63,417 nt of DNA, taken from positions 1 through 63,417 of the forward strand of contig JAFXHE010000018.1 of the NCBI GenBank assembly GCA_017536555.1. The letters are read 5' to 3'. Shown one piece after another: positions 1 through 63,417 of the stretch (its first letter is position 1; each line of letters begins with the position of its first letter). The stretch is from Alistipes sp. (GTDB lineage Bacteria; Bacteroidota; Bacteroidia; Bacteroidales; Rikenellaceae). The notes under the pieces are model-generated. The model saw only the letters and a list, made by a program, of their open reading frames with translations, did not search any database and had not been told where the DNA came from. Made by a program: the position numbers and the translations under genes.

Positions 1-60
1 ATCATCGGTTGCATCATCTGGGTTCATCGTTCTATTAATAAGGATTTACAGGAAAAATAG
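1..60 (+). CDS. nqrD: Na+-translocating NADH:quinone reductase subunit D, C-terminal end (partial)
   Basis: The first 19 codons of the window read in frame to a TAG at 58-60, ending in ...HRSINKDLQEK. The reading frame continues off the left edge. It lies 11 bases before nqrE, which follows nqrD in every nqr operon I know, and the end is a hydrophobic helix (IIGCIIWVH) followed by a charged tail, as in NqrD. NqrD is an integral membrane subunit that faces NqrE and helps hold a [2Fe-2S] cluster. The identification rests mainly on position, because little of the protein is visible. Confidence 0.72.
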   Translation: MIGCIIWVHRSINKDLQEK

Positions 61-71
61 GAGGGTAGCGT

Positions 72-671
72 ATGTTAAATTTGTTTATTAATTCGGTATT
101 TATCGAAAATATGGTCTTCGCATACTTCTTCGGTATGTGTTCATACATTGCCGTATCGAAGAGCGTAAAGACCGCTTTGGGTTTGGGTGCTGCTGTTACC
201 TTCGTAGAGGTTATGACAGTGCCTTTGAACTACCTCCTCGACCAGTATGTCCTTAAGGATGGTGCCTTGGTTGAAGGTGTCGACTTGAGCTTCTTGTCGT
301 TTATTCTCTTCATCGCCGTTATTGCTGCATTTGTGCAGTTGGTGGAGATGATTGTCGAGAAGTTCTCTCCTTCACTTTACAACCAGCTTGGTATCTTCTT
401 GCCTCTTATCGCTGTAAACTGCGCCATTATGGGTGGCTCGCTCTTTATGCAGCAGATGGTGGGCACCGAGATTAACTCTGTAGGTGACTCTATCGTCTAT
501 GGTCTTGGCTCTGGTATTGGTTGGTGGTTGGCTATCGTTATGATGGCAGCTATCCGCGAGAAGATTGAGTACTCACACGTCCCCGCAGCAATGAAGGGCC
601 CAGGTATCGCATTTATCATTACTGGTTTGATGGGTATGGCATTTATGATCTTCTCTGGTATTCAGTTGTAA
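72..671 (+). CDS. nqrE: Na+-translocating NADH:quinone reductase subunit E
   Basis: Integral membrane subunit of Na+-NQR, which couples electron flow from NADH to quinone with sodium export across the inner membrane. The 199-residue length is normal for the family, and the protein is almost entirely hydrophobic with about six membrane segments. Cys23 (FFGMCSY) and Cys117 (AVNCAIMGG) match the two conserved cysteines that, with their NqrD counterparts, bind an intramembrane [2Fe-2S] cluster in Vibrio NQR. A GGAGGG-like sequence (60-65) precedes the ATG. It sits between nqrD and nqrF and is surely co-transcribed with them. Confidence 0.95.
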
Positions 672-692
672 CCTTTAAAAAGAGTAAGGAAT

Positions 693-1955
693 ATGAATTT
701 TACAGTTATTTTATGGGCAATTGTTGCCTTTCTTGCAGTAACACTCTTGTTGGTGGCACTGCTACTCTTTGCAAAGGCAAAGCTTACGTCGTCTGGTGCC
801 GTTAAGATCGACATCAACGATGGCAGCAAGGTTTTGGAGGTTGAGTCAGGCTCTACACTCCTTAACACCCTCTCGGAGCAGGGTATCTTCCTCCCTTCGG
901 CTTGTGGTGGTAAGGGTGCTTGTGGTCAGTGCAAGTGCCAGGTGTTGGCAGGTGGTGGCGAGATTCTTCCTACCGAGCGTGGTTTCTTCAACCGTCGTCA
1001 GATCAATGAGGGCTGGCGTCTTGGCTGTCAGGTGAAGGTTAAGGAGGATCTTAAGATCGCTGTTCCTGCATCTGTATTGAGCATCAAGAAGTGGGAGTGC
1101 GAGGTTGTTTCTAACCACAACGTGGCTACCTTCATCAAGGAGTTTGTCGTTAAGTTGCCCGAGGGCGAGCACCTCAACTTCCGTTCTGGTGGTTACATCC
1201 AGATTGATGTCCCCGCAATCACTGTTGATTATAAGGATATCGACGTTGATCCCGAGTACCGCGAGGATTGGGAGAAGATGGGTGTATTCAACCTTAAGAT
1301 GGTTAACCCCGAGCCGCAGGTACGTGCATACTCTTGCGCTACATATCCTGCCGAGGGCGATATCATCAAGCTTAACGTGCGTATCGCAACTCCTCCGTTT
1401 GACCGTGCCAAGGGTGGCTTTATGAATGTTAATCCTGGTGTATGTTCATCATATATCTACTCGCTTAAGCCTGGTGACAAGATTATTATGTCTGGTCCGT
1501 TTGGTGAGTTCTTCTTGCCCGACAACCTTGCTGATGATCAGGAGTTGGTATTTATCGGTGGTGGTGCAGGTATGGCACCTATGCGTTCACACATTATGCA
1601 CCTGTTTAAGACGCTTAAGACAGGTCGTAAGGTTAACTTCTTCTATGGTGCTCGTTCACTTAAGGAGGCGTTCTACCTCGATGACTACTACCAGATTGAG
1701 AAGGAGTTCCCCAACTTCAAGTTCCACCTTGCGTTGGATCGTCCCGACCCCGAGGCTGATAAGGCGGGTGTTCCCTACGTTCCTGGATTTGTTCACAACG
1801 TTCTCTATGAGACATATCTTAAGGAGCACGATGAGCCAGAGGGCATTATCTACCTTATGTGCGGTCCTCCGATGATGGCACAGTCGGTAGTGAACCTTCT
1901 CGATAGCCTCGGCGTGCCCGCAGAGAACATCTTGTTCGATAACTTTGGTGCATAG
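693..1955 (+). CDS. nqrF: Na+-translocating NADH:quinone reductase subunit F, NADH-oxidising
   Basis: Electron entry subunit of Na+-NQR: it oxidises NADH at an FAD and passes electrons to a [2Fe-2S] cluster on the cytoplasmic face. Visible parts in order are an N-terminal membrane anchor (about residues 3-27); a plant-type ferredoxin domain with Cys71, Cys77, Cys80 (CGGKGACGQC) and Cys112; an FAD-binding RAYS motif at 211-214; and an NAD-binding GGGAGMAPMRS segment near 289. The 420-residue length is typical. It is the last gene of the nqr operon, 21 bases after nqrE, and is followed by a strong terminator. Confidence 0.97.
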   Translation: MNFTVILWAIVAFLAVTLLLVALLLFAKAKLTSSGAVKIDINDGSKVLEVESGSTLLNTLSEQGIFLPSACGGKGACGQCKCQVLAGGGEILPTERGFFNRRQINEGWRLGCQVKVKEDLKIAVPASVLSIKKWECEVVSNHNVATFIKEFVVKLPEGEHLNFRSGGYIQIDVPAITVDYKDIDVDPEYREDWEKMGVFNLKMVNPEPQVRAYSCATYPAEGDIIKLNVRIATPPFDRAKGGFMNVNPGVCSSYIYSLKPGDKIIMSGPFGEFFLPDNLADDQELVFIGGGAGMAPMRSHIMHLFKTLKTGRKVNFFYGARSLKEAFYLDDYYQIEKEFPNFKFHLALDRPDPEADKAGVPYVPGFVHNVLYETYLKEHDEPEGIIYLMCGPPMMAQSVVNLLDSLGVPAENILFDNFGA

Positions 1956-1993
1956 CCAGTAGCAGTAGGAGTTAAACGCTCCTTGTGATAACC

Positions 1994-2040
1994 AGCCCAG
2001 ATGTGTGTATGAGAATCATACTCCATCTGGGCTGCTCTCT
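1994..2040 (+). terminator. Terminator after the nqr operon
   Basis: AGCCCAGATG (1994-2003) pairs with CATCTGGGCT (2024-2033), and an inner GTATGA/TCATAC stem (2007-2021) extends it. The run after it is CTCTTTAT, so the U-tract is weak. The 393-base gap 1956-2348 otherwise holds only the promoter and leader of the next gene. Confidence 0.7.
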
Positions 2041-2185
2041 TTATGTGGTGCGACGTAGGGCGAGTAGTTGCTATTGCAAGAAAATAAAATCTCGATTTAT
2101 AGAAGTATAAATTACCATTATTGCTGGTTGACTATATTTTTAAGGTCGAATAGTGCCTCAATTTACTCTATTTTAGCTTTTGCTA

Positions 2186-2216
2186 TTGTGTTTTTTAAAA
2201 TATATTCGTAACTTTG
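2186..2216 (+). promoter_or_regulatory. Predicted promoter of the cysteine hydrolase gene
   Basis: TTG at 2186-2188, a 20-base spacer, then TAACTTTG at 2209-2216, fitting the Bacteroidetes -33/-7 form. It implies a leader of about 130 bases. The leader contains TAATTAA (2230-2236) and TTAATTA (2259-2265), which could pair; I recognise no known riboswitch in it. Confidence 0.6.
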
Positions 2217-2348
2217 AATTAGTTTTACCTAATTAATTCTGACGCTGTGTCCGTTGAGTTAATTATACGGTGCAAATAGAGTGAAGCGAAGTAGGTATAG
2301 CGCAGCTGTTTTCGATTAAACCTATACATATATAATATATAGTACACT

Positions 2349-2900
2349 ATGCAAAAGCTAAACAAACCCGCGATTCTTGTTGTTGATATGCTCAATGACT
2401 TTGTCTATGGTGCTTTGACCTGTGACCGTGCCAAGGCTATTGTTCCCGCAACGGCACGTCTGTTGGATGCAGCTCGTGAGGCAGGTGTTCCTGTTGTCTT
2501 CTGTAACGATGCTCACCGCGCAGGTATTGACCGTGAGTTGACCATCTGGGGCGACCACGCCATCATTGGCACTCCAGGTGCAGATGTAATCCCCGAGCTT
2601 AACCTCTCGGATAAGGACTATGTTGTGCCCAAGCGTCGTTATAGCGGTTTCTTCCAGACCGACCTCGACATCCTTCTCAAGGAGCTTGGTGTTCAGACTG
2701 TGGTTATGACGGGTCTGCACGCGCATATGTGCGTGCGTCACACCTCGGCAGATGCCTTCTGCTTGGGCTATGATGTTGTCGTTGCCAAGGAGGCTACCGA
2801 CTCATTTACCGAGGAGGACTACGTGGCGGGTCTCGCCTATCTTAAGACCTGCTATGGTGCAGATGCCTACACCAATGATGAGCTTATCGCAGCATTTTAG
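2349..2900 (+). CDS. Isochorismatase/nicotinamidase-family cysteine hydrolase
   Basis: Probable cytoplasmic amidohydrolase of the isochorismatase superfamily. The catalytic triad of the family is visible: Asp13 (VVDMLNDF), Lys95 (VPKRRYSGF) and Cys128 (HAHMCVRHTS). The 183-residue length is normal for single-domain members. Family substrates include nicotinamide, isochorismate, ureidoacrylate and N-carbamoylsarcosine. The short segment between Asp13 and Lys95 lacks the obvious metal-binding D-x-H-x-x-H set of nicotinamidases, so I do not call it pncA. It is monocistronic, with its own promoter and a perfect terminator 28 bases after the stop. Confidence 0.85.
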   Translation: MQKLNKPAILVVDMLNDFVYGALTCDRAKAIVPATARLLDAAREAGVPVVFCNDAHRAGIDRELTIWGDHAIIGTPGADVIPELNLSDKDYVVPKRRYSGFFQTDLDILLKELGVQTVVMTGLHAHMCVRHTSADAFCLGYDVVVAKEATDSFTEEDYVAGLAYLKTCYGADAYTNDELIAAF

Positions 2901-2928
2901 CTCTATTGCTACGTAGGGTGGCTCTATG

Positions 2929-2961
2929 GGTGTCGACTATGCGACTAGTCGACACCTTTTT
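2929..2961 (+). terminator. Terminator after the cysteine hydrolase gene
   Basis: Perfect 11-bp stem GGTGTCGACTA (2929-2939) with TAGTCGACACC (2946-2956), a 6-base loop, then TTTTT. Confidence 0.9.
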
Positions 2962-2994
2962 ATTGATGCTATCTGCTAAAATTGACGATTTTAT

Positions 2995-3025
2995 TTTGCA
3001 TATTGCACAAAATATCATATATTTG
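2995..3025 (+). promoter_or_regulatory. Predicted promoter of the 559-residue lipoprotein gene
   Basis: TTTG (2995-2998), a 19-base spacer, TATATTTG (3018-3025): a full match to the Bacteroidetes housekeeping promoter. The leader is about 65 bases. Confidence 0.72.
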
Positions 3026-3095
3026 TACAATTATTACCATCGCGTCTATGTGCGTGATAGATGTAAAAGAATAAATTATTAAAACAGTTTGTAAT

Positions 3096-4775
3096 ATGAA
3101 AAAATTTAGTTGGTTAATGTCGTTGCTCTTTGTAGCGGCGTTTGTTTCTGTCGGTTGCGATAACGAGGTTACCCCCGACACCCCGAAGGAGGTGACATTT
3201 GAGGTATCTATCAATGACACCGACAAGCAGTTTGTTGATTATAGCATCACACCGTCGGACGATAATGTCGACTATGTTGCTGTTGTGCGCAAGAGCCTCG
3301 GCTTGTCGGAGTATGATACTGATGCTGCGCTCGTTGCTGCATTGGGCGAGGAGCTTAACTTTGCTGACTACGTTGTGAAGGGTGCAGTTAACAATGTTGT
3401 TGTAAATGGCTTGGATGTAAATACTGCATACTCGTTGCTGGTGTTTGCTGTGGACGTAAATAATGGCTATGCTTTGACTTCGAAGGTTAGCCGCACAGCA
3501 TTCCGCACAGATGCTATTAAGAAGTCGGATTGCTCGTTTGTTGTGGATACAACCATTGAGAACACCGAGGCTACATTTATCGTATCTCCGTCAAATCGTG
3601 AGCTCGGTTGGAGCTTTATGGTCATTGACCAGATGGAGTATTTGCAGTATACAGACTCGTTTGGTGAGTATAAGTACACCGACGATGACCTTGTTAAGAG
3701 CGACCTCGTTGCGAAGATTGAGACCTTTGTTTCGGAGGGTGGTAGCGTTGAGGATGCCGTTAAGGAGTATATCAAGGTAAGTAACCAGCGTGTTGTCTAC
3801 TCTAATCTTGCACCTAACACAGAGTTTGTATTCCTTGTAGCAGCTGTTGAGGTTATAGGCTCTGACGTATGGGTAACATCTGATGTTACAGTGGGTCGTT
3901 TTACCTCTGGTGATACCCCTATGGAGGCTGCTGACTTCACGCTTACAGCAAGCGAGGTAGGTGCCTATGGCTTTGTGCTTAATGTAGAGACCACAAACCC
4001 CGATGTATATTACTTCCCGTCTATTGCCTTCCCTGGCTCATTTAATGAGGCGGCGCAGATAGCCGAGATTAACAGCCTCTTCGAGCAGCAGTATCAGCTT
4101 CTGCTTATCAAGTATAAGGACAACCCATCAGTGGTGACCAATGAGCTTGTACTCGAGGAGTCGCTCTATTTTAGCAAGGGTGCAAAGTCTTTCACCGTGC
4201 AGAACATACCACCGCAGACAGAGGTGATGGGTGCGATATTCACTATGCGTCCATCGTCAGGTAAGGTTGCAAAGGTCTACACCTTCGATAACCTTGTTAC
4301 AACGGCTGCTGCAAGCTATATCACACCTTCGATTAGTGTTGTAGGCGTATACTCTGGTGATGAGGAGAATGGTCAGGTCTTTGGTGATGCAAGTGCTACT
4401 GCAGGTCGTGCAATTGTTGTTGCCGAGTCGTCTAATTTTGATGGTGCTTCGGAGGTATTCGCTGTACTTGGTGAGCGTGACCGCACTGATACTATGACCT
4501 CGCCATTTACTGATGCTAATGTACTCTGGTATTACGACAATTGGGTAGATGTGAATCTGTCTGCACCTTATACATTCCACGTTGCTAACTGGGATGCCCA
4601 GGCATTCCTCTTTGTCTATGCAAAGGATGCAAATGGTATTGAGGGCGGCGTAGGTCGTACAAGCTATACTCCGAGCATTGCGGGCGAGCACGGCTCAATA
4701 GATGAGCTTATGGAGTACTACAATCAGGCAGTTACTCGTAGCGCAGTGCCTGTGTCGCTTGTTGTGAATATGTAA
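3096..4775 (+). CDS. Large surface lipoprotein, function unknown
   Basis: 559 residues with a lipoprotein signal: a charged start MKKFSW, a hydrophobic stretch and a lipobox ending at Cys21 (FVSVGC). The mature part is rich in Thr, Val, Asp and aromatic residues, in patterns like tandem fibronectin-type beta-sandwiches, with spaced phrases such as NTAYSLLVFAV and NTEFVFLVAAV near 120 and 245 that suggest at least two repeats. The residues just after Cys21 are D-N-E, acidic like the surface-export signal of Bacteroidetes lipoproteins. I recognise no enzyme motif. It stands alone between its own promoter and terminator and resembles the proteins at 18654-21398 and 59130-60800 only in general style. 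Confidence 0.75.
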   Translation: MKKFSWLMSLLFVAAFVSVGCDNEVTPDTPKEVTFEVSINDTDKQFVDYSITPSDDNVDYVAVVRKSLGLSEYDTDAALVAALGEELNFADYVVKGAVNNVVVNGLDVNTAYSLLVFAVDVNNGYALTSKVSRTAFRTDAIKKSDCSFVVDTTIENTEATFIVSPSNRELGWSFMVIDQMEYLQYTDSFGEYKYTDDDLVKSDLVAKIETFVSEGGSVEDAVKEYIKVSNQRVVYSNLAPNTEFVFLVAAVEVIGSDVWVTSDVTVGRFTSGDTPMEAADFTLTASEVGAYGFVLNVETTNPDVYYFPSIAFPGSFNEAAQIAEINSLFEQQYQLLLIKYKDNPSVVTNELVLEESLYFSKGAKSFTVQNIPPQTEVMGAIFTMRPSSGKVAKVYTFDNLVTTAAASYITPSISVVGVYSGDEENGQVFGDASATAGRAIVVAESSNFDGASEVFAVLGERDRTDTMTSPFTDANVLWYYDNWVDVNLSAPYTFHVANWDAQAFLFVYAKDANGIEGGVGRTSYTPSIAGEHGSIDELMEYYNQAVTRSAVPVSLVVNM

Positions 4776-4812
4776 TCTTTGTCGGGTAGTCCGATATAGG
4801 TACACGTGTGAT

Positions 4813-4850
4813 GTGTGGCTGTCGCCAAAAGGGTGGCAGCCACACTTTTT
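4813..4850 (+). terminator. Terminator after the 559-residue lipoprotein gene
   Basis: 14-bp stem GTGTGGCTGTCGCC (4813-4826) with GGTGGCAGCCACAC (4832-4845), including two G-U pairs, followed by TTTTT. Confidence 0.88.
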
Positions 4851-4979
4851 GCTGCTTGCAAAGTAGTGTTATGCGAAAAACAGAACAATGCAACGCGCTC
4901 ACATTCAACCTAAACGGCTATTTATGTTAGTGTTAAAAAGTTAACAGAAAAAAAGCTATGAAAATTCGAGCGAAATATG

Positions 4980-4987
4980 TACCTTTG
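4980..4987 (+). promoter_or_regulatory. Predicted -7 box of the PFOR gene
   Basis: TACCTTTG at 4980-4987 matches TAnnTTTG; no clear TTG lies at the right distance upstream. The implied leader is about 135 bases. The gap 4776-5129 otherwise holds only the preceding terminator. Confidence 0.5.
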
Positions 4988-5129
4988 CCGCGGTTTTGAT
5001 ATACATTGCGGAGCGATAGTTGTAGACGTAATGGGTCAAAATATCTGTGGTGTGGCTCTCGTGCTGTTTTGGCACAGTTGGGCGGAGCTACGATATATGT
5101 TGAAAATAATTACTTAATAGGAGAAAAAT

Positions 5130-8100
5130 ATGGCAGAGAAGAGATTTATTACCTGTGATGGTAACTACGCCGCAGCGCATATCGCGTATATGTTCTCGGA
5201 GGTGGCAGCCATCTATCCCATTACACCCTCATCAACTATGGCAGAGCTTGTTGACGAGTGGTCGGCACAGGGCAAGAAGAACATCTTTGGCGATACAGTC
5301 AAGGTTGTGGAGATGCAGTCAGAGGCAGGTGCAGCGGGTGCTGTACACGGATCATTACAGAGCGGTACGCTTACTTCAACCTTCACAGCATCGCAGGGCT
5401 TGCTGTTGATGGTTCCCAATATGTATAAAATCGCTGGAGAGTTGCTCCCAGGTGTCTTCCACGTGTCGGCACGTGCTCTTGCAGCACAGTCGCTCTCAAT
5501 CTTTGGCGATCATCAGGATGTTATGGCAGTGCGCCAGACAGGTTTTGCTATGTTGGCAACATCGTCGGTGCAGGAGGTGATGGATCTCGCGGGTGTCGCT
5601 CACATCGTGGCACTTAAGTCGCGTATACCCTTCGTTCACTTCTTTGATGGCTTCCGTACATCGCACGAGATTCAGAAGATTGAACTTATCGACGAGGCAT
5701 CACTCGGCGCAATGTTTGACCGCGAGGCACTCAAGGCATTCCGTATGCGCGGTCTTAACCCCGAGCGTCCCGTAACACGTGGTACTGCCCAGAATCCCGA
5801 TATCTACTTCCAGACACGTGAGGCATCAAACAAGTTCTATGACGCTGTGCCCGATATGGTGGCAGAGTGTATGGAGAAGATCTCTACTATCACGGGTCGT
5901 GAGTATAAGCCCTTTACATACTACGGTGCAGAGGATGCAGAGCATATCATAATCGCTATGGGCTCTGTGACAGAGACCATCAAGGAGTGTGTAGACTACT
6001 TGCAGAAGCAGGGTAAGAAGGTGGGTGTTATCACCGTTCACCTCTACCGTCCCTTCTCTGCGAAGTACCTCTTCAACGTACTTCCCAAGAGCGTGAAGCG
6101 TATATGTGTGCTCGATCGCACCAAGGAGCCAGGCTCAAATGGCGAGCCTCTGTTGCTCGATGTTAAGGATGTATTCTATGATGTTGAGAACCGTCCTATG
6201 ATTATCGGTGGTCGCTATGGCTTGTCATCAAAGGATACTACACCTGCACAGATGTTGGCAGTCTTTGAGAACCTTGTATCGGAGACCCCCAAGAATCACT
6301 TCACTGTAGGTATCAACGACGACGTTACAATGTTGTCACTGCCCGTAGGCAAGGAGATATCTATGGCAAAGGAGGGTACCTTTGAGGCTCTCTTCTTCGG
6401 TCTCGGCTCTGATGGTACTGTTGGCGCGAATAAGAACTCTATCAAGATTATCGGTGGCTCAACAGATAAGTATTGTCAGGCATACTTCTCATACGACTCA
6501 AAGAAGTCGGGTGGTTACACCTCATCGCACCTGCGCTTTGGTGACAACCCCATCACATCGCCCTACCTTGTTACAACGCCCGACTTTGTGGCGTGCCACG
6601 TACCCTCGTATGTCGAGAAGTACGATGTGCTCAAGGGCTTGAAGCGCGGTGGCTCGTTCCTGCTTAACTCGGTGAACGATGCGGAGACTACGTGTGCGAC
6701 ACTTCCCGTGCATATGAAGAAGTACCTCGCAAAGAAGAGTATCAACTTCTATATCATCAACGCTACAAAGATTGCTGACGAGCTCGGTCTTGGCTCACGC
6801 ACCAATACCATTATGCAGGCTGCATTCTTCAAGATTGCCGATATCATTCCTATTGAGAAGGCTGTCGAGGAGATGAAGAGGGCTATCTACAAGTCGTATG
6901 GCAAGAAGGGCGAGGATATCGTAAATATGAACTATGCCGCTGTTGACGCGGGCTGTGAGGCTGTTGTTAAGGTGGAGGTTCCCGCCGAGTGGGCAGAGTT
7001 GGAGGATGTAGCATCTACACACGCTGTAGATGAGAGCGTACCCGCCTTTGTTCGTGAGGTATGCGAGCCTATCGACGCTCTTAAGGGCGACTTGCTCCCC
7101 GTATCTGCATTCAACGGACGCGAGGATGGTACTTGGGATAACGGTACTGCAGCATACGAGAAGCGTGGTATCGCCACCAACGTTCCCAAGTGGAAGATTG
7201 AGAACTGTATACAGTGTAACCAGTGTGCCTATGTCTGTCCTCACGCAGCTATCCGTCCCTTCCTCGCTACAGAGGAGCAGGCAGCAGCGTCTGGCTTGGA
7301 GTGGAAGCAGGGCTTGGGCGAGACCAAGAACTTGAAGTTCCGCATACAGCTCTCGCCAATGGACTGTACGGGTTGTAACAACTGTGTCGATGTATGTCCC
7401 GCCAAGGAGAAGGCACTCGTTATGCGTCCTCTCGCAGAGCAGGCTCACGAGGCAGAGAATTGGAACTATGTAACACGCAATATCGGCTACACAGAGCACG
7501 TAGACAAGACCAAGTCTGTTAAGAACTTGCAGTTCGCACAGCCCTTGTTCGAGTTCTCGGGTGCTTGTGCTGGTTGCGGCGAGACCCCCTATATCAAGGC
7601 TATCACACAGCTCTTCGGTGACCGTATGATGGTTGCTAATGCTACGGGTTGTACCTCTATCTACTCTGGCTCGGCACCCTCTACTCCCTACTGCACCAAT
7701 GCCAAGGGTCAGGGCCCCGCTTGGGCAAACTCACTCTTCGAGGATAACGCCGAGTTTGGTCTCGGTATGCGTATCGGTGTAGAGAAGATTCGTGAGGGTC
7801 TTGAGGATGTAATGCGCAAGGCTATTGCTGATTGCAGCTGCTGCTCTGAAGAGCTTAAGGGCGTTATGCAGGAGTGGATTGACGCACGCCACCTCGCTGC
7901 CAAGTCACAGGAGGTTACAGCACGTCTGTTGCCTTTGGTTGAGGCTTGCGACTGTAGCTACTGCAAGACTATTCTCGAGTATAAGGACTGGCTCGTAAAG
8001 AAGTCGCAGTGGATCATCGGTGGTGATGGCTGGGGCTATGATATCGGCTTCGGTGGTGTTGACCACGTGTTGGCATCGGGCGAGGATGTGAACATCCTTA

Positions 8101-8648
8101 TCGTCGATACCGAGGTCTACTCAAATACAGGTGGTCAGTCGTCAAAGTCTACCCCCGTAGGTGCTGTTGCCAAGTTTGCATCGGCAGGTAAGCGCATCCG
8201 CAAGAAGGATATCGGTGCTATCGCAATGACCTATGGCTATGTATATGTGGCACAGGTATCTATCGGCGGCTCGCAGACACAGCTTATGAACGTGCTCAAG
8301 GAGGCAGAGGCCTATCCTGGCCCGTCACTCATCATCGCATACGCACCCTGTATCAACCACGGTATCAAGGGCGGTATGTCACGTACACAGACCGTAGGTA
8401 AGCAGGCTGTTGAGTGTGGCTACTGGCACTTGTGGCACTACAACCCGCTGCTTGAGGCAGAGGGCAAGAACCCCTTCGTTATGGACTCAAAGGAGCCCGA
8501 CTGGTCGAAGTTCCGCGACTTCTTGATGAAGGAGGTGCGTTACACCTCACTCCAGAAGGCGTTCCCTGCCGAGGCAGAGCAGCTCTTTGAGGCAGCCGAG
8601 GAGAATGCAAAGTGGCGTTATAACTCATATATCGCACGTACCAAGTAG
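5130..8648 (+). CDS. nifJ: Pyruvate:ferredoxin (flavodoxin) oxidoreductase
   Basis: Cytoplasmic homodimeric enzyme converting pyruvate, CoA and oxidised ferredoxin/flavodoxin to acetyl-CoA, CO2 and reduced carrier; the central pyruvate step of anaerobic Bacteroidetes. At 1172 residues it is the full-length fused form. The N-terminal thiamine-diphosphate pyrimidine domain begins TCDGNYAAAH. Two ferredoxin-like clusters follow (CIQCNQCAYVCP near 692 and CTGCNNCVDVCP near 744). The C-terminal diphosphate-binding domain starts at CAGCGETPY near 812 and has GDGWGYDIG and the NTGGQSSKSTP segment. The start is fixed by AATAGGAG just upstream. It is monocistronic and ends in a strong hairpin. An alternative symbol is por. 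Confidence 0.97.
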   Translation: MAEKRFITCDGNYAAAHIAYMFSEVAAIYPITPSSTMAELVDEWSAQGKKNIFGDTVKVVEMQSEAGAAGAVHGSLQSGTLTSTFTASQGLLLMVPNMYKIAGELLPGVFHVSARALAAQSLSIFGDHQDVMAVRQTGFAMLATSSVQEVMDLAGVAHIVALKSRIPFVHFFDGFRTSHEIQKIELIDEASLGAMFDREALKAFRMRGLNPERPVTRGTAQNPDIYFQTREASNKFYDAVPDMVAECMEKISTITGREYKPFTYYGAEDAEHIIIAMGSVTETIKECVDYLQKQGKKVGVITVHLYRPFSAKYLFNVLPKSVKRICVLDRTKEPGSNGEPLLLDVKDVFYDVENRPMIIGGRYGLSSKDTTPAQMLAVFENLVSETPKNHFTVGINDDVTMLSLPVGKEISMAKEGTFEALFFGLGSDGTVGANKNSIKIIGGSTDKYCQAYFSYDSKKSGGYTSSHLRFGDNPITSPYLVTTPDFVACHVPSYVEKYDVLKGLKRGGSFLLNSVNDAETTCATLPVHMKKYLAKKSINFYIINATKIADELGLGSRTNTIMQAAFFKIADIIPIEKAVEEMKRAIYKSYGKKGEDIVNMNYAAVDAGCEAVVKVEVPAEWAELEDVASTHAVDESVPAFVREVCEPIDALKGDLLPVSAFNGREDGTWDNGTAAYEKRGIATNVPKWKIENCIQCNQCAYVCPHAAIRPFLATEEQAAASGLEWKQGLGETKNLKFRIQLSPMDCTGCNNCVDVCPAKEKALVMRPLAEQAHEAENWNYVTRNIGYTEHVDKTKSVKNLQFAQPLFEFSGACAGCGETPYIKAITQLFGDRMMVANATGCTSIYSGSAPSTPYCTNAKGQGPAWANSLFEDNAEFGLGMRIGVEKIREGLEDVMRKAIADCSCCSEELKGVMQEWIDARHLAAKSQEVTARLLPLVEACDCSYCKTILEYKDWLVKKSQWIIGGDGWGYDIGFGGVDHVLASGEDVNILIVDTEVYSNTGGQSSKSTPVGAVAKFASAGKRIRKKDIGAIAMTYGYVYVAQVSIGGSQTQLMNVLKEAEAYPGPSLIIAYAPCINHGIKGGMSRTQTVGKQAVECGYWHLWHYNPLLEAEGKNPFVMDSKEPDWSKFRDFLMKEVRYTSLQKAFPAEAEQLFEAAEENAKWRYNSYIARTK

Positions 8649-8675
8649 TCCGCAGTGGGCTAAATAGATAATGAG

Positions 8676-8720
8676 ATGGGGATGGCTAAAAATAAATTAG
8701 CCATCCCCATTACTTTTTTT
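8676..8720. terminator. Terminator, GGGGATGGCTAA family, copy 1
   Basis: Perfect 14-bp stem ATGGGGATGGCTAA (8676-8689) with TTAGCCATCCCCAT (8697-8710), 7-base loop AAATAAA, then TAC and seven T. It lies between convergent genes and could serve both strands. The same stem core recurs at 29280 and 41641 with different 7-base loops. Confidence 0.93.
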
Positions 8721-8757
8721 ACGCTACTCGCCTTTAGCGTTGTTTGTGGGCGCAGTG

Positions 8758-9444
8758 TTAGCGTAGCTGATCCTCGGCACTCTTGGTTGTGATAAGCACC
8801 ACGCCATTAACACCGCGGAAACCATACATATTGGCACCCTTGAGTATCTCTACGGACTTTACGTCATTGGGGTTGATGGTCTCGGGACGTGTCTCCACGC
8901 CGTCGCAGAGTATGAGCACTGCCGATGAGCCGCGTGCCGAGTTTACGGAGCGCAGACACAACTCGCCATTTATCATCGTAAGAGCGGGGTAGCATATCAT
9001 TATGGCATCCACAATGTTGGTGCAGCCCGTGGCACGTAGCCTGTCGCCCGATATGCCCGACGTAAACTCGGTGCTCTCTCTGCGCTTCACGTAGCCATAG
9101 CCAAAGTTCACCAACTCCTCATCCTCCTCTGCCTCGTAGTGGTCGCCCTCGCGCGCCCAGATGATGCGTAGGCTCTGCTTGCCGTCAACCGCCACGCGCA
9201 GAGTGTCGCGGCGTGCCACAAAGAGCAGTACGTCATCAGGCTCTATGTCGGTGAGTCCGAAGCGACCCTTGCCGTCGGAGTAGGTCTGCTTGTCGCTGTT
9301 TTCGACGATGACGCGTGCGCGTATGCCCCTGCCATCAAGCGAGGTGATGCTGCCGTTGAAGGGTACGCCCGCCTCGTTTTGCGCCGATGCAAGGGTGCTA
9401 ATAAATAGCGATATGGTCGTTAGAAGCAGTGTCGTAAGTCTCAT
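8758..9444 (-). CDS. Orphan TonB-receptor plug-domain protein with signal peptide
   Basis: 228 residues from the ATG at 9444, chosen because MRLTTLLLTTISLFISTLASAQ is a clean signal peptide and the likely promoter lies at 9477-9506, downstream of the alternative ATG at 9489. The mature protein starts with a carboxypeptidase-regulatory-like beta-sandwich (GSITSLDGRGIRARVIVE). It then has a TonB plug-like domain ending in NDVKSVEILKGANMYGFRGVNGVVLITTK, the typical end of the plug of SusC/RagA receptors. No beta-barrel follows: the gene ends cleanly ten residues later. It is either a free-standing plug-like periplasmic protein of its own family or a decayed receptor; the intact frame favours the first. 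Confidence 0.78.
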   Translation of the reverse strand: MRLTTLLLTTISLFISTLASAQNEAGVPFNGSITSLDGRGIRARVIVENSDKQTYSDGKGRFGLTDIEPDDVLLFVARRDTLRVAVDGKQSLRIIWAREGDHYEAEEDEELVNFGYGYVKRRESTEFTSGISGDRLRATGCTNIVDAIMICYPALTMINGELCLRSVNSARGSSAVLILCDGVETRPETINPNDVKSVEILKGANMYGFRGVNGVVLITTKSAEDQLR

Positions 9445-9476
9445 AATTCTGTGCGAGTTAAAGTTGTTTGTTGTCG

Positions 9477-9506
9477 TAAAGTTATGCAATAATTGGCTAA
9501 ATGCAA
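9477..9506 (-). promoter_or_regulatory. Predicted promoter of the orphan plug gene
   Basis: On the minus strand TTG (9506-9504), a 19-base spacer, TAACTTTA (9484-9477), one base off the TAnnTTTG consensus. It helps set the start codon at 9444. Confidence 0.45.
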
Positions 9507-9522
9507 TAGAATATTGAAAAAA

Positions 9523-9554
9523 TTGGTATTTCTTAAATTATTTTATTATATTTG
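9523..9554 (+). promoter_or_regulatory. Predicted promoter of the phosphofructokinase gene
   Basis: TTG (9523-9525), a 21-base spacer, TATATTTG (9547-9554). The leader is about 40 bases. Confidence 0.65.
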
Positions 9555-9598
9555 CGTTGTTATTTGAAGAAATCGTTAACACTTAAAATATAATCATC

Positions 9599-10831
9599 AT
9601 GAAAGAGGCTATTGCAATACTTACGGGTGGCGGTCCTGCCCCCGGTATGAACACCGTTGTTGGCTCTGTTGCCAAGACCTTTTTGGCGAAGGGCTATCGT
9701 GTAATTGGCTTACACTATGGCTATTCAGGTCTTTTCAACCCCAATCCCCGTTACGAGGATCTCGATATGTTCCGTGTGGACTACATCTTCAATCAGGGTG
9801 GTTCTTACCTTACTATGAGCCGCTTTAAGCCCACCGATGAGGACTTCGAGAAGAACTTCAACCTCGACTTCTTCAAGGATAACAACGTTAAGTTGTTGGT
9901 GACAGTGGGTGGTGATGACACCGCATCTACTGCTAACCGTATCGCAAAGTTCCTCGAGAAGAAGCAGTACTCAATTGCTAATATCCACGTTCCCAAGACT
10001 ATCGACAACGACCTTCCTTTGCCCGCAGGTATGCCCACATTTGGCTACCAGTCAGCAAAGAATGCAGGTGCAGTTATTGGTCGCGCCGTATACAACGACG
10101 CTCGTACATCTGCTAACTGGTTTGTAGTGGCAGCAATGGGTCGCTCGGCAGGTCACCTTGCATTTGGTATTGCATCGGCTTGCCACTATCCTATGATCAT
10201 CATCCCCGAGATGTTCAATAAGACAAAGATTACTATCGACAAGATTATCAGCCTTATAGTATCGGCCATCATCAAGCGTAAGTTGCTCAATATGGACTAT
10301 GGTGCTGCAATGGTGTCGGAGGGTGTATTCCACGCGCTCGACCAGGAGGAGATACTCAAGTCGGGTATTCAGTTCTCTTATGATGACCACGGTCACCCCG
10401 AGTTGGGTAAGGTGTCGAAGGCAGAGATGTTCAACACGCTGCTTGAGAAGCGTTGCAAGGCTCTCGGCTTGAAGGTTAAGTCTCGTCCCGTAGAGATTGG
10501 CTACGAGGTACGTTGCCAGACTCCTTGCGCCTTTGACCTTGTATACTGCTCACAGCTCGGTATGGGTGTATATAAGCTCTTTGCAGAGGGTAAGACAGGT
10601 TGTATGGTATACATCAGCCAGGAGGGTTACGTGTCACCGCTCTATCTGAAGGATTTGCAGGATCCCGAGACTGGTAAGATTCCTCCTCGTTTGGTGGATA
10701 TCAATGCCGATAAGATTCACCAGGTTATCGACAACCTTATGCACTATATCACACCCGCTGACTATGAGGCTGCAAAGGCGTATGTCCCCAACCCTGAGGA
10801 GTATGACTTTAAGAAGATTCTCAACTGGTAA
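9599..10831 (+). CDS. Phosphofructokinase, probably pyrophosphate-dependent
   Basis: Glycolytic enzyme phosphorylating fructose 6-phosphate. Family landmarks are the N-terminal GGGPAPGMN loop, VGGDDTAST at 103-111, PKTIDND at 132-138, and MGRSAGHLA. In ATP-dependent enzymes the donor site has GGDG and G-x-IDND; here the second position is Asp (Asp107) and a Lys precedes TIDND (Lys133). In this family that pairing goes with pyrophosphate as the phosphoryl donor. The 410-residue length also fits a PPi-type enzyme rather than the 320-residue bacterial PfkA. With PFOR and GAPDH nearby it indicates an energy-sparing fermentative glycolysis. Donor use is inferred from residues only. Confidence 0.92.
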   Translation: MKEAIAILTGGGPAPGMNTVVGSVAKTFLAKGYRVIGLHYGYSGLFNPNPRYEDLDMFRVDYIFNQGGSYLTMSRFKPTDEDFEKNFNLDFFKDNNVKLLVTVGGDDTASTANRIAKFLEKKQYSIANIHVPKTIDNDLPLPAGMPTFGYQSAKNAGAVIGRAVYNDARTSANWFVVAAMGRSAGHLAFGIASACHYPMIIIPEMFNKTKITIDKIISLIVSAIIKRKLLNMDYGAAMVSEGVFHALDQEEILKSGIQFSYDDHGHPELGKVSKAEMFNTLLEKRCKALGLKVKSRPVEIGYEVRCQTPCAFDLVYCSQLGMGVYKLFAEGKTGCMVYISQEGYVSPLYLKDLQDPETGKIPPRLVDINADKIHQVIDNLMHYITPADYEAAKAYVPNPEEYDFKKILNW

Positions 10832-10859
10832 GATGTTGTGTTAAGGGTCTCCCTGAATA

Positions 10860-10887
10860 AAAGCCACCGATTATGGTGGCTTTTTTT
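10860..10887 (+). terminator. Terminator after the phosphofructokinase gene
   Basis: AAAGCCACC (10860-10868) pairs with GGTGGCTTT (10875-10883), 6-base loop, in a run of seven T. Confidence 0.9.
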
Positions 10888-10890
10888 GTT

Positions 10891-10950
10891 GTAGGGCGAG
10901 ATAGGGTGAGATAGGGCGAGACAGGGCGAGACAGGACGAGATAGGTTATT
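10891..10950. repeat. 10-bp tandem repeats, about 5.5 copies
   Basis: Five exactly spaced 10-base units from 10891: GTAGGGCGAG, ATAGGGTGAG, ATAGGGCGAG, ACAGGGCGAG, ACAGGACGAG, then a partial ATAGG. The unit reads RYAGGGCGAG. Related repeats of opposite polarity occur at 24381-24410. It lies in the 460-base gap between phosphofructokinase and metY, just after a terminator. Confidence 0.9.
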
Positions 10951-11020
10951 CCCTATATTGCCATATTTAGCCCTGCACTCCTGCGCTCCCGCCCTCGATG
11001 TTAACTATTATCCTCTTTTA

Positions 11021-11052
11021 TTTGGCGATTTGAAATTTTTTTATTAATTTTG
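11021..11052 (+). promoter_or_regulatory. Predicted promoter of the metY-metX-hom operon
   Basis: TTTG (11021-11024), a 20-base spacer, TAATTTTG (11045-11052). Transcription would begin near 11057-11060, giving a leader of about 235 bases before metY, which carries the Met-rich small reading frame. Confidence 0.68.
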
Positions 11053-11072
11053 CCTAAACTTTTAACAACTAT

Positions 11073-11159
11073 ATGGCTTCGCAGAATAACATAACGACTT
11101 TAGCAACATCGCCAATGGTGTTTATGGAGGATATTATGTCTATGCGAATGTGCCGTTAG
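11073..11159 (+). CDS. Methionine-rich leader peptide upstream of metY
   Basis: A 28-codon frame, ATG at 11073 to TAG at 11157-11159, starting about 15 bases after the predicted transcription start. Its C-terminal half reads PMVFMEDIMSMRMCR: five Met in twelve residues (codons 15, 18, 22, 24, 26), six Met in all, next to a Cys. It precedes three genes for methionine synthesis from homoserine and a sulfur donor. Amino-acid-biased leader peptides placed like this normally sense charging of the matching tRNA by ribosome stalling. I infer that role here; no protein family supports it. The alternative is a chance small frame, made less likely by the Met cluster and the placement. Confidence 0.6.
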   Translation: MASQNNITTLATSPMVFMEDIMSMRMCR

Positions 11160-11197
11160 GCACCATACTTCACACCGTGCGATTACGTATCGCATAG
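11140..11197 (+). promoter_or_regulatory. Possible attenuator: mutually exclusive RNA pairings in the met leader
   Basis: CTATGCGA (11140-11147), inside the Met codon cluster, is exactly complementary to TCGCATAG (11190-11197). The latter half also belongs to a local hairpin GTGCGAT (11177-11183)/ATCGCAT (11189-11195), so the two structures exclude each other. A third small hairpin, GTGCC/GGCAC (11150-11163), spans the leader stop codon. I see no U-rich run after these, so a classical intrinsic terminator is not evident; control could act through Rho or through translation of metY. Confidence 0.42.
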
Positions 11198-11292
11198 CAC
11201 CCTTGAGTGCACTCCAAACCCCCATATTTTATAGCGTACAACTCTTCCACAAGAGGAGCTAATATATTTGATTGTTTATAAATTATAGAGAT

Positions 11293-12576
11293 ATGTCAGA
11301 GAATAAACTTCACTTCGAGACCCTTCAGATACACGGTGGTTACCACGTTGATGCCTCTAACTCACGAGGTATTGCCATACATCCTACGGCAGCATACCAC
11401 TTTCCGACGTGCGACTATGCGGCAAATCTATTTACGTTGAGCGAGCCAGGTAACATCTATACGCGTCTGCACAACCCGACAACGGCAGCCTACGAGGAGC
11501 GTGTGGCAGCCTTATATGGCGGTGTGGGTGCGCTGGCTACGGCATCTGGTATGTCGGCAATACTGCTCACAATAACTGCTCTTGCAAATGCAGGGCAGAA
11601 TATCGTGGCTTCGCCATACCTCTATGGTGGCACACACAATCAGTTTGTCATATCGCTGCGCAATGTCGGCATTGAGTGCCGTTTGGCGAAGAGTGACTGT
11701 GCCGAGGATATTGCAGAGCTTATAGACGAGAATACGCGTGCCGTGTTTGTTGAGTCTATGGGTAACCCAACCTGCCGTGTGGCGGATATCGAGGCTTTGG
11801 CACGTGTGGCACACCGCAACAATATACCACTCATTGTCGACAACACCTTTGGTGCTGGTGGCTATCTGTGTAACCCCTTTGAGTGGGGTGCTGACATCAT
11901 CACGGATTCGGCTACAAAGTGGATAAATGGACACGGTACGGCTATGGGCGGTATCATCGTCGATGGAGGTACGTTTGATTGGGGCTGTGGTAAGTTCCCC
12001 GCAATAGATGGACCCTCGGAGGGCTATCACGGTCTCAACCTGTATAAGACATTCGGCAATCAGGCGTTTATAGTGAAGTGCCGCGTGGATGGTATGCGCG
12101 ACTTTGGCTGTTGCCCCTCGTCGTTTGACTCATACCTTATGTTACTCGGCTTGGAGACCTTGTCGTTGCGCGTTAAGCACGAGGTGGAGTCTACGTATCG
12201 TCTTGCGGAGTTCTGTAAGAACCACCCCAAGATTAAGCGCGTGAGCTTTGTGGGCTTTGAGGATCACCTGAGCCACGAGTTGGCGAAGAAGTACTTCAAG
12301 ATGGGGGCATCGTCGGTAATGACCATCGAGCTACAAGGTACGCTGGAGAGCACTGTGAAGTTTGTCGAGAGCCTCAAGCTGTCGGCAAATATGACGATGA
12401 TTGGCGACTCTATATCTGTTGTCACCCACCCCGCGTCGACTACGCATAAGCAGCTCTCGGATGAGGCGAAGCAGGCTGCGGGCATTACGCCTACGCTGCT
12501 GCGCATATCGCTCGGCTTGGAGAACGTAGAGGATATTATCGCCGACTATGAGCAGGCATTAAGCCACGTGGAGTAA
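11293..12576 (+). CDS. metY: O-acetylhomoserine sulfhydrylase (aminocarboxypropyltransferase)
   Basis: PLP enzyme that makes homocysteine from O-acetylhomoserine and sulfide in the cytoplasm. The 427 residues match the family. The PLP lysine is Lys209 in DSATKWINGHGT, and ETLQIHGG and NIYTRLHNPT near the N-terminus are typical. I use the ATG at 11293 because the upstream in-frame TTG (11272) would add only a few AT-rich codons. metX overlaps its stop codon by one base, so the two enzymes that make and use O-acetylhomoserine are translationally coupled. Regulation is probably through the Met-rich leader upstream. Confidence 0.95.
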   Translation: MSENKLHFETLQIHGGYHVDASNSRGIAIHPTAAYHFPTCDYAANLFTLSEPGNIYTRLHNPTTAAYEERVAALYGGVGALATASGMSAILLTITALANAGQNIVASPYLYGGTHNQFVISLRNVGIECRLAKSDCAEDIAELIDENTRAVFVESMGNPTCRVADIEALARVAHRNNIPLIVDNTFGAGGYLCNPFEWGADIITDSATKWINGHGTAMGGIIVDGGTFDWGCGKFPAIDGPSEGYHGLNLYKTFGNQAFIVKCRVDGMRDFGCCPSSFDSYLMLLGLETLSLRVKHEVESTYRLAEFCKNHPKIKRVSFVGFEDHLSHELAKKYFKMGASSVMTIELQGTLESTVKFVESLKLSANMTMIGDSISVVTHPASTTHKQLSDEAKQAAGITPTLLRISLGLENVEDIIADYEQALSHVE

Positions 12577-13592
12577 TGAGCAGAGTGTATCGACATACAT
12601 CGCCCGTAGAGCTGGAGTCGGGAGCTATCCTTCCAGAGGTGGAGATTGCCTACGATACCTTTGGTGAGTTGTCCGAAGAGCGCGACAATGTTATATGGGT
12701 ATGTCACGCGCTAACGGCAAACTCCGATGTTGCCGACTGGTGGCCACACACCGTTGAGCAGGGGCGTTTTCTTGACCCCGCGCGCTACTTTGTGGTGTGC
12801 GCCAACTTCCTCGGCTCGCACTACGGCACAACATCGCCACTGTCGATAAACCCCGCGACGGGCAAGAAGTGGTATTACGACTTCCCGCGTATCACCGTGC
12901 GCGATATGGTAAAGTGCCACAGAGTGTTGGCAGAGCATCTTGGCATCAAGCGTGTGAAGATGCTTATAGGTAGCTCCATCGGCGGCTTTCAGTGTATGGA
13001 GTGGGCTATTGAGGAGCCTGACTTCGCCGAGAATGTGGCACTCATAGCTACCACCACCTGCTCGGAGCCGTGGGCGGCAGCGTTCAATGAGTCGCAGCGT
13101 ATGGCGATACGTCTTGACCGCACGTGGGGCGAGATGTCAGATGATGCGGGTCTCGACGGTATGGCTGTTGCGCGCAGCATAGCCCTGATGAGTTATCGTG
13201 GAGGCGCAGCATATAACGCCACGCAGCAGGAGTTGGAGCACGCCGAGGAGGTGTCGTTTGAGCGTCGCGCACATAGCTACCAGCGGTATCAGGGCGAGAA
13301 GCTGCGTCGCAGGTTTAATGCCTTGTCGTATTACCGTCTTACGGAGGCTGTCGACTCGCATAACATTGCGCGTGGTCGTGGCTCTATCAGAGAGGCTCTT
13401 GAGCGCATCAAGGCGCGTGTGCTGGTTGTGGCAATTTCGTCGGACATACTCTTCCCTGTCGAGGCGCACCAGCCACTGCGTGACCATATAGCCGATGTGG
13501 AGTACCACCTCATAGAGTCGGAGTTTGGTCACGACGGCTTCTTGGTTGAATATGATAAACTAAATACAATTATACAGAACTTTTTAGAATAA
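12576..13592 (+). CDS. metX: Homoserine O-acetyltransferase
   Basis: Alpha/beta-hydrolase-fold enzyme transferring acetyl from acetyl-CoA to homoserine, giving the substrate of MetY. The nucleophile elbow is GSSIGG with Ser134; Asp290 (SSDILFP) and His319 (FGHDGF) complete the triad. Length 338 residues. Its ATG uses the last A of the metY TAA stop. Some members of the family use succinyl-CoA; the MetX fold and the partner MetY favour acetyl. Confidence 0.94.
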   Translation: MSRVYRHTSPVELESGAILPEVEIAYDTFGELSEERDNVIWVCHALTANSDVADWWPHTVEQGRFLDPARYFVVCANFLGSHYGTTSPLSINPATGKKWYYDFPRITVRDMVKCHRVLAEHLGIKRVKMLIGSSIGGFQCMEWAIEEPDFAENVALIATTTCSEPWAAAFNESQRMAIRLDRTWGEMSDDAGLDGMAVARSIALMSYRGGAAYNATQQELEHAEEVSFERRAHSYQRYQGEKLRRRFNALSYYRLTEAVDSHNIARGRGSIREALERIKARVLVVAISSDILFPVEAHQPLRDHIADVEYHLIESEFGHDGFLVEYDKLNTIIQNFLE

Positions 13593-13611
13593 CAGCTTAA
13601 AATATAGCCGT

Positions 13612-14793
13612 ATGAAAAATTTGAATATTGGTCTTTTCGGCTTTGGTAACGTTGGTCGCGGTCTGTACGACGTGCTAAAGCGCATAAACTCTGATAATGT
13701 ACACATCAAGCGTATCTGTGTGCGCAACATTGAAAAGGAGCGTGGCGTTGCTGCCAACTTCACGTCAAATCCCGATGATATCTTCAATGACAGCGATATT
13801 AACCTTATCGTGGAGGTTATTGACGATGCCGATGCCGCATACGATATTGTTAAGCGTGCATTGAAGAGCCGTATCCCCGTTGTGTCGGGTAATAAGAAGA
13901 TGCTTGGTCACCATATCATTGAGCTTATCGACCTTCAGGAGCAGTATAACACAGCACTGTTGTATGATGCCTCTGCGTGTGGTAGTATTCCCGTTATACG
14001 TAACCTCGAGGAGTACTACGACAATGACCTGCTCTGCTCCGTAAAGGGTATTCTCAATGGCTCGTCTAACTTCATCCTCTCGAAGATTTTTAACGAGAAG
14101 ATGTCGTATAAGGATGCGCTGAAACTTGCGCAGGACTTGGGCTTTGCCGAGAGTAACCCTACGCTCGATATCGACGGTTGGGACTCGCTATTTAAGCTCA
14201 TTATTATCACTATGCACGCCTTCGGTGTATATGTCGCCCCAGAGCAGATATTTACATACGGCATCTCTACTATGAACGACTCGGATATACGCTTTGCCGA
14301 GGAGAAGGATCGCCGCATAAAGCTTGTGGCACACGTCGAGAAGGTAGATGACCGCCTTATTATGTGTGTCATCCCGCAGCTTATCTCGCGCAATAAGTAC
14401 ATTTATAGTGTCGAGGATGAGTTCAATGGCGTAGTTATCAAGGGCTTGTTCTACGACAAGCAGTTTATGTTTGGTCGCGGTGCTGGTGGTCACCCCACAG
14501 GCTCGGCAGTGTTGAGCGATATCACCGCTTGCGCCTATAACTACCGCTATGAGTATAAGAAACGTAACGACTCGGTATTGCCCAAGTATACTACCGACCA
14601 CATCTTCAGAGTATATTTCCGCTATAAGACAGCCGAGCAGCGTAACCTACTCAACTTCCTCAAGGTGCGCGAGCAGTACTCGTCGGAGGAGTATAACTAC
14701 ATTGTGGGAGATGTCTCTATCGCCAATCTTAAGGCGCATCAGGAGGAGCTGCGTACGGCAGATTGCTTCGTTGCAGCATACCCCTTTGATTAA
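13612..14793 (+). CDS. hom: Homoserine dehydrogenase
   Basis: Reduces aspartate semialdehyde to homoserine with NAD(P)H. The N-terminal Rossmann fold starts at once (GLFGFGNVGRG), the catalytic domain carries GILNGSSNFILSKI, and AGGHPTGSAVLSDI is the substrate-domain signature. At 393 residues it is a stand-alone enzyme, not the aspartokinase fusion (ThrA) common in Bacteroidetes, so a second fused copy may exist elsewhere in the genome. Twenty bases after metX, it gives the operon its own supply of homoserine and points to methionine rather than threonine output. Confidence 0.94.
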   Translation: MKNLNIGLFGFGNVGRGLYDVLKRINSDNVHIKRICVRNIEKERGVAANFTSNPDDIFNDSDINLIVEVIDDADAAYDIVKRALKSRIPVVSGNKKMLGHHIIELIDLQEQYNTALLYDASACGSIPVIRNLEEYYDNDLLCSVKGILNGSSNFILSKIFNEKMSYKDALKLAQDLGFAESNPTLDIDGWDSLFKLIIITMHAFGVYVAPEQIFTYGISTMNDSDIRFAEEKDRRIKLVAHVEKVDDRLIMCVIPQLISRNKYIYSVEDEFNGVVIKGLFYDKQFMFGRGAGGHPTGSAVLSDITACAYNYRYEYKKRNDSVLPKYTTDHIFRVYFRYKTAEQRNLLNFLKVREQYSSEEYNYIVGDVSIANLKAHQEELRTADCFVAAYPFD

Positions 14794-14820
14794 GGCGTAG
14801 AGCGTTTATGTGATAGGTGA

Positions 14821-14857
14821 AGAGCTGTCGGCAGGGTGTCGATGGCTCTCTTTTTTA
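14821..14857 (+). terminator. Terminator of the met operon
   Basis: AGAGCTGTCG (14821-14830) with CGATGGCTCT (14840-14849), two G-U pairs, then CTTTTTT. Confidence 0.85.
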
Positions 14858-14920
14858 GGCTGTGAGGTGTAAATAGCGCATAAAGGCGAGTTTTTGGTTG
14901 TAAATAATGCGAAATGTGAA

Positions 14921-14950
14921 TTGAGATTTGTGAATTGTTTTGTATCTTTG
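14921..14950 (+). promoter_or_regulatory. Predicted promoter of the DUF4834-mlaE-mlaF operon
   Basis: TTG (14921-14923), a 19-base spacer, TATCTTTG (14943-14950). Confidence 0.65.
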
Positions 14951-15007
14951 CATCGTGTAGTACTGTGTTTGTCTATATGATGAACGACAGTGAAATTGTT
15001 TGAAGAG

Positions 15008-15496
15008 ATGATAAACTATTTAAGAATAATATTTTACGGTCTGCTCGCATTTATTGAGCGCAACCCTATATTCTGCCTGATATTGCTGCTGTTGGCTCTC
15101 TTCGCACCCTTCGTATTTAAGATTGTGGGCTGGATTATACTCGGCATTATAGCATTGCTGCTTGTGGGTATCGGTGTGTCGATATGGCGTATGCGCAAGA
15201 TGCAGCGCGAGATGAATGAGCGTTTCGGTGGTATGGGTGGCAGTGGCTTTGGTAGTGGTGCTGCGGGCAACGGCTTTGGGGGCTTCAGCTATACCAATAT
15301 GGGTGGCGGTATGTCACTTGAGGAGCTTGTGCGACAGATGCAGGCGCAGGCAGATGCGGCGCAGCGCGCAAAGCATAGTGGCTCATCGTCGACAGGTGCC
15401 ACTGTAGACCCGACAACAGCCTCGCAGGCCTCGCGAAAGAGGGTGAGTGACGACGTGGGTGACTATGTCGACTTTGAGGAGGTTAAGGATAAGTAA
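15008..15496 (+). CDS. DUF4834-like small membrane protein
   Basis: About 162 residues. Two closely spaced hydrophobic segments (IIFYGLLAF and FCLILLLLALFAPFVFKIVGWIILGIIALLL) are followed by a short basic stretch, a Gly/Phe-rich low-complexity linker, a Gln/Ala helix and an acidic tail ending in DDVGDYVDFEEVKDK. This matches DUF4834, a Bacteroidetes-only family of unknown function. A GTG at 14990 would add six residues (MKLFEE); I prefer the ATG because GTG starts are uncommon around here, but the start is uncertain. It probably shares a transcript with the MlaE/MlaF pair 61 bases on. Confidence 0.72.
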   Translation: MINYLRIIFYGLLAFIERNPIFCLILLLLALFAPFVFKIVGWIILGIIALLLVGIGVSIWRMRKMQREMNERFGGMGGSGFGSGAAGNGFGGFSYTNMGGGMSLEELVRQMQAQADAAQRAKHSGSSSTGATVDPTTASQASRKRVSDDVGDYVDFEEVKDK

Positions 15497-15557
15497 TCAC
15501 AAGCCTGTGGTGTCGTCCTTGTAGGGTGCGGTGCTGTGGCTTAAGCATAAGTTTTTA

Positions 15558-16301
15558 ATGATTTCGCTTTTTGAAAATATAGGTCGCTACTTTATGCTCT
15601 TGGGCAAGGTCTTTTCACGCCCCGAGAAGTTGCGCATATACAACCGCCGTATATGGTTTGAGATTGAGGCGTTGGGCTTCAACTCGATATCGCTCACGGC
15701 TATCATCTCGGCATTTATCGGTGCTGTTGTCGCCTTGCAGATGGCAATCACGCTCGAGTCGCCATTCATTCCCAAGTATATGATTGGCTACGCTACGCGC
15801 GAGGTTATGATTTTGGAGTTTTCGTCAACGGTTGTCGCCCTTATTCTCGCGGGTAAGGTCGGCTCAAACATCGCCTCGGAGATTGGTACTATGCGTATTA
15901 CGGAGCAGATTGATGCGCTCGAGATTATGGGTATCAATTCGGCATCATACCTTATCCTGCCCAAGATTGTGGCTACGGTGCTCTTCTTCCCGCTGCTCAC
16001 ACTCTTCAGTATTGTTGTAGGTATTGTCGGTGGTTATGCCATTGCCTACTTTACGGGTATTATGATTCCTGGCGACTATGTCGAGGGCTTGTTCTACTAC
16101 TTTGAGCCATTCTCGATAACGTATGCCATTGTCAAGGGTGCTGTCTTTGCATTTATCATCACCTCTATCTCGGCATACTGTGGCTACTATGCCAAGGGTA
16201 ACTCGTTAGAGGTGGGACGTGCCTCGACACGTGCCGTTGTTGCAAGCTCCATTACAATTATGATATTCGACCTTATACTAACACAAATTATGCGCGTATG
16301 A
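15558..16301 (+). CDS. mlaE: MlaE/YrbE-family ABC transporter permease
   Basis: Inner-membrane permease of an MCE-type phospholipid transport system, thought to move lipids between the inner and outer membranes. From the ATG at 15558 it is 247 residues with about five membrane segments, and it carries the family run ALQMAITLESPFIP...REVMILEFSS. A GTG nine codons upstream (15531) is less likely. It overlaps the ATPase gene by four bases (ATGA). The MCE substrate-binding protein (MlaD) that usually follows mlaE-mlaF is not here. Confidence 0.9.
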   Translation: MISLFENIGRYFMLLGKVFSRPEKLRIYNRRIWFEIEALGFNSISLTAIISAFIGAVVALQMAITLESPFIPKYMIGYATREVMILEFSSTVVALILAGKVGSNIASEIGTMRITEQIDALEIMGINSASYLILPKIVATVLFFPLLTLFSIVVGIVGGYAIAYFTGIMIPGDYVEGLFYYFEPFSITYAIVKGAVFAFIITSISAYCGYYAKGNSLEVGRASTRAVVASSITIMIFDLILTQIMRV

Positions 16302-17053
16302 TCAGAGCAGACCATATATCAAAGACCTTTGAGGGTCGTACCGTTCTCAATGACATAAGTGTAGAGTTTGATACGGGTAAGACAAACCTTATCATTGGTC
16401 GTAGTGGCTCGGGTAAGACGGTGCTGCTCAAGTCGTTGGTGGGACTGCACGATGTTGACAGCGGACGTATCTTCTTTGATGATGTATGTTATACCGACCT
16501 TGACTTTAGGGGTCGCAAGTCTATACGCAAGGATATTGGAATGATTTTTCAGGGAGGTGCTCTGCTCGACTCGTCCACAGTGCGCGAGAATGTGCGCCTG
16601 CCCCTCGACCTCTTTACCGAGATGTCGGAGAGTGAGAAGCGCGATAGGGTAGACTTCTGCTTGAGCCGTGTGCGCCTGACGGGAGCCGACCACCTCTACC
16701 CCTCGGAGTTGAGTGGTGGTATGGTCAAGCGTGTTGCCATAGCGCGTGCCATTGTGCTCAACCCGCGTTACCTCTTCTGCGACGAGCCTAACTCGGGTCT
16801 TGACCCGCAGACATCGGTGGTCATAGATAACCTTATTCACGACATCACCAAGGAGTTTAATATAACCACAATCATAAACACGCACGATATGAACTCTGTG
16901 ATGGAGATTGGCGAGAAGATTGTGTATATTCACGAAGGTCACAAGTGGTGGGAGGGCTCAAAGGATGATATCTTGCTCTCCGAAAACCCTGAACTTAACG
17001 ATTTTGTCTTTGCCTCGGCTATGGCAAAACGTGCTAAAAGTGTGGCGCGATAG
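16298..17053 (+). CDS. mlaF: ABC transporter ATP-binding protein, MlaF-like
   Basis: Cytoplasmic ATPase partner of the permease upstream. Walker A GRSGSGKTVLL, Q-loop IGMIFQGGAL, signature ELSGGMVKRVAIARA, Walker B RYLFCDEPNSGLDP and switch His NTHDMNS are all intact over 251 residues. The LSGGM rather than LSGGQ signature is usual for MlaF/Ttg2A-type ATPases. Its start codon lies inside the stop region of the permease gene, so they are translationally coupled. Confidence 0.93.
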   Translation: MIRADHISKTFEGRTVLNDISVEFDTGKTNLIIGRSGSGKTVLLKSLVGLHDVDSGRIFFDDVCYTDLDFRGRKSIRKDIGMIFQGGALLDSSTVRENVRLPLDLFTEMSESEKRDRVDFCLSRVRLTGADHLYPSELSGGMVKRVAIARAIVLNPRYLFCDEPNSGLDPQTSVVIDNLIHDITKEFNITTIINTHDMNSVMEIGEKIVYIHEGHKWWEGSKDDILLSENPELNDFVFASAMAKRAKSVAR

Positions 17054-17138
17054 TGTAGGAATATGTGTCGCACCAGAGCGATAAGAGGCGGCGTGATGGT
17101 GTATGATGAAAAAAGATATTGTAATTTTGTAATAAAAC

Positions 17139-17169
17139 TTGCTAAATCGACCAAAAGTATATACTTTTG
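17139..17169 (+). promoter_or_regulatory. Predicted promoter of gapA
   Basis: TTG (17139-17141), a 20-base spacer, TACTTTTG (17162-17169); leader about 45 bases. Confidence 0.65.
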
Positions 17170-17182
17170 CAGAGTCATTTGA

Positions 17183-18235
<1,053 letters not shown>

Positions 18236-18278
18236 TATTTGTTGCGTGTGTGGCGCGTCTGCGCCCCAGCGTAAAGCT

Positions 18279-18314
18279 GCACCAGATGGGTTTGCCTGTC
18301 TGGTGCTTTTTTTG
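18279..18314 (+). terminator. Terminator after gapA
   Basis: GCACCAGA (18279-18286) with TCTGGTGC (18299-18306), then eight T. A second hairpin GGCGC/GCGCC (18252-18264) lies just upstream. Confidence 0.88.
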
Positions 18315-18445
18315 TGGCAGATGCTAACCTCGGGCTTGGGTATCTGTGTTGTCGCCGTATTCGTGTTGTGGTGTAGCAGAGTAAGAGATATTGTGCTCTC
18401 TATGCCTAAATATCTGGATAAATATGCGTAAATTGCGCCAAATTA

Positions 18446-18476
18446 TTTGACAATAAAATAATAATTATTATTTTTG
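18446..18476 (+). promoter_or_regulatory. Predicted promoter of the 914-residue lipoprotein gene
   Basis: TTTG (18446-18449), a 19-base spacer, TATTTTTG (18469-18476). It gives an unusually long leader of about 170 bases (18484-18653) in which I find no known RNA motif. The gap 18236-18653 holds nothing else beyond the gapA terminator. Confidence 0.68.
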
Positions 18477-18653
18477 TAAAATGAAGTTTGTGCGCACTGT
18501 TGATTTTGGTGCTAATGTGCTATAAACAGGTAATCTTGGTTATCAGCCGTAGCTGCAAACAGTTAGCGACATCGACAAAGTTGGGTCTTTAATGCCACAA
18601 CGTCGGCTGCACTTACTAATGATGTGAAAACACAATTTTAACTAAACAAAACT

Positions 18654-21398
18654 ATGGGAAAATTTTTTACTAATTTGAAGGCTATGGTCGGTATGCTCCT
18701 TATGGTGGGTATGCTTGCTTCAGTGGCTGTGTCGTGTTCGTACGACGATAGCGAGCTTCGTCAGGAGCTGGAGCAGATCAAGCAGGAGCTCGCAGACTTG
18801 CGAGCAGATCTTGAGGGAGAGATCAATGCCTTGAAGAGCTTGCTGGACGGTAAGGTTACTGTGAGCAGCGTTGAGAAGAGGGCTGATGGCAGCACAGTGG
18901 TAACACTCTCTGACAACACCTCATTTGTTATCTACCCCGAGTACGAGGCAGAGAAGTTGCCCACAAACCTCATTACTGTTATCTACGAGGGTAACGTGAT
19001 GTACTGGGCTATGTACAACGCAAAGGGTGTAGCAGAGCCAATCTTGGTAGACGGCAACAAGGTACCCGTGGTAGGCACCTCACCGATGTTCCGCGAGAAC
19101 AGCAAGAACGGCACTATCGAGGTATCATTTGACGGTGGCAGCACCTGGACAGCCACAGGCTACACACCCTCTACTGTTGACAGCATCATCAAGGGCGTGG
19201 AGATTATCTACTCTGATTGGCAGACCGACAGCGAGGGTAATCCTGTAGCTCTCTACTGCGAGTTTACACTCTCTGATGGCAGCACCTTCCGTGTGGGTAT
19301 GCAGGGCGCGCGCCTCGTTATGTCGAGCGACACAGTCTTTGTTCCCTATGGCACAGAGCGTGAGTTCGGTATTCAGGCTTCAGGTGCAGCGGACTATATG
19401 CTTGAGCAGCCCGAGGGTTGGGGATGCGATATCACCTACTCGAAGGAGGATCAGTACTACTACATCAACTTCACATCTCCCTCGTATGAGGATGTTATGT
19501 CGGGTGCAGCAGAGCACACTGGCGTATTCAAGATGATGGTTGTCTTTGATGACGGTATGTCGGCTATTGCACGCGTACAGCTCACCACAGAGCCTGCAAA
19601 CATCAAGTTTATGCCCGATGGCGTGAAGATTGAGGCTGGCTATGGTTGCGATTATATGATGTTCGGCTTCTTGCCCAAGTCGGTATACAAGGTAGAGACC
19701 GTTATGTCGCTTACCTCAATGGTGCTTGAGGGTCAGTCGCACGATCGTGTTAAGGAGGTTGGCTTCTTCAACTCGCCCACAGCGTTCTTCACCTATGCCG
19801 AGGCTTACAGCTCACCATTTGTCGTAGGAACAGAGTATGTATTCTGGTATGTTGTGCCTCGCTATGAGACAGGTACAGGCACCCAGTATATAGTTGAAAC
19901 CGACATCGTAACACGTGACTACGTACACTCAAGCGTCACTTTCGAGGTTGTTGAGCCATTATTCTTCGATGCGAATGTCAAGTTTGAGGCTGCTGGCACT
20001 GCTGGCTATGTCGTTGGCTTCAGCACTGTCAACGAGTTTAACGCAGAGACTATCGCAGCTATGTATAGTGGCAACGAGACCTACTTCGACTACTATAGCA
20101 AGGGTAACGACAGCTATGCTGGCTCATTTGTTGAGTACTTCGATCCATTGAAGAGCACGCTCTATCCTGGTGTTGAGTACACAGTGTGGTGTCTTACACG
20201 TAGCGAGTCGTTGATATTCGAGGCTGACGAGGTTCGTGCGTGGTCATTCACAACACGCGACTTTGAGGTTGGCGGCAATCTCGAGATTGAGGAGGTAGCA
20301 TCGGAGATTGGCTACACAACTATCGAGATGGAGCTTAATACGGAGGGTCATATCGCTATCTACTCACACATCGTTCCTTCGTATGAGGCGAGTGCATATC
20401 CTACAGATGAGCTTGTTATAGATATGCTACGCCGTGATGGTGCTATGCATATCGGCAACGATGCAGCTGTTGCCAAGTACGACGGTAAGAGCGCAGGTGA
20501 GAAGGTGGTATTGTTTGCTGTGGCTGTCGATGCAGATGGTAAGTATGGTAAGGTATTCAAGAAGGAGGTGACCACCAAGGCAATCAGCTATAACAACATT
20601 GATATTAACCTCAAGCTCGTTGCTGGCAAGGCTAACGATACACGTATCGAGGTAGTTGGTGAGGGTGCTGATGAGTTCTTGTATATCATCTGCCAGACAT
20701 CAGATGTTTTGTGGGATCAGCGTTATGGCGGCTCTTCAACAAAGGCTGGTTACTATATCGCTACTAACCCTGATGCATCGGACATCCGTCACACAGGCGA
20801 CGCAGAGTATGCATTGCAGGATGGCTGTATCTGTATGGATGACCTTATGCCTGATACCGAGTATGTTATTGTTGTGGTTGCTGCTGGCAACGATGGCACA
20901 TTCTCGCGTCCCGAGGCTCTCTACTTTACACCGCTGCCCAACATCGGTGAGGTAGTCTATGCTGATGACCCCGACTGGGCTGTTGGTAAGCCCACTGTGA
21001 CAGTTGGTGTGACAACTACCCTGGAGTTCTATAGCTTTGCTTGGTATGTAGCACCCGTTGAGGGCTATAAGGCGTATACTATCGCCGAGTTCCCCGATAA
21101 CTTCACAGATCCTATCTACGGTCTTGGTGTCGATACTCCCGAGAAGTTGATATCGTACATTATGACAAACGGTCAGGAGTGTCTCTATGCGGAGAACTAC
21201 AGCCGCACTTGGTGGGAGTATGTATGGGATGAACAGCAGAATACCTATATTGAGGAGTGGTTCTCGGAGGATAATCTGCCTGGTGTATACAACTTCTACT
21301 ACTATGGTACAGAGGGTGTAACCAAGATTTATACTACTTGGTGTGATCCCGAAGGAAACTTCCACGAGGCATTTGAGGTTGACCCCGCCGAGAAGTAA
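18654..21398 (+). CDS. Giant coiled-coil surface lipoprotein (DUF4988-like N-terminus)
   Basis: 914 residues. The lipoprotein signal ends at Cys28 (LASVAVSC), followed by the acidic residues SYDDSE. A short coiled coil with heptads (ELEQIKQELADLRADLEGEI) spans about 35-65, then a small beta domain (VTVSSVEKRADGSTVVTLSDNTSFVIYP), the arrangement annotated DUF4988 or PL29 N-terminal in Bacteroidetes. The remaining 800 residues look like repeated beta-sandwich modules with phrases such as PGVEYTVWCL and PDTEYVIVVVAA. I see no catalytic motif. The coiled coil suggests a trimeric or dimeric stalk holding the beta modules off the outer membrane. It is monocistronic. Confidence 0.8.
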   Translation: MGKFFTNLKAMVGMLLMVGMLASVAVSCSYDDSELRQELEQIKQELADLRADLEGEINALKSLLDGKVTVSSVEKRADGSTVVTLSDNTSFVIYPEYEAEKLPTNLITVIYEGNVMYWAMYNAKGVAEPILVDGNKVPVVGTSPMFRENSKNGTIEVSFDGGSTWTATGYTPSTVDSIIKGVEIIYSDWQTDSEGNPVALYCEFTLSDGSTFRVGMQGARLVMSSDTVFVPYGTEREFGIQASGAADYMLEQPEGWGCDITYSKEDQYYYINFTSPSYEDVMSGAAEHTGVFKMMVVFDDGMSAIARVQLTTEPANIKFMPDGVKIEAGYGCDYMMFGFLPKSVYKVETVMSLTSMVLEGQSHDRVKEVGFFNSPTAFFTYAEAYSSPFVVGTEYVFWYVVPRYETGTGTQYIVETDIVTRDYVHSSVTFEVVEPLFFDANVKFEAAGTAGYVVGFSTVNEFNAETIAAMYSGNETYFDYYSKGNDSYAGSFVEYFDPLKSTLYPGVEYTVWCLTRSESLIFEADEVRAWSFTTRDFEVGGNLEIEEVASEIGYTTIEMELNTEGHIAIYSHIVPSYEASAYPTDELVIDMLRRDGAMHIGNDAAVAKYDGKSAGEKVVLFAVAVDADGKYGKVFKKEVTTKAISYNNIDINLKLVAGKANDTRIEVVGEGADEFLYIICQTSDVLWDQRYGGSSTKAGYYIATNPDASDIRHTGDAEYALQDGCICMDDLMPDTEYVIVVVAAGNDGTFSRPEALYFTPLPNIGEVVYADDPDWAVGKPTVTVGVTTTLEFYSFAWYVAPVEGYKAYTIAEFPDNFTDPIYGLGVDTPEKLISYIMTNGQECLYAENYSRTWWEYVWDEQQNTYIEEWFSEDNLPGVYNFYYYGTEGVTKIYTTWCDPEGNFHEAFEVDPAEK

Positions 21399-21425
21399 TA
21401 TAGCGTAGGGCTTGACCCTAAAAAT

Positions 21426-21469
21426 GATACCGTCGATTGGGCTTGTGCCCCTTCGACGGTATCTTGTTT
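21426..21469 (+). terminator. Terminator after the 914-residue lipoprotein gene
   Basis: 11-bp stem GATACCGTCGA (21426-21436) with TCGACGGTATC (21453-21463). The loop itself contains GGGC/GCCC, and TTGTTTT follows. Confidence 0.82.
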
Positions 21470-21531
21470 TAAGTATGTGTCGCACTCTATGGGGTGCTGG
21501 ACTCCTCTTTGACCTATGTAGCACGCCTCTG

Positions 21532-21822
21532 TCAGCGTACTATTATTGCAGCTACCAGGCGTATGCCTGCAAGTGTGTTAAGCTGCTCGGCGAGGCTGTC
21601 GCGGCGATAGAATAGCTCTTGTCGTACTACGCCAGAGCGCACGCGGACGTGTAGTATGTGTCCATCGAGCTTCAGCTCGGTGGTCATATCGGCAATATGG
21701 TCGCCTACCGCCATACGCCAGTATGCTGGCAGCTTGCCTTCGGCAACCTTTGCCGCAACGTATGGGCGGCTGAAGAACTCTTTGAGTATCTCGCCTATGG
21801 GTGTTGGTGATGTGCGTTTCAT
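21532..21822 (-). CDS. DUF721 / DciA-like protein
   Basis: 96 residues, read leftwards. The family pattern is visible: an N-terminal helix (IGEILKEFFSRPYVAAKVAEGKL), a conserved Trp in YWRMAVGDHIADMTTEL, and a beta-strand block HILHVRVRSGVVRQELFYRR. DUF721 proteins are related to DciA, the replicative helicase loader of many bacteria lacking DnaC. It overlaps the end of recF by four bases, a recF-DUF721 arrangement that supports a DNA replication or repair role. Being short and divergent, its exact function is not assured. Confidence 0.85.
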   Translation of the reverse strand: MKRTSPTPIGEILKEFFSRPYVAAKVAEGKLPAYWRMAVGDHIADMTTELKLDGHILHVRVRSGVVRQELFYRRDSLAEQLNTLAGIRLVAAIIVR

Positions 21823-22907
21823 TGTGTTGAGCAGCCATTAGAGATGTGAAATAGTCGATACTCTGCACCCGCCTCGTCGAGTGTACGTTGCAGACGATGC
21901 TTGTTGCAGTCGGTGATGAGTATCTGCCCGAACTTCTCGCCATCTACAAGGCGCAGCAGCTGTGCCACGCGTCGCATATCGAGCTTGTCGAAGAGGTCGT
22001 CAAGAAGGAGTATCGGCTTGTTTTTAGTGTGCTCCGTAAGTAGCGTGTACTCGGCGAGCTTAAGTGCTATGAGGAATGACTTCTGTTGTCCCTGTGAGCC
22101 GAACTTACGTAGCTGATGTCCTCCAATGGTCAGCACCATATCGTCGCGGTGTACGCCAGATGTGGTGTGCTCGTTGAAGAAGTCGCGGCGGCGTGAGGCT
22201 ATGAGCAGCTCTGCAAGGGGCGTTGTAAGGAGCTCCGAGCGGTACTCGATGTCCACCTCTTCACGCTCTTCCGATAGTGTGGCGTAGTAGTGGGCAACGA
22301 GCGGACGTATCTGCTCAATTATCTCGCTGCGACGACGATAGATGATGTCTGCTGCTGCCGAGAGCATACCATCGTATATCAGCAGCATCTCCTCCGAGGG
22401 GTTTATTTTGAGGAGCTTGTTGCGCTCCTGAAGGGCTATGTTGTAGCGTATGAGTGCCGCCATATAGGCGTGGTCTAACTGCGATATCAGACGGTTGAAA
22501 TAGCGGCGACGCTCCTCTGCCGAGTCGCTTATGAGTGCGCTGTCAGCGGGCGATACTACAACAATAGGGAAGTGCCCCACGTGGTCGGATAGCTTGTCAT
22601 ACTCTTTGCCGTTGCGCTTTAGCGTCTTGCCGCCACGGTTTGTGTATGAGCATACCACCTGCTCCTGGCGGTTGTCGTCGTGACGAAATACGCCATCAAC
22701 CAAGAATGACTCCTCGCCGTGACACACACACTGCTTGTCGGGTATTGTGTGCATCGACTTTGCTAACGACAGGTAGTGAACAGCATCGAGGATGTTGGTC
22801 TTGCCTGCGCCATTGTCGCCCACGAAGCAGTTTATGCGCTCGGAGAGCGTGAGTCGCTGGTCGCGGATATTCTTGAAGTTGAGTATTGATATGGTGTCAA
22901 GTATCAT
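21819..22907 (-). CDS. recF: DNA replication and repair protein RecF
   Basis: SMC-like ATPase that helps load RecA at single-strand gaps. Walker A is GDNGAGKTNILDAV near residues 30-43, the ABC-type signature region is SGVHRDDM, and Walker B is PILLLDDLFDKLD. At 362 residues it is complete. It is transcribed leftwards with the DUF721 gene. There is no dnaA, dnaN or gyrB next to it, so it does not mark a replication origin here. Confidence 0.96.
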   Translation of the reverse strand: MILDTISILNFKNIRDQRLTLSERINCFVGDNGAGKTNILDAVHYLSLAKSMHTIPDKQCVCHGEESFLVDGVFRHDDNRQEQVVCSYTNRGGKTLKRNGKEYDKLSDHVGHFPIVVVSPADSALISDSAEERRRYFNRLISQLDHAYMAALIRYNIALQERNKLLKINPSEEMLLIYDGMLSAAADIIYRRRSEIIEQIRPLVAHYYATLSEEREEVDIEYRSELLTTPLAELLIASRRRDFFNEHTTSGVHRDDMVLTIGGHQLRKFGSQGQQKSFLIALKLAEYTLLTEHTKNKPILLLDDLFDKLDMRRVAQLLRLVDGEKFGQILITDCNKHRLQRTLDEAGAEYRLFHISNGCSTQ

Positions 22908-22929
22908 ATCTTATGGTAATTTTTACTCG

Positions 22930-22960
22930 TAAAGATACGCTTTTTTTTGCGATGTCGCAA
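22930..22960 (-). promoter_or_regulatory. Predicted promoter of recF-DUF721
   Basis: On the minus strand TTG (22960-22958), a 20-base spacer, TATCTTTA (22937-22930), one base off consensus; leader about 20 bases. Confidence 0.45.
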
Positions 22961-23021
22961 CAGATTGTAACGATTATCAAAAAAAATAGGTGTAAAGCTA
23001 TGAAATTAGAAGTATTTGTTG

Positions 23022-23029
23022 TATTTTTG
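23022..23029 (+). promoter_or_regulatory. Predicted -7 box of the TPR protein gene
   Basis: TATTTTTG at 23022-23029 fits TAnnTTTG; no good TTG partner is visible about 20 bases upstream. Leader about 45 bases. Confidence 0.5.
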
Positions 23030-23078
23030 TGGGTTGAAATGCAAATTGCGAAAATATAAAATTAAAATTATAAACATT

Positions 23079-23708
23079 ATGGCAAACAAAGTACAGAACC
23101 CTGAGGCTGATGTTATGGTTGAGGCAAAGGGTAAATTGGAGTTATTTTTCGAGAAGTGGGGCAATAAGCTCCTTTACACTCTTGTAATCGTAGCCGTTGT
23201 TCTCGGCGCATTCTTTGCTTACAAGGGTTATGCAGAGCGTCGTGCTGTAAAGAAGAACGAGGCTGCAAGTATGGCGTTGTCTTTGGCTACTACTGCCGAG
23301 GCTTATGCGCAGGTTGCTGCTGACTATGAGGGTGTTGCAGCTGCAAATACAGCTGCTTACCTCGCAGGTGCAGAGTATCTCAAGGCTGGTGACTTGGAGA
23401 ACGCTGCAAAGTACCTTGAGATGTACAAGGATGGTGAGGGTGCTGCAGCAGAGATGATTAACGCTGCTGTTTATGGCTTGCGTGGTGATATCGCTGTTGA
23501 GAAGGCAGAGTATGAGGCAGCTGTTGAGCTTTATAAGAGGGCTGTTGCTGCAAGCGAGGATGCCTTCACTCACACAACCTATATGCACAAGATGGCTCTC
23601 GTATATGAGGCTATGGGTGACGATGCACAGGCACAGCAGTGCTATAAGGATATCGTTGCAAAGTATCCCCAGACAAAGATGCAGTACGAGCGTTATATCA
23701 AGGAGTAA
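23079..23708 (+). CDS. Membrane-anchored tetratricopeptide repeat protein
   Basis: 209 residues from the ATG at 23079; the in-frame upstream codons are AT-rich leader. One membrane helix (TLVIVAVVLGAFFAYKGYAE, about 35-54) follows a short cytoplasmic N-terminus. The rest is Ala-rich helices in TPR-like pairs (AAYLAGAEYLKAGDLENAAKYLEMYKDG; EYEAAVELYKRAVAASED; VYEAMGDDAQAQQCYKDIVAKYP). It resembles the YfgM/BamD-like TPR proteins that lie upstream of the lumazine synthase gene in many Bacteroidetes, and here too a lumazine synthase relative follows. It is probably a periplasm-facing scaffold; a specific role cannot be read from the sequence. Confidence 0.82.
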   Translation: MANKVQNPEADVMVEAKGKLELFFEKWGNKLLYTLVIVAVVLGAFFAYKGYAERRAVKKNEAASMALSLATTAEAYAQVAADYEGVAAANTAAYLAGAEYLKAGDLENAAKYLEMYKDGEGAAAEMINAAVYGLRGDIAVEKAEYEAAVELYKRAVAASEDAFTHTTYMHKMALVYEAMGDDAQAQQCYKDIVAKYPQTKMQYERYIKE

Positions 23709-23753
23709 CTTCGACTTAAGTAGGCTCAACGCGTGATAGATAGCGGTGTATAT

Positions 23754-24170
23754 ATGGGTAGTGGCGTACTCTCGGCAGCAAATATGAAGTTTGGTGTCGT
23801 AGTTGTTGGCGAGTTCTATGACTTTTCGCAGTTGCACCTAATGCCGCTTATCGAGGAGCTTGTGCAGATGGGCTGTCCCGAGCAGAATATCGTTGTGCGC
23901 AATGCCCCCTCAATCTTCGATGTTGTCATCACAGCGCAGTTCCTGGCAGAGTATACCGATGTCGATGCAGTGGTGATACTTATGCCCGAGAACAGAATGA
24001 TAAACGCACTGCCCATTATGAATGGTATCATCCAGCTGCAGCTGCAGTGGAATATGGTTGTTACCGTGGGTGGCTCGGAGCGTGCAGCACAACTCGTAGA
24101 GATGGTGAATATGCAGTACGAGATGGTGTCGACGGCTGCGGATAACACGGCGGAGAGTTCAATATCGTAG
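23754..24170 (+). CDS. Degenerate lumazine synthase homologue, probably not catalytic
   Basis: 138 residues from the ATG at 23754 (GTG at 23733 is possible). It aligns by eye along most of RibH: the core strand KFGVVVVGEFYDF matches the KIGIVVxxFN(D)F start; GCPEQNIVVRNAPSIFDVVITAQFLAE matches the NI-V-VPGAFE-P-AA--LAE block; VDAVVIL and GIIQLQLQWNMVVTVG match the next strands and helix. The active-site pieces are gone: GAFE is replaced by SIFD, and the loop that should read GxVIRGxTxH is MPENRMINAL, so the catalytic His and the phosphate-binding residues are missing. It lies 45 bases after the TPR gene, the usual ribH position in this phylum. Either riboflavin synthesis has been lost and the shell repurposed, or the gene is decaying. 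The frame is intact. Confidence 0.68.
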   Translation: MGSGVLSAANMKFGVVVVGEFYDFSQLHLMPLIEELVQMGCPEQNIVVRNAPSIFDVVITAQFLAEYTDVDAVVILMPENRMINALPIMNGIIQLQLQWNMVVTVGGSERAAQLVEMVNMQYEMVSTAADNTAESSIS

Positions 24171-24191
24171 AGTGCCTGATATAAGGTATAG

Positions 24192-24239
24192 CGACCCGAA
24201 GGGAGAGTATAGAGAATACCCCTTTCGGGTCGTTTTCTT
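24192..24239 (+). terminator. Terminator after the lumazine synthase-like gene
   Basis: CGACCCGAA (24192-24200) pairs with TTCGGGTCG (24224-24232), with inner GGG/CCC pairs, then TTTTCTTTT. Confidence 0.88.
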
Positions 24240-24290
24240 TTGTCCTTGCATACTTATTCCGCCATATATTTGTGCGCGAACAAGTATGGT

Positions 24291-24410
24291 GGGGGGTTGA
24301 TAGGGTTTGATGGGGCTTGATGGGGCTTGATAGGGAGTTTAGGGAGTTTAGGGAGTTTAGGGAAAAACCTTATTACGACCTATCTCGTCCTATCTAACTC
24401 TATTCTGCCA
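24291..24410. repeat. Composite 10-bp and 9-bp tandem repeats with inverted right arm
   Basis: Left arm: 10-base units TAGGGTTTGA, TGGGGCTTGA, TGGGGCTTGA (24301-24330), then 9-base units AGGGAGTTT three times (24332-24358) plus AGGGA. Right arm, opposite polarity: TATCTCGTCC, TATCTAACTC, TATTCTGCCA (24381-24410), matching the complement of the 10-base units at 10891. The left arm has four GGG runs spaced by six bases (24333-24362), a possible G-quadruplex. It fills the gap 24240-24505. Confidence 0.88.
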
Positions 24411-24505
24411 TATTCAAACATCGAATAGCATAGAGGTTTTAAGTGGCGGTATAAAAAAAGTGAGTAAAAAATCGTTGCAAATGGAATAATTTCTTGAAAA
24501 ATTAC

Positions 24506-24513
24506 TAACTTTG
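24506..24513 (+). promoter_or_regulatory. Predicted -7 box giving a leaderless alpha/beta hydrolase transcript
   Basis: TAACTTTG (24506-24513) ends five bases before the ATG at 24519, so transcription would start at or within a base or two of the start codon. No well-spaced TTG is present. Confidence 0.5.
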
Positions 24514-24518
24514 CATTT

Positions 24519-25283
24519 ATGGACGCGCGTTATAAATATGATGATATCACGCTCTCGTATACTGTTGAGGGAGAGGGTGATACGGTGATGTTGCTGCACG
24601 GCTGGGGCTGCGATAAGAGTATATGGTCGCCCATAGTCGAGACTCTTGCCGCGAAATATCGTGTCGTGGCAGTCGACTTTGCGGGCTTCGGCCTAAGCGA
24701 CGAGCCGCGCACGGTGTGGGGCGTCGAGGAGTATACGCGCTCTGTGGAGGCGTTGGCAAAGGAGCTTGGCGTGGTGTCGCCAACGCTTATAGGTCACTCC
24801 TTTGGTGGGCGTGTTGCCATAGTCTATGCTTCGCGTAATAGCGTTGAGCGTGTGGTGCTTACCGATGCGGCAGGTGTTAAGCCGCGTCGTACGTGGCGTT
24901 ACTACTATAAGGTCTACACGTTTAAGCTGATGAAGCGCGTGCTACCTCTGCTTATAGGCAAGCAGAAGGCGCAGATGCTTGTCGACCAGCGTCGTCGCAA
25001 GTCGGGCTCTTCGGACTATAATAGTGCTACGCCAATGATGCGTGCCATACTCTCGAAGTGTGTAAACGAGGATTTGTGCCACCTTATGCCGCGTGTAGAG
25101 GCTCCAGTGCTGCTCTTCTGGGGCGATAAGGATAGCGCGACACCGATAAGCGATGCTCGCACGATGGAGCGTCTAATGCCCAATGCTGGGCTTGTCGTCG
25201 CGGAGGGTGCAGGACACTATGCTATGTTGGAGCAGGCGGAGCTGTGGCGCGCCTCGCTTATGTCGTTTCTTAAAATTGATTAG
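24519..25283 (+). CDS. Alpha/beta-fold hydrolase
   Basis: 254 residues. Oxyanion motif HGWGCDKSIW near 27-36, nucleophile elbow GHSFGGR (Ser near 93), an Asp in WGDKDSATPI and catalytic His in GAGHYAMLE near 240. There is no signal peptide, so it is cytoplasmic. The substrate is unknown. It is the first gene of a run with a membrane-bound MurF-like ligase (7 bases on) and Ddl, which suggests a link to cell-wall precursors, perhaps hydrolysis of an ester or thioester of that pathway. That link rests on position only. Confidence 0.88.
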   Translation: MDARYKYDDITLSYTVEGEGDTVMLLHGWGCDKSIWSPIVETLAAKYRVVAVDFAGFGLSDEPRTVWGVEEYTRSVEALAKELGVVSPTLIGHSFGGRVAIVYASRNSVERVVLTDAAGVKPRRTWRYYYKVYTFKLMKRVLPLLIGKQKAQMLVDQRRRKSGSSDYNSATPMMRAILSKCVNEDLCHLMPRVEAPVLLFWGDKDSATPISDARTMERLMPNAGLVVAEGAGHYAMLEQAELWRASLMSFLKID

Positions 25284-25289
25284 CCGCCG

Positions 25290-26852
25290 ATGGATACGTT
25301 GATGCTTAAATTCCTCGCTATAAGCTGGGTGCTATTTATGGTTGCTACGGTGCGCTATTCAACGCAGATGTTCCAGCAGAATAGCTACCGCACGGAGCGT
25401 TACAACCGTTGGCTGCGCTCGACGGGTGAGTGGTATTCGCGCCCAAATATCGTGGCACTGATGGGTGCTGTGTTACTCGGTGTGACAGACCACTGGTGCG
25501 TGTCGCTGTTGTTGGGTCTGTGGATGCTGGTAATAGCCGTGAGCGAGCTATCTATAGAGTATAAGCTAAAGTTGGTATATACGATGCGCGTAAAGCGACT
25601 GCTCGCAACACGCATACTTATAGTTATGGCTGCCGTTATCCCCGTAGAGATATATGCCGAGCGATATACCCCTGTGGTGGCGATGCTTATGGCACTCGAC
25701 TACTGGATAATTGTTGCAAACGCCATAAACAGACCGTTGGAGGCGGCAATCACGCGTTGGTACTATAACGATGCCAAGCGTATGCTGCGCTCGATGCCTC
25801 ATCTCAAGATTATAGGCATCACAGGTAGCTTTGGCAAGACCTCAACCAAGCACTTCTTGTATCGCATACTCTCGGAGCGTTATAATGTCCTAATGACGCC
25901 TGGAAACTTCAACACCACGTTGGGCGTTGTGCGCACCGTGCGCGAACACCTTAAGCCCCACCACGAGGTATTTATTGTGGAGATGGGAGCCAAGCAGCGT
26001 GGCGACATCAAGGAGATATGTGACCTTGTGCAGCCGCACGTGGGTATTGTCACGTCGGTAGGCGAGATGCACCTCGAGACCTTCGGCTCGGTGGAGAATG
26101 TGGCGCGCACAAAGTTTGAACTTATCGACGCACTGCCCACAGATGGCTTTGGCGTGGTGAATATCGACTCACAGGCGGCATACGACTATCTAAAGAGTAT
26201 CGAGCGCAGGGTGGCGACCTATGGCGTATGCCGTGTTGAGGCAGAGTATCGCGCTGTTAATGTCTCATACTCGCCACAGCAGACATCCTTTGATGTGGCA
26301 ATGCAGCGAGGTGTCGACGAGGGCTATGCTACACATATCCTCGGACGTGGCAACATCCTCAACATCACAGGCGCGCTTGCCGTCGCGGAGCATCTCGGCG
26401 TGGGTGTCGAGGCGCGAAGACGAGCTGTTAGGCAGATTGAGCAGATTGAGCACCGTTTAAGTATGCGTCGTGCGGGCGGTGTCACCATCCTTGATGATGC
26501 CTATAACTCTAACCCCGAGGGCGCACGTATGGCGTTGGAGGTGCTTGGCGGCTTTGTTACGGAGGGTCGTCGCTACGTGGTGACTCCAGGCTTTGTCGAG
26601 ATGGGCGAGAGACAGTATGCTAATAACCGTGCATTTGGTGAGGATATAGCACGTGCCAACTGCGACGAGGTGTATGTTGTCAACGAGGTCAACCGTGCCG
26701 CGATAACAGAGGGACTGCTTGTAGGTGGCTACGACGTGGCGCAGACACACTGCGTGGCATCGTTCCAGGAGGCTATGGCAGAGCTGCGACCCAAGCTCAA
26801 GGCGGGCGATGTGGTGTTATATGAAAATGATCTGCCCGATTCGTTTAAGTAA
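25290..26852 (+). CDS. Membrane-anchored MurF-like Mur ligase
   Basis: 520 residues. The first 150 or so are four to six membrane helices (FLAISWVLFMVATV; LLGLWMLVIAVSEL; ILIVMAAVIPVEIY; VVAMLMALDYWIIVA), replacing the substrate-binding N-domain of normal MurF. The ATP-grasping Mur ligase part follows: P-loop GITGSFGKTSTK near 180, TPGNFNTTLG, FIVEMGAKQRGDI, the LETFGSVENVARTK block, and DDAYNSNPEGA, a MurF hallmark (usually DxYNANP). It probably adds a D-Ala-D-Ala-type dipeptide or amino acid to a peptidoglycan-like precursor, at the membrane. The immediate neighbour is a D-Ala-D-Ala ligase. It may be additional to the canonical murF, which is not in this window. Confidence 0.83.
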   Translation: MDTLMLKFLAISWVLFMVATVRYSTQMFQQNSYRTERYNRWLRSTGEWYSRPNIVALMGAVLLGVTDHWCVSLLLGLWMLVIAVSELSIEYKLKLVYTMRVKRLLATRILIVMAAVIPVEIYAERYTPVVAMLMALDYWIIVANAINRPLEAAITRWYYNDAKRMLRSMPHLKIIGITGSFGKTSTKHFLYRILSERYNVLMTPGNFNTTLGVVRTVREHLKPHHEVFIVEMGAKQRGDIKEICDLVQPHVGIVTSVGEMHLETFGSVENVARTKFELIDALPTDGFGVVNIDSQAAYDYLKSIERRVATYGVCRVEAEYRAVNVSYSPQQTSFDVAMQRGVDEGYATHILGRGNILNITGALAVAEHLGVGVEARRRAVRQIEQIEHRLSMRRAGGVTILDDAYNSNPEGARMALEVLGGFVTEGRRYVVTPGFVEMGERQYANNRAFGEDIARANCDEVYVVNEVNRAAITEGLLVGGYDVAQTHCVASFQEAMAELRPKLKAGDVVLYENDLPDSFK

Positions 26853-26873
26853 CTTATAATAAATGATATAGAA

Positions 26874-28070
26874 ATGAAGATTAATGTAGGTGTAATTTTT
26901 GGTGGCCGCTCTGTTGAGAACGAGATTTCGGTAATCACAGCGGCACAGACCATGGCTGCGATAGATACAAATAGGTATAATGTCGTGCCCATATACATCT
27001 CGAAGGAGGGTCACTGGTATACTGGCGACAAGCTCCTAAATACGGATAACTACCGCGACCTTAAGTCGCTGCTCGCATCGGTTGAGGAGGTATACTTGCG
27101 CCCTGTGTATGGCGATAACCACCTCTACAAGGTGCGCAAGCCGCTCTTCGGCAGCGATGTTGTCTCTACGCTCGATGTCATACTTCCTGCACTGCACGGC
27201 ACGTCGGGCGAGGATGGCTCGTTCCAGGGTATGGTGGAGATGACGGGTATTCCCTATGCCTGCCCCAACCCGTTGGCATCGGCAAATGGTATGGATAAGA
27301 TAACAATGAAGATGATACTCAAGGAGAGTGGCATCCCCGTTGTCGACTATGCGTGGTTCTCGGATAAGGAGTGGCTGTCGGAGCGCGATAGCGTTGTGGA
27401 GCGTTGTGAGGCGTTGAGCTACCCGCTCATTGTCAAGCCTGCCAACCTCGGCTCGTCAGTAGGTATCAAGGCTGTACACAACCGCGAGGAGCTTGTGGAG
27501 GCTGTCGACAATGCTATTAAGTACTCGAAGCGTGTTATCGTAGAGGTGCTTATCGAGCGTCTTAAGGAGATTAACTGCTCGGTGCTTGGCGACTACTACG
27601 ACTGTGAGGCATCTGTTTGTGAGGCACCTGTGCGCAGTGGCGAGATATTGAGCTATGAGGATAAATACCTCGGTGGTGGCAAGAATAAGCCGTCGGAGGG
27701 TATGCACTCTACCGTGCGAGAGATTCCCGCACAGCTCCCAGATGAGGTGACCGAGTTTATACGAAAGACCGCTTGTAAGACATTCCGCGTGTTGGCGTGT
27801 GACGGCGTGTCACGCATCGACTTTATGATAAATGAGGCTACGCAGGAGGTCTTTGTGAATGAGATTAACACCATCCCAGGCTCGTTGTCGTTCTATCTGT
27901 GGGAGGCTACAGGTGTCTCGTTCAGTGAGCTTGTCGACCGCCTTATAGCCGTCGCCTTTAAGCGTAAGCGTGACTCGGAGTTTAAGACCGTGAGCTACTC
28001 GGAAAATATCTTCGCATATCAGCAGAAGCACGGTGCGAAGTTGGGTGGCGCTAAAGGCTCAAAGCGTTAA
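26874..28070 (+). CDS. ddl: D-alanine--D-alanine ligase
   Basis: ATP-grasp ligase joining two D-Ala for the peptidoglycan stem. 398 residues, longer than the usual 310-370. Landmarks are VIFGGRSVENEISVITA at the N-terminus, PALHGTSGEDGSFQGM, KPANLGSSVGI, and EINTIPGS at the end of the active site. The omega-loop region reads LSYEDKYLGGG; Tyr and Lys at these positions go with D-Ala as the second substrate rather than D-lactate. It lies 21 bases after the MurF-like gene, whose substrate it presumably supplies. Confidence 0.93.
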   Translation: MKINVGVIFGGRSVENEISVITAAQTMAAIDTNRYNVVPIYISKEGHWYTGDKLLNTDNYRDLKSLLASVEEVYLRPVYGDNHLYKVRKPLFGSDVVSTLDVILPALHGTSGEDGSFQGMVEMTGIPYACPNPLASANGMDKITMKMILKESGIPVVDYAWFSDKEWLSERDSVVERCEALSYPLIVKPANLGSSVGIKAVHNREELVEAVDNAIKYSKRVIVEVLIERLKEINCSVLGDYYDCEASVCEAPVRSGEILSYEDKYLGGGKNKPSEGMHSTVREIPAQLPDEVTEFIRKTACKTFRVLACDGVSRIDFMINEATQEVFVNEINTIPGSLSFYLWEATGVSFSELVDRLIAVAFKRKRDSEFKTVSYSENIFAYQQKHGAKLGGAKGSKR

Positions 28071-28089
28071 TTTATAAATTGTTATAGTT

Positions 28090-28860
28090 ATGACATCGCT
28101 CTACGATAATATTATTTTTGGCCCTGTGCGCTCGCGCCGTTTGGGTCTATCTTTAGGTGTTAACCTATTGCCTATCGACTCCAAGCTGTGTAGCTTCGAC
28201 TGCATCTACTGTGAGTGTGGCTGGAATGATGAGCATCCAGGCGCGCGTCGCTTCAATAAGCGCGACGATGTACGCAATATGCTTGCCGAGACCCTTGAGC
28301 GTATGGTGGCAGAGGGGACACCTCCCGATGTGATTACCTTTGCAGGTAATGGCGAGCCTACGCTGCATCCGCACTTTGCCGATATCATCGACGACACTAT
28401 CGCTATGCGCGATAAGTACTGCCCCTCGGCAAAGGTGTCGGTGTTGTCTAACGCTACGCAGATACATCGTGAGGATGTGCGTCGTGCGCTATTGCGCGTG
28501 GATAACAACATTCTTAAGCTCGACTCGGCATTTGATGATACTGTGCAACTTATGAACAAGCCGCAGGGTGGCTATACTGTACGTCAGACGGTGGAGCGTC
28601 TTAAGGCGTTTGAGGGCAACCTCATCATTCAGACAATGTTCCTGCGTGGTGAGTACCTTGCTCACCCTATAGACAACACCACCGAGGAGGAGGTCTCTGC
28701 GTGGTTGGAGCTTGTAAAGGAGATTGCGCCCAAGCAGGTTATGGTCTACTCGCTTGATCGTGACACACCGTGCCAGACCATCGAGAAGGTAGATAAGGAG
28801 GAGCTGCGTATAATTGCAGCACGTGTCGAGGCACTCGGTATACCGTGCTCGGTAGCATAG
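28090..28860 (+). CDS. Radical SAM protein, COG0731-like
   Basis: 256 residues with the radical SAM cluster motif CxxxCxxC in CSFDCIYCEC near residues 38-47, a GNGEPTLHP segment for SAM binding, and NNILKLDSA further on. It resembles the COG0731 group of stand-alone radical SAM proteins, which is related to tRNA-wyosine enzymes but of unproven function in most bacteria. No extra cluster-binding C-terminal domain (SPASM) is visible. It lies 20 bases after ddl and may be co-transcribed, though no pathway link is apparent. Confidence 0.87.
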   Translation: MTSLYDNIIFGPVRSRRLGLSLGVNLLPIDSKLCSFDCIYCECGWNDEHPGARRFNKRDDVRNMLAETLERMVAEGTPPDVITFAGNGEPTLHPHFADIIDDTIAMRDKYCPSAKVSVLSNATQIHREDVRRALLRVDNNILKLDSAFDDTVQLMNKPQGGYTVRQTVERLKAFEGNLIIQTMFLRGEYLAHPIDNTTEEEVSAWLELVKEIAPKQVMVYSLDRDTPCQTIEKVDKEELRIIAARVEALGIPCSVA

Positions 28861-28901
28861 CCCTAAATGGTTAATTGTGAAAAAACTAAAAAAGTGTAGA
28901 T

Positions 28902-29261
28902 ATGGATTTTGAAGGAAAAGTTCTTGAAATTTTGCCAGCTGTATCTGGTCAGTCGGCACGTGGTACGTGGGAGAGACAGACAGTCATCTTCGAGCAGCCA
29001 CAGAAGCAGTATGGCAAGGAGATAGCTGTGACCTTTATGAATAAGGCACAGGAGGTGGCATCGTTGCGTGTTGGCGAGACATATACAGTCTCTTTCGATA
29101 TGGAGTCGCGCAAGTTTAATGACCGCTGGTACACAGATATTCGTGCGTGGCGTGTTCAGCCCCTGCAGCCCGCAGCACAGCCCCCTGTGGACAATATGCC
29201 TCCATTTGTTGAGGAGCCTATGAGTGCTGGTGCAGGCGTTGTTGACGATATGCCCTTCTAA
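28902..29261 (+). CDS. DUF3127 OB-fold-like protein
   Basis: 119 residues matching DUF3127: an N-terminal GKVLEILPAVSGQSARGTWERQTVIFE, the ---VTFMNKAQEVASLRVGETYTVSFDMESRKFNDRWYTDIRAW core and a Pro-rich acidic tail ending DDMPF. The WYTDIRAW strand and the overall beta pattern suggest an OB-like fold. The acidic Asp-Asp-x-Pro-Phe tail is like that of single-stranded DNA-binding proteins, whose tips recruit partners. A nucleic-acid role is my inference; the family is uncharacterised. Confidence 0.85.
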   Translation: MDFEGKVLEILPAVSGQSARGTWERQTVIFEQPQKQYGKEIAVTFMNKAQEVASLRVGETYTVSFDMESRKFNDRWYTDIRAWRVQPLQPAAQPPVDNMPPFVEEPMSAGAGVVDDMPF

Positions 29262-29279
29262 ACGGCGAGGCTATACAAA

Positions 29280-29320
29280 ATGGGGATGGCTAATTTACCT
29301 TTAGCCATCCCCATCTTGTG
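29280..29320. terminator. Terminator, GGGGATGGCTAA family, copy 2
   Basis: Stem ATGGGGATGGCTAA (29280-29293) with TTAGCCATCCCCAT (29301-29314), 7-base loop TTTACCT. The stem is identical to the 8676 copy. It sits between the convergent DUF3127 and prs genes. Confidence 0.88.
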
Positions 29321-29337
29321 TTTATGTGGGCTATCTA

Positions 29338-30279
29338 TTAGCGATAGAAGATTGACGAAATAGACTTGTAGTTGTGTACGCGCTCGATAACATCTGCAAA
29401 GATGGGAGCAACGCTCAATACAGTGAACTTCGACAAATCCTCGCCCTGCTTCAAAGGAATAGTATCTGTTGTGATAACCTCCTGAATAGCACTCTCGTTG
29501 ATGCGGTCATAAGCCTTGCCAGAGAGCACAGGGTGGGTGACAGCGGCACGTACGCTCTTTGCGCCACGATCCATAAGCATATTGGCAGCCATACAGATAG
29601 TACCTGCTGTGTCGATCATATCGTCAACGATGATGACGTTGCGACCCTCAACCTCGCCGATAGCGGTCATTGAGCCAACAACATTAGCCTTTGCGCGCTC
29701 CTTGTGCGAGATGATGATAGGTGCATTGAAGTGCTTTGCATAAGATGACGCACGCTTCGCACCACCCATATCAGGTGAGGCAATCGACAAATCGGGGATA
29801 TTCAACTTCTGGATGTATGGAACAAAGATGCCCGATGCGTAGAGAGCATCCATCGGAAGGTCGAAGAAGCCCTGAATCTGGTCTGCGTGGAGATCCATAG
29901 TCATAACGCGCTGAACGCCCGCAGCGATAAGCATATTGGCAACGAGGCGCGCTGTGATAGGTACACGCGGACGATCCTTACGATCCTGACGAGCCCAACC
30001 AAAGTAGGGGATAACGGCGATAACCTGATGAGCTGATGCGCGACGTGCTGCGTCTGCCATCATCAGAAGCTCCATAAGGTTGTCTGAAGGTGGGAAGGTC
30101 GACTGGATGATAAACACTGTACAGCCACGAATAGACTCATTGAAGCACGGCTGGAACTCGCCATCGCTAAACTGTAGTACATCAGAGTCGCCGAGTGGAA
30201 TACCATACTCGGCAGCAATCTTTTCAGCGAGGTAACGTGAGCCTCGACCTGCAAAGAACTTAATTTTGTGGATTGCCAT
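29338..30279 (-). CDS. prs: Ribose-phosphate pyrophosphokinase
   Basis: Makes PRPP from ribose 5-phosphate and ATP for nucleotide, His and Trp synthesis. Complete at 313 residues. Motifs: FSDGEFQPCFNESIRG (flexible loop region), YFGWARQDRKDRPR (ATP binding), MDLHADQIQGFFDLP, and the PRPP loop VIIVDDMIDTAGT. It reads leftwards, from its own promoter to the shared hairpin at 29280. Confidence 0.97.
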   Translation of the reverse strand: MAIHKIKFFAGRGSRYLAEKIAAEYGIPLGDSDVLQFSDGEFQPCFNESIRGCTVFIIQSTFPPSDNLMELLMMADAARRASAHQVIAVIPYFGWARQDRKDRPRVPITARLVANMLIAAGVQRVMTMDLHADQIQGFFDLPMDALYASGIFVPYIQKLNIPDLSIASPDMGGAKRASSYAKHFNAPIIISHKERAKANVVGSMTAIGEVEGRNVIIVDDMIDTAGTICMAANMLMDRGAKSVRAAVTHPVLSGKAYDRINESAIQEVITTDTIPLKQGEDLSKFTVLSVAPIFADVIERVHNYKSISSIFYR

Positions 30280-30339
30280 AGTTTAAGTATAGGTTTTAGT
30301 ATATTGCTGTCAAAAATCAGGGGTTCTCTTTTGGTTTCA

Positions 30340-30369
30340 CAAAGGTACGAAGATATAGCGAAAAAACAA
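30340..30369 (-). promoter_or_regulatory. Predicted promoter of prs
   Basis: On the minus strand TTG (30369-30367), a 19-base spacer, TACCTTTG (30347-30340). Leader about 55 bases. Confidence 0.68.
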
Positions 30370-30389
30370 GCCTTTGGCCCTTTTATTTC

Positions 30390-30986
30390 TTAACAATTAT
30401 CCAAACACTCGTTTATAAACGTCAATATCTCGTCACGACCTACACCCTTTTCGCTCGACGACACAAACATCGGTGGTAGCTCCTCCCACTGCTCCGAGAG
30501 CCTCTGGCGGTAGTTTTTGACGTTGCGGTTGAGCTGTGCCTGTGAGAGCTTGTCTGCCTTTGTGAAGATTATGCCAAAGGGCACACCGTGCTCACCCAGC
30601 ATCTCGATAAAGTGGAGGTCAATCTTCTGTGGCTCGAGGCGTGAGTCGACCAAAACAAAGAGGAAGTGCATCTTCTCGCACTTCAGCACATAGTCGGTTA
30701 TGAGCTTCGAGAACTCGCCGCGTGTCGACTTTGATACACGTGCATAGCCGTACCCAGGCAGGTCGACGAGATACCAGCTGTCGTTGATTGAGAAGTGGTT
30801 GATGAGGCGTGTCTTACCTGGCGTGCCAGAGACCTTGGCAAGACCCTTTATGCCTGTGAGCATATTCACAAGCGACGACTTACCCACATTGCTACGCCCG
30901 ATAAAGGCGATATCGCGCAGAGCGTCTTTGGGCACCTGTGATATACGCTCCGAACTACACTTGAATTTAGCTTTAATTATATGCAT
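30390..30986 (-). CDS. engB: Ribosome biogenesis GTPase EngB (YihA/YsxC)
   Basis: Essential small GTPase needed for late 50S ribosome assembly. 198 residues with G1 GRSNVGKSSL near 30, G2 region TPGKTRL, G3 DLPGYGYA, G4 TKADK and a short C-terminal helix. The predicted -7 box ends four bases before its ATG, so the mRNA should be leaderless. Confidence 0.95.
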   Translation of the reverse strand: MHIIKAKFKCSSERISQVPKDALRDIAFIGRSNVGKSSLVNMLTGIKGLAKVSGTPGKTRLINHFSINDSWYLVDLPGYGYARVSKSTRGEFSKLITDYVLKCEKMHFLFVLVDSRLEPQKIDLHFIEMLGEHGVPFGIIFTKADKLSQAQLNRNVKNYRQRLSEQWEELPPMFVSSSEKGVGRDEILTFINECLDNC

Positions 30987-30990
30987 GGTG

Positions 30991-31021
30991 CAAATATACT
31001 CAAATAATTTGCAAATAACAA
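30991..31021 (-). promoter_or_regulatory. Predicted promoter of engB, leaderless
   Basis: On the minus strand TTG (31021-31019), a 20-base spacer, TATATTTG (30998-30991), then CACC and the ATG at 30986. Confidence 0.65.
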
Positions 31022-31041
31022 CTCGGAAATTTACGGAGGTG

Positions 31042-31072
31042 TTGTGATGTTCGGCGAAAATGTGTAATTTTG
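31042..31072 (+). promoter_or_regulatory. Predicted promoter of the MazG-like gene
   Basis: TTG (31042-31044), a 20-base spacer, TAATTTTG (31065-31072). It is divergent from the engB promoter. Confidence 0.6.
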
Positions 31073-31092
31073 TCGAAAAATAGACAGAATCT

Positions 31093-31488
31093 ATGAAAAA
31101 GGAGTGGAATGATGTTCGTGATTTTCACGATAAGTTTGGTCATCCTGTGGCAGAGAAGCCTGTGATGATTGATAAGAAGCGTGCGCTGTCACGTGCAAAG
31201 TGGATGAATGAGGAGGTTGCAGAGTTCCTTATTGCCGACAATATCTATGAGCAGGCGGATGCAATGATCGACCTTATGTACTTTGCACTGGGTACAATGG
31301 TGGAGATGGGTCTTGAGGCTGACGAGCTGTTTGATATTGTGCAGCAGGCAAATATGGCGAAGCTGTGGCCCGATGGCAAGCCCCACTACAACCCCAAGGA
31401 TGGTAAGGTAATAAAGCCCGATACGTGGGAGGATCCTGCACCCAAAATCAAGGCGTATATCGACGCTGTAATAGAGTCGAAAAAGTAG
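31093..31488 (+). CDS. MazG-like / phosphoribosyl-ATP-type all-alpha pyrophosphohydrolase
   Basis: 131 residues. The EExxE...ExxD metal-binding pattern of all-alpha NTP pyrophosphohydrolases is visible: NEEVAEFLIADN near 36-47 and YEQADAMIDLMYFALGT near 49-65. A conserved WPDGKPHYNPKDGKVIKPDTWEDP tail follows. Such proteins cleave nucleoside triphosphates or related pyrophosphates and often sanitise nucleotide pools. The exact substrate is unknown. It is monocistronic. Confidence 0.82.
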   Translation: MKKEWNDVRDFHDKFGHPVAEKPVMIDKKRALSRAKWMNEEVAEFLIADNIYEQADAMIDLMYFALGTMVEMGLEADELFDIVQQANMAKLWPDGKPHYNPKDGKVIKPDTWEDPAPKIKAYIDAVIESKK

Positions 31489-31631
31489 GGTGGTGACGCT
31501 GCACAAGGCGTGGTGATACGTGGTCTATGCTGCGTGTCGCGTATGGTTGTGCAACGTGCTGATAATTAGACGCTATAAAGCTATGTTGAGGTGGCGTAGG
31601 TAGGCTGCCCGTCGTGGCGTAAGATGATATG

Positions 31632-31663
31632 TCCGTGTGATGTTATGTCGCACGGATTTTTTT
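31632..31663 (+). terminator. Terminator after the MazG-like gene
   Basis: TCCGTGTGA (31632-31640) with TCGCACGGA (31648-31656), one G-U pair, then seven T. The 300-base gap 31489-31788 holds this and the next promoter; nothing else was seen. Confidence 0.85.
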
Positions 31664-31714
31664 GTGATATGCCTATGTTTATATGGGGAAAAACGTGCTA
31701 TTCGTTGAATTTAT

Positions 31715-31745
31715 TTCATAAATGAGATAGTTTAGACTATATTTG
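31715..31745 (+). promoter_or_regulatory. Predicted promoter of the fimbrillin/DUF4493/PCMD locus
   Basis: TTG (31715-31717), a 20-base spacer, TATATTTG (31738-31745). I see no second promoter or terminator of comparable quality until 41641, so the eight genes may form one 9.8-kb transcript. Confidence 0.62.
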
Positions 31746-31788
31746 CCGCAAATTATTTCATAATTAAGAGTATTATAAAGTTCGATAT

Positions 31789-33546
31789 ATGAAGATTTTA
31801 AAGTCTATACTCTCTGTTGTTGCTGCCGCGACTATCGTTGCTTGCGGTCACGATGTTGATGATTATCAGACTAATAATAGAATGGTTGAGGTCGGTTTCT
31901 CTATGCCTGTTGCTGTGGATCAGCGCACGACAATTGGCGAGGATGGCAAGACTACACATTGGGAGGCAGGCGACAAGGTTGCTCTATGGGCGAGAAACAG
32001 CTCTGGCGACTACACTTTGAGTGGCAGCACCTTCTACCTGCACCACTTCAGCACAGATTATAATCGTGCAATTTTCACTGCGACAATTCCCGAGATGGCA
32101 GAGGATATGTACGACTATATGTTCTGCTCGCCGCTGCCCAAGTCGACAAATGGCACAAAGGTAACATACACAGTGTCGTCTACGCAGGATGGCACATATC
32201 AGGGCGAGCACGACATTATGATAGCTACGCCTGTCACTGCACCCGCCCTGGACGATGCTGCGACGAGCGAATTTGAGGTGAGTATGCACCATAAGATGCA
32301 CGCGCTGCGTATCACCATCCCCGAGGGTCGCAACCTCTTCGGCTATCGCTTTACACGTCTCGAGATAACATTCCCGATACCTGTGGTGGGCGACATCACC
32401 CTCGATGTCAAAAACCCCGATGCCGACCCCGTGTATAGCAACCTCTCTAACACGCTGGTTATAGAGAACGCGAATGGCTTTGATGCTGGCGACACCATCT
32501 GGGCATTTGTGCTGCCTGGCACTGTCGACGGCACTGTCAGCTATAGCGTTAAGGGCGAGAATCGCCGCTCGGTGGTAAACGAATATCCTATGTCACGCAA
32601 CCTGCAAAGCGGTCACGTGACACCTATCAGTATGGCAACGCCCGAGTTGTATCTCTACACGGTGTTCTATATCCGCATCGACGAGAACTTCCTCGGCGAG
32701 GACTTTAACTCATTCACCGTCACCGACCATAACGGCAATCAGCTTGGCTCGTTTATGCGCAACGCCGAAAACCTCTATCCTCTGGAGTTCTTTGGCGAGA
32801 TAGACCTGTCGCAGCACCAGAATAAGGATCTTACTCTTACGTTTGATTCGGACCACGCTATTGTGACAAATACCGTTAACACAGGCACTATCACGCCCTA
32901 CTGTGAGCACTACTTGGAGCCTGTTGATGTGCCCTACCTCTTTGAGGAGGACTTCTCATCGGTGCCATCATTTGGCGATGGTCACGATGACCCTGCAAAT
33001 GGTTTTAATGGAGACTCAAGGAATTATAGCAGCTGGTTTGCGGATTATACCTCGAATGCCCGTATGGCGGGCTGGTCGGGTGGTCGTTATGGCTGTTCGG
33101 GTGGTCAGTCAATACGTATGTGTTGCCGCTCGGAGACGGGTCTTGGCTCAATTAAGAACTATCGAGGTCGTGTAGACTCTGCGCCAATGTCGAAGATTAA
33201 GAGTGGCGTGACAACGGGATTGCGTGTGCAGTTTGATTATAGCGCGGCAACACGCTCATATCTACTATCTTCGGGTAGTACGTTGCTCAAGTTTGGTTGG
33301 ACAAACTCAACGGGTGTGATTGGGCCTGCTACAAACATCTCGAATATCGTTATCAATGGTCTTGAGATTACCGACAGCTCGGGTAGTTATACCAACGTAG
33401 CTACGCACGCCGACGTAAAATTTACGGGTGCAAGCAATGCTACACGTCTGTCGTGGATGTCGGATACCAATGCGCCAGGTGCGCTTGCAGGTAATGCAAA
33501 CTTCTGGCTATATGTCGACAATATCAAGGTTCAGATAGCAAACTAA
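31789..33546 (+). CDS. Fimbrillin-like (Mfa-like) surface lipoprotein
   Basis: 585 residues. Lipoprotein signal ending at Cys19 (TIVACGHD). The N-terminal half fits the Mfa-like/fimbrillin N-terminal domain: VEVGFSMPVAVDQRTTIGEDG followed by THWEAGDKVALWAR, the usual W-x-x-GD-K signature, and LRITIPEG further on. The C-terminal 200 residues (from about 390) form a separate Gly/Ser-rich beta domain beginning LFEEDFSSVPSFG, with several Cys (GCSGGQSIRMCC), resembling a carbohydrate-binding jelly-roll. It is first in the locus and probably exposed on the surface or in a fibre. Confidence 0.8.
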   Translation: MKILKSILSVVAAATIVACGHDVDDYQTNNRMVEVGFSMPVAVDQRTTIGEDGKTTHWEAGDKVALWARNSSGDYTLSGSTFYLHHFSTDYNRAIFTATIPEMAEDMYDYMFCSPLPKSTNGTKVTYTVSSTQDGTYQGEHDIMIATPVTAPALDDAATSEFEVSMHHKMHALRITIPEGRNLFGYRFTRLEITFPIPVVGDITLDVKNPDADPVYSNLSNTLVIENANGFDAGDTIWAFVLPGTVDGTVSYSVKGENRRSVVNEYPMSRNLQSGHVTPISMATPELYLYTVFYIRIDENFLGEDFNSFTVTDHNGNQLGSFMRNAENLYPLEFFGEIDLSQHQNKDLTLTFDSDHAIVTNTVNTGTITPYCEHYLEPVDVPYLFEEDFSSVPSFGDGHDDPANGFNGDSRNYSSWFADYTSNARMAGWSGGRYGCSGGQSIRMCCRSETGLGSIKNYRGRVDSAPMSKIKSGVTTGLRVQFDYSAATRSYLLSSGSTLLKFGWTNSTGVIGPATNISNIVINGLEITDSSGSYTNVATHADVKFTGASNATRLSWMSDTNAPGALAGNANFWLYVDNIKVQIAN

Positions 33547-33589
33547 TGTTGATAAACTAAACAAATTCAAATACTTAAACCAATTTTTT

Positions 33590-34363
33590 ATGAAAAAGTT
33601 TTTCACAATCGCATCGCTTGCTGTGTTGCTGCTTGCATCTTGCAACAGAGAGCGCACATCGGGCGAGACAACAGGTGAAGGCAGCGTTTCGATCCTCTGC
33701 GGTGTAACAACCGAGGCAGAGGTGACACGTGCAGAGCTCACTACGCAGGTAGAGTGCACTGTACCCGCTGTTGAGGACTTCGACCTCCTTATCGAGGGCG
33801 TGTCTTTGAGCTATAAGGCAGAGTATGCCAATATAGCAGAGTTCAATGAGTCTTACCTCTACAAGGGTAAGTACAAGGCGACAGTTACCGCAGGTGACAT
33901 CACCGAGGAGGGCTACAACTGCCCCACGTTTGTAGGCTCGGAGACCTTCGATGTCTATGCGCGTCAGCACACCAACGTCCAGATTACTGCAACCATCGCC
34001 AACGCAATGGTGAAGGTGGAGGTTACCGACAACTTCAAGACCTACTTCCCTGGTGGCTACAAGCTCACGCTAACTACAGCTGCTGGTAAGGAGTTTGATG
34101 TGACATCGCAGAGCGACCTTATCTTCATCGCTCCCACATCATTCACAGTGGGTGGTACTGCTACAAAGCAGGCTAACCAGTCGGGTAGTGCTGCTCCCAC
34201 AGTGCAGCTCCCCGAGTTCAAGAAGGAGAATATTCAGCCACGTACTATCTACACCGTTAAGTTTGATGTGTCGTCGGTAGGTCAGGCAACACTCGAGATT
34301 ACACTCAACGAGGAGCTTGTTGAGAGCAAGGTTATCGACGAGGAGCTTAATGAGTTTGCATAA
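33590..34363 (+). CDS. DUF4493-like surface lipoprotein
   Basis: 257 residues with lipobox LLLASCNRE (Cys19). The mature part begins with the DUF4493 pattern: a Gly-rich strand GSVSILCGV, TRAELT, then VPAVEDFDLLIEGVSLSY, the ESYLYKGKYKATVTAGD segment, and FDVYARQHTNVQITATIANAMVKVEVT. It represents one such module plus a short C-terminal beta domain. It lies 43 bases after the fimbrillin-like gene and 19 before the next DUF4493 gene. The function is unknown; the domain is found only in surface proteins of Bacteroidetes. Confidence 0.8.
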   Translation: MKKFFTIASLAVLLLASCNRERTSGETTGEGSVSILCGVTTEAEVTRAELTTQVECTVPAVEDFDLLIEGVSLSYKAEYANIAEFNESYLYKGKYKATVTAGDITEEGYNCPTFVGSETFDVYARQHTNVQITATIANAMVKVEVTDNFKTYFPGGYKLTLTTAAGKEFDVTSQSDLIFIAPTSFTVGGTATKQANQSGSAAPTVQLPEFKKENIQPRTIYTVKFDVSSVGQATLEITLNEELVESKVIDEELNEFA

Positions 34364-34382
34364 CAAAAAGATTAAGAGAGAT

Positions 34383-36035
34383 ATGAAATCAGTAGTAAAA
34401 TTTATGAGCATGGCTCTGGTTCTCGTTTTGGGCTTGGGCGCATGTAACAGAGATAAGGCAGACTACACAACTGGTGGCGACAGCGACAAGGATAACATCG
34501 GTTATCTCGCCATTGGTGGTCTCAATGCTACCGTAATGGAGGATACCGAGAACATCAACTCGGAGACACGTGCAGGCTCGGTAGACATCAACACCTTTAC
34601 CGTAACTATCTACGACGCAGCAGGTGCTGTCGTTAAGGAGTTCCTCTATGGCAATATGCCCGCAGAGCCTATCGCCCTTCCTGGTGGCGTATATAAGCTT
34701 ACGCTCAAGTCTGGCGATATGTCGGCAGCAGCGTGGGAGGCTCCTGTATACTCTGCCGAGGAGGAGTTTGTGATTACTCGTCTGCAGACTACAACCATCA
34801 GCAATATCGTGTGCCGCCTTGCTAATATCAAGGTAACTGTGGCATATTCAGCCGATATCATTGAGTCGCTCGATGCAAACTATACCACTATGGATGTTGC
34901 TATCGACAGCAATAGCCTTACATACGCTATGAGCGAGACACGCGCTGGCTACTTCAAGCCCGTAGCTGCCACCAACACCCTTAACCTCACGCTCAAGTGT
35001 CGTTATAAGGGTCAGGATAAGGATATTGTGATGACTAACACCATCCCCAACGTGAAGGCTGCGCAGTGGCGTAAGATCAACGTCGTTATCCAGCACGCTT
35101 CAGATGGTACAGCCTCTATTGGCATCGTCTGCGACACTTGGACTTATGACGAGGAGATAGTATTCGATACAGCGGCTTACCTTATGGAGGAGGTGCTTGT
35201 TGACGATACCGATATGCCCGTTATCAACTGGGAGGGTCACGATATGTCGGAGGAGTTTGAGCTTACCGACGAGATGTTTGATGCTGATGGCAACTTCCTT
35301 AAGAGCATCAACATCGACATTACCTCAAAGTCGCCTATCGCCTCACTCGTTGTTAAGGTGTCATCAGACAACAGCGACTTCACCGACGCATATAAGTCGG
35401 CGATTGCTCTGGAACAGGATTTGTGCAATGTAACATCGTCAATGATTTGGCAGATGTTTGGCTATCCCACAGATGCAAAGGGTAAGACCTCTACACGCAT
35501 CCAGTTGGGTAAGCAGGCAGGTACAATGAAGTCGTATGAGGGTACACACACATACGAGATTACTGCAACCGACGAGAATGGTCGCTCAACAACCCAGAAG
35601 CTCTCTATCGCTTATGGTCAGATTATTGAGCCTCGCATCGTTTGGGTAGGCTATGACATTGACCAACGTCAGACCATCACCGATGATATGACTTGTATGA
35701 TTCGTGTTACTGCACCGTTGGCTATCAAGGACTTCACTATCAAGATTATCTCTGATACGCTTACTCCTGCGGAGTTGGAAGGTGTAGGTCTTGCTGCAGA
35801 GTTCAGCCTTGTGACATCTACCGAGTATGCAGCGTCGTTGACAGGTCTCGGCTTCCCCGTAGGCGATGAGGTATATGGCAAGACACTCATTTCGGAGGAT
35901 GACCTTAACATCACAGGCTTCCTCGCAATCTTGGGTGGCTTCCCAGGTGATCACGACTTTGAGATGACTGTTACCGATATGGAGGGCAACGTTACAACAA
36001 AGACTGTTATGTTGCACGCCAATGAGCAACTCTAA
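34383..36035 (+). CDS. Long DUF4493-like surface lipoprotein
   Basis: 550 residues from the ATG at 34383; the in-frame codons upstream overlap the previous gene. Lipobox VLGLGACNRDK (Cys21). A DUF4493 module (NIGYLAIGGLNATVMED...VDINTFTVTIYDAAGAVVKEF...TTISNIVCRLANIKVTVAYS) covers about 40-260. Two further beta modules follow with the shared phrase INWEGHDMSEEFELTDEM / RIVWVGYDIDQRQTITDDM, an internal duplication. No enzyme motif is seen. Confidence 0.8.
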   Translation: MKSVVKFMSMALVLVLGLGACNRDKADYTTGGDSDKDNIGYLAIGGLNATVMEDTENINSETRAGSVDINTFTVTIYDAAGAVVKEFLYGNMPAEPIALPGGVYKLTLKSGDMSAAAWEAPVYSAEEEFVITRLQTTTISNIVCRLANIKVTVAYSADIIESLDANYTTMDVAIDSNSLTYAMSETRAGYFKPVAATNTLNLTLKCRYKGQDKDIVMTNTIPNVKAAQWRKINVVIQHASDGTASIGIVCDTWTYDEEIVFDTAAYLMEEVLVDDTDMPVINWEGHDMSEEFELTDEMFDADGNFLKSINIDITSKSPIASLVVKVSSDNSDFTDAYKSAIALEQDLCNVTSSMIWQMFGYPTDAKGKTSTRIQLGKQAGTMKSYEGTHTYEITATDENGRSTTQKLSIAYGQIIEPRIVWVGYDIDQRQTITDDMTCMIRVTAPLAIKDFTIKIISDTLTPAELEGVGLAAEFSLVTSTEYAASLTGLGFPVGDEVYGKTLISEDDLNITGFLAILGGFPGDHDFEMTVTDMEGNVTTKTVMLHANEQL

Positions 36036-36050
36036 AAGAGATTTGTGACT

Positions 36051-38096
36051 ATGAAAAAGATATTTGCATTATTGAGTCTGGTGCTTGTATTGGCATCGTG
36101 CTCACGAGATATGGAGACATACGTTTCGATGGAGAGTGGCGAGGGTGCTATGCGTATGAGTGTAGCCCTTGCAGCCGAGCCCTCGGAGGATCAGGCGATC
36201 TCTATTAAGATATACCGCGAGGTGTCGGCAGATGTACGCGAGCTTGTACGTCGCTACACATCACTTGCCGATGTCCCCGAGTACCTTACACTGCTTGCTG
36301 ACAACTACATAGCTGTTGTCGAGGTTGGCGAGAAGCACGTGGTATCGTTCGACGAGAAGTGCTACCGCGGCGAGAAGAAGTTCACCGTGACATCTGGTCG
36401 TGTGGAGAGTGTTGTTGTTGACTGTAAGCTGCTCTCAACTATTGCGGCTGTTGAGTATGACGCAACTGTTTCGGAGGAGCTCGAGGCTGGCTACCACACT
36501 ACTATAGCTATTGCCGATACGTATGATCAGGCAGGTGTTAACACAGGCGATATCCACTCGCTTAAGTACACCGAGTCAAAGGAGGGTTACTATATGATGC
36601 CCGAGGCTAACACAAAGCTCGTATGGCACTTCGAGGGTAAGCACCCCGAGGAGGGTAAGATTGTCCGCGAGGGTGTTATCAGCAACGTTAAGGCATCGGC
36701 GAAGTACACCGTAAAGTTCTCTTACTCAAAGGATGGCGACGGCTTCTTGGTTATCTCGGCTACTGTTGACGAGAGCGTTGAGGAGTTCGACGACAACATC
36801 TCATTCAGCCCCGATCCTACAATTATGGGTGCAGGCTTCTCACTCGACGAGGTGCAGTCGGCTGTTGGTGCAGCACGCTCATACAACATCTCGGCACTTG
36901 CAGCAATCAACGATATTACCATCATTGCTGATGGCGTTGAGTTTGATGTTTTGAATGGCAATGTTGAGGGTATTACAGTTGTCAAGACTGACGATATGAA
37001 CTATGTAGTGACTATCAACGAGCCCTTCTTCGTGAATGTTCCTGGTGGCGAGAATGCTATTAAGTTCCACGTTGAGGATGTCGACGGTGGTAAGAAGGAT
37101 GTATCTGTTGTCTACAACGCACAGGGCGTTCTGCCATTGACTGCTGCCGACTATGACTTGTGGTATGGTAACGCTACAATCAAGGCACAGGTGCTCAATA
37201 GCTCGGCAACTAACGTGAAGATTGCCTACCGTGTAAGCGGCGGCGCGTGGACAGAGGTTGCTGCAACATCTGCTGGTGACGGTATCTACACTGCTGCTGC
37301 TACAGGCTTCACAGCCGAGAAGGCTTATGAGTATAAGCTTATCATCAACTCTGTGGACACAGGTAAGGCGTTGATTCACAATACTGCGGCTGGCTCACAG
37401 CTCCCCAACTCTGGTCTTGAGGAGTGGCATCAGGGAAGCAACAATGCTTACTATCCCTATATGCCAGGTGCTGCTGCTTTCTGGCTCACTGGTAACGACG
37501 GTTCACAGAAGGCAGGTATAAACATCACCTATCCCAAGAGTGATGCTCGCCCAGGCTCAACAGGTACAACTTCAGCCTACCTCGAGTCAACGAAGGCATC
37601 GGTGGCTGGTATCGGTAAGTTCGCTGCTGGTAACCTCTTCACAGGTACATTCTCGATGAAGGGTCTTAACGGTATGGTAGGCTTTGGTCGTGACTTTAGC
37701 TTCAATGCCAAGCCCAAGAGCTTCTCTGTATGGTTGAAGAATAAGGCGGGTACCATCGACGAGAATAGCGGCAACCCTGCATCGGGTCTTGATGTTAATC
37801 AGGTGATGGTTATCCTCACAACTTGGGATGAGGCGCACGTTGTTGATACCAGCAACACCGACACCTTTATCTCGCACGATATGCTCGCTACTATGGATGG
37901 CGTTGTGGCATACGGCGTATACCGCACACAGACAACCAACGAGAGCTGGTACGAGCAGACCATCGACCTGACCTATGTCAGCGATGCTAAACCTACAAAG
38001 GTCGTTATATCATTCGCATCATCGGCTTACGGTGACTACTTCTGTGGTTCTACCAGCTCGTATATGTATGTGGATGATATGCAGTTCAACTACTAA
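36051..38096 (+). CDS. DUF4493 plus PCMD-domain surface lipoprotein
   Basis: 681 residues from the ATG at 36051. Lipobox LVLASCSRDM (Cys17). The N-terminal half repeats the DUF4493 layout of the two genes before it. The C-terminal 230 residues form a PCMD domain (putative carbohydrate metabolism, PF13201-like): LPNSGLEEWHQG, PFW-like AAFWLTGNDG, DARPGSTGTTSAYLES, IGKFAAGNLFTGTF, and the final SAYGDYFCGSTSSYMYVDDM. The same blocks occur in the protein at 40003-41601, so the two are paralogous over this part. PCMD resembles a lectin-like beta-sandwich and may bind glycans; this is not demonstrated. Confidence 0.84.
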   Translation: MKKIFALLSLVLVLASCSRDMETYVSMESGEGAMRMSVALAAEPSEDQAISIKIYREVSADVRELVRRYTSLADVPEYLTLLADNYIAVVEVGEKHVVSFDEKCYRGEKKFTVTSGRVESVVVDCKLLSTIAAVEYDATVSEELEAGYHTTIAIADTYDQAGVNTGDIHSLKYTESKEGYYMMPEANTKLVWHFEGKHPEEGKIVREGVISNVKASAKYTVKFSYSKDGDGFLVISATVDESVEEFDDNISFSPDPTIMGAGFSLDEVQSAVGAARSYNISALAAINDITIIADGVEFDVLNGNVEGITVVKTDDMNYVVTINEPFFVNVPGGENAIKFHVEDVDGGKKDVSVVYNAQGVLPLTAADYDLWYGNATIKAQVLNSSATNVKIAYRVSGGAWTEVAATSAGDGIYTAAATGFTAEKAYEYKLIINSVDTGKALIHNTAAGSQLPNSGLEEWHQGSNNAYYPYMPGAAAFWLTGNDGSQKAGINITYPKSDARPGSTGTTSAYLESTKASVAGIGKFAAGNLFTGTFSMKGLNGMVGFGRDFSFNAKPKSFSVWLKNKAGTIDENSGNPASGLDVNQVMVILTTWDEAHVVDTSNTDTFISHDMLATMDGVVAYGVYRTQTTNESWYEQTIDLTYVSDAKPTKVVISFASSAYGDYFCGSTSSYMYVDDMQFNY

Positions 38097-38141
38097 TATT
38101 TGATATGGTGTCGCCACGCGTGCGTCACCAAGCACAATTAC

Positions 38142-38176
38142 TCCGAATGGGCTGTTCTTTAATGCAGCCCACTCGG
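38142..38176 (+). other. Intergenic hairpin inside the surface locus
   Basis: CCGAATGGGCTG (38142-38153) pairs with CAGCCCACTCGG (38165-38176) with one mismatch, and TGGTG/CACCA (38106-38130) forms another just upstream. No T-run follows, so it is more likely an mRNA processing or stabilising structure than a terminator. Confidence 0.5.
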
Positions 38177-38226
38177 TGTAATCTGTTATTTGATTGTCGT
38201 GTGACAATTATTAAACAAATCTATTG

Positions 38227-39111
38227 ATGAAGAAGGTCTATTCACTCCTCCTAATGCTTGCTGTGGCTACTACGGCTATGGCGCAGCAGACGGAGGATAT
38301 AAATGGGGGCACAGCTCTTCAAGCAGAGTCGCCGACAGCAGCAACTGCGCTTGCTGGCACAGAGCAGGCTGTTGAGCCTGTTGCGACACAGAGTGTTGAG
38401 CCTACCCCTAACGAGGCACGTCGCCAGCGTGGTTTCTCCACGGACAACTGCTTCGTTCCCAAGGGACAGTGGGTCTTTGGCGGTACTGCATCATACTCGG
38501 TACACCGCAACGACGACTATAAGTTCCTTATCATCGACAACATTAACTCCGAGGGCTATACACTCAAGGTGAGCCCTATGATAGCTATTGCACCCTGCAA
38601 GAATATGACTGTGGGTGTGCGCTTTGGCTATGGTAGGTCTATGCTTGCCGTAGATAGTGGCTCGCTCAGCTTTGGCGAGGGCGATACAGGTGTGAACATC
38701 AATGTCGACTACTACCACCAGATTAAGCACAACTATACAGGAACGCTCTTCTGGCGACCCTACATCCCGTTGGGACGTAGCAACCGCTTTGCTATCTTCG
38801 CCGAGGTGCAGCTCAATGTGTCGGGCGGTCAGTCGAAGTTGGTGGCTGCCAATGGCGAGGTCGCAGGCATTCCAGACTATCGTGGCTCCTACTCCGAGAG
38901 CCTTGGCGCGTCGATAGCCCTGCAGCCAGGTATCGTTGCCTTTATCACCAACAACACGGCGTTGGAGCTCTCTATCGGTGTCTTTGGCATTGGTTATGAC
39001 CGCACTACGCAGCTGCGTAATCAGGTAGAAGAGGGTACGATGGAGTCTACGGATATAAATTTCAACATCAACCTACTATCAATAGGTTTTGGTTTTGCGT
39101 TCTACCTCTAA
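38227..39111 (+). CDS. Outer-membrane beta-barrel protein, first of a pair
   Basis: 294 residues with signal peptide VYSLLLMLAVATTAMAQQ. A low-complexity linker (30-65) is followed by alternating hydrophobic strands of an outer-membrane barrel, for example MTVGVRFGYGRSML and SFGEGDTGVNINVDYYH, ending LLSIGFGFAFYL with the C-terminal aromatic typical of barrel proteins. It is paralogous to the next gene: KFLIIDNINSEGYTLKVSPMIAI and NMTVGVRFGYG have counterparts there. It probably anchors or exports the lipoproteins of the locus. Confidence 0.78.
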   Translation: MKKVYSLLLMLAVATTAMAQQTEDINGGTALQAESPTAATALAGTEQAVEPVATQSVEPTPNEARRQRGFSTDNCFVPKGQWVFGGTASYSVHRNDDYKFLIIDNINSEGYTLKVSPMIAIAPCKNMTVGVRFGYGRSMLAVDSGSLSFGEGDTGVNINVDYYHQIKHNYTGTLFWRPYIPLGRSNRFAIFAEVQLNVSGGQSKLVAANGEVAGIPDYRGSYSESLGASIALQPGIVAFITNNTALELSIGVFGIGYDRTTQLRNQVEEGTMESTDINFNINLLSIGFGFAFYL

Positions 39112-39123
39112 ACTTGTGGCATT

Positions 39124-39999
39124 ATGAGAAGAATTATACTACTGATAGTTGCTACAACACTCTCAATGATGGTAGCACACGCACAGGAGGTCGGTAATGG
39201 TGCGGTAATAGCTCGTGACGCAGTTGTCGCAGGTGGCAACACTGCTGTCGAGGCTGTCGATGGCGACGTAGCTGTCAAGAGCAAGTTTTTGCCTATGCGT
39301 CGTCGTATAGACCGCCATATTGACCTGAATAAATTTGTATATAAGGGCGAGGTTATGCTTGGTCTTACAGCATCGCACGGTAGCATCAAGGCAACAGATT
39401 CCGACCTTATGCTTCTGTTTGATGATATCAACCTCGGCTTTAAGCTAACTACTATAAAGCCATTCATCGCTTACGCCTATAGGAATAACCGCTCTGTGGG
39501 TATGCGCTTTGGCTATGAGCTTATGAAGGGCGATTTGGGCAATATATCGCTTGACCTCGGCTCGGCTGCCGACCTGTCGTTTAGTTTGTCGGACTTGAGC
39601 CTACGCAGCGAGAGCTACTCGTGGTCGGTGTTCCATCGTAACTACATAGGTCTTGACCGTCGTGGTATCATCGGCGCAATCCTTGAGACGGAGTTGCTCT
39701 TTAAGACGGGACGCTCGAAGAACTTTACATCTACTACCGACCCCGAGACGCAGCTCACGAGTCGCACCTTTTCGGCAAAGCTCAATTTTAACCCTGGTGT
39801 CGCCGTTTATGTCTTCCCCGAGGTCTGTGTAACAGTGTCGGTGGGTATAGGTGGTCTATACTACAACACTACGCAGCTTATTGACGCTTACGACACTATT
39901 CAGGGTCGTCGTGACCGCACAGGCTTGCAGTTTAAGTTGAACATCGCTAACTTCCAGATAGGCGTGGTTGCCCATCTGTGGAACAAAAAGAGGGATTAA
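39124..39999 (+). CDS. Outer-membrane beta-barrel protein, second of a pair
   Basis: 291 residues. Signal peptide ILLIVATTLSMMVAHAQ, then a linker and barrel-like strands (LMLLFDDINLGFKLTTIKPFIAYAYRNN; RSVGMRFGYEL; GVAVYVFPEVCVTVSVGIGGLYYN). It ends in a basic tail, AHLWNKKRD, unlike its paralogue's aromatic end. It lies 12 bases after the first barrel and 3 before the PCMD lipoprotein gene, a tight spacing that implies coupled expression. Confidence 0.76.
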   Translation: MRRIILLIVATTLSMMVAHAQEVGNGAVIARDAVVAGGNTAVEAVDGDVAVKSKFLPMRRRIDRHIDLNKFVYKGEVMLGLTASHGSIKATDSDLMLLFDDINLGFKLTTIKPFIAYAYRNNRSVGMRFGYELMKGDLGNISLDLGSAADLSFSLSDLSLRSESYSWSVFHRNYIGLDRRGIIGAILETELLFKTGRSKNFTSTTDPETQLTSRTFSAKLNFNPGVAVYVFPEVCVTVSVGIGGLYYNTTQLIDAYDTIQGRRDRTGLQFKLNIANFQIGVVAHLWNKKRD

Positions 40000-40002
40000 G
40001 CT

Positions 40003-41601
40003 ATGAGAAGAGTCTATAAATATATGCTTGCTGCGTTGGTGGCTGTTGCCGTCAGTGGCTGTATAGAGAATGATATTCCCTATCCCGTAATTAAACTTGA
40101 TATTCTCTCTTTTGAGGCCGAGGGTCTGAAGTCGCCCGCTGTTATTAACCCTACGGAGCAGCGTGTGAGCCTCGAGCTGCTTGAGACTACCGATCCGCGA
40201 CGTGTGAGCGTTACGGGCGTTAGCGTCAGCGAGGGCGCGCAGTCTGACGTCAGCTTCCCTGGTCTCTTTGATTTGCGTGCGCCGCTATATGTCACGCTGT
40301 CGATGTATCAGGAGTATGAGTGGGTGGTAACTGCCACGCAGCATATCGAGCGTTACTTCCACGTCGAGGGGCAGATTGGTGATTCGGAGATTGATGTGGT
40401 GAACCATATCGCTACTGCCTACGTCCCTATGGATACCGATATGAACAATATCAAGGTAACCGCCATTAAGCTCGGCCCCGAGGAGGTTACATCCTACACC
40501 CCCGACCCCTTCTCATTTACGTCGTATGAGAACACTGTGCATAACGTTACCGTGAGCTACTATGGCGATATTGAGGAGATGTGGACGCTGCGTGTTATAC
40601 CCACAGAGGTCGAGGTGGAGTTTACTGCTGTCGACGCGTGGGCAAAGCGTATATGGGTATATGCTATGGGTCGTAGCGATGCCGACTTGGGCTTTAAGTA
40701 TCGTCCTACGGGCACAGAGGAGTGGCTGCCTGTAAATGAGATTACCATTGACGGCGGTAACTTTAGCGCGTGCATCGAGGGTCTTGAGCCGCTTACCTCA
40801 TACGATGTTGTGGCATTCTCTGGCGAGAACTTCACAAATGTTGAGACGGTAACTACGGAGGATACCTTCACACTGCTTAATGCAGGCTTTGAGGATTGGT
40901 CTGTCTACGATGGCTGCTACTATCCCTATGCCGAGGGTGCTACACCCTTCTGGGGTACGGGTAATGATGGTGCGAAGATTGCAAGCACCACGCTCACAGA
41001 GCCTATTGAGGATGTGCGTCCTGGCTCGACGGGTCGTTATGCCGCATCGTTGCAGTCGAAAAAGGCGGCGGTGATGGGTATCGGTAAGTTTGCTGCGGGT
41101 AACCTCTTTGTGGGTGCATTTGGAGGTTTGAACGGTATGGACGGTCTTGTACACTTTGGTCGTCCCTGCACAGCACGCCCCGTGGCACTACGCGGCTGGG
41201 TTAAGTATAACTGTGGTGCTATCGACGAGATTGGTCGCGTGCCGTCATCGCGCCCCGATATCAAGAAGGGCGAGCACGACGAGGGTCAGATATTTATCGC
41301 TGTGGGTGACTGGACTGCCGCAGAGTATGGTGGTACGGATGAGTGCCCCGTGGAGATTAACACCAAGGATGAGAGCACCTTCTTCAACCGCTTTGGCCCC
41401 AATGTCATTGGCTCGGGCGAGCTGCTCTTTGACAGCTCTACAGATGGTTGGGTTGAGTTTACAGTGCCTTTGGAGTACTTCTCTACGTCGCGCATACCTA
41501 CACATATCATCGTCGTATTTACAAGCTCGCGCTATGGCGACTACTTCACAGGCTCGACGGGTAGTAGTATGCGTGTGGATGATATAGAGTTGGTATACTA
41601 A
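40003..41601 (+). CDS. PCMD-domain surface lipoprotein
   Basis: 532 residues. Lipobox VAVSGCIEN (Cys20). The N-terminal half has beta-sandwich repeats rich in Val, Thr and Glu (DILSFEAEGLKSPAV; NIKVTAIKLGPEEV). A fibronectin-like part at about 210-290 ends in PLTSYDVVAFSG, and the C-terminal PCMD domain has NAGFEDW, PFWGTGNDGA, DVRPGSTGRYAASL, GIGKFAAGNLFVGAF and SRYGDYFTGSTGSSMRVDDIELVY. Last gene of the locus, followed by a 16-bp terminator stem. Confidence 0.84.
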   Translation: MRRVYKYMLAALVAVAVSGCIENDIPYPVIKLDILSFEAEGLKSPAVINPTEQRVSLELLETTDPRRVSVTGVSVSEGAQSDVSFPGLFDLRAPLYVTLSMYQEYEWVVTATQHIERYFHVEGQIGDSEIDVVNHIATAYVPMDTDMNNIKVTAIKLGPEEVTSYTPDPFSFTSYENTVHNVTVSYYGDIEEMWTLRVIPTEVEVEFTAVDAWAKRIWVYAMGRSDADLGFKYRPTGTEEWLPVNEITIDGGNFSACIEGLEPLTSYDVVAFSGENFTNVETVTTEDTFTLLNAGFEDWSVYDGCYYPYAEGATPFWGTGNDGAKIASTTLTEPIEDVRPGSTGRYAASLQSKKAAVMGIGKFAAGNLFVGAFGGLNGMDGLVHFGRPCTARPVALRGWVKYNCGAIDEIGRVPSSRPDIKKGEHDEGQIFIAVGDWTAAEYGGTDECPVEINTKDESTFFNRFGPNVIGSGELLFDSSTDGWVEFTVPLEYFSTSRIPTHIIVVFTSSRYGDYFTGSTGSSMRVDDIELVY

Positions 41602-41640
41602 ACCCGCCTTGCATAGCATCTTTTACTATGCCTCATACAA

Positions 41641-41680
41641 AAATAGGGGATGGCTACACACTTTAGCCATCCCCTATTTG
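41641..41680 (+). terminator. Terminator, GGGGATGGCTA family, copy 3
   Basis: Perfect 16-bp stem AAATAGGGGATGGCTA (41641-41656) with TAGCCATCCCCTATTT (41664-41679), 7-base loop CACACTT. It shares the core GGGGATGGCTA and the 7-base loop size, but not the loop sequence, with copies at 8676 and 29280. Confidence 0.9.
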
Positions 41681-41691
41681 TTGTGTGTTGT

Positions 41692-41722
41692 TTTGTTTTG
41701 TCGTGATATTGTTGTAACTTTG
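41692..41722 (+). promoter_or_regulatory. Predicted promoter of the HAD phosphatase, leaderless
   Basis: TTTG (41692-41695), a 19-base spacer, TAACTTTG (41715-41722), then CTAT and the ATG at 41727. Transcription should start at the start codon. Confidence 0.68.
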
Positions 41723-41726
41723 CTAT

Positions 41727-42398
41727 ATGTTACAATTTCACACAAGCCCACCTCTTGTCATCTTTGACTTCGATGGCACGCTTGGCGACACGCGCCAAAA
41801 TATCGTGCGTACGTTGCAGGCAACGATGCAGCGTCTCGGACTCGATATGCGCGATGATGAGGCGTGTGCCTCAACCATAGGTCTGACGCTGTTTGATAGT
41901 TTTCGCGCTATGTATCCCGCGATGAGTGTCGACGAGGCGCACCACTGCGTAGCGACCTACCGCGATATATACTTCGAGGATGTAGCAGCCAATATCCCTG
42001 CGCTCTTTCCGAATGTGGAGTCTACTATCGAGACATTGCACTCATCGGGGGCTGTGCTTGCTGTGGCTTCGTCACGCTCGTCGCCGTCGCTGCACCTCTT
42101 TCTTCAGGAGTCGGGAGTTGCCGACTACTTCTCGTGCGTCATAGGCTCTGATAATGTTACGCACCATAAGCCACACCCCGAGCCTGTGGAGATGATACTG
42201 CGTAGGCTCAATTTTAGCCCCTCTCGCGCCCTTGTGGTGGGTGATATGCCCGTAGATATACTTATGGCGCATAATGCTGGCGTGCGCGCTTGTGGCGTGT
42301 CGTATGGCAATGCTACACGCGAGGAGCTGCACACGGCTGGTGCCGACCATATCATAGACAATATAGCAGAACTGCTTGACTATGTTGTAGCTTTGTAG
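41727..42398 (+). CDS. HAD-family phosphatase, phosphoglycolate phosphatase-like
   Basis: 223 residues. HAD motif I is FDFDGTLGDT (about 14-23), motif II is a Ser in AVASSRSSPS, a Lys lies in THHKPHPEPVEMIL (motif III), and motif IV is VVGDMPVDILMAHNAG. A helical cap follows motif I, as in phosphoglycolate phosphatase (Gph) and beta-phosphoglucomutase relatives. The second Asp of motif I is conserved, so a phosphatase is likely. The substrate cannot be told from sequence. Confidence 0.88.
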   Translation: MLQFHTSPPLVIFDFDGTLGDTRQNIVRTLQATMQRLGLDMRDDEACASTIGLTLFDSFRAMYPAMSVDEAHHCVATYRDIYFEDVAANIPALFPNVESTIETLHSSGAVLAVASSRSSPSLHLFLQESGVADYFSCVIGSDNVTHHKPHPEPVEMILRRLNFSPSRALVVGDMPVDILMAHNAGVRACGVSYGNATREELHTAGADHIIDNIAELLDYVVAL

Positions 42399-42425
42399 GG
42401 TAGAGCGGTATACGGTTGTGCCACT

Positions 42426-42456
42426 GCCCTTATAGCCCTTATAGTGCCCTTATAGC
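42426..42456. repeat. Short 9-bp tandem repeat, three copies
   Basis: GCCCTTATA occurs at 42426-42434, 42435-42443 and 42446-42454, the last after two extra bases. It is the smallest of the intergenic repeat clusters in the window and lies in the gap before the GH97 gene. Confidence 0.75.
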
Positions 42457-42467
42457 GATACTAATAC

Positions 42468-42497
42468 TTGCTACGTAAGATTATTTTTGTATCTTTG
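42468..42497 (+). promoter_or_regulatory. Predicted promoter of the GH97 gene
   Basis: TTG (42468-42470), a 19-base spacer, TATCTTTG (42490-42497). Leader about 190 bases. An overlapping TATTTTTG lies at 42482-42489. Confidence 0.55.
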
Positions 42498-42690
42498 TTC
42501 TATTAAACGCTTACAATCACATCTGTTGGCTTTACGTTGTGTTGTTTGCTTGTCGCGGAGCGTGTGTGGCTGTGTTGGCGTTAGCACACTCTACTCTCGC
42601 TACACGTGGAGATGGCGTTGACGGATGGATAAAATCGAGCATATCAACCTACCCGATAAGTACTGCTTTGGGTCTTTAAGAATATTGTAT

Positions 42691-44757
42691 ATGGATAGAG
42701 TAAAATCACTTATTATGGCTGTTGCCTCGCTGTTTGTGGTGGGATGCAATAGCACAAAGAGCGACCTTGTGTCGCCCGATGGACGCACCGCGCTCCACTT
42801 CACCCTTACAGATGCGGGAGAGGCCGCATACTCGCTCACGTTTGACGGTGAGGAGCTTGTGCCGCTATCGCGCCTCGGTATTACCACCACCGATTCTAAC
42901 TTTTGTGAGGGTCTTACCATTGTCGATATCGAGCACTCCTCTTTCGATGAAAGCTGGGAGCCTGTGTGGGGGCAGTTCGCAGAGATTAGAAACCATTATA
43001 ACTCGCTTACAGCGACGCTGAAAAATGCTGATGGCAAAGCTCTTAAGATAGAGATGCGCCTCTTTGATGATGGTCTCGGTCTGCGCTATACGCTTGAGGG
43101 CGAGGGCACAGCGTCTATTACGTCGGAGCGTACCGAGTTCCGTATGGGCGGCGACTATGAGTCACACTGGATTGCAGGAAGTGATGACGATGCCGAGTTT
43201 GACTATGTACATACGCTCTTGAGTGAGATTACGCCCGCGACAATGCAGCAGTCGGCAGGTCGTGTTCGTGGTCTTATAGAGTGTGGCGTGTCTACGCCTA
43301 TCGCTATAAAGAGCCCCACTACGGGTAACCATATAGCCATCCACGAGGCTGCCCTGTGGCACTACCCAGGAATGGTACTTGCGTGGGATAATGACACGCG
43401 TTGCTTCACGTCGTTGCTTGCTGGCGACGAAAGTGTTAAGAGCGAGGTCGAACTTCCCTTCTCTACGCCGTGGCGCACTATTATCGTGGGTGACCGTGCA
43501 GGGGCGTTGGTAGAGTCAAATATGGTGCTTAACCTCAATGAGCCTTGCGTGCTTGAGGATACATCGTGGATTAAGCCAATGAAGTATGTCGGCGTGTGGT
43601 GGGAGATGCACCTCAAGGTCTCTATATGGGATCGTGACGGTCAATATCCGCACTGCGCAACTACCGAGAATGTCAAGCGTTATATCGACTTTGCTGCCGA
43701 GAATGGCTTTGGCGGTGTTCTGGTCGAGGGCTGGAACGTAGGATGGGGACGTGGCGAGAAGTTTGACTACTCGCAACCATACCCCGACTTCGATATTGTG
43801 GAGCTTACGCGTTATGCCGAGGAGCGTGGCGTGGAGATTATCGGTCACCACGAGACCTATGCCAATGTTGCTAACTACGAGGAGCAGATGTCGCAAGCAT
43901 ATAAATACTACGCTTCACACGGCATCAATAGCGTAAAGACGGGATATGTAGGAGGCATAGCGGGTCATAAGCACTATGATCGCTGGATGGTTGACCACTA
44001 TAACCGCACCGTTGTTGAGGGCGCAGCAAACAAGCTCTGTATAGACATCCACGAGCCTATACACTCTACGGGCATCTGTCGTACCTATCCTAACCTTATG
44101 AGTGCCGAGGGTATGCGCGGTCAGGAGTGGCAGGCGTGGAACGCGGGTAACTCTATCGACCACAACCCCACATTGCCCTTTACGCGTAATGTGGCAGGTG
44201 CTATGGACTTTACGCCAGGCATCTTCGACTTGCGCTACCATAATACTATCAATAAGGCGGCAGCTACCGAGGATGGCAGCGTTAATGGGGAGTATGACTA
44301 CGTCTACTTTGTAAACTCGACGCTTGCTCACCAGTTGGCGCAGTATGTGGTATTCTATAGCCCTATACAGATGGTTGCCGACCTGCCTGATAACTATCGC
44401 CAGCGTCCCGATGCCTTGCAGTTTATCGTCGATGTGCCTGTTGACTGGGCTGATACCCGCTGTCTGGATGCCGAGATTGGCGACTATGTGGTGACGGCAC
44501 GCAAGGATAAGCACTCCGACGATTGGTATGTAGGCGGTATCACCGACGGCGATGCGCGTAGCGTGGAGGTAGACTTGAGCTTCTTGGACGGTGACCGCGA
44601 GTATGAGGCAACGCTCTACCGCGATGGCGATAATGCGGGCTGGAATACCTATCCTGCGGATTATGTTATTGAGAAGCAGGATGTTACCTCATCCGATGTG
44701 CTGACGGTGCGTATGGCGTCGGGCGGAGGCTTTGCCCTGCAGCTTAAAGCTCTCTAA
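42691..44757 (+). CDS. Glycoside hydrolase family 97 lipoprotein (SusB-like alpha-glucosidase)
   Basis: 688 residues from the ATG at 42691, chosen because MDRVKSLIMAVASLFVVGC gives a proper lipobox; an ATG at 42625 would add 22 residues in front of it. The N-terminal beta-sandwich (SPDGRTALHFTL...LGLRYTLEGEG) and central TIM barrel of GH97 are clear: WWEMHL, GGVLVEGWNVGWG, and IDIHEPIHSTGICRTYPNLMSAEGMRGQEW. The Glu in HEPIHSTG and in MSAEGMRGQEW occupy the positions of the calcium-linked Glu of inverting SusB, where retaining members differ. It probably removes glucose from alpha-glucans in the periplasm or at the surface. No susCD genes adjoin it. Confidence 0.93.
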   Translation: MDRVKSLIMAVASLFVVGCNSTKSDLVSPDGRTALHFTLTDAGEAAYSLTFDGEELVPLSRLGITTTDSNFCEGLTIVDIEHSSFDESWEPVWGQFAEIRNHYNSLTATLKNADGKALKIEMRLFDDGLGLRYTLEGEGTASITSERTEFRMGGDYESHWIAGSDDDAEFDYVHTLLSEITPATMQQSAGRVRGLIECGVSTPIAIKSPTTGNHIAIHEAALWHYPGMVLAWDNDTRCFTSLLAGDESVKSEVELPFSTPWRTIIVGDRAGALVESNMVLNLNEPCVLEDTSWIKPMKYVGVWWEMHLKVSIWDRDGQYPHCATTENVKRYIDFAAENGFGGVLVEGWNVGWGRGEKFDYSQPYPDFDIVELTRYAEERGVEIIGHHETYANVANYEEQMSQAYKYYASHGINSVKTGYVGGIAGHKHYDRWMVDHYNRTVVEGAANKLCIDIHEPIHSTGICRTYPNLMSAEGMRGQEWQAWNAGNSIDHNPTLPFTRNVAGAMDFTPGIFDLRYHNTINKAAATEDGSVNGEYDYVYFVNSTLAHQLAQYVVFYSPIQMVADLPDNYRQRPDALQFIVDVPVDWADTRCLDAEIGDYVVTARKDKHSDDWYVGGITDGDARSVEVDLSFLDGDREYEATLYRDGDNAGWNTYPADYVIEKQDVTSSDVLTVRMASGGGFALQLKAL

Positions 44758-44782
44758 AGTAGGGTAGATACCCGCTCCTGAT

Positions 44783-44837
44783 AAAAATCCCGACGATGGG
44801 TAGTACTTGAGCGTACGACCCATTGTCGGGACTTTTT
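44783..44837. terminator. Terminator, copy A of an identical 55-bp repeat
   Basis: TCCCGACGATGGGT (44788-44801) pairs with ACCCATTGTCGGGA (44818-44831), one G-U pair; AAAAA precedes and CTTTTTT follows, so it works both ways. All 55 bases, loop included, recur at 48527-48581. Confidence 0.92.
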
Positions 44838-44857
44838 TCAATATTGGTTGTTGTCGC

Positions 44858-44959
44858 TTAATTCTCTCTTCGATAAATGCGATATTCTGCGCCCTCCTTT
44901 GTGTAGTCACTGTGGACTATAAAGTTACGCTGCTTGAAGTCCGAGACCCATTGTGTCGG
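44858..44959 (-). pseudogene. Minus-strand gene fragment, C-terminal end of an unknown protein
   Basis: A short frame read leftwards codes ...SDFKQRNFIVHSDYTKEG and on to AEYRIYRREN, then TAA (44858-44860). Composition and codon use look like real coding sequence, but an in-frame TGA (44960-44962) stands immediately upstream, so no start exists. The first part overlaps a 24-base copy of the GGGtGRT gene at 44945-44968, so the fragment is joined to unrelated DNA. The family is not recognised. Confidence 0.38.
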
Positions 44960-44968
44960 TCATACCGT
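44945..44968 (-). repeat. 24-bp copy of an internal piece of the GGGtGRT gene
   Basis: These 24 bases are identical to 48751-48774, which encode GMTDTMG in the GGGtGRT protein. A chance repeat of this length is not credible. The piece lies downstream of terminator copy A, in the same order and orientation as at 48.5-48.8 kb. Confidence 0.88.
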
Positions 44969-45027
44969 GGGATAACTTCCATAGAGTCATATCATACAGA
45001 TAATAACTATTCTCCGTAATTACTGTA

Positions 45028-45162
45028 TATCAACTTAATAAGAACTATCTTAACCTCAAAAAGTCTCTTGGCAAGGTTAATAAATATGGTGTCGTTTCAG
45101 CCGATGGTCGCAGATAAGTAGCAGAACCAACTATTTACGACTATAGCGTACTGCAAAGATAG
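45028..45162 (+). pseudogene. Remnant of a WG-repeat protein
   Basis: The plus-strand frame reads LGKVNKYGVVSADGRR, a TAA stop, then VAEPTIYDYSVLQR and TAG. KYGVVSADGR...PTIYDYS is the usual WG/beta-repeat pattern (KYGVVxxDGKxVxPxIYDxI), interrupted by one stop. No start is visible. It appears to be what is left of a larger gene and lies between terminator copy A and the lipoprotein at 45193. The family call is by eye. Confidence 0.42.
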
Positions 45163-45192
45163 TGATTATTTCTTTGATATAATCACATCAGC

Positions 45193-46083
45193 CTACTTGG
45201 CTATACTGAGCCTCCACTCTCGTTCAACAACAGCACCTGTTCTGCTTTCAGTCCAGTCAGCATCGTCCTTTACCTTAACTGTAAGCGTCTTGGGGTCGAA
45301 GTCAAAATCAACATTAGTATTACAATTCTGTGTTCCACAGACAGTAATATACCAACACTCTCTATCTATTTGATCAACGAAATCTCCATTATCATCATAT
45401 ATATAGCACTCCTCCGAGTCCCATATATGACCATTCGTCTCGTCGAAGAACTGCTCACAACTTTGCACTGCGCCGTTGTCAATAGTGATTACCTCAAGGT
45501 AGTAATCCCAAGCACAGTTTGCGCCTCTGTGGTATGTCTTAATAGCATAATATAGCGTGCCGTCAAGCTCAATCTCCCATACATCGCGTATGCCTCGCGG
45601 ATAGCGCAGGTCATTGAGGTAGGGTATACAGTGAACATCTCCCTCTGTATCGAGAAATTGGATAAAATTCCTGTCACAACTCATCGTGCCGCCTCCATCT
45701 AACCAGTAGTTGTAGAACTTAGCCTTGCCACTTGGGGTTGTAATCACATCAACCACCTTTTCGAGTTGAGGCATCGGCTCTGTGTAGGTGATAGGGTTGC
45801 ATAAATGATATTTCATCCTACGCTCAAAAGCCCTTTGTAAACTGTCCTTTGCCTTATAGTTGCTTACATTATTCTCATAATCTTGCCACTGCAAGTTTCG
45901 TTCTGCTTTAAGCATCGTTGCAAGCTCCTCGTCTATCTCCTCGATAGAGTGATGTAGCTCGCTGCTTGATAGTTCCTTTGCTTGTAGAGTGTCGGACAGT
46001 TCTTTTGCGTTATTTTGTTTCTGTGCTACTCCGCCACACGACACAACAAGTAGCATGGCGAAGGTAAAAACGAGTGGTTTCAT
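45193..46083 (-). CDS. Lipoprotein of unknown function in the patchwork island
   Basis: 296 residues from the ATG at 46083, chosen because MKPLVFTFAMLLVVSCGG is a clean lipoprotein signal (Cys16). A predicted coiled/charged stretch (ELSSSELHHSIEEIDEELATMLKAERN) follows, then a beta-rich domain with several Cys (MSCDRNF, GANCAWDYY, VQSCEQFF, DSEECYIYDD, DRECWYITVCGTQNC). No family is recognised. Base composition is between the host genes and the AT-rich cassette to its right. It has its own promoter. Confidence 0.72.
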   Translation of the reverse strand: MKPLVFTFAMLLVVSCGGVAQKQNNAKELSDTLQAKELSSSELHHSIEEIDEELATMLKAERNLQWQDYENNVSNYKAKDSLQRAFERRMKYHLCNPITYTEPMPQLEKVVDVITTPSGKAKFYNYWLDGGGTMSCDRNFIQFLDTEGDVHCIPYLNDLRYPRGIRDVWEIELDGTLYYAIKTYHRGANCAWDYYLEVITIDNGAVQSCEQFFDETNGHIWDSEECYIYDDNGDFVDQIDRECWYITVCGTQNCNTNVDFDFDPKTLTVKVKDDADWTESRTGAVVEREWRLSIAK

Positions 46084-46114
46084 GGCGATATACGAACGAT
46101 AAATGGTACTTCTA

Positions 46115-46145
46115 CAAAGGTAGCAAGGATAATTGAACGATGCAA
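46115..46145 (-). promoter_or_regulatory. Predicted promoter of the island lipoprotein
   Basis: On the minus strand TTG (46145-46143), a 20-base spacer, TACCTTTG (46122-46115). Confidence 0.62.
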
Positions 46146-46228
46146 CTATTTTTAGCTGCATTGTATGAAATTGTTTTAGGTTGTATGAAATGGTATGCGC
46201 GAGGCTACTTTGTCAAGAAAGCAGTCAC

Positions 46229-46266
46229 CAATCAAGGGCTCTAACAGATGTTGTAGCCCTTGATTG
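46229..46266 (-). terminator. Hairpin after the three-gene AT-rich cassette
   Basis: Perfect 12-bp stem CAATCAAGGGCT (46229-46240) with AGCCCTTGATTG (46255-46266), 14-base loop, just after the 260-residue gene in the minus direction. The following minus-strand bases have only a weak T content. Confidence 0.55.
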
Positions 46267-46275
46267 ACAGAAGTA

Positions 46276-47022
46276 TTAATATCTAAAATATTTTGTAAAT
46301 ACGGTTTTAAATATCGTGTCAAACTTATTTTCGTTACCGATTGCCATGCAATACCCCTTAACATATAAGCCAATCCACCAACAGACTCCATCAATATCAT
46401 TTGGGCTCCATCCCGATCCAGCAACAGCCTGTTTCGTCCATTCAACCATTAAGCTTGTAGTTTCGTTCAATGGATATAGATGAATCTGATTAGCTTTATA
46501 GTTTTCTACCATATCATCCATTTGCAACCTGATGTTATCAGCATTTTTTGATAATGCGTATTTAGTAGAATTACAGTATATATGAGCATCAACACTAAAT
46601 TCATCATGGTTGTTCAAATCAAATTTAGGCATAGAAAATAAATCATCAAAGGCGTTTATTTTCCGCTGTTTTTCATCCATTCCTCCAAGATTGTTGTTTG
46701 ATTTTTCTCTTAGATACTCCTCTTCGCTTATAAACTTAATGCCTTTTGCAGTCATTGGGACATATAGATTATCCGTAATCTTTAGGATATACACATCAAG
46801 ATCAATGCCCAACGACATATCTTTATTTATCACATAAGGTACTTCAGCAACTAGACCATTTGATGGATAGAAATTGAATTTCCCCCACTCTGTCTTATTG
46901 GCAATATTTCTTAGGCGAGGTTCTGGCCATGGAATTTGAGGGAATCTATCCAATGTCGATAGGCATTCCCCTTTATCTATTATTTTGGCGTATTGCATAT
47001 AATATGAGCATAAATAGTTCAT
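46276..47022 (-). CDS. Unknown protein, third gene of the AT-rich cassette
   Basis: 248 residues from the ATG at 47022; the ATG at 47058 would overlap the TerB-like gene by 19 bases. Soluble, with no signal peptide or membrane helix. Phrases such as GKFNFYPSNGLVAEVPYVI, GIDLDVYILKITDNLYVPMTAKGIKFISEEEYL and AHIYCNSTKYALSKNADNIRLQMDDMVENYK suggest an alpha/beta protein. I recognise no family. Lys, Asn, Ile and codons such as ATA, TTA and AGA are far commoner than in the flanking genes, pointing to foreign origin. Confidence 0.68.
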   Translation of the reverse strand: MNYLCSYYMQYAKIIDKGECLSTLDRFPQIPWPEPRLRNIANKTEWGKFNFYPSNGLVAEVPYVINKDMSLGIDLDVYILKITDNLYVPMTAKGIKFISEEEYLREKSNNNLGGMDEKQRKINAFDDLFSMPKFDLNNHDEFSVDAHIYCNSTKYALSKNADNIRLQMDDMVENYKANQIHLYPLNETTSLMVEWTKQAVAGSGWSPNDIDGVCWWIGLYVKGYCMAIGNENKFDTIFKTVFTKYFRY

Positions 47023-47039
47023 ATTTATTAACTTTGCTC

Positions 47040-47402
47040 TTAAAACATATCTGGGCAATTAATCAATTTTGCATAATTTAAGACCAAAGACTCTTCTGCA
47101 GGGTGGACACTTCCATCGATAAAACAAATCTGAGACATATATTTAATGAGAAAGGCCTTCTTTATATCTGGCATATTTCGGTGAATCTCTACAATCTGAT
47201 CAAATGAATAGCTACGAGATGCTACAACAATATCGTCAGTAATGTTAAACAACTCTCTCAATTCTTTCAACATTTGTGTCTCTGCTGAATGAATAGTCCC
47301 ATCTGCACGTATAACTCCACAAAAAGTTTGATACGTTGCCTTTAATTCTTCTTGAGAAAATGATTGAATAGTAAGTAGCTCTATTTCGTTCGGTTTTTTC
47401 AT
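47040..47402 (-). CDS. TerB-like domain protein, middle gene of the AT-rich cassette
   Basis: 120 residues, all helical. Two acidic EF-hand-like turns in a repeat, FCGVIRADGTIHSAETQMLKEL and ICFIDGSVHPAEESLVLNYAK, are the pattern of TerB/DnaJ-associated domains (xDGxxHxxE). TerB domains occur in tellurite-resistance and stress operons, often beside phage-defence genes, and bind metal. Here it stands alone as a single-domain protein, two bases after the gene before it in the minus direction (47405) and 17 before the next. It is probably a regulatory or scaffold subunit for its two unknown neighbours. Confidence 0.7.
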   Translation of the reverse strand: MKKPNEIELLTIQSFSQEELKATYQTFCGVIRADGTIHSAETQMLKELRELFNITDDIVVASRSYSFDQIVEIHRNMPDIKKAFLIKYMSQICFIDGSVHPAEESLVLNYAKLINCPDMF

Positions 47403-47404
47403 AG

Positions 47405-47800
47405 TTAGTAGCTGAATATTAATAAATATATATTTGACTCTCCCTGTGCTTTAACAACATGAGAAACTGGGATTCCATTAAAAGCGCCTAGCAAAGACAC
47501 CATTTTAAGAATACTAGGAGTTACTCCTGTTAGAATAACTGCTAACAGATCCTGCCCATTGCATCTTGTTAACATCTTAAAATCTGCATATCCTAATTTG
47601 TTATTATGAACAAAAACTTCATAACCTTCTTCAATTAAATCAAAGACTTCGTAATTTCCATAAATTAATTGCAGTCTGGCTTTATCTGGCTTATATGACT
47701 GGTCAATAGCCATATAATGGACGCCATGAATATTTGCCCATTTACAAAATTCTCCAATCATAACCTCTTTGTAGGTTCTTCCGCTCCCTGTACGTTTCAT
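47405..47800 (-). CDS. Unknown protein, first gene of the AT-rich cassette
   Basis: 131 residues, soluble. RLQLIYGNYEVFDLIEEGYEVFVHNN, KMLTRCNGQDLLAVILTGVTPSILKMVSLLGAFNGIPVSHVV and IYLLIFSY suggest an alternating alpha/beta fold with a Gly-containing loop. No nucleotide-binding or nuclease motif is clear. It precedes the TerB-like gene by two bases, so the two should be translated together. Start: the ATG at 47800, with a downstream ATG (MIGEFCKW) possible. Confidence 0.66.
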   Translation of the reverse strand: MKRTGSGRTYKEVMIGEFCKWANIHGVHYMAIDQSYKPDKARLQLIYGNYEVFDLIEEGYEVFVHNNKLGYADFKMLTRCNGQDLLAVILTGVTPSILKMVSLLGAFNGIPVSHVVKAQGESNIYLLIFSY

Positions 47801-48096
47801 AGGATGAATTTAATATCATAAAATGCCATCCAACTCCTACGATGGCTGTTAATATAAAAAGAAAGTGTGGAGTTGTCCGTTTATCTGGCAATAGGCATTT
47901 GGCGTGGCCCAAGTACAAATAAACAATACCCCACACTTGTATCGTATGGGGCTGACACAGAATGTGCCAACTAAGCATACAGAATACAAGCGATGAGTGT
48001 TATTGCCTACCTTGTACTTTGTTAAAATCGCCAAATTTTATTGCCAAGGATAGCGAAACACTTTCACTAAAATATGTTATCGGTTGCCCGATACCA
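47801..48096 (-). other. Long structured leader of the AT-rich cassette
   Basis: The predicted transcript would carry about 290 bases before the first gene. The DNA holds several hairpins: GCCATC/GATGGC (47825-47846), CAACTCC/GGAGTTG (47831-47877, enclosing part of the first), CCCCACAC/GTATGGGG (about 47930-47952). No convincing coding frame fills it. It could be a small RNA or a regulatory leader, and no known family is recognised. Confidence 0.35.
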
Positions 48097-48127
48097 CAAA
48101 ATTAAGCAAGTTTTCGCAAAAATGCAA
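48097..48127 (-). promoter_or_regulatory. Predicted promoter of the AT-rich cassette
   Basis: On the minus strand TTG (48127-48125), a 20-base spacer, TAATTTTG (48104-48097). Confidence 0.52.
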
Positions 48128-48294
48128 CACTCGGGTTGGGGTATTGTGATAAATTCTCGTTTACAAAGTTCGGAATAATATAATTTTCGAACAATAGGTT
48201 GTCGTATTTGATGTGAATTTTGTTATATCTATATTGGGAAGAGTTCGAAAATTTTGTTTCCCGACCGAGAAAATGATATCAGATCGCAGTTTGT

Positions 48295-48388
48295 AGTGAG
48301 ATTAGAGAGATTAAGGAATTTAGTGAATTTAGGGAGGCGCTATAGACATTTATCCTTTAACTCCTTATATTCCCTACACTCCCTAATA
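48295..48388. repeat. 9-bp tandem repeats with an inverted right arm
   Basis: Left arm units: AGTGAGATT, AGAGAGATT, AAGGAATTT, AGTGAATTT, AGGGAGGCG (48295-48339). Right arm, opposite polarity: TCCTTTAAC, TCCTTATAT, TCCCTACAC, TCCCTAATA (48353-48388). The arms are imperfect complements and could form a long hairpin. It lies in the 800-base gap 47801-48604, with the palindrome GTTTCGCGAAAC (48443-48454) to its right. Confidence 0.82.
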
Positions 48389-48526
48389 AACCACCTTACA
48401 AAGCCCCACGACCAATTCTTTGTCAGGGTGTGCGGTAGGGAAGTTTCGCGAAACAAGCAATGGGCAGTAATTTCTTGTCAGAAGGGGGGAGTTTCGCAAA
48501 AGAGGGCTGTAGATACAACACTCGGC

Positions 48527-48581
48527 AAAAATCCCGACGATGGGTAGTACTTGAGCGTACGACCCATTGTCGGGACTTTTT
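48527..48581. terminator. Terminator, copy B of the identical 55-bp repeat
   Basis: Same sequence as 44783-44837. It lies 23 bases past the stop of the GGGtGRT gene, where it makes a good minus-strand terminator (stem 48532-48545/48562-48575, then AAAAA on the plus strand, so U-run on the transcript). This is probably the original copy. Confidence 0.92.
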
Positions 48582-48604
48582 GTTAGGGGCAGTAGATGTC
48601 TGTC

Positions 48605-49606
48605 CTATTTTGCGAAACTCTGCTGGATAGCTACTGCAATAGCTACAGTCGCACCCACCATCGGGTTGTTACCCATACCGAGGAAGCCCATCATCTCCAC
48701 GTGTGCTGGTACTGATGAAGAGCCTGCAAACTGTGCGTCAGAGTGCATACGACCCATTGTGTCGGTCATACCGTATGATGCGGGGCCTGCTGCCATATTA
48801 TCGGGGTGCAAGGTACGACCTGTACCACCACCAGATGCTACAGAGAAGTACTTCTTACCTGCAAGTGTACGCTCCTTCTTATATGTGCCTGCTACGGGGT
48901 GCTGGAAGCGTGTGGGGTTAGTAGAGTTACCAGTGATAGATACGTCTACATCCTCCTTCCACATAATTGCCACGCCCTCACGAACATCGTCGGCACCATA
49001 GCAACGTACCTTTGAACGAAGACCGTCAGAGTATGAGATGGTCTCTACCTCGTGAACCTCACCTGTGTAGTAGTCGAACTCGGTGCGAACATAGGTAAAG
49101 CCGTTGATACGTGAAATAATCTTTGCAGCATCCTTGCCAAGACCGTTGAGGATAACGCGCAACGGGTTCTTACGCACGCGGTTAGCCATCTCTGCAATCT
49201 TAATTGCGCCCTCTGCGGCTGCGAAAGACTCGTGACCTGCGAGGAATGCGAAGCACTGTGTCTCCTCGCGCAAAAGACGTGCTGCGAGGTTACCGTGACC
49301 GATACCTACCTTACGATCCTCGGCTACAGAGCCGTTGATGCAGAATGCCTGCAAGCCCTCGCCGATAGCCTCGGCTGCGTCTGCTGCATTTGTGCAGCCC
49401 TTCTTAATAGCGATAGCAGCACCCACTACGTATGCCCACTTTGCGTTCTCAAAGCAGATGGGCTGGGTCTCCTCGCACATCTTATAGGGGTCGATGCCCT
49501 TCTCGTCGCAGATAGCCTTTGCCTCCTCGACAGACTTAATACCATATTGTGCAAGCACAGCGTTAATTTTCTCGATTCTGCGCTCGTAGCTCTCAAATAA
49601 TGCCAT
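48605..49606 (-). CDS. GGGtGRT family protein
   Basis: 333 residues. The name-giving motif FSVASGGGTGRTLHPDNMAAG is present near 259-279, followed by SYGMTDTMGRMHSD and a Gly/Met-rich MMGFLGMGNNPMVGATVAIAVAIQ end. The family (GGGtGRT) is widespread in anaerobic Firmicutes and Bacteroidetes and uncharacterised. It pairs with a NifU-like protein gene 42 bases upstream in the transcript, as elsewhere, which suggests a shared iron-sulfur or redox task. Twenty-four bases of this gene are duplicated at 44945. Confidence 0.88.
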   Translation of the reverse strand: MALFESYERRIEKINAVLAQYGIKSVEEAKAICDEKGIDPYKMCEETQPICFENAKWAYVVGAAIAIKKGCTNAADAAEAIGEGLQAFCINGSVAEDRKVGIGHGNLAARLLREETQCFAFLAGHESFAAAEGAIKIAEMANRVRKNPLRVILNGLGKDAAKIISRINGFTYVRTEFDYYTGEVHEVETISYSDGLRSKVRCYGADDVREGVAIMWKEDVDVSITGNSTNPTRFQHPVAGTYKKERTLAGKKYFSVASGGGTGRTLHPDNMAAGPASYGMTDTMGRMHSDAQFAGSSSVPAHVEMMGFLGMGNNPMVGATVAIAVAIQQSFAK

Positions 49607-49648
49607 AATCTCTTAAAATTTAATGGTTAATAAATACGAAAGCTCCTC

Positions 49649-50341
49649 TTACTCGTGGCGAGGATCGATATACTTAACTGCGTCCTTGAAGCGACCATAA
49701 GATCCCTTTGCCTTCTCCAAAGCCTCTGCTGGCTCGATGCCCTTCTTGATGAAGTCCATCATCTTGCCGAGGTGTACGAACTCGTAGCCGATAACCTCAT
49801 CGTTAGCGTCGAGAGCCATACGTGTACAGTAGCCCTCTGCCATCTCGAGGTAGCGTGTACCCTTGGCATTTGTACCGAACATTGTACCTACCTGTGAGCG
49901 GAGACCCTTGCCGAGATCCTCGAGTGATGCGCCGATGACAAGACCGCCCTCCGAGAAGGCTGACTGTGTACGACCATAAACGATCTGCTTGAAGAGCTCA
50001 CGCATTGCTGTATTGATAGCATCGCATACGAGGTCGGTGTTCAATGCCTCGAGGATGGTCTTACCAGGAAGAATCTCTGATGCCATAGCTGCCGAGTGTG
50101 TCATACCCGAGCAACCGATAGTCTCTACCAATGCCTCCTCGATGATACCGTCCTTAACATTGAGGGTGAGCTTACACGCGCCCTGCTGGGGTGCGCACCA
50201 GCCGATACCGTGAGTAAGACCAGAGATGTCCTTAATCTCCTTGGCACGTACCCATTTGCCCTCCTCGGGAATAGGAGCCGACTCGTGGTTGGCACCCTTC
50301 TTCACGCAGCACATCTGCTGCACTTCGTGTGAGTAAATCAT
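49649..50341 (-). CDS. NifU-like iron-sulfur scaffold-related protein
   Basis: 230 residues from the ATG at 50341, past AT-rich leader codons. Cysteines in VQQMCCVKKGA, GIGWCAPQQGACKLTLNV and VETIGCSGMTHSAAMASEIL; the last resembles the Cys-Gly-containing metal-site segment of NifU/IscU scaffolds (IxGCxxxxxSAxMxSE). A second half, GYCTRMALDANDEVIGYEFVHLGKMMDF, is specific to this subgroup. It is usually annotated as iron-sulfur cluster assembly scaffold-like and is paired with the GGGtGRT protein. The function is not established. Confidence 0.82.
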   Translation of the reverse strand: MIYSHEVQQMCCVKKGANHESAPIPEEGKWVRAKEIKDISGLTHGIGWCAPQQGACKLTLNVKDGIIEEALVETIGCSGMTHSAAMASEILPGKTILEALNTDLVCDAINTAMRELFKQIVYGRTQSAFSEGGLVIGASLEDLGKGLRSQVGTMFGTNAKGTRYLEMAEGYCTRMALDANDEVIGYEFVHLGKMMDFIKKGIEPAEALEKAKGSYGRFKDAVKYIDPRHE

Positions 50342-50404
50342 AGTTTTATTACTTTTAGTTATGTGTTTTTTAAACTCTCTTTGTATCTTATACACAAATC
50401 GTGA

Positions 50405-50436
50405 CAAAGGTACGAAATAAAAAATGATTTATCAAA
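50405..50436 (-). promoter_or_regulatory. Predicted promoter of the NifU-like/GGGtGRT operon
   Basis: On the minus strand CAAA read as TTTG (50436-50433), a 20-base spacer, TACCTTTG (50412-50405). Confidence 0.7.
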
Positions 50437-50526
50437 CACGAGTTACTAAATTTTTTAAAAAAATCATTTTCGGTGAAATTTGGTGCGTGATGTGGTCGGG
50501 TGAGAGGGCGGCACTAACAACGAACC

Positions 50527-50607
50527 AGGGAGCTTAAGAGGCAAAACCTCCCCAAGCTCCCTAAATTCCCTAATCTCCCTAATCTCTCTAACCGCTCTAA
50601 CCCTCTT
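50527..50607. repeat. 9-bp tandem repeats with a short inverted arm
   Basis: AGGGAGCTT (50527-50535) is exactly complementary to AAGCTCCCT (50554-50562). Five 9-base units then run in register: GCTCCCTAA, ATTCCCTAA, TCTCCCTAA, TCTCTCTAA, CCGCTCTAA (50556-50600). The unit is the complement of the TTAGGGAGN units at 24332 and 48295. It lies directly after the stop of the TonB receptor gene. Confidence 0.85.
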
Positions 50608-50614
50608 GCCGCCG

Positions 50615-53600
50615 TTAGAATACCACTCGCACGCCTAACTGCATATGCCAGCGCGAGAATACGTCGTCGGCGGTGTAGTCTGCGCCAGTGAACTTATATA
50701 CAGGGCGATATCCGCCATCCACCTCGCGTAGCTCGGTGACGCTGACGGGTGACAACGCCGAATTTGAGGTGCGGTAAACCATTCCCCAGCTGCGATTTAG
50801 CAGGTTGGCGAGGTTGAGTACATCGAGCGTAATCTCCACGCGGCGGTTGCTCTTCTTGTCGAAGTAGAACGACTGTGCAACGTGCAGGTCGAGGCTATGT
50901 ACAAAGGGCAGTGAGTGCGAGTTGCGCTCGGCAAACTTACCACGATGTGCCTGAAGATACTTATCAGACTTTATGTATGCGCCAAATGCCCCCATCGACG
51001 TATCGTCAGCCCACAACATCGTCGCCATTTCTGCCTCTGTTGGTATGTATATCAGCGAGTTGCCGCGATAGCTGTCGCCATTAACATCAACCTTGCCACG
51101 TGCGTATGTCAGCGAGTAGTGGTCGCCCGAATGACCGTTATATAGCAACATTACATTGGTGCCAAAGAGCCCGTAGCGACGCGCGTATGATATCTGTGCC
51201 ACTACCTTGTGCGGAAACTCATAGACAGAGTTGCTCAAGGCGGGTGAGTTGCTCTCTACGGCATAGGTGCGACCCCAGTTTGATGATGATTGTGCCGACA
51301 CGCCGTCGTTTATGCTCTTTGACTGCGAGAAGGTGTATGCCGCCATAACCTTAAGTCCCGAGAGTGCGTACATAAAGTTATATTCCACGCGTGCAGTGGC
51401 CGACCAAGAGTATCCCTGCTGTGTGTTGCTCAAGCGGTAGACGGCAGCGTAATCCTTCGTCGTGGTGTCGTAATATGTTGCCGAGGTGGGGCTATCTGCG
51501 CCACCAACAAAGAGTCGTTTGCCGTTATCCTCGGCAACGAGGTTTTCGACAAATATGTTGTTTATGCCCTTTGTGTAGTCGGCATCAATAGAGATGACCC
51601 ACGGATATAGATTGAGTGTTGCACCCGCGGCTGTGCGAAATACCTGCGGATAGCGGAACTTGCTGTCAACAAGGTCGATAGAGGGGTTGCTTTTGATGCC
51701 TACCGACTCGGGGTTTAGGCTGAAGTCGGGGGTCTCGGCAGGGTTGTTTACCGTCACACCCACAGAGCGAGTGCCCGTGTTCTGGTAGCAGTTAGAGAGC
51801 CACACAAAGGGGATGCGACCTGTGTAGATACCTGCACTTGTGCGTAGCTCAACAACCTCCTTATGCCACTCGATGCCCACGCGCGGTGATAGCAATATTT
51901 GTGTGCGTGGGATGTCGCCTGTCATCGTGCCAAATTTAGCGAAATAACTCTGATTAAATGTCTCGTTGGCAACGGGTGTGTCAAACATTACGGGGATGTC
52001 GGCGCGCAGACCGTATGTGACGGTTAGTGCGCGGCTCATAGATAGCTCATCCTGAATGTATAGCGCAAATTGACCCATCGTCATCGGCGGGTTCTGCTTG
52101 CCGTCGGCAAAGTATCCGTAGGCATATTGCGTAGCGTTATCTGCGAGGAAGTCATCGAGCGTGGCGTAGGTGTATGTGCCGCGTGCATTTGCGAGGTATA
52201 GGTTGTCGGCGCAATACACCTCGTTTGATGTGCCTAATGTGATGGTGTGCTTGCCCTTGTTGAGTGTAACGTCGTCACCAAATATGAAGACATCCTGCTT
52301 GAGGATGTTGCGTCCAGAGTAGGGGTTGGTGCCGATTGTTGCAGAGCCATTCTCACGCTCGCCGAGACCATTTATTATCACTGCGGGCAGGCTTTCGGGC
52401 GTGGTGCGACCATCCTTAAGGCGTGTGTAGCCTATGCGCAAGGCATTTGAGCCCCAGTGCTTCGATGTGTTAAGCTCTGCTACTACGGAGTGTGTGCGGT
52501 TGATGTTGGTGTACTCTGCTCCTGTGAAGTAGAATGCTTGTGCCGTATTTGAGGATGCTGCGGCATCGGCGTGTAGCATATTGTAGCGCAGCGACAAGTT
52601 GTTGTTGTGGTTGATGTTCCAGTCGATGCGTGCTACTGCTGCACCTGTGATGGCTGCTACGTTATGCTCGTTGTAGCCGCCGCCGTCGTAGCCCGTAAGT
52701 TCGTAGTAGCGTTGGGCGATGGTTGCCGCCTGTTCGGCGGTGAGTGCCGAGATGCCCGTGCCTGTGGGGTGGTTTGTCGAGGGTGTTATATTGCGGTTGA
52801 ACTCGCCCGCAACAAAGAAGAAGAGCCTATCTTTGACAATAGGGCCACCTATGGTCACTCCCACGATGTTTGTCGCCTGCTGTGATAGGTGCTCGCGCTC
52901 GGCAATATTACGGCCTGGGGTAGTACCCCAGAAGTGCTCGTTGTTGAAGTATGTGTATGCCGAGCCGCGGAACTCGTTGTCGCCAGAGCGCGTCACGGCA
53001 TTTATGCTACCTCCCGTGAAACCGCTCTCGCGCAGGTCTACCGTCGCCGTTGTTATCTGCACCTGCGATATCGCGTCGAGGGGTATGGGGTTTGCCTGCG
53101 TGAGCGAGCCTGTCATACCCGTAGTACCAAGACCGTAGATGTCGGCAGAGGATGTGCCGTCGATGGTGAAGGCGTTGTAGCGCGTGCTCTGTCCTCCGAG
53201 GATGATGCCTCCCGAGGCGGGCTGCACTGCCGAGGGCATAAGCTTCGTGAGGTCGTATATCGAGCGGTCGATGGTGGGAATCTTGCTCATATCGGCACTC
53301 GAGTAGTTTTGCGTGTGCATATCACGCAAGTTGTTGACGATAACAATCTCCTCGATTTGCTCCTCGCTCTCGTTGAGGTCGGCATCAAACAGGCGGGTCT
53401 CGCCGAGTGCCAACTCGACATCCTTGTACGTAATGGTCTTAAATCCGATGAATGAGATAGTGATGGTGTAAGGGCCGCCTACACGCATACCGTTAATGGT
53501 GTAGTGCCCCTCCGAGTTGCTTGTTGTGCCATACTCGGTACCCGATGGGGTGTGCCTTGCAACGATTGTTGCGCCAGGCAGAGAGTTGTTGTTTGCGGTC

Positions 53601-53689
53601 ACACGTCCACGTATCGACGATGTTGTGACCTGCGCAGTTGCACCCACTGCCACGAGTAGCAGTGCGATGCCTAAAAGCAGTCGCTTCAT
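50615..53689 (-). CDS. TonB-dependent receptor, Oar-like
   Basis: 1024-residue outer-membrane receptor. Signal peptide [17 protein letters not shown]; a carboxypeptidase-regulatory-like domain ([21 protein letters not shown]) at 25-110; a plug with [21 protein letters not shown] and [27 protein letters not shown]; then the 22-strand barrel ending in [11 protein letters not shown] with a C-terminal Phe. Long extracellular loops and the [34 protein letters not shown] signature are those of Oar-type receptors rather than SusC. No SusD gene adjoins it. Its ligand is unknown. Confidence 0.93.
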   Translation of the reverse strand: [1024 protein letters not shown]

Positions 53690-53766
53690 GTTTTAGAATT
53701 TAAGAGTGCTATTTATGCACCAGTTAGTGAAATGTCGTCTGCGATGTTTGCCTCTCGCAGCAGGTG

Positions 53767-53798
53767 CAAATGTATAGTAAAAATATCGTTTTGCCAAA
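53767..53798 (-). promoter_or_regulatory. Predicted promoter of the Oar-like receptor
   Basis: On the minus strand TTTG (53798-53795), a 20-base spacer, TACATTTG (53774-53767). Leader about 70 bases. Confidence 0.62.
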
Positions 53799-54049
53799 TG
53801 CAAAGTTAATTTTTTCGCGCTTTTGGCAACAATAATCCACCTAAAGAGGCTATATGACGATAAAATGCAAAAATTATCAACATATTGCATAAATATTTAA
53901 TATATGCAGCCCTGTATAATATCTAATTTTCTGTGGATGTATGTGTTACAAGCCTGTGCATCTCTGTTTTATTGCTCTCCCGCGTGTATAATGTCGTGCG
54001 CCTGCGATTTATGATTGAAGATATTGTTGAAAAAAAAAGATTGGGAAAT

Positions 54050-54080
54050 TTTGTGAATTACGAATATTGGTTTATCTTTG
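54050..54080 (+). promoter_or_regulatory. Predicted promoter of the susC-susD operon
   Basis: TTTG (54050-54053), a 19-base spacer, TATCTTTG (54073-54080). Transcription would start near 54084-54087. The 488-base gap 53690-54177 holds two divergent promoters and a leader hairpin; I saw no regulator gene next to it. Confidence 0.68.
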
Positions 54081-54082
54081 TG

Positions 54083-54127
54083 CATTAACTTTAGGTGGAT
54101 ACGCTGTGTCTTGACCTAAAGTGAATG
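54083..54127 (+). other. 5'-terminal hairpin of the susC mRNA
   Basis: CATTAACTTTAGGT (54083-54096) pairs with ACCTAAAGTGAATG (54114-54127) with one mismatch, enclosing 17 bases. It begins at the predicted transcription start, where it could shield the mRNA 5' end. Confidence 0.5.
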
Positions 54128-54177
54128 CGAAAAACTTTATAACTTTATACAAATTTTTTTATTTAAAACTAATGCTT

Positions 54178-57100
54178 ATGGTTAGAAAAGTTGTACTATC
54201 AATGGTTGCAACTCTGGTCTTGGGCTGCTTCGGCGCTTATGCACAAGGTCAGCGTGTTACCGGTACAGTGACCGATGAGACCGGTAGTCCGGTCATCGGA
54301 GCAGCGGTTGTAGTCGAGGGAACATCTCGCGGTACTACTACCGACGTTGCCGGTTTTTATGAGATCGCAGCTCCTGCTGATGCTAACTTGGTATTCTCGT
54401 ACCTCGGTTTGCAGACAGAGACTGTTGCGGTAGCAGGTCGTACATCAGTAGATGTTGTCCTCAAGTCTGATTCAGAGCAGATCGAGGAGGTCATCGTTCA
54501 GGCGTTCGGTACTGCAAAGAAGGAGGCCTTCACCGGTTCGGCAAAGGTCATCAAGTCGGATGATATCTTGAAGTCTTCGACTACCAACGCTTTGAGCAGC
54601 TTGGAGGGTAAGGTTTCAGGTGTGCAGATGCGTTCTGCATCGGGTCAGCCTGGTTCAGGTAGCCCCTCAATCATCATCCGTGGTTTCAGCTCAATCAACG
54701 CAGGTGTGTCACCTCTTATCGTGTTGGACGGTATGCCCTTCGACGGTAGCATCGGTGACCTTAACCCCGCTGATATCGAGTCAATGACCGTCTTGAAGGA
54801 TGCTGCATCTAACGCACTTTACGGTGCTCGTGGTGCTAACGGTGTGATTATGGTTACTACCAAGCGTGCTACCTCAAATGACGCTATCGTAAACGTAGAC
54901 CTCAAGGTGGGTGTTAACTCACGTGGTGAGCAGGACTACAACTACGTACGCGACCCAGGTCAGCACTATGAGTTGCACTACAAGGCTCTCTACAACAAGT
55001 ATCGTGAGGATGGTATGGAGCACCAGGATGCTCACAAGTTGGCTAACAAGAACCTTACTGGTCCCCAGGCAAACGGTGGTTTGGTTTATAACGTGTTCAA
55101 CGTTCCCGCTGGTCAGTATATGATTGGTTCTAACGGTCGTCTTAACCCCAACGCTACTCTCGGTAACGTTGTTAACTACAGAGGTCAGGACTACTTGCTT
55201 ACTCCCGATAATTGGCAGGATGAGGTTTATGGTACAGGTGTTCGTCAGGAGTACAACGCCAGTGTATCAGGTCGTTCAGACCGCGCTAACTTCTTCGCTT
55301 CGTTTGGTTATTTGAACAACGACGGTATCGTTGACAAGTCTAACTTCGTACGTTACACAGCTCGTTTGAAGGCTGACTTCCAGGCAAAGAAGTGGTTGCG
55401 TTTGGGTGGTAACCTCTCTTACACTAACTATCGTGGTGAGCAGACTCAGGGCGAGGGCTCAACAGGTTCTACAAGCAACATCTTCGCATTTACTTCGCAG
55501 ATTGCGCCTATCTATCCTTTGTACGTACGTGACGGCGAGGGTAACATTATGCGTGACGAGGCTGGTAACATCATTTATGACCACGGTACTGCTACACAGG
55601 CAGGTTCTAACGCTGGTTTGGATCGTCCCTTCCTTGCAGGTTCTAATGCTGTTGCAGCACACTACCTCGATGTAAACAAGTATTCAGGTAACACCTTCAC
55701 TACCTTCGGTTATATTGACATCAACTTCTATAAGGATTTGAAGTTCACTTTCAATGGTAGTGTTTACACTGACAATACAGACTCTACAAATATGACTAAC
55801 GGCTACTATGGTCAGTATGCATCTGCAGGTGGTCAGTTGGGTCGTGGTCAGAGCCAGGCATTCACTTACAACCTCCAGCAGATCCTTAATTATAATAAGG
55901 TATTCGGCGCAAACGAGCAGCATAGCTTGAATGTGATGGTAGGTCACGAGAACTACTACGCTATGTCAACTTCTGTAAGTGGTAACAAGTCTTCTATGTT
56001 CTCTCCCGACAACCTTGAGCTCGGTGGTGCTATCATCACATTGTCAGCAGGTTCAAGCCGTGGTGAGTACAACAATGAGGGTTACTTTGGTCGTGTACAG
56101 TATGACTACGATGGTCGTATCTTCGCATCGGCTTCATATCGTCGTGATGCATCTTCACGCTTCCATCCCGATCACCGTTGGGGTAACTTCTACTCTGCAG
56201 GTATCGCTTGGTTGATCAACCGCGAGAATTGGTTCAACGCTTCTTGGGTTGATATGCTTAAGATTAAGGCATCTTACGGTTCACAGGGTAACGACTCTAT
56301 CAGCTCTTACCTCTATACCGATATGTACGGCTTTACAGAGCAGGATGGTAACATTGCAGCTGTGATGACAGTTAAGGGTAACCCCGATATTACTTGGGAG
56401 ACTAACTCTAACTTCAACGTTGGTGCAGAGTTCGGCTTCTGGGGCAATCGCTTGAGCGGTAACCTCGAGTACTTCTACCGACTCACTTCAGATATGTTGT
56501 CATTCTTCGCAGTTCCTCCTTCAATGGGTTATTCTGGTTACTACGACAACATCGGTGATATGGTTAACCAGGGTGTTGAGTTGGAGTTGAACGGTAACAT
56601 CATCAACAAGCGTAACTTCCGTTGGGATATTAACTTCAATATCACCTACGTAGACAACAAGATTGCACGTTTGGCTGACGAGAACAAGACTATGAAGGTC
56701 TACACAGCTGATGGCTTTGAGCCCGTTTACGGTTACTCATCAGGTAACAACTTCTACGGTGAGGGTCAGCCCCTTTACGCTCTCTATATGCCTAAGTTCG
56801 CTGGTATCGACGATAAGGGTCTTCCTACTTGGTGGCAGGCAAAGTACAAGGTTAATGATGCTGGTACAGCTTACGTAACCGACGAGCAGGGTAACCCCGT
56901 TGTTGAGGAGTGGATCACTACTGGTACTTACGCAGATGCTACACAGGTTGTTCACGGTACTGCACAGCCCGATGTATATGGTGGTTTCGGTACTAACTTC
57001 AGCTTCTACGGCTTCGACTTGTCTTTGAACTTCGTATACCAGATTGGTGGTGAGATTTATGATGGCTCTTACGCTTCAGCTTTGGCATCTCCTACATCAG

Positions 57101-57483
57101 ATAACATCGGTCGTGCTTACCACGCTGATTTGTATGATGCTTGGTATAACTATAAGTGGGCTGATGAGAATAGCAAGAAGGTTAACAATGTTATTCCTCG
57201 TTTCCAGTATGGCGATAAGTACAATAACTCAAGCTCTGATCAGTACATTACTGATGCCAGCTTCTTGAGCTTGCAGAACATTAACTTCGGTTATACTCTG
57301 CCCCAGCACATTACCCAGAAGTTTGGTGTATCACGTCTGCGCGTATACCTCGCTTGCGAGAATGTATGGTTGTGGTCACAGCGTCAGGGTCTCGATCCTC
57401 GTAGCTCATTCACTGGTAATGCAGCAGCTGCTAACTACTCTCCCGTTCGTACCATCTCTGGTGGTTTGAATGTAACATTCTAA
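54178..57483 (+). CDS. SusC/RagA-family TonB-linked outer-membrane transporter
   Basis: 1101 residues from the ATG at 54178 (ATG 54172 also possible). Signal peptide VVLSMVATLVLGCFGAYAQ; a regulatory beta domain VTGTVTDETGSPVIGAAVVVEGT; the plug with IIIRGFSSINAGVSPLIVLDGMPFDG and SMTVLKDAASNALYGARGANGVIMVTTK; then a large barrel ending SGGLNVTF. Together with the SusD-like lid encoded 33 bases on, it forms a lidded importer for an oligosaccharide or peptide. Heavy use of GGTGGT/AAC-type codons suggests strong expression. Confidence 0.95.
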   Translation: MVRKVVLSMVATLVLGCFGAYAQGQRVTGTVTDETGSPVIGAAVVVEGTSRGTTTDVAGFYEIAAPADANLVFSYLGLQTETVAVAGRTSVDVVLKSDSEQIEEVIVQAFGTAKKEAFTGSAKVIKSDDILKSSTTNALSSLEGKVSGVQMRSASGQPGSGSPSIIIRGFSSINAGVSPLIVLDGMPFDGSIGDLNPADIESMTVLKDAASNALYGARGANGVIMVTTKRATSNDAIVNVDLKVGVNSRGEQDYNYVRDPGQHYELHYKALYNKYREDGMEHQDAHKLANKNLTGPQANGGLVYNVFNVPAGQYMIGSNGRLNPNATLGNVVNYRGQDYLLTPDNWQDEVYGTGVRQEYNASVSGRSDRANFFASFGYLNNDGIVDKSNFVRYTARLKADFQAKKWLRLGGNLSYTNYRGEQTQGEGSTGSTSNIFAFTSQIAPIYPLYVRDGEGNIMRDEAGNIIYDHGTATQAGSNAGLDRPFLAGSNAVAAHYLDVNKYSGNTFTTFGYIDINFYKDLKFTFNGSVYTDNTDSTNMTNGYYGQYASAGGQLGRGQSQAFTYNLQQILNYNKVFGANEQHSLNVMVGHENYYAMSTSVSGNKSSMFSPDNLELGGAIITLSAGSSRGEYNNEGYFGRVQYDYDGRIFASASYRRDASSRFHPDHRWGNFYSAGIAWLINRENWFNASWVDMLKIKASYGSQGNDSISSYLYTDMYGFTEQDGNIAAVMTVKGNPDITWETNSNFNVGAEFGFWGNRLSGNLEYFYRLTSDMLSFFAVPPSMGYSGYYDNIGDMVNQGVELELNGNIINKRNFRWDINFNITYVDNKIARLADENKTMKVYTADGFEPVYGYSSGNNFYGEGQPLYALYMPKFAGIDDKGLPTWWQAKYKVNDAGTAYVTDEQGNPVVEEWITTGTYADATQVVHGTAQPDVYGGFGTNFSFYGFDLSLNFVYQIGGEIYDGSYASALASPTSDNIGRAYHADLYDAWYNYKWADENSKKVNNVIPRFQYGDKYNNSSSDQYITDASFLSLQNINFGYTLPQHITQKFGVSRLRVYLACENVWLWSQRQGLDPRSSFTGNAAAANYSPVRTISGGLNVTF

Positions 57484-57516
57484 ACGTGTAACCCTTAAAG
57501 ATTAGGAGAAAAAGAT

Positions 57517-59103
57517 ATGAAAAATATATTTAAATTTGCGTTTACGCTTGGTCTTGTTGCCTCTCTTGCGGTGGGTTGTATCAAGGAGACCTTCCCGCAG
57601 GGTGGATCGGCAACTAACGATCAGTTCCAGGGTAACAACCAGGCCTTTGAGTCACTTGTGCGTGGTATCCCTGGCTATTTGATGACGCCTACTACTCACG
57701 CTGGTCAGCACTATGAGCTCGGTTATCCTGCAATGGTAACTATTCGTGAGATGCTCTCTAACGATGTTGCTATCAACAATATCGGTTACGAGTGGTTTGG
57801 TGCTTGGCACGAGAACACCTATCAGGGTGAGAACTACATCTATGGTCAGTACATCTGGAACTTCTATTCAGAGTGCGTGATGAATGCCAATAAGGTTATT
57901 GCTTTCGATAGCGAGGAGAATAACTCTGTTATTCGCAATATGATTGGTAGCGCGTATGCATTCCGTGCATTGTTCTGGTTGGATATGGGTCAGATGTATG
58001 AGTTTAAGGCAAACAACTACACCAGCAAGCCTATTGTTGAGGGTTTGACTATTCCTCATATGCACGAGAATCTTACCGAGGATGAGGCTCGTAACAACCC
58101 ACGTTTGCCCAAGGCAGAGTTGGTTGAGCTTATTCGTGCCGACCTTAATAAGGCTATCGAGTACACTCACGGTCAGGAGCGTATGGGTATCCAGTTCCCC
58201 GATGAGGCTGTAGCTTATGGTTTGCTCGCACGTTTGGAGATGTGGAATGAGGACTACGAGGCTGCGAAGGCTGCTGCACAGAAGGCTATCGAGCTTTCAG
58301 GCTGTACTCCTTTGACCGAGGCACAGTGGACAAGCACATCAACAGGTTTCAACGATGTTGCAAGCCAGAACTCTTGGATGTTGGCAATGACTCTTACAGA
58401 CGAGAGCCCTGCTGTTAAGACTGGTATCTTGAACCACGCTTCTTGGTTCTGTTCAGAGACCTACTTCGGTTACTGCGGTGCTGGTGCTTACCGTATGGCA
58501 GATGCTAACTTCTACTCAATGATTAGCGACAAGGACTTCCGTAAGAAGTCTTGGAAGGCTCCCGAGGGCTCAAAGCTTGATGTTCCTATGATTCCTAAGG
58601 GTACATACTACGATCCCTCTGTAATGCCCGAGTTGGCTGGTATCAAGTTCCGTCCCGCAAACGGTAACACCGATGACTACTTGGTAGGTGCTGTTTCTGA
58701 CTTCCCCTTGATGCGCGTTGAGGAGATGTACTTCATCATCGCTGAGTGTGACGCTCGTAACGGTGATCCTTCATCACTCTATGACTTTATGACTACCTAC
58801 CGTAACCCCTCTTACAACATCTTCTACGAGGGTGAGGAGTTGGTATCAGAGGTATTGTTCCAGAAGCGTGTTGAGTTCTGGATGGAGGGTATCGTATTCT
58901 TCGACTACAAGCGTTGCCCCGAGTATGTAGAGATCTACCGTGGTTATCCTGGTACAAACCACTATCCCGATTGTCAGTACAATGTTGACGGCTTGGCTCC
59001 TTGGATGAACATCTGCTTCGTTATGACAGTGACCAACCAGAACCCCGCCTTGATCAACAATCCTGATCCTTCGCAGACAGTTCCTTACTGGGATGGTAAC
59101 TAA
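57517..59103 (+). CDS. SusD/RagB-family surface lipoprotein
   Basis: 528 residues. Lipobox VASLAVGCIKE (Cys21). Helical TPR-like units of SusD are visible (SAYAFRALFWLDMGQMYEF; AKAAAQKAIELSG), and the FPLMRVEEMYFIIAECDARNG segment and RVEFWMEGIVFFDYKR are hallmarks of the family. It acts as the extracellular lid and substrate binder for the SusC-like barrel. Confidence 0.94.
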   Translation: MKNIFKFAFTLGLVASLAVGCIKETFPQGGSATNDQFQGNNQAFESLVRGIPGYLMTPTTHAGQHYELGYPAMVTIREMLSNDVAINNIGYEWFGAWHENTYQGENYIYGQYIWNFYSECVMNANKVIAFDSEENNSVIRNMIGSAYAFRALFWLDMGQMYEFKANNYTSKPIVEGLTIPHMHENLTEDEARNNPRLPKAELVELIRADLNKAIEYTHGQERMGIQFPDEAVAYGLLARLEMWNEDYEAAKAAAQKAIELSGCTPLTEAQWTSTSTGFNDVASQNSWMLAMTLTDESPAVKTGILNHASWFCSETYFGYCGAGAYRMADANFYSMISDKDFRKKSWKAPEGSKLDVPMIPKGTYYDPSVMPELAGIKFRPANGNTDDYLVGAVSDFPLMRVEEMYFIIAECDARNGDPSSLYDFMTTYRNPSYNIFYEGEELVSEVLFQKRVEFWMEGIVFFDYKRCPEYVEIYRGYPGTNHYPDCQYNVDGLAPWMNICFVMTVTNQNPALINNPDPSQTVPYWDGN

Positions 59104-59129
59104 TGTGTTAACAGAAAAAGTGTATTAAC

Positions 59130-60800
59130 ATGAAAGCATTTAAGAAATTTTTATATATGGTAACAGCGGTGGCAGCATTCCTTGCCACCGGCTGTACCGA
59201 GCAGATCGAGCCAGAACCCGCTCCCGAGCTTGTAGGTCAGCAGGTCTATTTCGAGAACAATCAGAAGACCTCTTGGTTGATTGGTCGTAGCGACGATATC
59301 AAGACCGAGGGTGGTAAGAGCTATGTTGAGATTCCTGTTTACCGTTTGACCGATGCTGATGCTTACACTGTTGAGTATCGTTTCGAGGCAGAGAGTGGTA
59401 TTGAGGAGCCCGCAGCTCCCAAGTTTGCAGCAGGTGAGAAGGCTACCAAGTTCGTTGTTTACTTCGACGAGTCTGTTTTCTCTTATGGTGTAACAAAGAC
59501 TTTCTCTATTCAGCTCAGCCAGAACTTGTCAGAGTATGGTGATTCAGAGTTCACATTCTCTATCACTATGCCCGAGCCTTGGGTTGAGATGGGTACAGGT
59601 CTCTATGTCGATGACTTTATGTCTGCTCTGTTGGATACTCCCGCAGGTCTTATGGCTTACGTAGAGTTTGAGCAGCACGCAGAGAACCCCAATCGTATCC
59701 GCGTTGTTGAGCCTTTCGGTGCTGACACAATGTTCCAGATGATTGGTGGCGTTCCTGGTTACTTCATCTATGGTGAGGAGCCCAGCTACCTTGAGTTCGA
59801 TATCACTAATCCTGATAACGTATTGCTCTCTTCTAACCCTGTGCCCATAGGTTTCCAGATTAACTTCTCTGATGTTGGTGCTTTGGATGCATATCTTATC
59901 ATCACCACTTCGGATGATGCTGGTACTTACTCTGCACCTATCACTCTTAAGGATGGCGTTATCCGCTTCCCGACTAACGATCAGGTAATCCTTGGTTACT
60001 TCGTTGATGGTGAGCTTGGTGGTTGGTATGCTAACTCTACTGGTGCGATGGCTTACGCTCTTCCTGGTGTTGAGCTTGCTGACTACTCAATCAACGTTAC
60101 TTACGCTGGTATGCGCGTTCCTTCTGATAACTCTGCTACTTATGCAATCTTCGACTTCGAGTTGGGTGCAGATGTAGAGAAGTATCGTTTCGCAATCGTT
60201 CCCGAGAACGTATCTGCTGACTATGCGGCAGTTGTTGAGGGTATCGTTGCTGGTACTTTGGAGGGTGTTGTTGAGTTGGATTCTACAGAGTTGCAGTATG
60301 AGGTAGCTCTTGAGACAGGTTCATACACTATCGTGGCTGTTCCTTATGCAGGTGGCGAGGCTTCAATTGGCGATGCTACAGCTACATTCTTCTACTTCCC
60401 TGGCTCTAACGGTGGTGCAGAGGTTCCTGAGGTTGAGATTGGTCTTATGGTTGATAGCTTGGCTAATATTATGCAGAATCCTGACTATGAAGCACAGTAT
60501 CCTGCCAACCAGTATGTTGCTATTGGCCTGTTCTTCGATCCTACCCTCATCTCTGGTATGCGTATCTATATCGGTGATGTAGAGGTGATTCACGCAGCAG
60601 TAGAGGCTGAGGAGATTACTTACAAGCAGCTCGTAGACGAGTATGGTAACGATGTTACCTCTTGGGTACGTGACTATAATAATGGTAATGTTCGTATTCT
60701 CCAGATGAATCCTGGCGCTAACCTCTGTATTATATTCGCATTCGATACTATCTACGGTAAGACTCAGTACTATCACTACGATTACCAGATGCCTGCTTAA
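59130..60800 (+). CDS. Third lipoprotein of the susCD operon, function unknown
   Basis: 556 residues. Lipobox AAFLATGCTEQ (Cys22). Three or so beta-sandwich modules: YRLTDADAYTVEYRFEAESG...FVVYFDESVFSYGVTKTFSIQLSQN (about 70-150) resembles a Calx-beta-like or DUF1735-like module, and two later stretches have fibronectin-like patterns. Genes in this position usually encode surface glycan- or ligand-binding proteins of the SusE/SusF type, and I infer a similar role. It is followed by a UUCG-loop terminator. Confidence 0.8.
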   Translation: MKAFKKFLYMVTAVAAFLATGCTEQIEPEPAPELVGQQVYFENNQKTSWLIGRSDDIKTEGGKSYVEIPVYRLTDADAYTVEYRFEAESGIEEPAAPKFAAGEKATKFVVYFDESVFSYGVTKTFSIQLSQNLSEYGDSEFTFSITMPEPWVEMGTGLYVDDFMSALLDTPAGLMAYVEFEQHAENPNRIRVVEPFGADTMFQMIGGVPGYFIYGEEPSYLEFDITNPDNVLLSSNPVPIGFQINFSDVGALDAYLIITTSDDAGTYSAPITLKDGVIRFPTNDQVILGYFVDGELGGWYANSTGAMAYALPGVELADYSINVTYAGMRVPSDNSATYAIFDFELGADVEKYRFAIVPENVSADYAAVVEGIVAGTLEGVVELDSTELQYEVALETGSYTIVAVPYAGGEASIGDATATFFYFPGSNGGAEVPEVEIGLMVDSLANIMQNPDYEAQYPANQYVAIGLFFDPTLISGMRIYIGDVEVIHAAVEAEEITYKQLVDEYGNDVTSWVRDYNNGNVRILQMNPGANLCIIFAFDTIYGKTQYYHYDYQMPA

Positions 60801-60858
60801 TTTAGCAGTGTAATTCTAATGAGCAAATATCGCTAATTAGGCGAGTTTGCTGAATATG

Positions 60859-60891
60859 GTGGTCTATCCTTCGGGGTAGACCACTTTTTTG
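60859..60891 (+). terminator. Terminator of the susCD operon, UUCG tetraloop
   Basis: GTGGTCTATCC (60859-60869) pairs with GGGTAGACCAC (60874-60884), loop TTCG, then TTTTTT. The gap 60801-61129 otherwise holds a G/T-rich stretch with no clear feature. Confidence 0.93.
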
Positions 60892-61059
60892 TTGGCTGGG
60901 CTTGTGTGCGCTGCAATAAGTAGAGCGGTTGGACTATGGCTGGCGTATATGTTGGTGTATATGGTAGTCATATTGGTAGTTGTTGCGGTAGCGGTGGTTA
61001 TTACGGGGTGTTTTTTATGCATATATGCAATTTTGTAAGTCGAAACTTTCACAATTAAA

Positions 61060-61067
61060 TAAATTTG
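61060..61067 (+). promoter_or_regulatory. Possible -7 box of the subtilisin-like gene
   Basis: TAAATTTG (61060-61067); the nearest TTTG (61032-61035) is 24 bases upstream, longer than usual. Weak candidate. Confidence 0.35.
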
Positions 61068-61129
61068 TGTACTTTTACACTTTGGAATAGTGTTTTATCG
61101 TAACTGCGAAACTATTAATATCTAAAACT

Positions 61130-63112
61130 ATGAATAAAGCTAAACACCTTTTGTTTGTTTTGGCAGCTATCTTCGCGGTATCGTGCGTTAGCGACCCCGC
61201 AGAGCAGACAGCACCTACGCTCGATGCTCTTGTTGCCAAGAAGATTGTAAACACCTCGGTAGATGCTCACGCTGGCGAGCTTATCCTCTGCGTAGACACC
61301 GAGACTGCCGATTTGCTGTTGCGTGGCGAGGCTGTTACACGCTCGGGTGCTACCGAGCTTGATATGGCACTTGCCGAGATTGGCGCAAGCAATATTGAGC
61401 CAGTATTCAATATGCAGGCTGACCCCGAGCGCGCTCGTGAGTATGGCTTGCATCAGTGGTTTGTTGTGAAGTACGACGGCGACCTTAAGCTCGAGACAGC
61501 TGCGGCTACCGTTGCCAAGGTTGCAAGCGTTGAGGGTGTGCAGTACAACACTGCCATCACAAAGCCCCACGTTGAGGCTGTGGAGGTTGACCCTGCTGTA
61601 GTGGCTGTTACACGTGCCGAGAAGAGCGACTTCAACGACCCGTTGCTCGATATGCAGTGGCACTATAACAACACGGGTAACACCTCTATATATCCCACAG
61701 CGTTGGAGGGTGCCGATATCAACCTATTCCCCGCGTGGAAGCTCACAACGGGTCGCCGCGATATTATTGTGGCTGTTGTTGACGAGGGTGTAGACTACGA
61801 CCACGCAGACCTCGCAGCAAATATGTGGGTTAACGAGAAGGAGCTAAATGGCGAGGATGGCGTTGACGACGACGGCAACGGCTTCAAGGATGATATCTAT
61901 GGCCACAACTTCGTTACAAACGGCTCTGTGACAAGCTCACGTCCCAATGACGATGGTCACGGCACACACGTTGCAGGTACTGTTGCTGCTGTCAACAACA
62001 ACGGACTTGGTGTTGCAGGTGTTGCAGGCGGCTCGGGCAACGGCGACGGCGTACGTATTATGTCGTGCCAGATATTCTCGAATAGCCAGGAGGGTGGTGT
62101 GTCAGCTACGGCGCGCGCTATTCAGTATGCTGCCGACAATGGTGCCTCTGTGCTACAGTGCTCTTGGGGCTTCCCCGCACAGTCGACAGGTCTTGCTAAC
62201 GACAACAACTTCGAGAGTGGAAATACCATCGTTGAGTACAAGGCTATTCAGTACTTTATAGAGAAGAAGAACTGCGATGCTTTGGAGGGTGGTATTGTGA
62301 TATTTGCAGCAGGTAATGACGGCAAGAATCAGGCAGGTTACCCCGCAGCATATAACGACTATATAGCTGTTACGGGTATTGCTCCCGATGGTAAGCCTGG
62401 CTATTATACAAACTATGACCGTGGCTGTAACATTGCAGCCCCAGGTGGCGAGCAGCTACACACAACAAATACTGGTATGGTCTACTCGCTTGGTCGTGAC
62501 GACAAGTATGCCTATATGCAGGGTACATCTATGGCTTGTCCTCACGTATCTGGTATTGCAGCTCTCGGCTTGTCGTATGCACTCGACTTGGGCAAGACAT
62601 TTACCGTGGACGAGTTTAAGACTATCTTGCTCACCTCTGTAAATGAGATTGACTCGCGCCTCACTGGCTTGCGCGATAGCCCCACAGGCACCGCTATGAA
62701 CCTTAACAACTATCGTGGTAAGATGGGTACAGGTGTTATCGACGCATATCGCGTGTTGATGTCTATACGTGGTACTACCTGTGTGGCTGTGCCTCTCAAC
62801 GAGGAGTTTGTGCTCGATGCTAACAAGTATCTCGGTGACGGTAAGGTCGACTTGCGTGTCGTTAAGAATGGTCTTATCATCAGCGATGAGGTACGCGAGG
62901 AGCTTGGCATCGAGGGCGATGTTGTCTACAACGATAAGGATCGCACCTTTAGCATAACTTGTACAAAGCCTGGTAGCGGCATTGTCACTGTGCAGCTTAT
63001 CGCTGGTGGTATCTCGCAGGGCGGCGGTCTGAATATCGGCGGTATGCTTATCGAGAAGGAGTTGGCACTCATCGTGCGTCCTGGCACAACCGAGGCAGGT
63101 GGCTGGTTGTAA
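61130..63112 (+). CDS. Subtilisin-like (S8) serine protease, lipoprotein
   Basis: 660 residues. Lipobox AIFAVSCVSD (Cys19), so it should be membrane-anchored and possibly surface exposed. A propeptide-like region at about 35-150 (ELILCVDTETADLL...GLHQWFVVKYDG) is followed by the catalytic domain with Asp218 (AVVDEGVDYDH), His277 (DDGHGTHVAG), the oxyanion Asn396 (FAAGNDG) and Ser467 (GTSMACPHVSG). A C-terminal beta-domain (from about 560) ends in a Gly-rich stretch. It lies 330 bases after the susCD operon on the same strand, with a lipocalin-like gene next. Confidence 0.93.
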   Translation: MNKAKHLLFVLAAIFAVSCVSDPAEQTAPTLDALVAKKIVNTSVDAHAGELILCVDTETADLLLRGEAVTRSGATELDMALAEIGASNIEPVFNMQADPERAREYGLHQWFVVKYDGDLKLETAAATVAKVASVEGVQYNTAITKPHVEAVEVDPAVVAVTRAEKSDFNDPLLDMQWHYNNTGNTSIYPTALEGADINLFPAWKLTTGRRDIIVAVVDEGVDYDHADLAANMWVNEKELNGEDGVDDDGNGFKDDIYGHNFVTNGSVTSSRPNDDGHGTHVAGTVAAVNNNGLGVAGVAGGSGNGDGVRIMSCQIFSNSQEGGVSATARAIQYAADNGASVLQCSWGFPAQSTGLANDNNFESGNTIVEYKAIQYFIEKKNCDALEGGIVIFAAGNDGKNQAGYPAAYNDYIAVTGIAPDGKPGYYTNYDRGCNIAAPGGEQLHTTNTGMVYSLGRDDKYAYMQGTSMACPHVSGIAALGLSYALDLGKTFTVDEFKTILLTSVNEIDSRLTGLRDSPTGTAMNLNNYRGKMGTGVIDAYRVLMSIRGTTCVAVPLNEEFVLDANKYLGDGKVDLRVVKNGLIISDEVREELGIEGDVVYNDKDRTFSITCTKPGSGIVTVQLIAGGISQGGGLNIGGMLIEKELALIVRPGTTEAGGWL

Positions 63113-63141
63113 TAGTATTAACCATAAAACGAAGAAATAGT

Positions 63142-63417
63142 ATGAAGAGTATTAAGATATTGGCACTTGCTCTGTTGATGTTTGTAGCTTTGCCTTCGTG
63201 TAATGATGATAAGGGTGGTGGCAAGAATAGTGTCAGCGAGCTTCAGAAGAACATCGTTGGCGAGTGGCAGCTCACTGACTGGAATGGCGCAGCACAGCCC
63301 TTCGATGTATATGTAGACTTTAACGAGGATGGCTCATTTGAGATGTATCAGCGCGTATATGAGCTTAACTATGTCCTCTACACAGGCACATACTCTATCT
63401 CTGGCGATATTCTCACA
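63142..63417 (+). CDS. Lipocalin-like lipoprotein (partial, runs off the window)
   Basis: The first 92 codons are visible. Lipoprotein signal MKSIKILALALLMFVALPSC (Cys20), a short Gly/Lys linker, then NIVGEWQLTDWNG...VDFNEDGSFEMYQ and GTYSISGDILT, the G-x-W and paired strands of a lipocalin-like domain common in Bacteroidetes. It starts 29 bases after the protease stop and is probably co-transcribed with it. The end is not in the window. Confidence 0.75.
   Translation, partial: MKSIKILALALLMFVALPSCNDDKGGGKNSVSELQKNIVGEWQLTDWNGAAQPFDVYVDFNEDGSFEMYQRVYELNYVLYTGTYSISGDILT

Follow-up and report, generated by a model that had tools for sequence, protein, structure and literature searches.

How is the metY-metX-hom operon of an Alistipes genome controlled, and does the short methionine-rich frame in front of it act as a sensor? 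In the window (the whole 63,417-nucleotide stretch of DNA analysed), the three genes span 11293-14793 on the forward strand, which also carries the promoter-like site, leader frame and hairpins described below: metY, O-acetylhomoserine sulfhydrylase (11293..12576; TIGR01326, 551 bits against a cut-off of 495), metX, homoserine O-acetyltransferase (12576..13592; TIGR01392, E 3e-104), and hom, homoserine dehydrogenase (13612..14793; PRK06349, 301 bits against a cut-off of 205). MetY and Hom reach the curated NCBIfam cut-offs, and MetX is a clear match below its own. From comparison with relatives, we regard it as probable that the leader in front of these genes is a ribosome-mediated methionine sensor.

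The leader frame and its methionine codons

Upstream of the leader lies a phosphofructokinase-like gene (9599-10831), followed by a terminator-like site (10859-10884), a promoter-like site and then the frame itself. The promoter-like site (11021..11052), recognized by its resemblance to the consensus, consists of TTTG at 11021-11024 (-33-like) and TAATTTTG at 11045-11052, which we take to be a -7 element of the Bacteroidetes type; the ATG of the leader stands 20 nt 3′ of this element. TAnnTTTG was found at most 260 nt upstream of the conserved leader end (the core, below) in all 80 distinct leaders, a result that AT-rich DNA could also yield by chance. Its distance to the chosen ATG was 7-34 nt in most leaders, typically about 20, with outliers to 150. 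TANNTTTG is found 64 times over the whole window, where shuffles predict 33, which fits a Bacteroidetes-type promoter signature. Near-repeats of a GGGCGAGATA-like unit were seen by eye at 10895-10946, just 3′ of the terminator of the upstream gene.

The frame has 28 codons (MASQNNITTLATSPMVFMEDIMSMRMCR-stop, 11073..11159), with Met at codons 1, 15, 18, 22, 24 and 26, and is presumably translated; the coordinates and the five Met in twelve residues given for it in a preliminary description read back as claimed. Over up to 12 codons before the core, the 80 distinct leaders held 176 Met among 893 codons in frame. The remaining frames held 0/893 and 4/893, and 500 base-shuffled controls averaged 17.1 (sd 4.0, maximum 33); the leaders are related to each other, and thus these Met counts are not independent. 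The frame-specific enrichment supports the earlier claim that a Met-rich leader peptide precedes metY-metX-hom, and comparison with relatives shows this peptide to be conserved. One or more Met in addition to those of the start and the core are present in 74/80 leaders and absent from 6/80, so Met runs are not required. Very short leaders also exist (MYIFASHIMRMCR, MNLSSYIMRMCR), and MMRMCR is the sole ATG-started form in two Prevotella leaders, where a TTG start further upstream is possible. Together with the six leaders lacking extra Met, these two indicate that the common minimum is the fixed end and not the Met run. Many leaders carry Asn-Ile or a like pair, often AACATA, near codons 6-7 (11088-11093 in the window).

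Leader-peptide transcription attenuators are known from amino acid operons of the trp, his and leu type. The window leader resembles them as a short frame enriched in the cognate amino acid that precedes the cognate biosynthetic genes, here metY, metX and hom.

A fixed leader end and its spread

A MetY search over 151 genomes of the genus gave a match in 133. We compared 110 metY upstream regions, all within the genus, comprising 30 search loci (the window's own included) and 80 loci fetched by place; they were selected through MetY and not through the leader. In 55/110 regions the leader ends in Met-Arg-Met-Cys-Arg-stop (DNA core GCGAATGTGCC) with a hairpin over the stop codon. In the window this core, ATGCGAATGTGCCGTTAGGCAC (11142..11163), comprises the MRMCR-stop codons and the first bases of the 3′ UTR. 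Another Met-rich leader, with a terminator, was found in 18/110 regions, and neither type in 37/110. The frame is therefore kept widely and not universally: the expectation that it would be conserved wherever metY is conserved agrees with the 55 regions and the 18 of sister type, and fails for the other 37. Upstream sequences were read for 15 of these leaderless regions. Four (L006, L007, L009 and L010) combine a short 5′ leader lacking the frame with a MetY about 89% identical to that of the window, and at L081, L089 and L095 another gene seems to extend up to metY. Leaderless regions, some with so similar a MetY, count against the sensor. One genome (G082) holds two metY copies, L006 without the leader and with a short 5′ UTR, and L031 with it.

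The core ATGCGAATGTGCCGNTAG is present in 77 of the 80 distinct leaders, with N being T in 47, A in 17, C in 8 and G in 5. The three variants have CAG for the first ATG (L032), CTC for the last Arg (L033) and a TAA stop (L039); L033 and L039 have an extra base, yet their stop codon is kept and the arms are still able to form the stop hairpin. Bases fixed at the fourfold-degenerate CGA site and over the stop could belong to an RNA aptamer of a new type, merely readable as a frame. This is very improbable, given that Met enrichment is confined to one frame, that the third base of the last Arg is free in the 77 leaders, and that the extra base of L033 and L039 still leaves a stop codon.

A family-wide core pattern, which allowed any CGN, TGY and MGN codon, matched 43/200 genomes with one match per genome, and its reversed control matched none. 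All 43 matches read CGA and TGC, and 42/43 end in CGN; the 43rd, L146, was rejected as a leader, being a chance match inside another gene. The nine other matches outside the genus are all upstream of metY. The order-wide core search matched 1/393 genomes, namely the window's own. In the species-level collection the core was located at 77 loci. Judged by their titles, most belong to Alistipes or to other Rikenellaceae (Tidjanibacter and Avirikenella among them), and many are from ruminant guts; Prevotella brunnea, P. ihumii, P. corporis and a single Muribaculaceae MAG were found as well. A locus that was fetched through the core necessarily has it; the unbiased figures are the family-wide 43/200 and the metY-anchored 55/110. 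By eye, metY-, metX- and hom-like frames follow the leader in P. brunnea, P. ihumii and the Muribaculaceae MAG, and no metY was found within 530 nt past the core in P. corporis. That a leader of the Rikenellaceae type is present in three cultured species of Prevotella (L164, P. brunnea; L182, P. ihumii; L200, P. corporis) suggests transfer of the leader with its operon.

A fixed end is also the mark of TnaC, an arrest leader that responds to tryptophan, with Rho-dependent termination. The likeness lies in a peptide end fixed at the stop codon (77/80 identical apart from one third base) and in the C-rich RNA behind leaders of the window's type; the window leader differs in preceding biosynthetic rather than catabolic genes and in its many Met codons, and arrest and Rho are candidates here. 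By analogy, SAM, free Met or Cys might cause nascent MRMCR to stall the ribosome, either on the stop or on the rare CGA codon, and the supply of Met codons would then not be the signal. The leader varies, down to the shortest forms above, everywhere but in its fixed last five residues and stop, and CGA stands at every family match although the pattern allowed CGN and CGA is a rare Arg codon here (27/657). The fixed Cys and the two fixed Arg codons are unexplained by Met codon supply, and a rare CGA fixed in the core is not predicted by codon counting; both count against the methionine sensor. The extra in-frame Met codons of 74/80 leaders, however, would be needless for arrest, and the sister form resembles codon-driven attenuation. 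We hold arrest to be rather unlikely, and methionine sensing by translation of the Met codons remains our preferred reading.

Hairpins behind the frame and the output step

Three hairpins can be drawn around and behind the end of the frame. HP1 (GTGCC-GTTA-GGCAC, 11150..11163) covers the stop codon and is paired in 98.9% of cells over 53 sequences, nearly without variation, so that covariation says nothing about it. RNAalifold on this alignment (A1) returned HP1 alone, and HP2 (GTGCGAT-TACGT-ATCGCAT, 11177..11195) was tested by a named structure on A1 and by loop-centred windows. The start of the HP2 loop lies mostly 22-25 nt after the stop in relatives. In 68 distinct windows from 79 leaders, 88% of HP2 cells were paired over seven positions, against 62% (maximum 67%) when 3′ arms were shuffled among sequences; over six positions the figures were 93% against 66% (maximum 71%) in a control that repeated the window choice on shuffled sequence. 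On A1, 61 cells changed on both sides and 89.3% of cells were paired, values that 0/500 shuffles reached in either case. Two of five covariation measures did not rise above shuffles (double-change pairs, where 66/500 shuffles reach the real value, and pair types, 104/500), and 7 to 15 of the 53 sequences are unpaired at each position. The local hairpin at 11177-11195 that the preliminary description had proposed is thus supported by covariation in relatives. Its loop (11184-11188 in the window) is mostly UACGC or UACGU (44/79 leaders) while the stem varies. A small third hairpin (GCAC-CCTTGA-GTGC, 11197..11210) is seen by eye in many, not all, relatives. The leader RNA as a whole is more stable than shuffles (z -2.55; 5/200 shuffles equally stable).

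The earlier proposal also had HP2 compete with a long-range pairing of CTATGCGA (11140-11147) with TCGCATAG (11190-11197). These two segments are exactly complementary over 8 bp in the window. In relatives, however, the pairing reaches 8 bp in 1/79 leaders (the window only) and 7 or 6 bp in 2/79; HP2 changes freely while the core stays fixed. A switch of this kind is extremely improbable. Other long-range pairings, of the core, the HP1 arm, HP2 or the Met run with downstream or upstream RNA, gave mean z of -0.03 to -0.33 (SE 0.10-0.14); some of these duplex scores are slightly better than shuffles and far from a conserved helix. A contact of the HP2 loop with the core or the HP1 loop was considered by eye and dropped. 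Of the Met leader with a competing RNA switch, then, the leader peptide and the local hairpin stand, and the long-range switch pairing does not. The lack of HP1 covariation, the lack of a conserved alternative pairing and the two covariation measures within shuffles count against the sensor.

A terminator is visible in the sister leaders of the same genus. All 18 combine a Met-rich peptide with an intrinsic terminator whose T run lies 19-29 nt after the stop, and in all 18 the last codons include 6-9 nt complementary to the 5′ arm of the terminator, forming an antiterminator strand. By anatomy, these sister leaders are Met attenuators, and in terminator and antiterminator strands they share the plan of the trp, his and leu systems. 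The window's clade differs from those systems in having neither an intrinsic terminator between leader and first gene nor a conserved competing antiterminator pairing at the frame end, and instead has the MRMCR-stop end with the stop hairpin. The sister-form pattern matched 24/200 family genomes against 2 for the reversed pattern, and at least its matches outside the genus look, by sequence, like chance. In another family, L228 has a Met-rich frame, then a terminator-like hairpin with a T run, ahead of a metY with 72% identity.

No terminator-like site with a U-run occurs in 11060-11300, as had been observed at the outset; the sole one in 10800-11400 is that at 10859-10884, before the promoter. 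A hairpin followed by T5 within the first 120 nt after the stop was found in 2/80 leaders of the window's type. Behind HP2 lies a C-rich, G-poor stretch (11196..11262; 21 C and 10 G of 67) that by composition is a possible Rho loading region. In 79 leaders the bases +40 to +75 after the stop have C 0.263 and G 0.105, compared with C 0.170 and G 0.159 in 110 control regions; this is composition only, and the mean C-G value of the leaders is equalled or exceeded in 14.5% of the controls, which counts against the sensor. Given the scarcity of hairpins with a T run, this composition and a metY start that is not sequestered (below), all indirect, Rho-dependent termination is a candidate output in the window's clade, at roughly even odds. 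A small hairpin (CTCTT-CCAC-AAGAG, 11242-11255) stands before metY, and several relatives have a similarly placed one by eye.

Leader translation and the hairpins might alternatively govern the access of ribosomes to metY rather than transcription. The scarcity of hairpins with T5 (2/80 here and 1/33 of the leaders behind SAM-I riboswitches described below) would fit such a translational output, and translational control is described as the commonest kind for riboswitches outside Firmicutes (PMC2258182). Against it, the start of metY is 99-266 nt past the leader stop (78 leaders where located), its sequestration by four leader segments is not supported (z 0.09 to 0.31, 54 leaders), and the sister leaders use a terminator. 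This translational route seems to us rather improbable.

According to the methionine sensor model, ribosomes would translate the leader from 11073. When charged Met-tRNA is scarce, they would be delayed at the last AUG codons ahead of the stop and hold the 5′ arm of HP1 open, and transcription would continue into metY-metX-hom. When methionine is plentiful, ribosomes would reach the UAG and leave, HP1 and HP2 would form with the C-rich RNA behind them exposed, and the transcript would then be stopped before metY, most likely through Rho. Translation, the response to methionine, the direction of the effect and Rho are all inferred here. The model is preferred because the leader end recurs in 55/110 metY regions with 18 more in terminator form; because Met is enriched in frame (176/893); because HP2 covaries, Met-pathway genes lie downstream, C exceeds G behind HP2 and the metY start is unsequestered; and because of the sister terminator/antiterminator form (18/18) and the related leaders behind SAM-I riboswitches.

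SAM-I riboswitches and a possible compound device

In a search of 159 genomes of the order, a SAM-I riboswitch was located upstream in 13 of the best 29 metY loci (the window's own aside), and in these 13 a short frame starts 4-45 nt behind the aptamer. Its tail may hold several Met (YMRMQ, SMRMRPCAQ, YMRMLLGK, FMDMRGMRM) or a single one (e.g. FMPVGL, FAIMGSN). SAM-I was found in 33/119 order genomes. The leaders behind it precede metY, metH-type (L286, L288, L296) and aspartate kinase genes (L275, L276, L287; TIGR00657 above cut-off), and a SAM-I and Met-tailed leader precedes HcyBio genes (PF01837, Pfam) at L290 and L368 (L368:1850-3028), and by resemblance at L369. At L270, L277 and L279 the metH-type gene itself starts 12-15 nt behind the aptamer.

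A mechanical rule applied to 86 SAM-I loci (34 from the order, 40 from the class and 12 from the phylum) called 37 leaders and none in 49 loci, at some of which the reason is that the main gene starts there. In the last 15 residues of the 37 leaders, Met accounts for 65/550, against 1 and 5 in the other frames and 9.1 (maximum 19) in shuffles; the order set alone gave 49/370 against 1 and 3. The phylum set showed no Met enrichment (1/45), with no Met beyond the start in 2/3 leaders. Among the nine class-level leaders, L353, L356, L358, L361 and L365 are Met/Cys-rich by eye, L332 has two Met near its end, and L328 and L357 have none beyond the start. Cys gave 35/550 in frame, and the two remaining frames gave 14 and 69. 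For the class set the in-frame count was 19/135, which exceeds shuffles (5.6, maximum 13), with 1 and 18 in the remaining frames; this Cys signal is ambiguous because another frame is equally rich. Mixed ends of Met and Cys runs (L353, L356, L358, L361; e.g. NMCMCCCC) might make such frames responsive to both of the sulfur amino acids. SAM-I leaders showed no clear gain in stability near the stop compared with further upstream (z -0.92 vs -0.68).

The codon choice of these leaders bears again on ribosome arrest. In order and class SAM-I leaders, the Arg before Met is CGA in 10/13 cases, against 44/428 background Arg codons (Fisher p 7e-8) and 1/16 background Arg-before-Met codons, which favours arrest; in the leaders that carry the core, an Arg codon preceding Met outside the core is CGA in 0/6 cases, and the fixed bases may instead serve RNA structure.

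Within the family, SAM-I is present in 4/91 genomes, and a Met leader follows in all four. Two of these precede metY-type genes and end in SMRMCL and SMRMCR; the other two have SMDMRMR tails, one before an HcyBio gene by Pfam and the other before one by resemblance. Neither the window nor its genome (G000, 79% complete) gave a match to SAM-I (RF00162). The window's leader shares with SAM-I the pathway and, elsewhere in the class, the company of comparable leaders, and differs in lacking the aptamer. The window's lineage may have lost a SAM-I aptamer of the kind that stands before comparable leaders in other Bacteroidia, and its leader would be the surviving half of a compound device. We give an even chance to the joint proposal that in Bacteroidota a SAM-I aptamer gates initiation of a Met-rich leader, perhaps Met/Cys-rich in some lineages, whose translation sets the expression of metY, metH, aspartate kinase or HcyBio genes, and that lineages have trimmed this two-input device differently: most Rikenellaceae, the window included, would be without the aptamer and retain the fixed MRMCR-stop end with HP1, and the sister group of the same genus would have the classical attenuator with an intrinsic terminator. 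The fixed MRMCR-stop end, HP1, the sister terminator form and the SAM-I riboswitch ahead of such leaders elsewhere were all missing from the preliminary description.

Bacteroid-trp RNA, which we link to trp genes from its name and the preliminary description, is like this leader a cis-regulatory RNA of Bacteroidetes, and it had no match near the window leader up to E 5; the whole window gave 0 Rfam matches at gathering score, and thus no known Rfam leader. It is Rfam family RF01692 and is listed in PMC2864571. Among comparable devices, a Xanthomonas SAM-I riboswitch is described that also senses uncharged initiator tRNA, the RNA binding the tRNA (PMC7270179); SAM and Met-tRNA are likewise sensed on one transcript, and here a translated frame would do the sensing. 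The SAM-II RNA of Sinorhizobium metA similarly has a SAM aptamer, then an upstream start codon (AUG1, in frame with metA and unused in the native context) and distant control of translation, and differs in that the available text reports no separate Met-rich frame (PMC9373788). Short frames reminiscent of leader peptides are mentioned for long 5′ UTRs of B. thetaiotaomicron, e.g. BT_4401 (PMC7366714). In the open-licence PMC literature (subscription papers lie outside this scope), neither a Met leader-peptide attenuator in Bacteroidetes nor a SAM-I riboswitch with a Met leader was found described, and the string MRMCR occurs there in five papers with unrelated titles. Neither PMC2258182 nor PMC9481103 uses the term 'leader peptide', and 'Bacteroid' does not occur in PMC2965389.

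Bacteroidota are a dominant gut phylum for whose methionine sensing little was found in that literature, and the leader offers a testable sensor with a clear codon signature. For studies of ribosome stalling, the fixed MRMCR-stop end and its rare CGA codon give a defined target. The control frame also forms a natural series: it may follow a SAM aptamer, be joined to an intrinsic terminator, stand without either, or have been lost. Such a series lets one ask by what route a regulatory logic comes to switch its output step, and in what way a riboswitch and a leader peptide act together on a single transcript.
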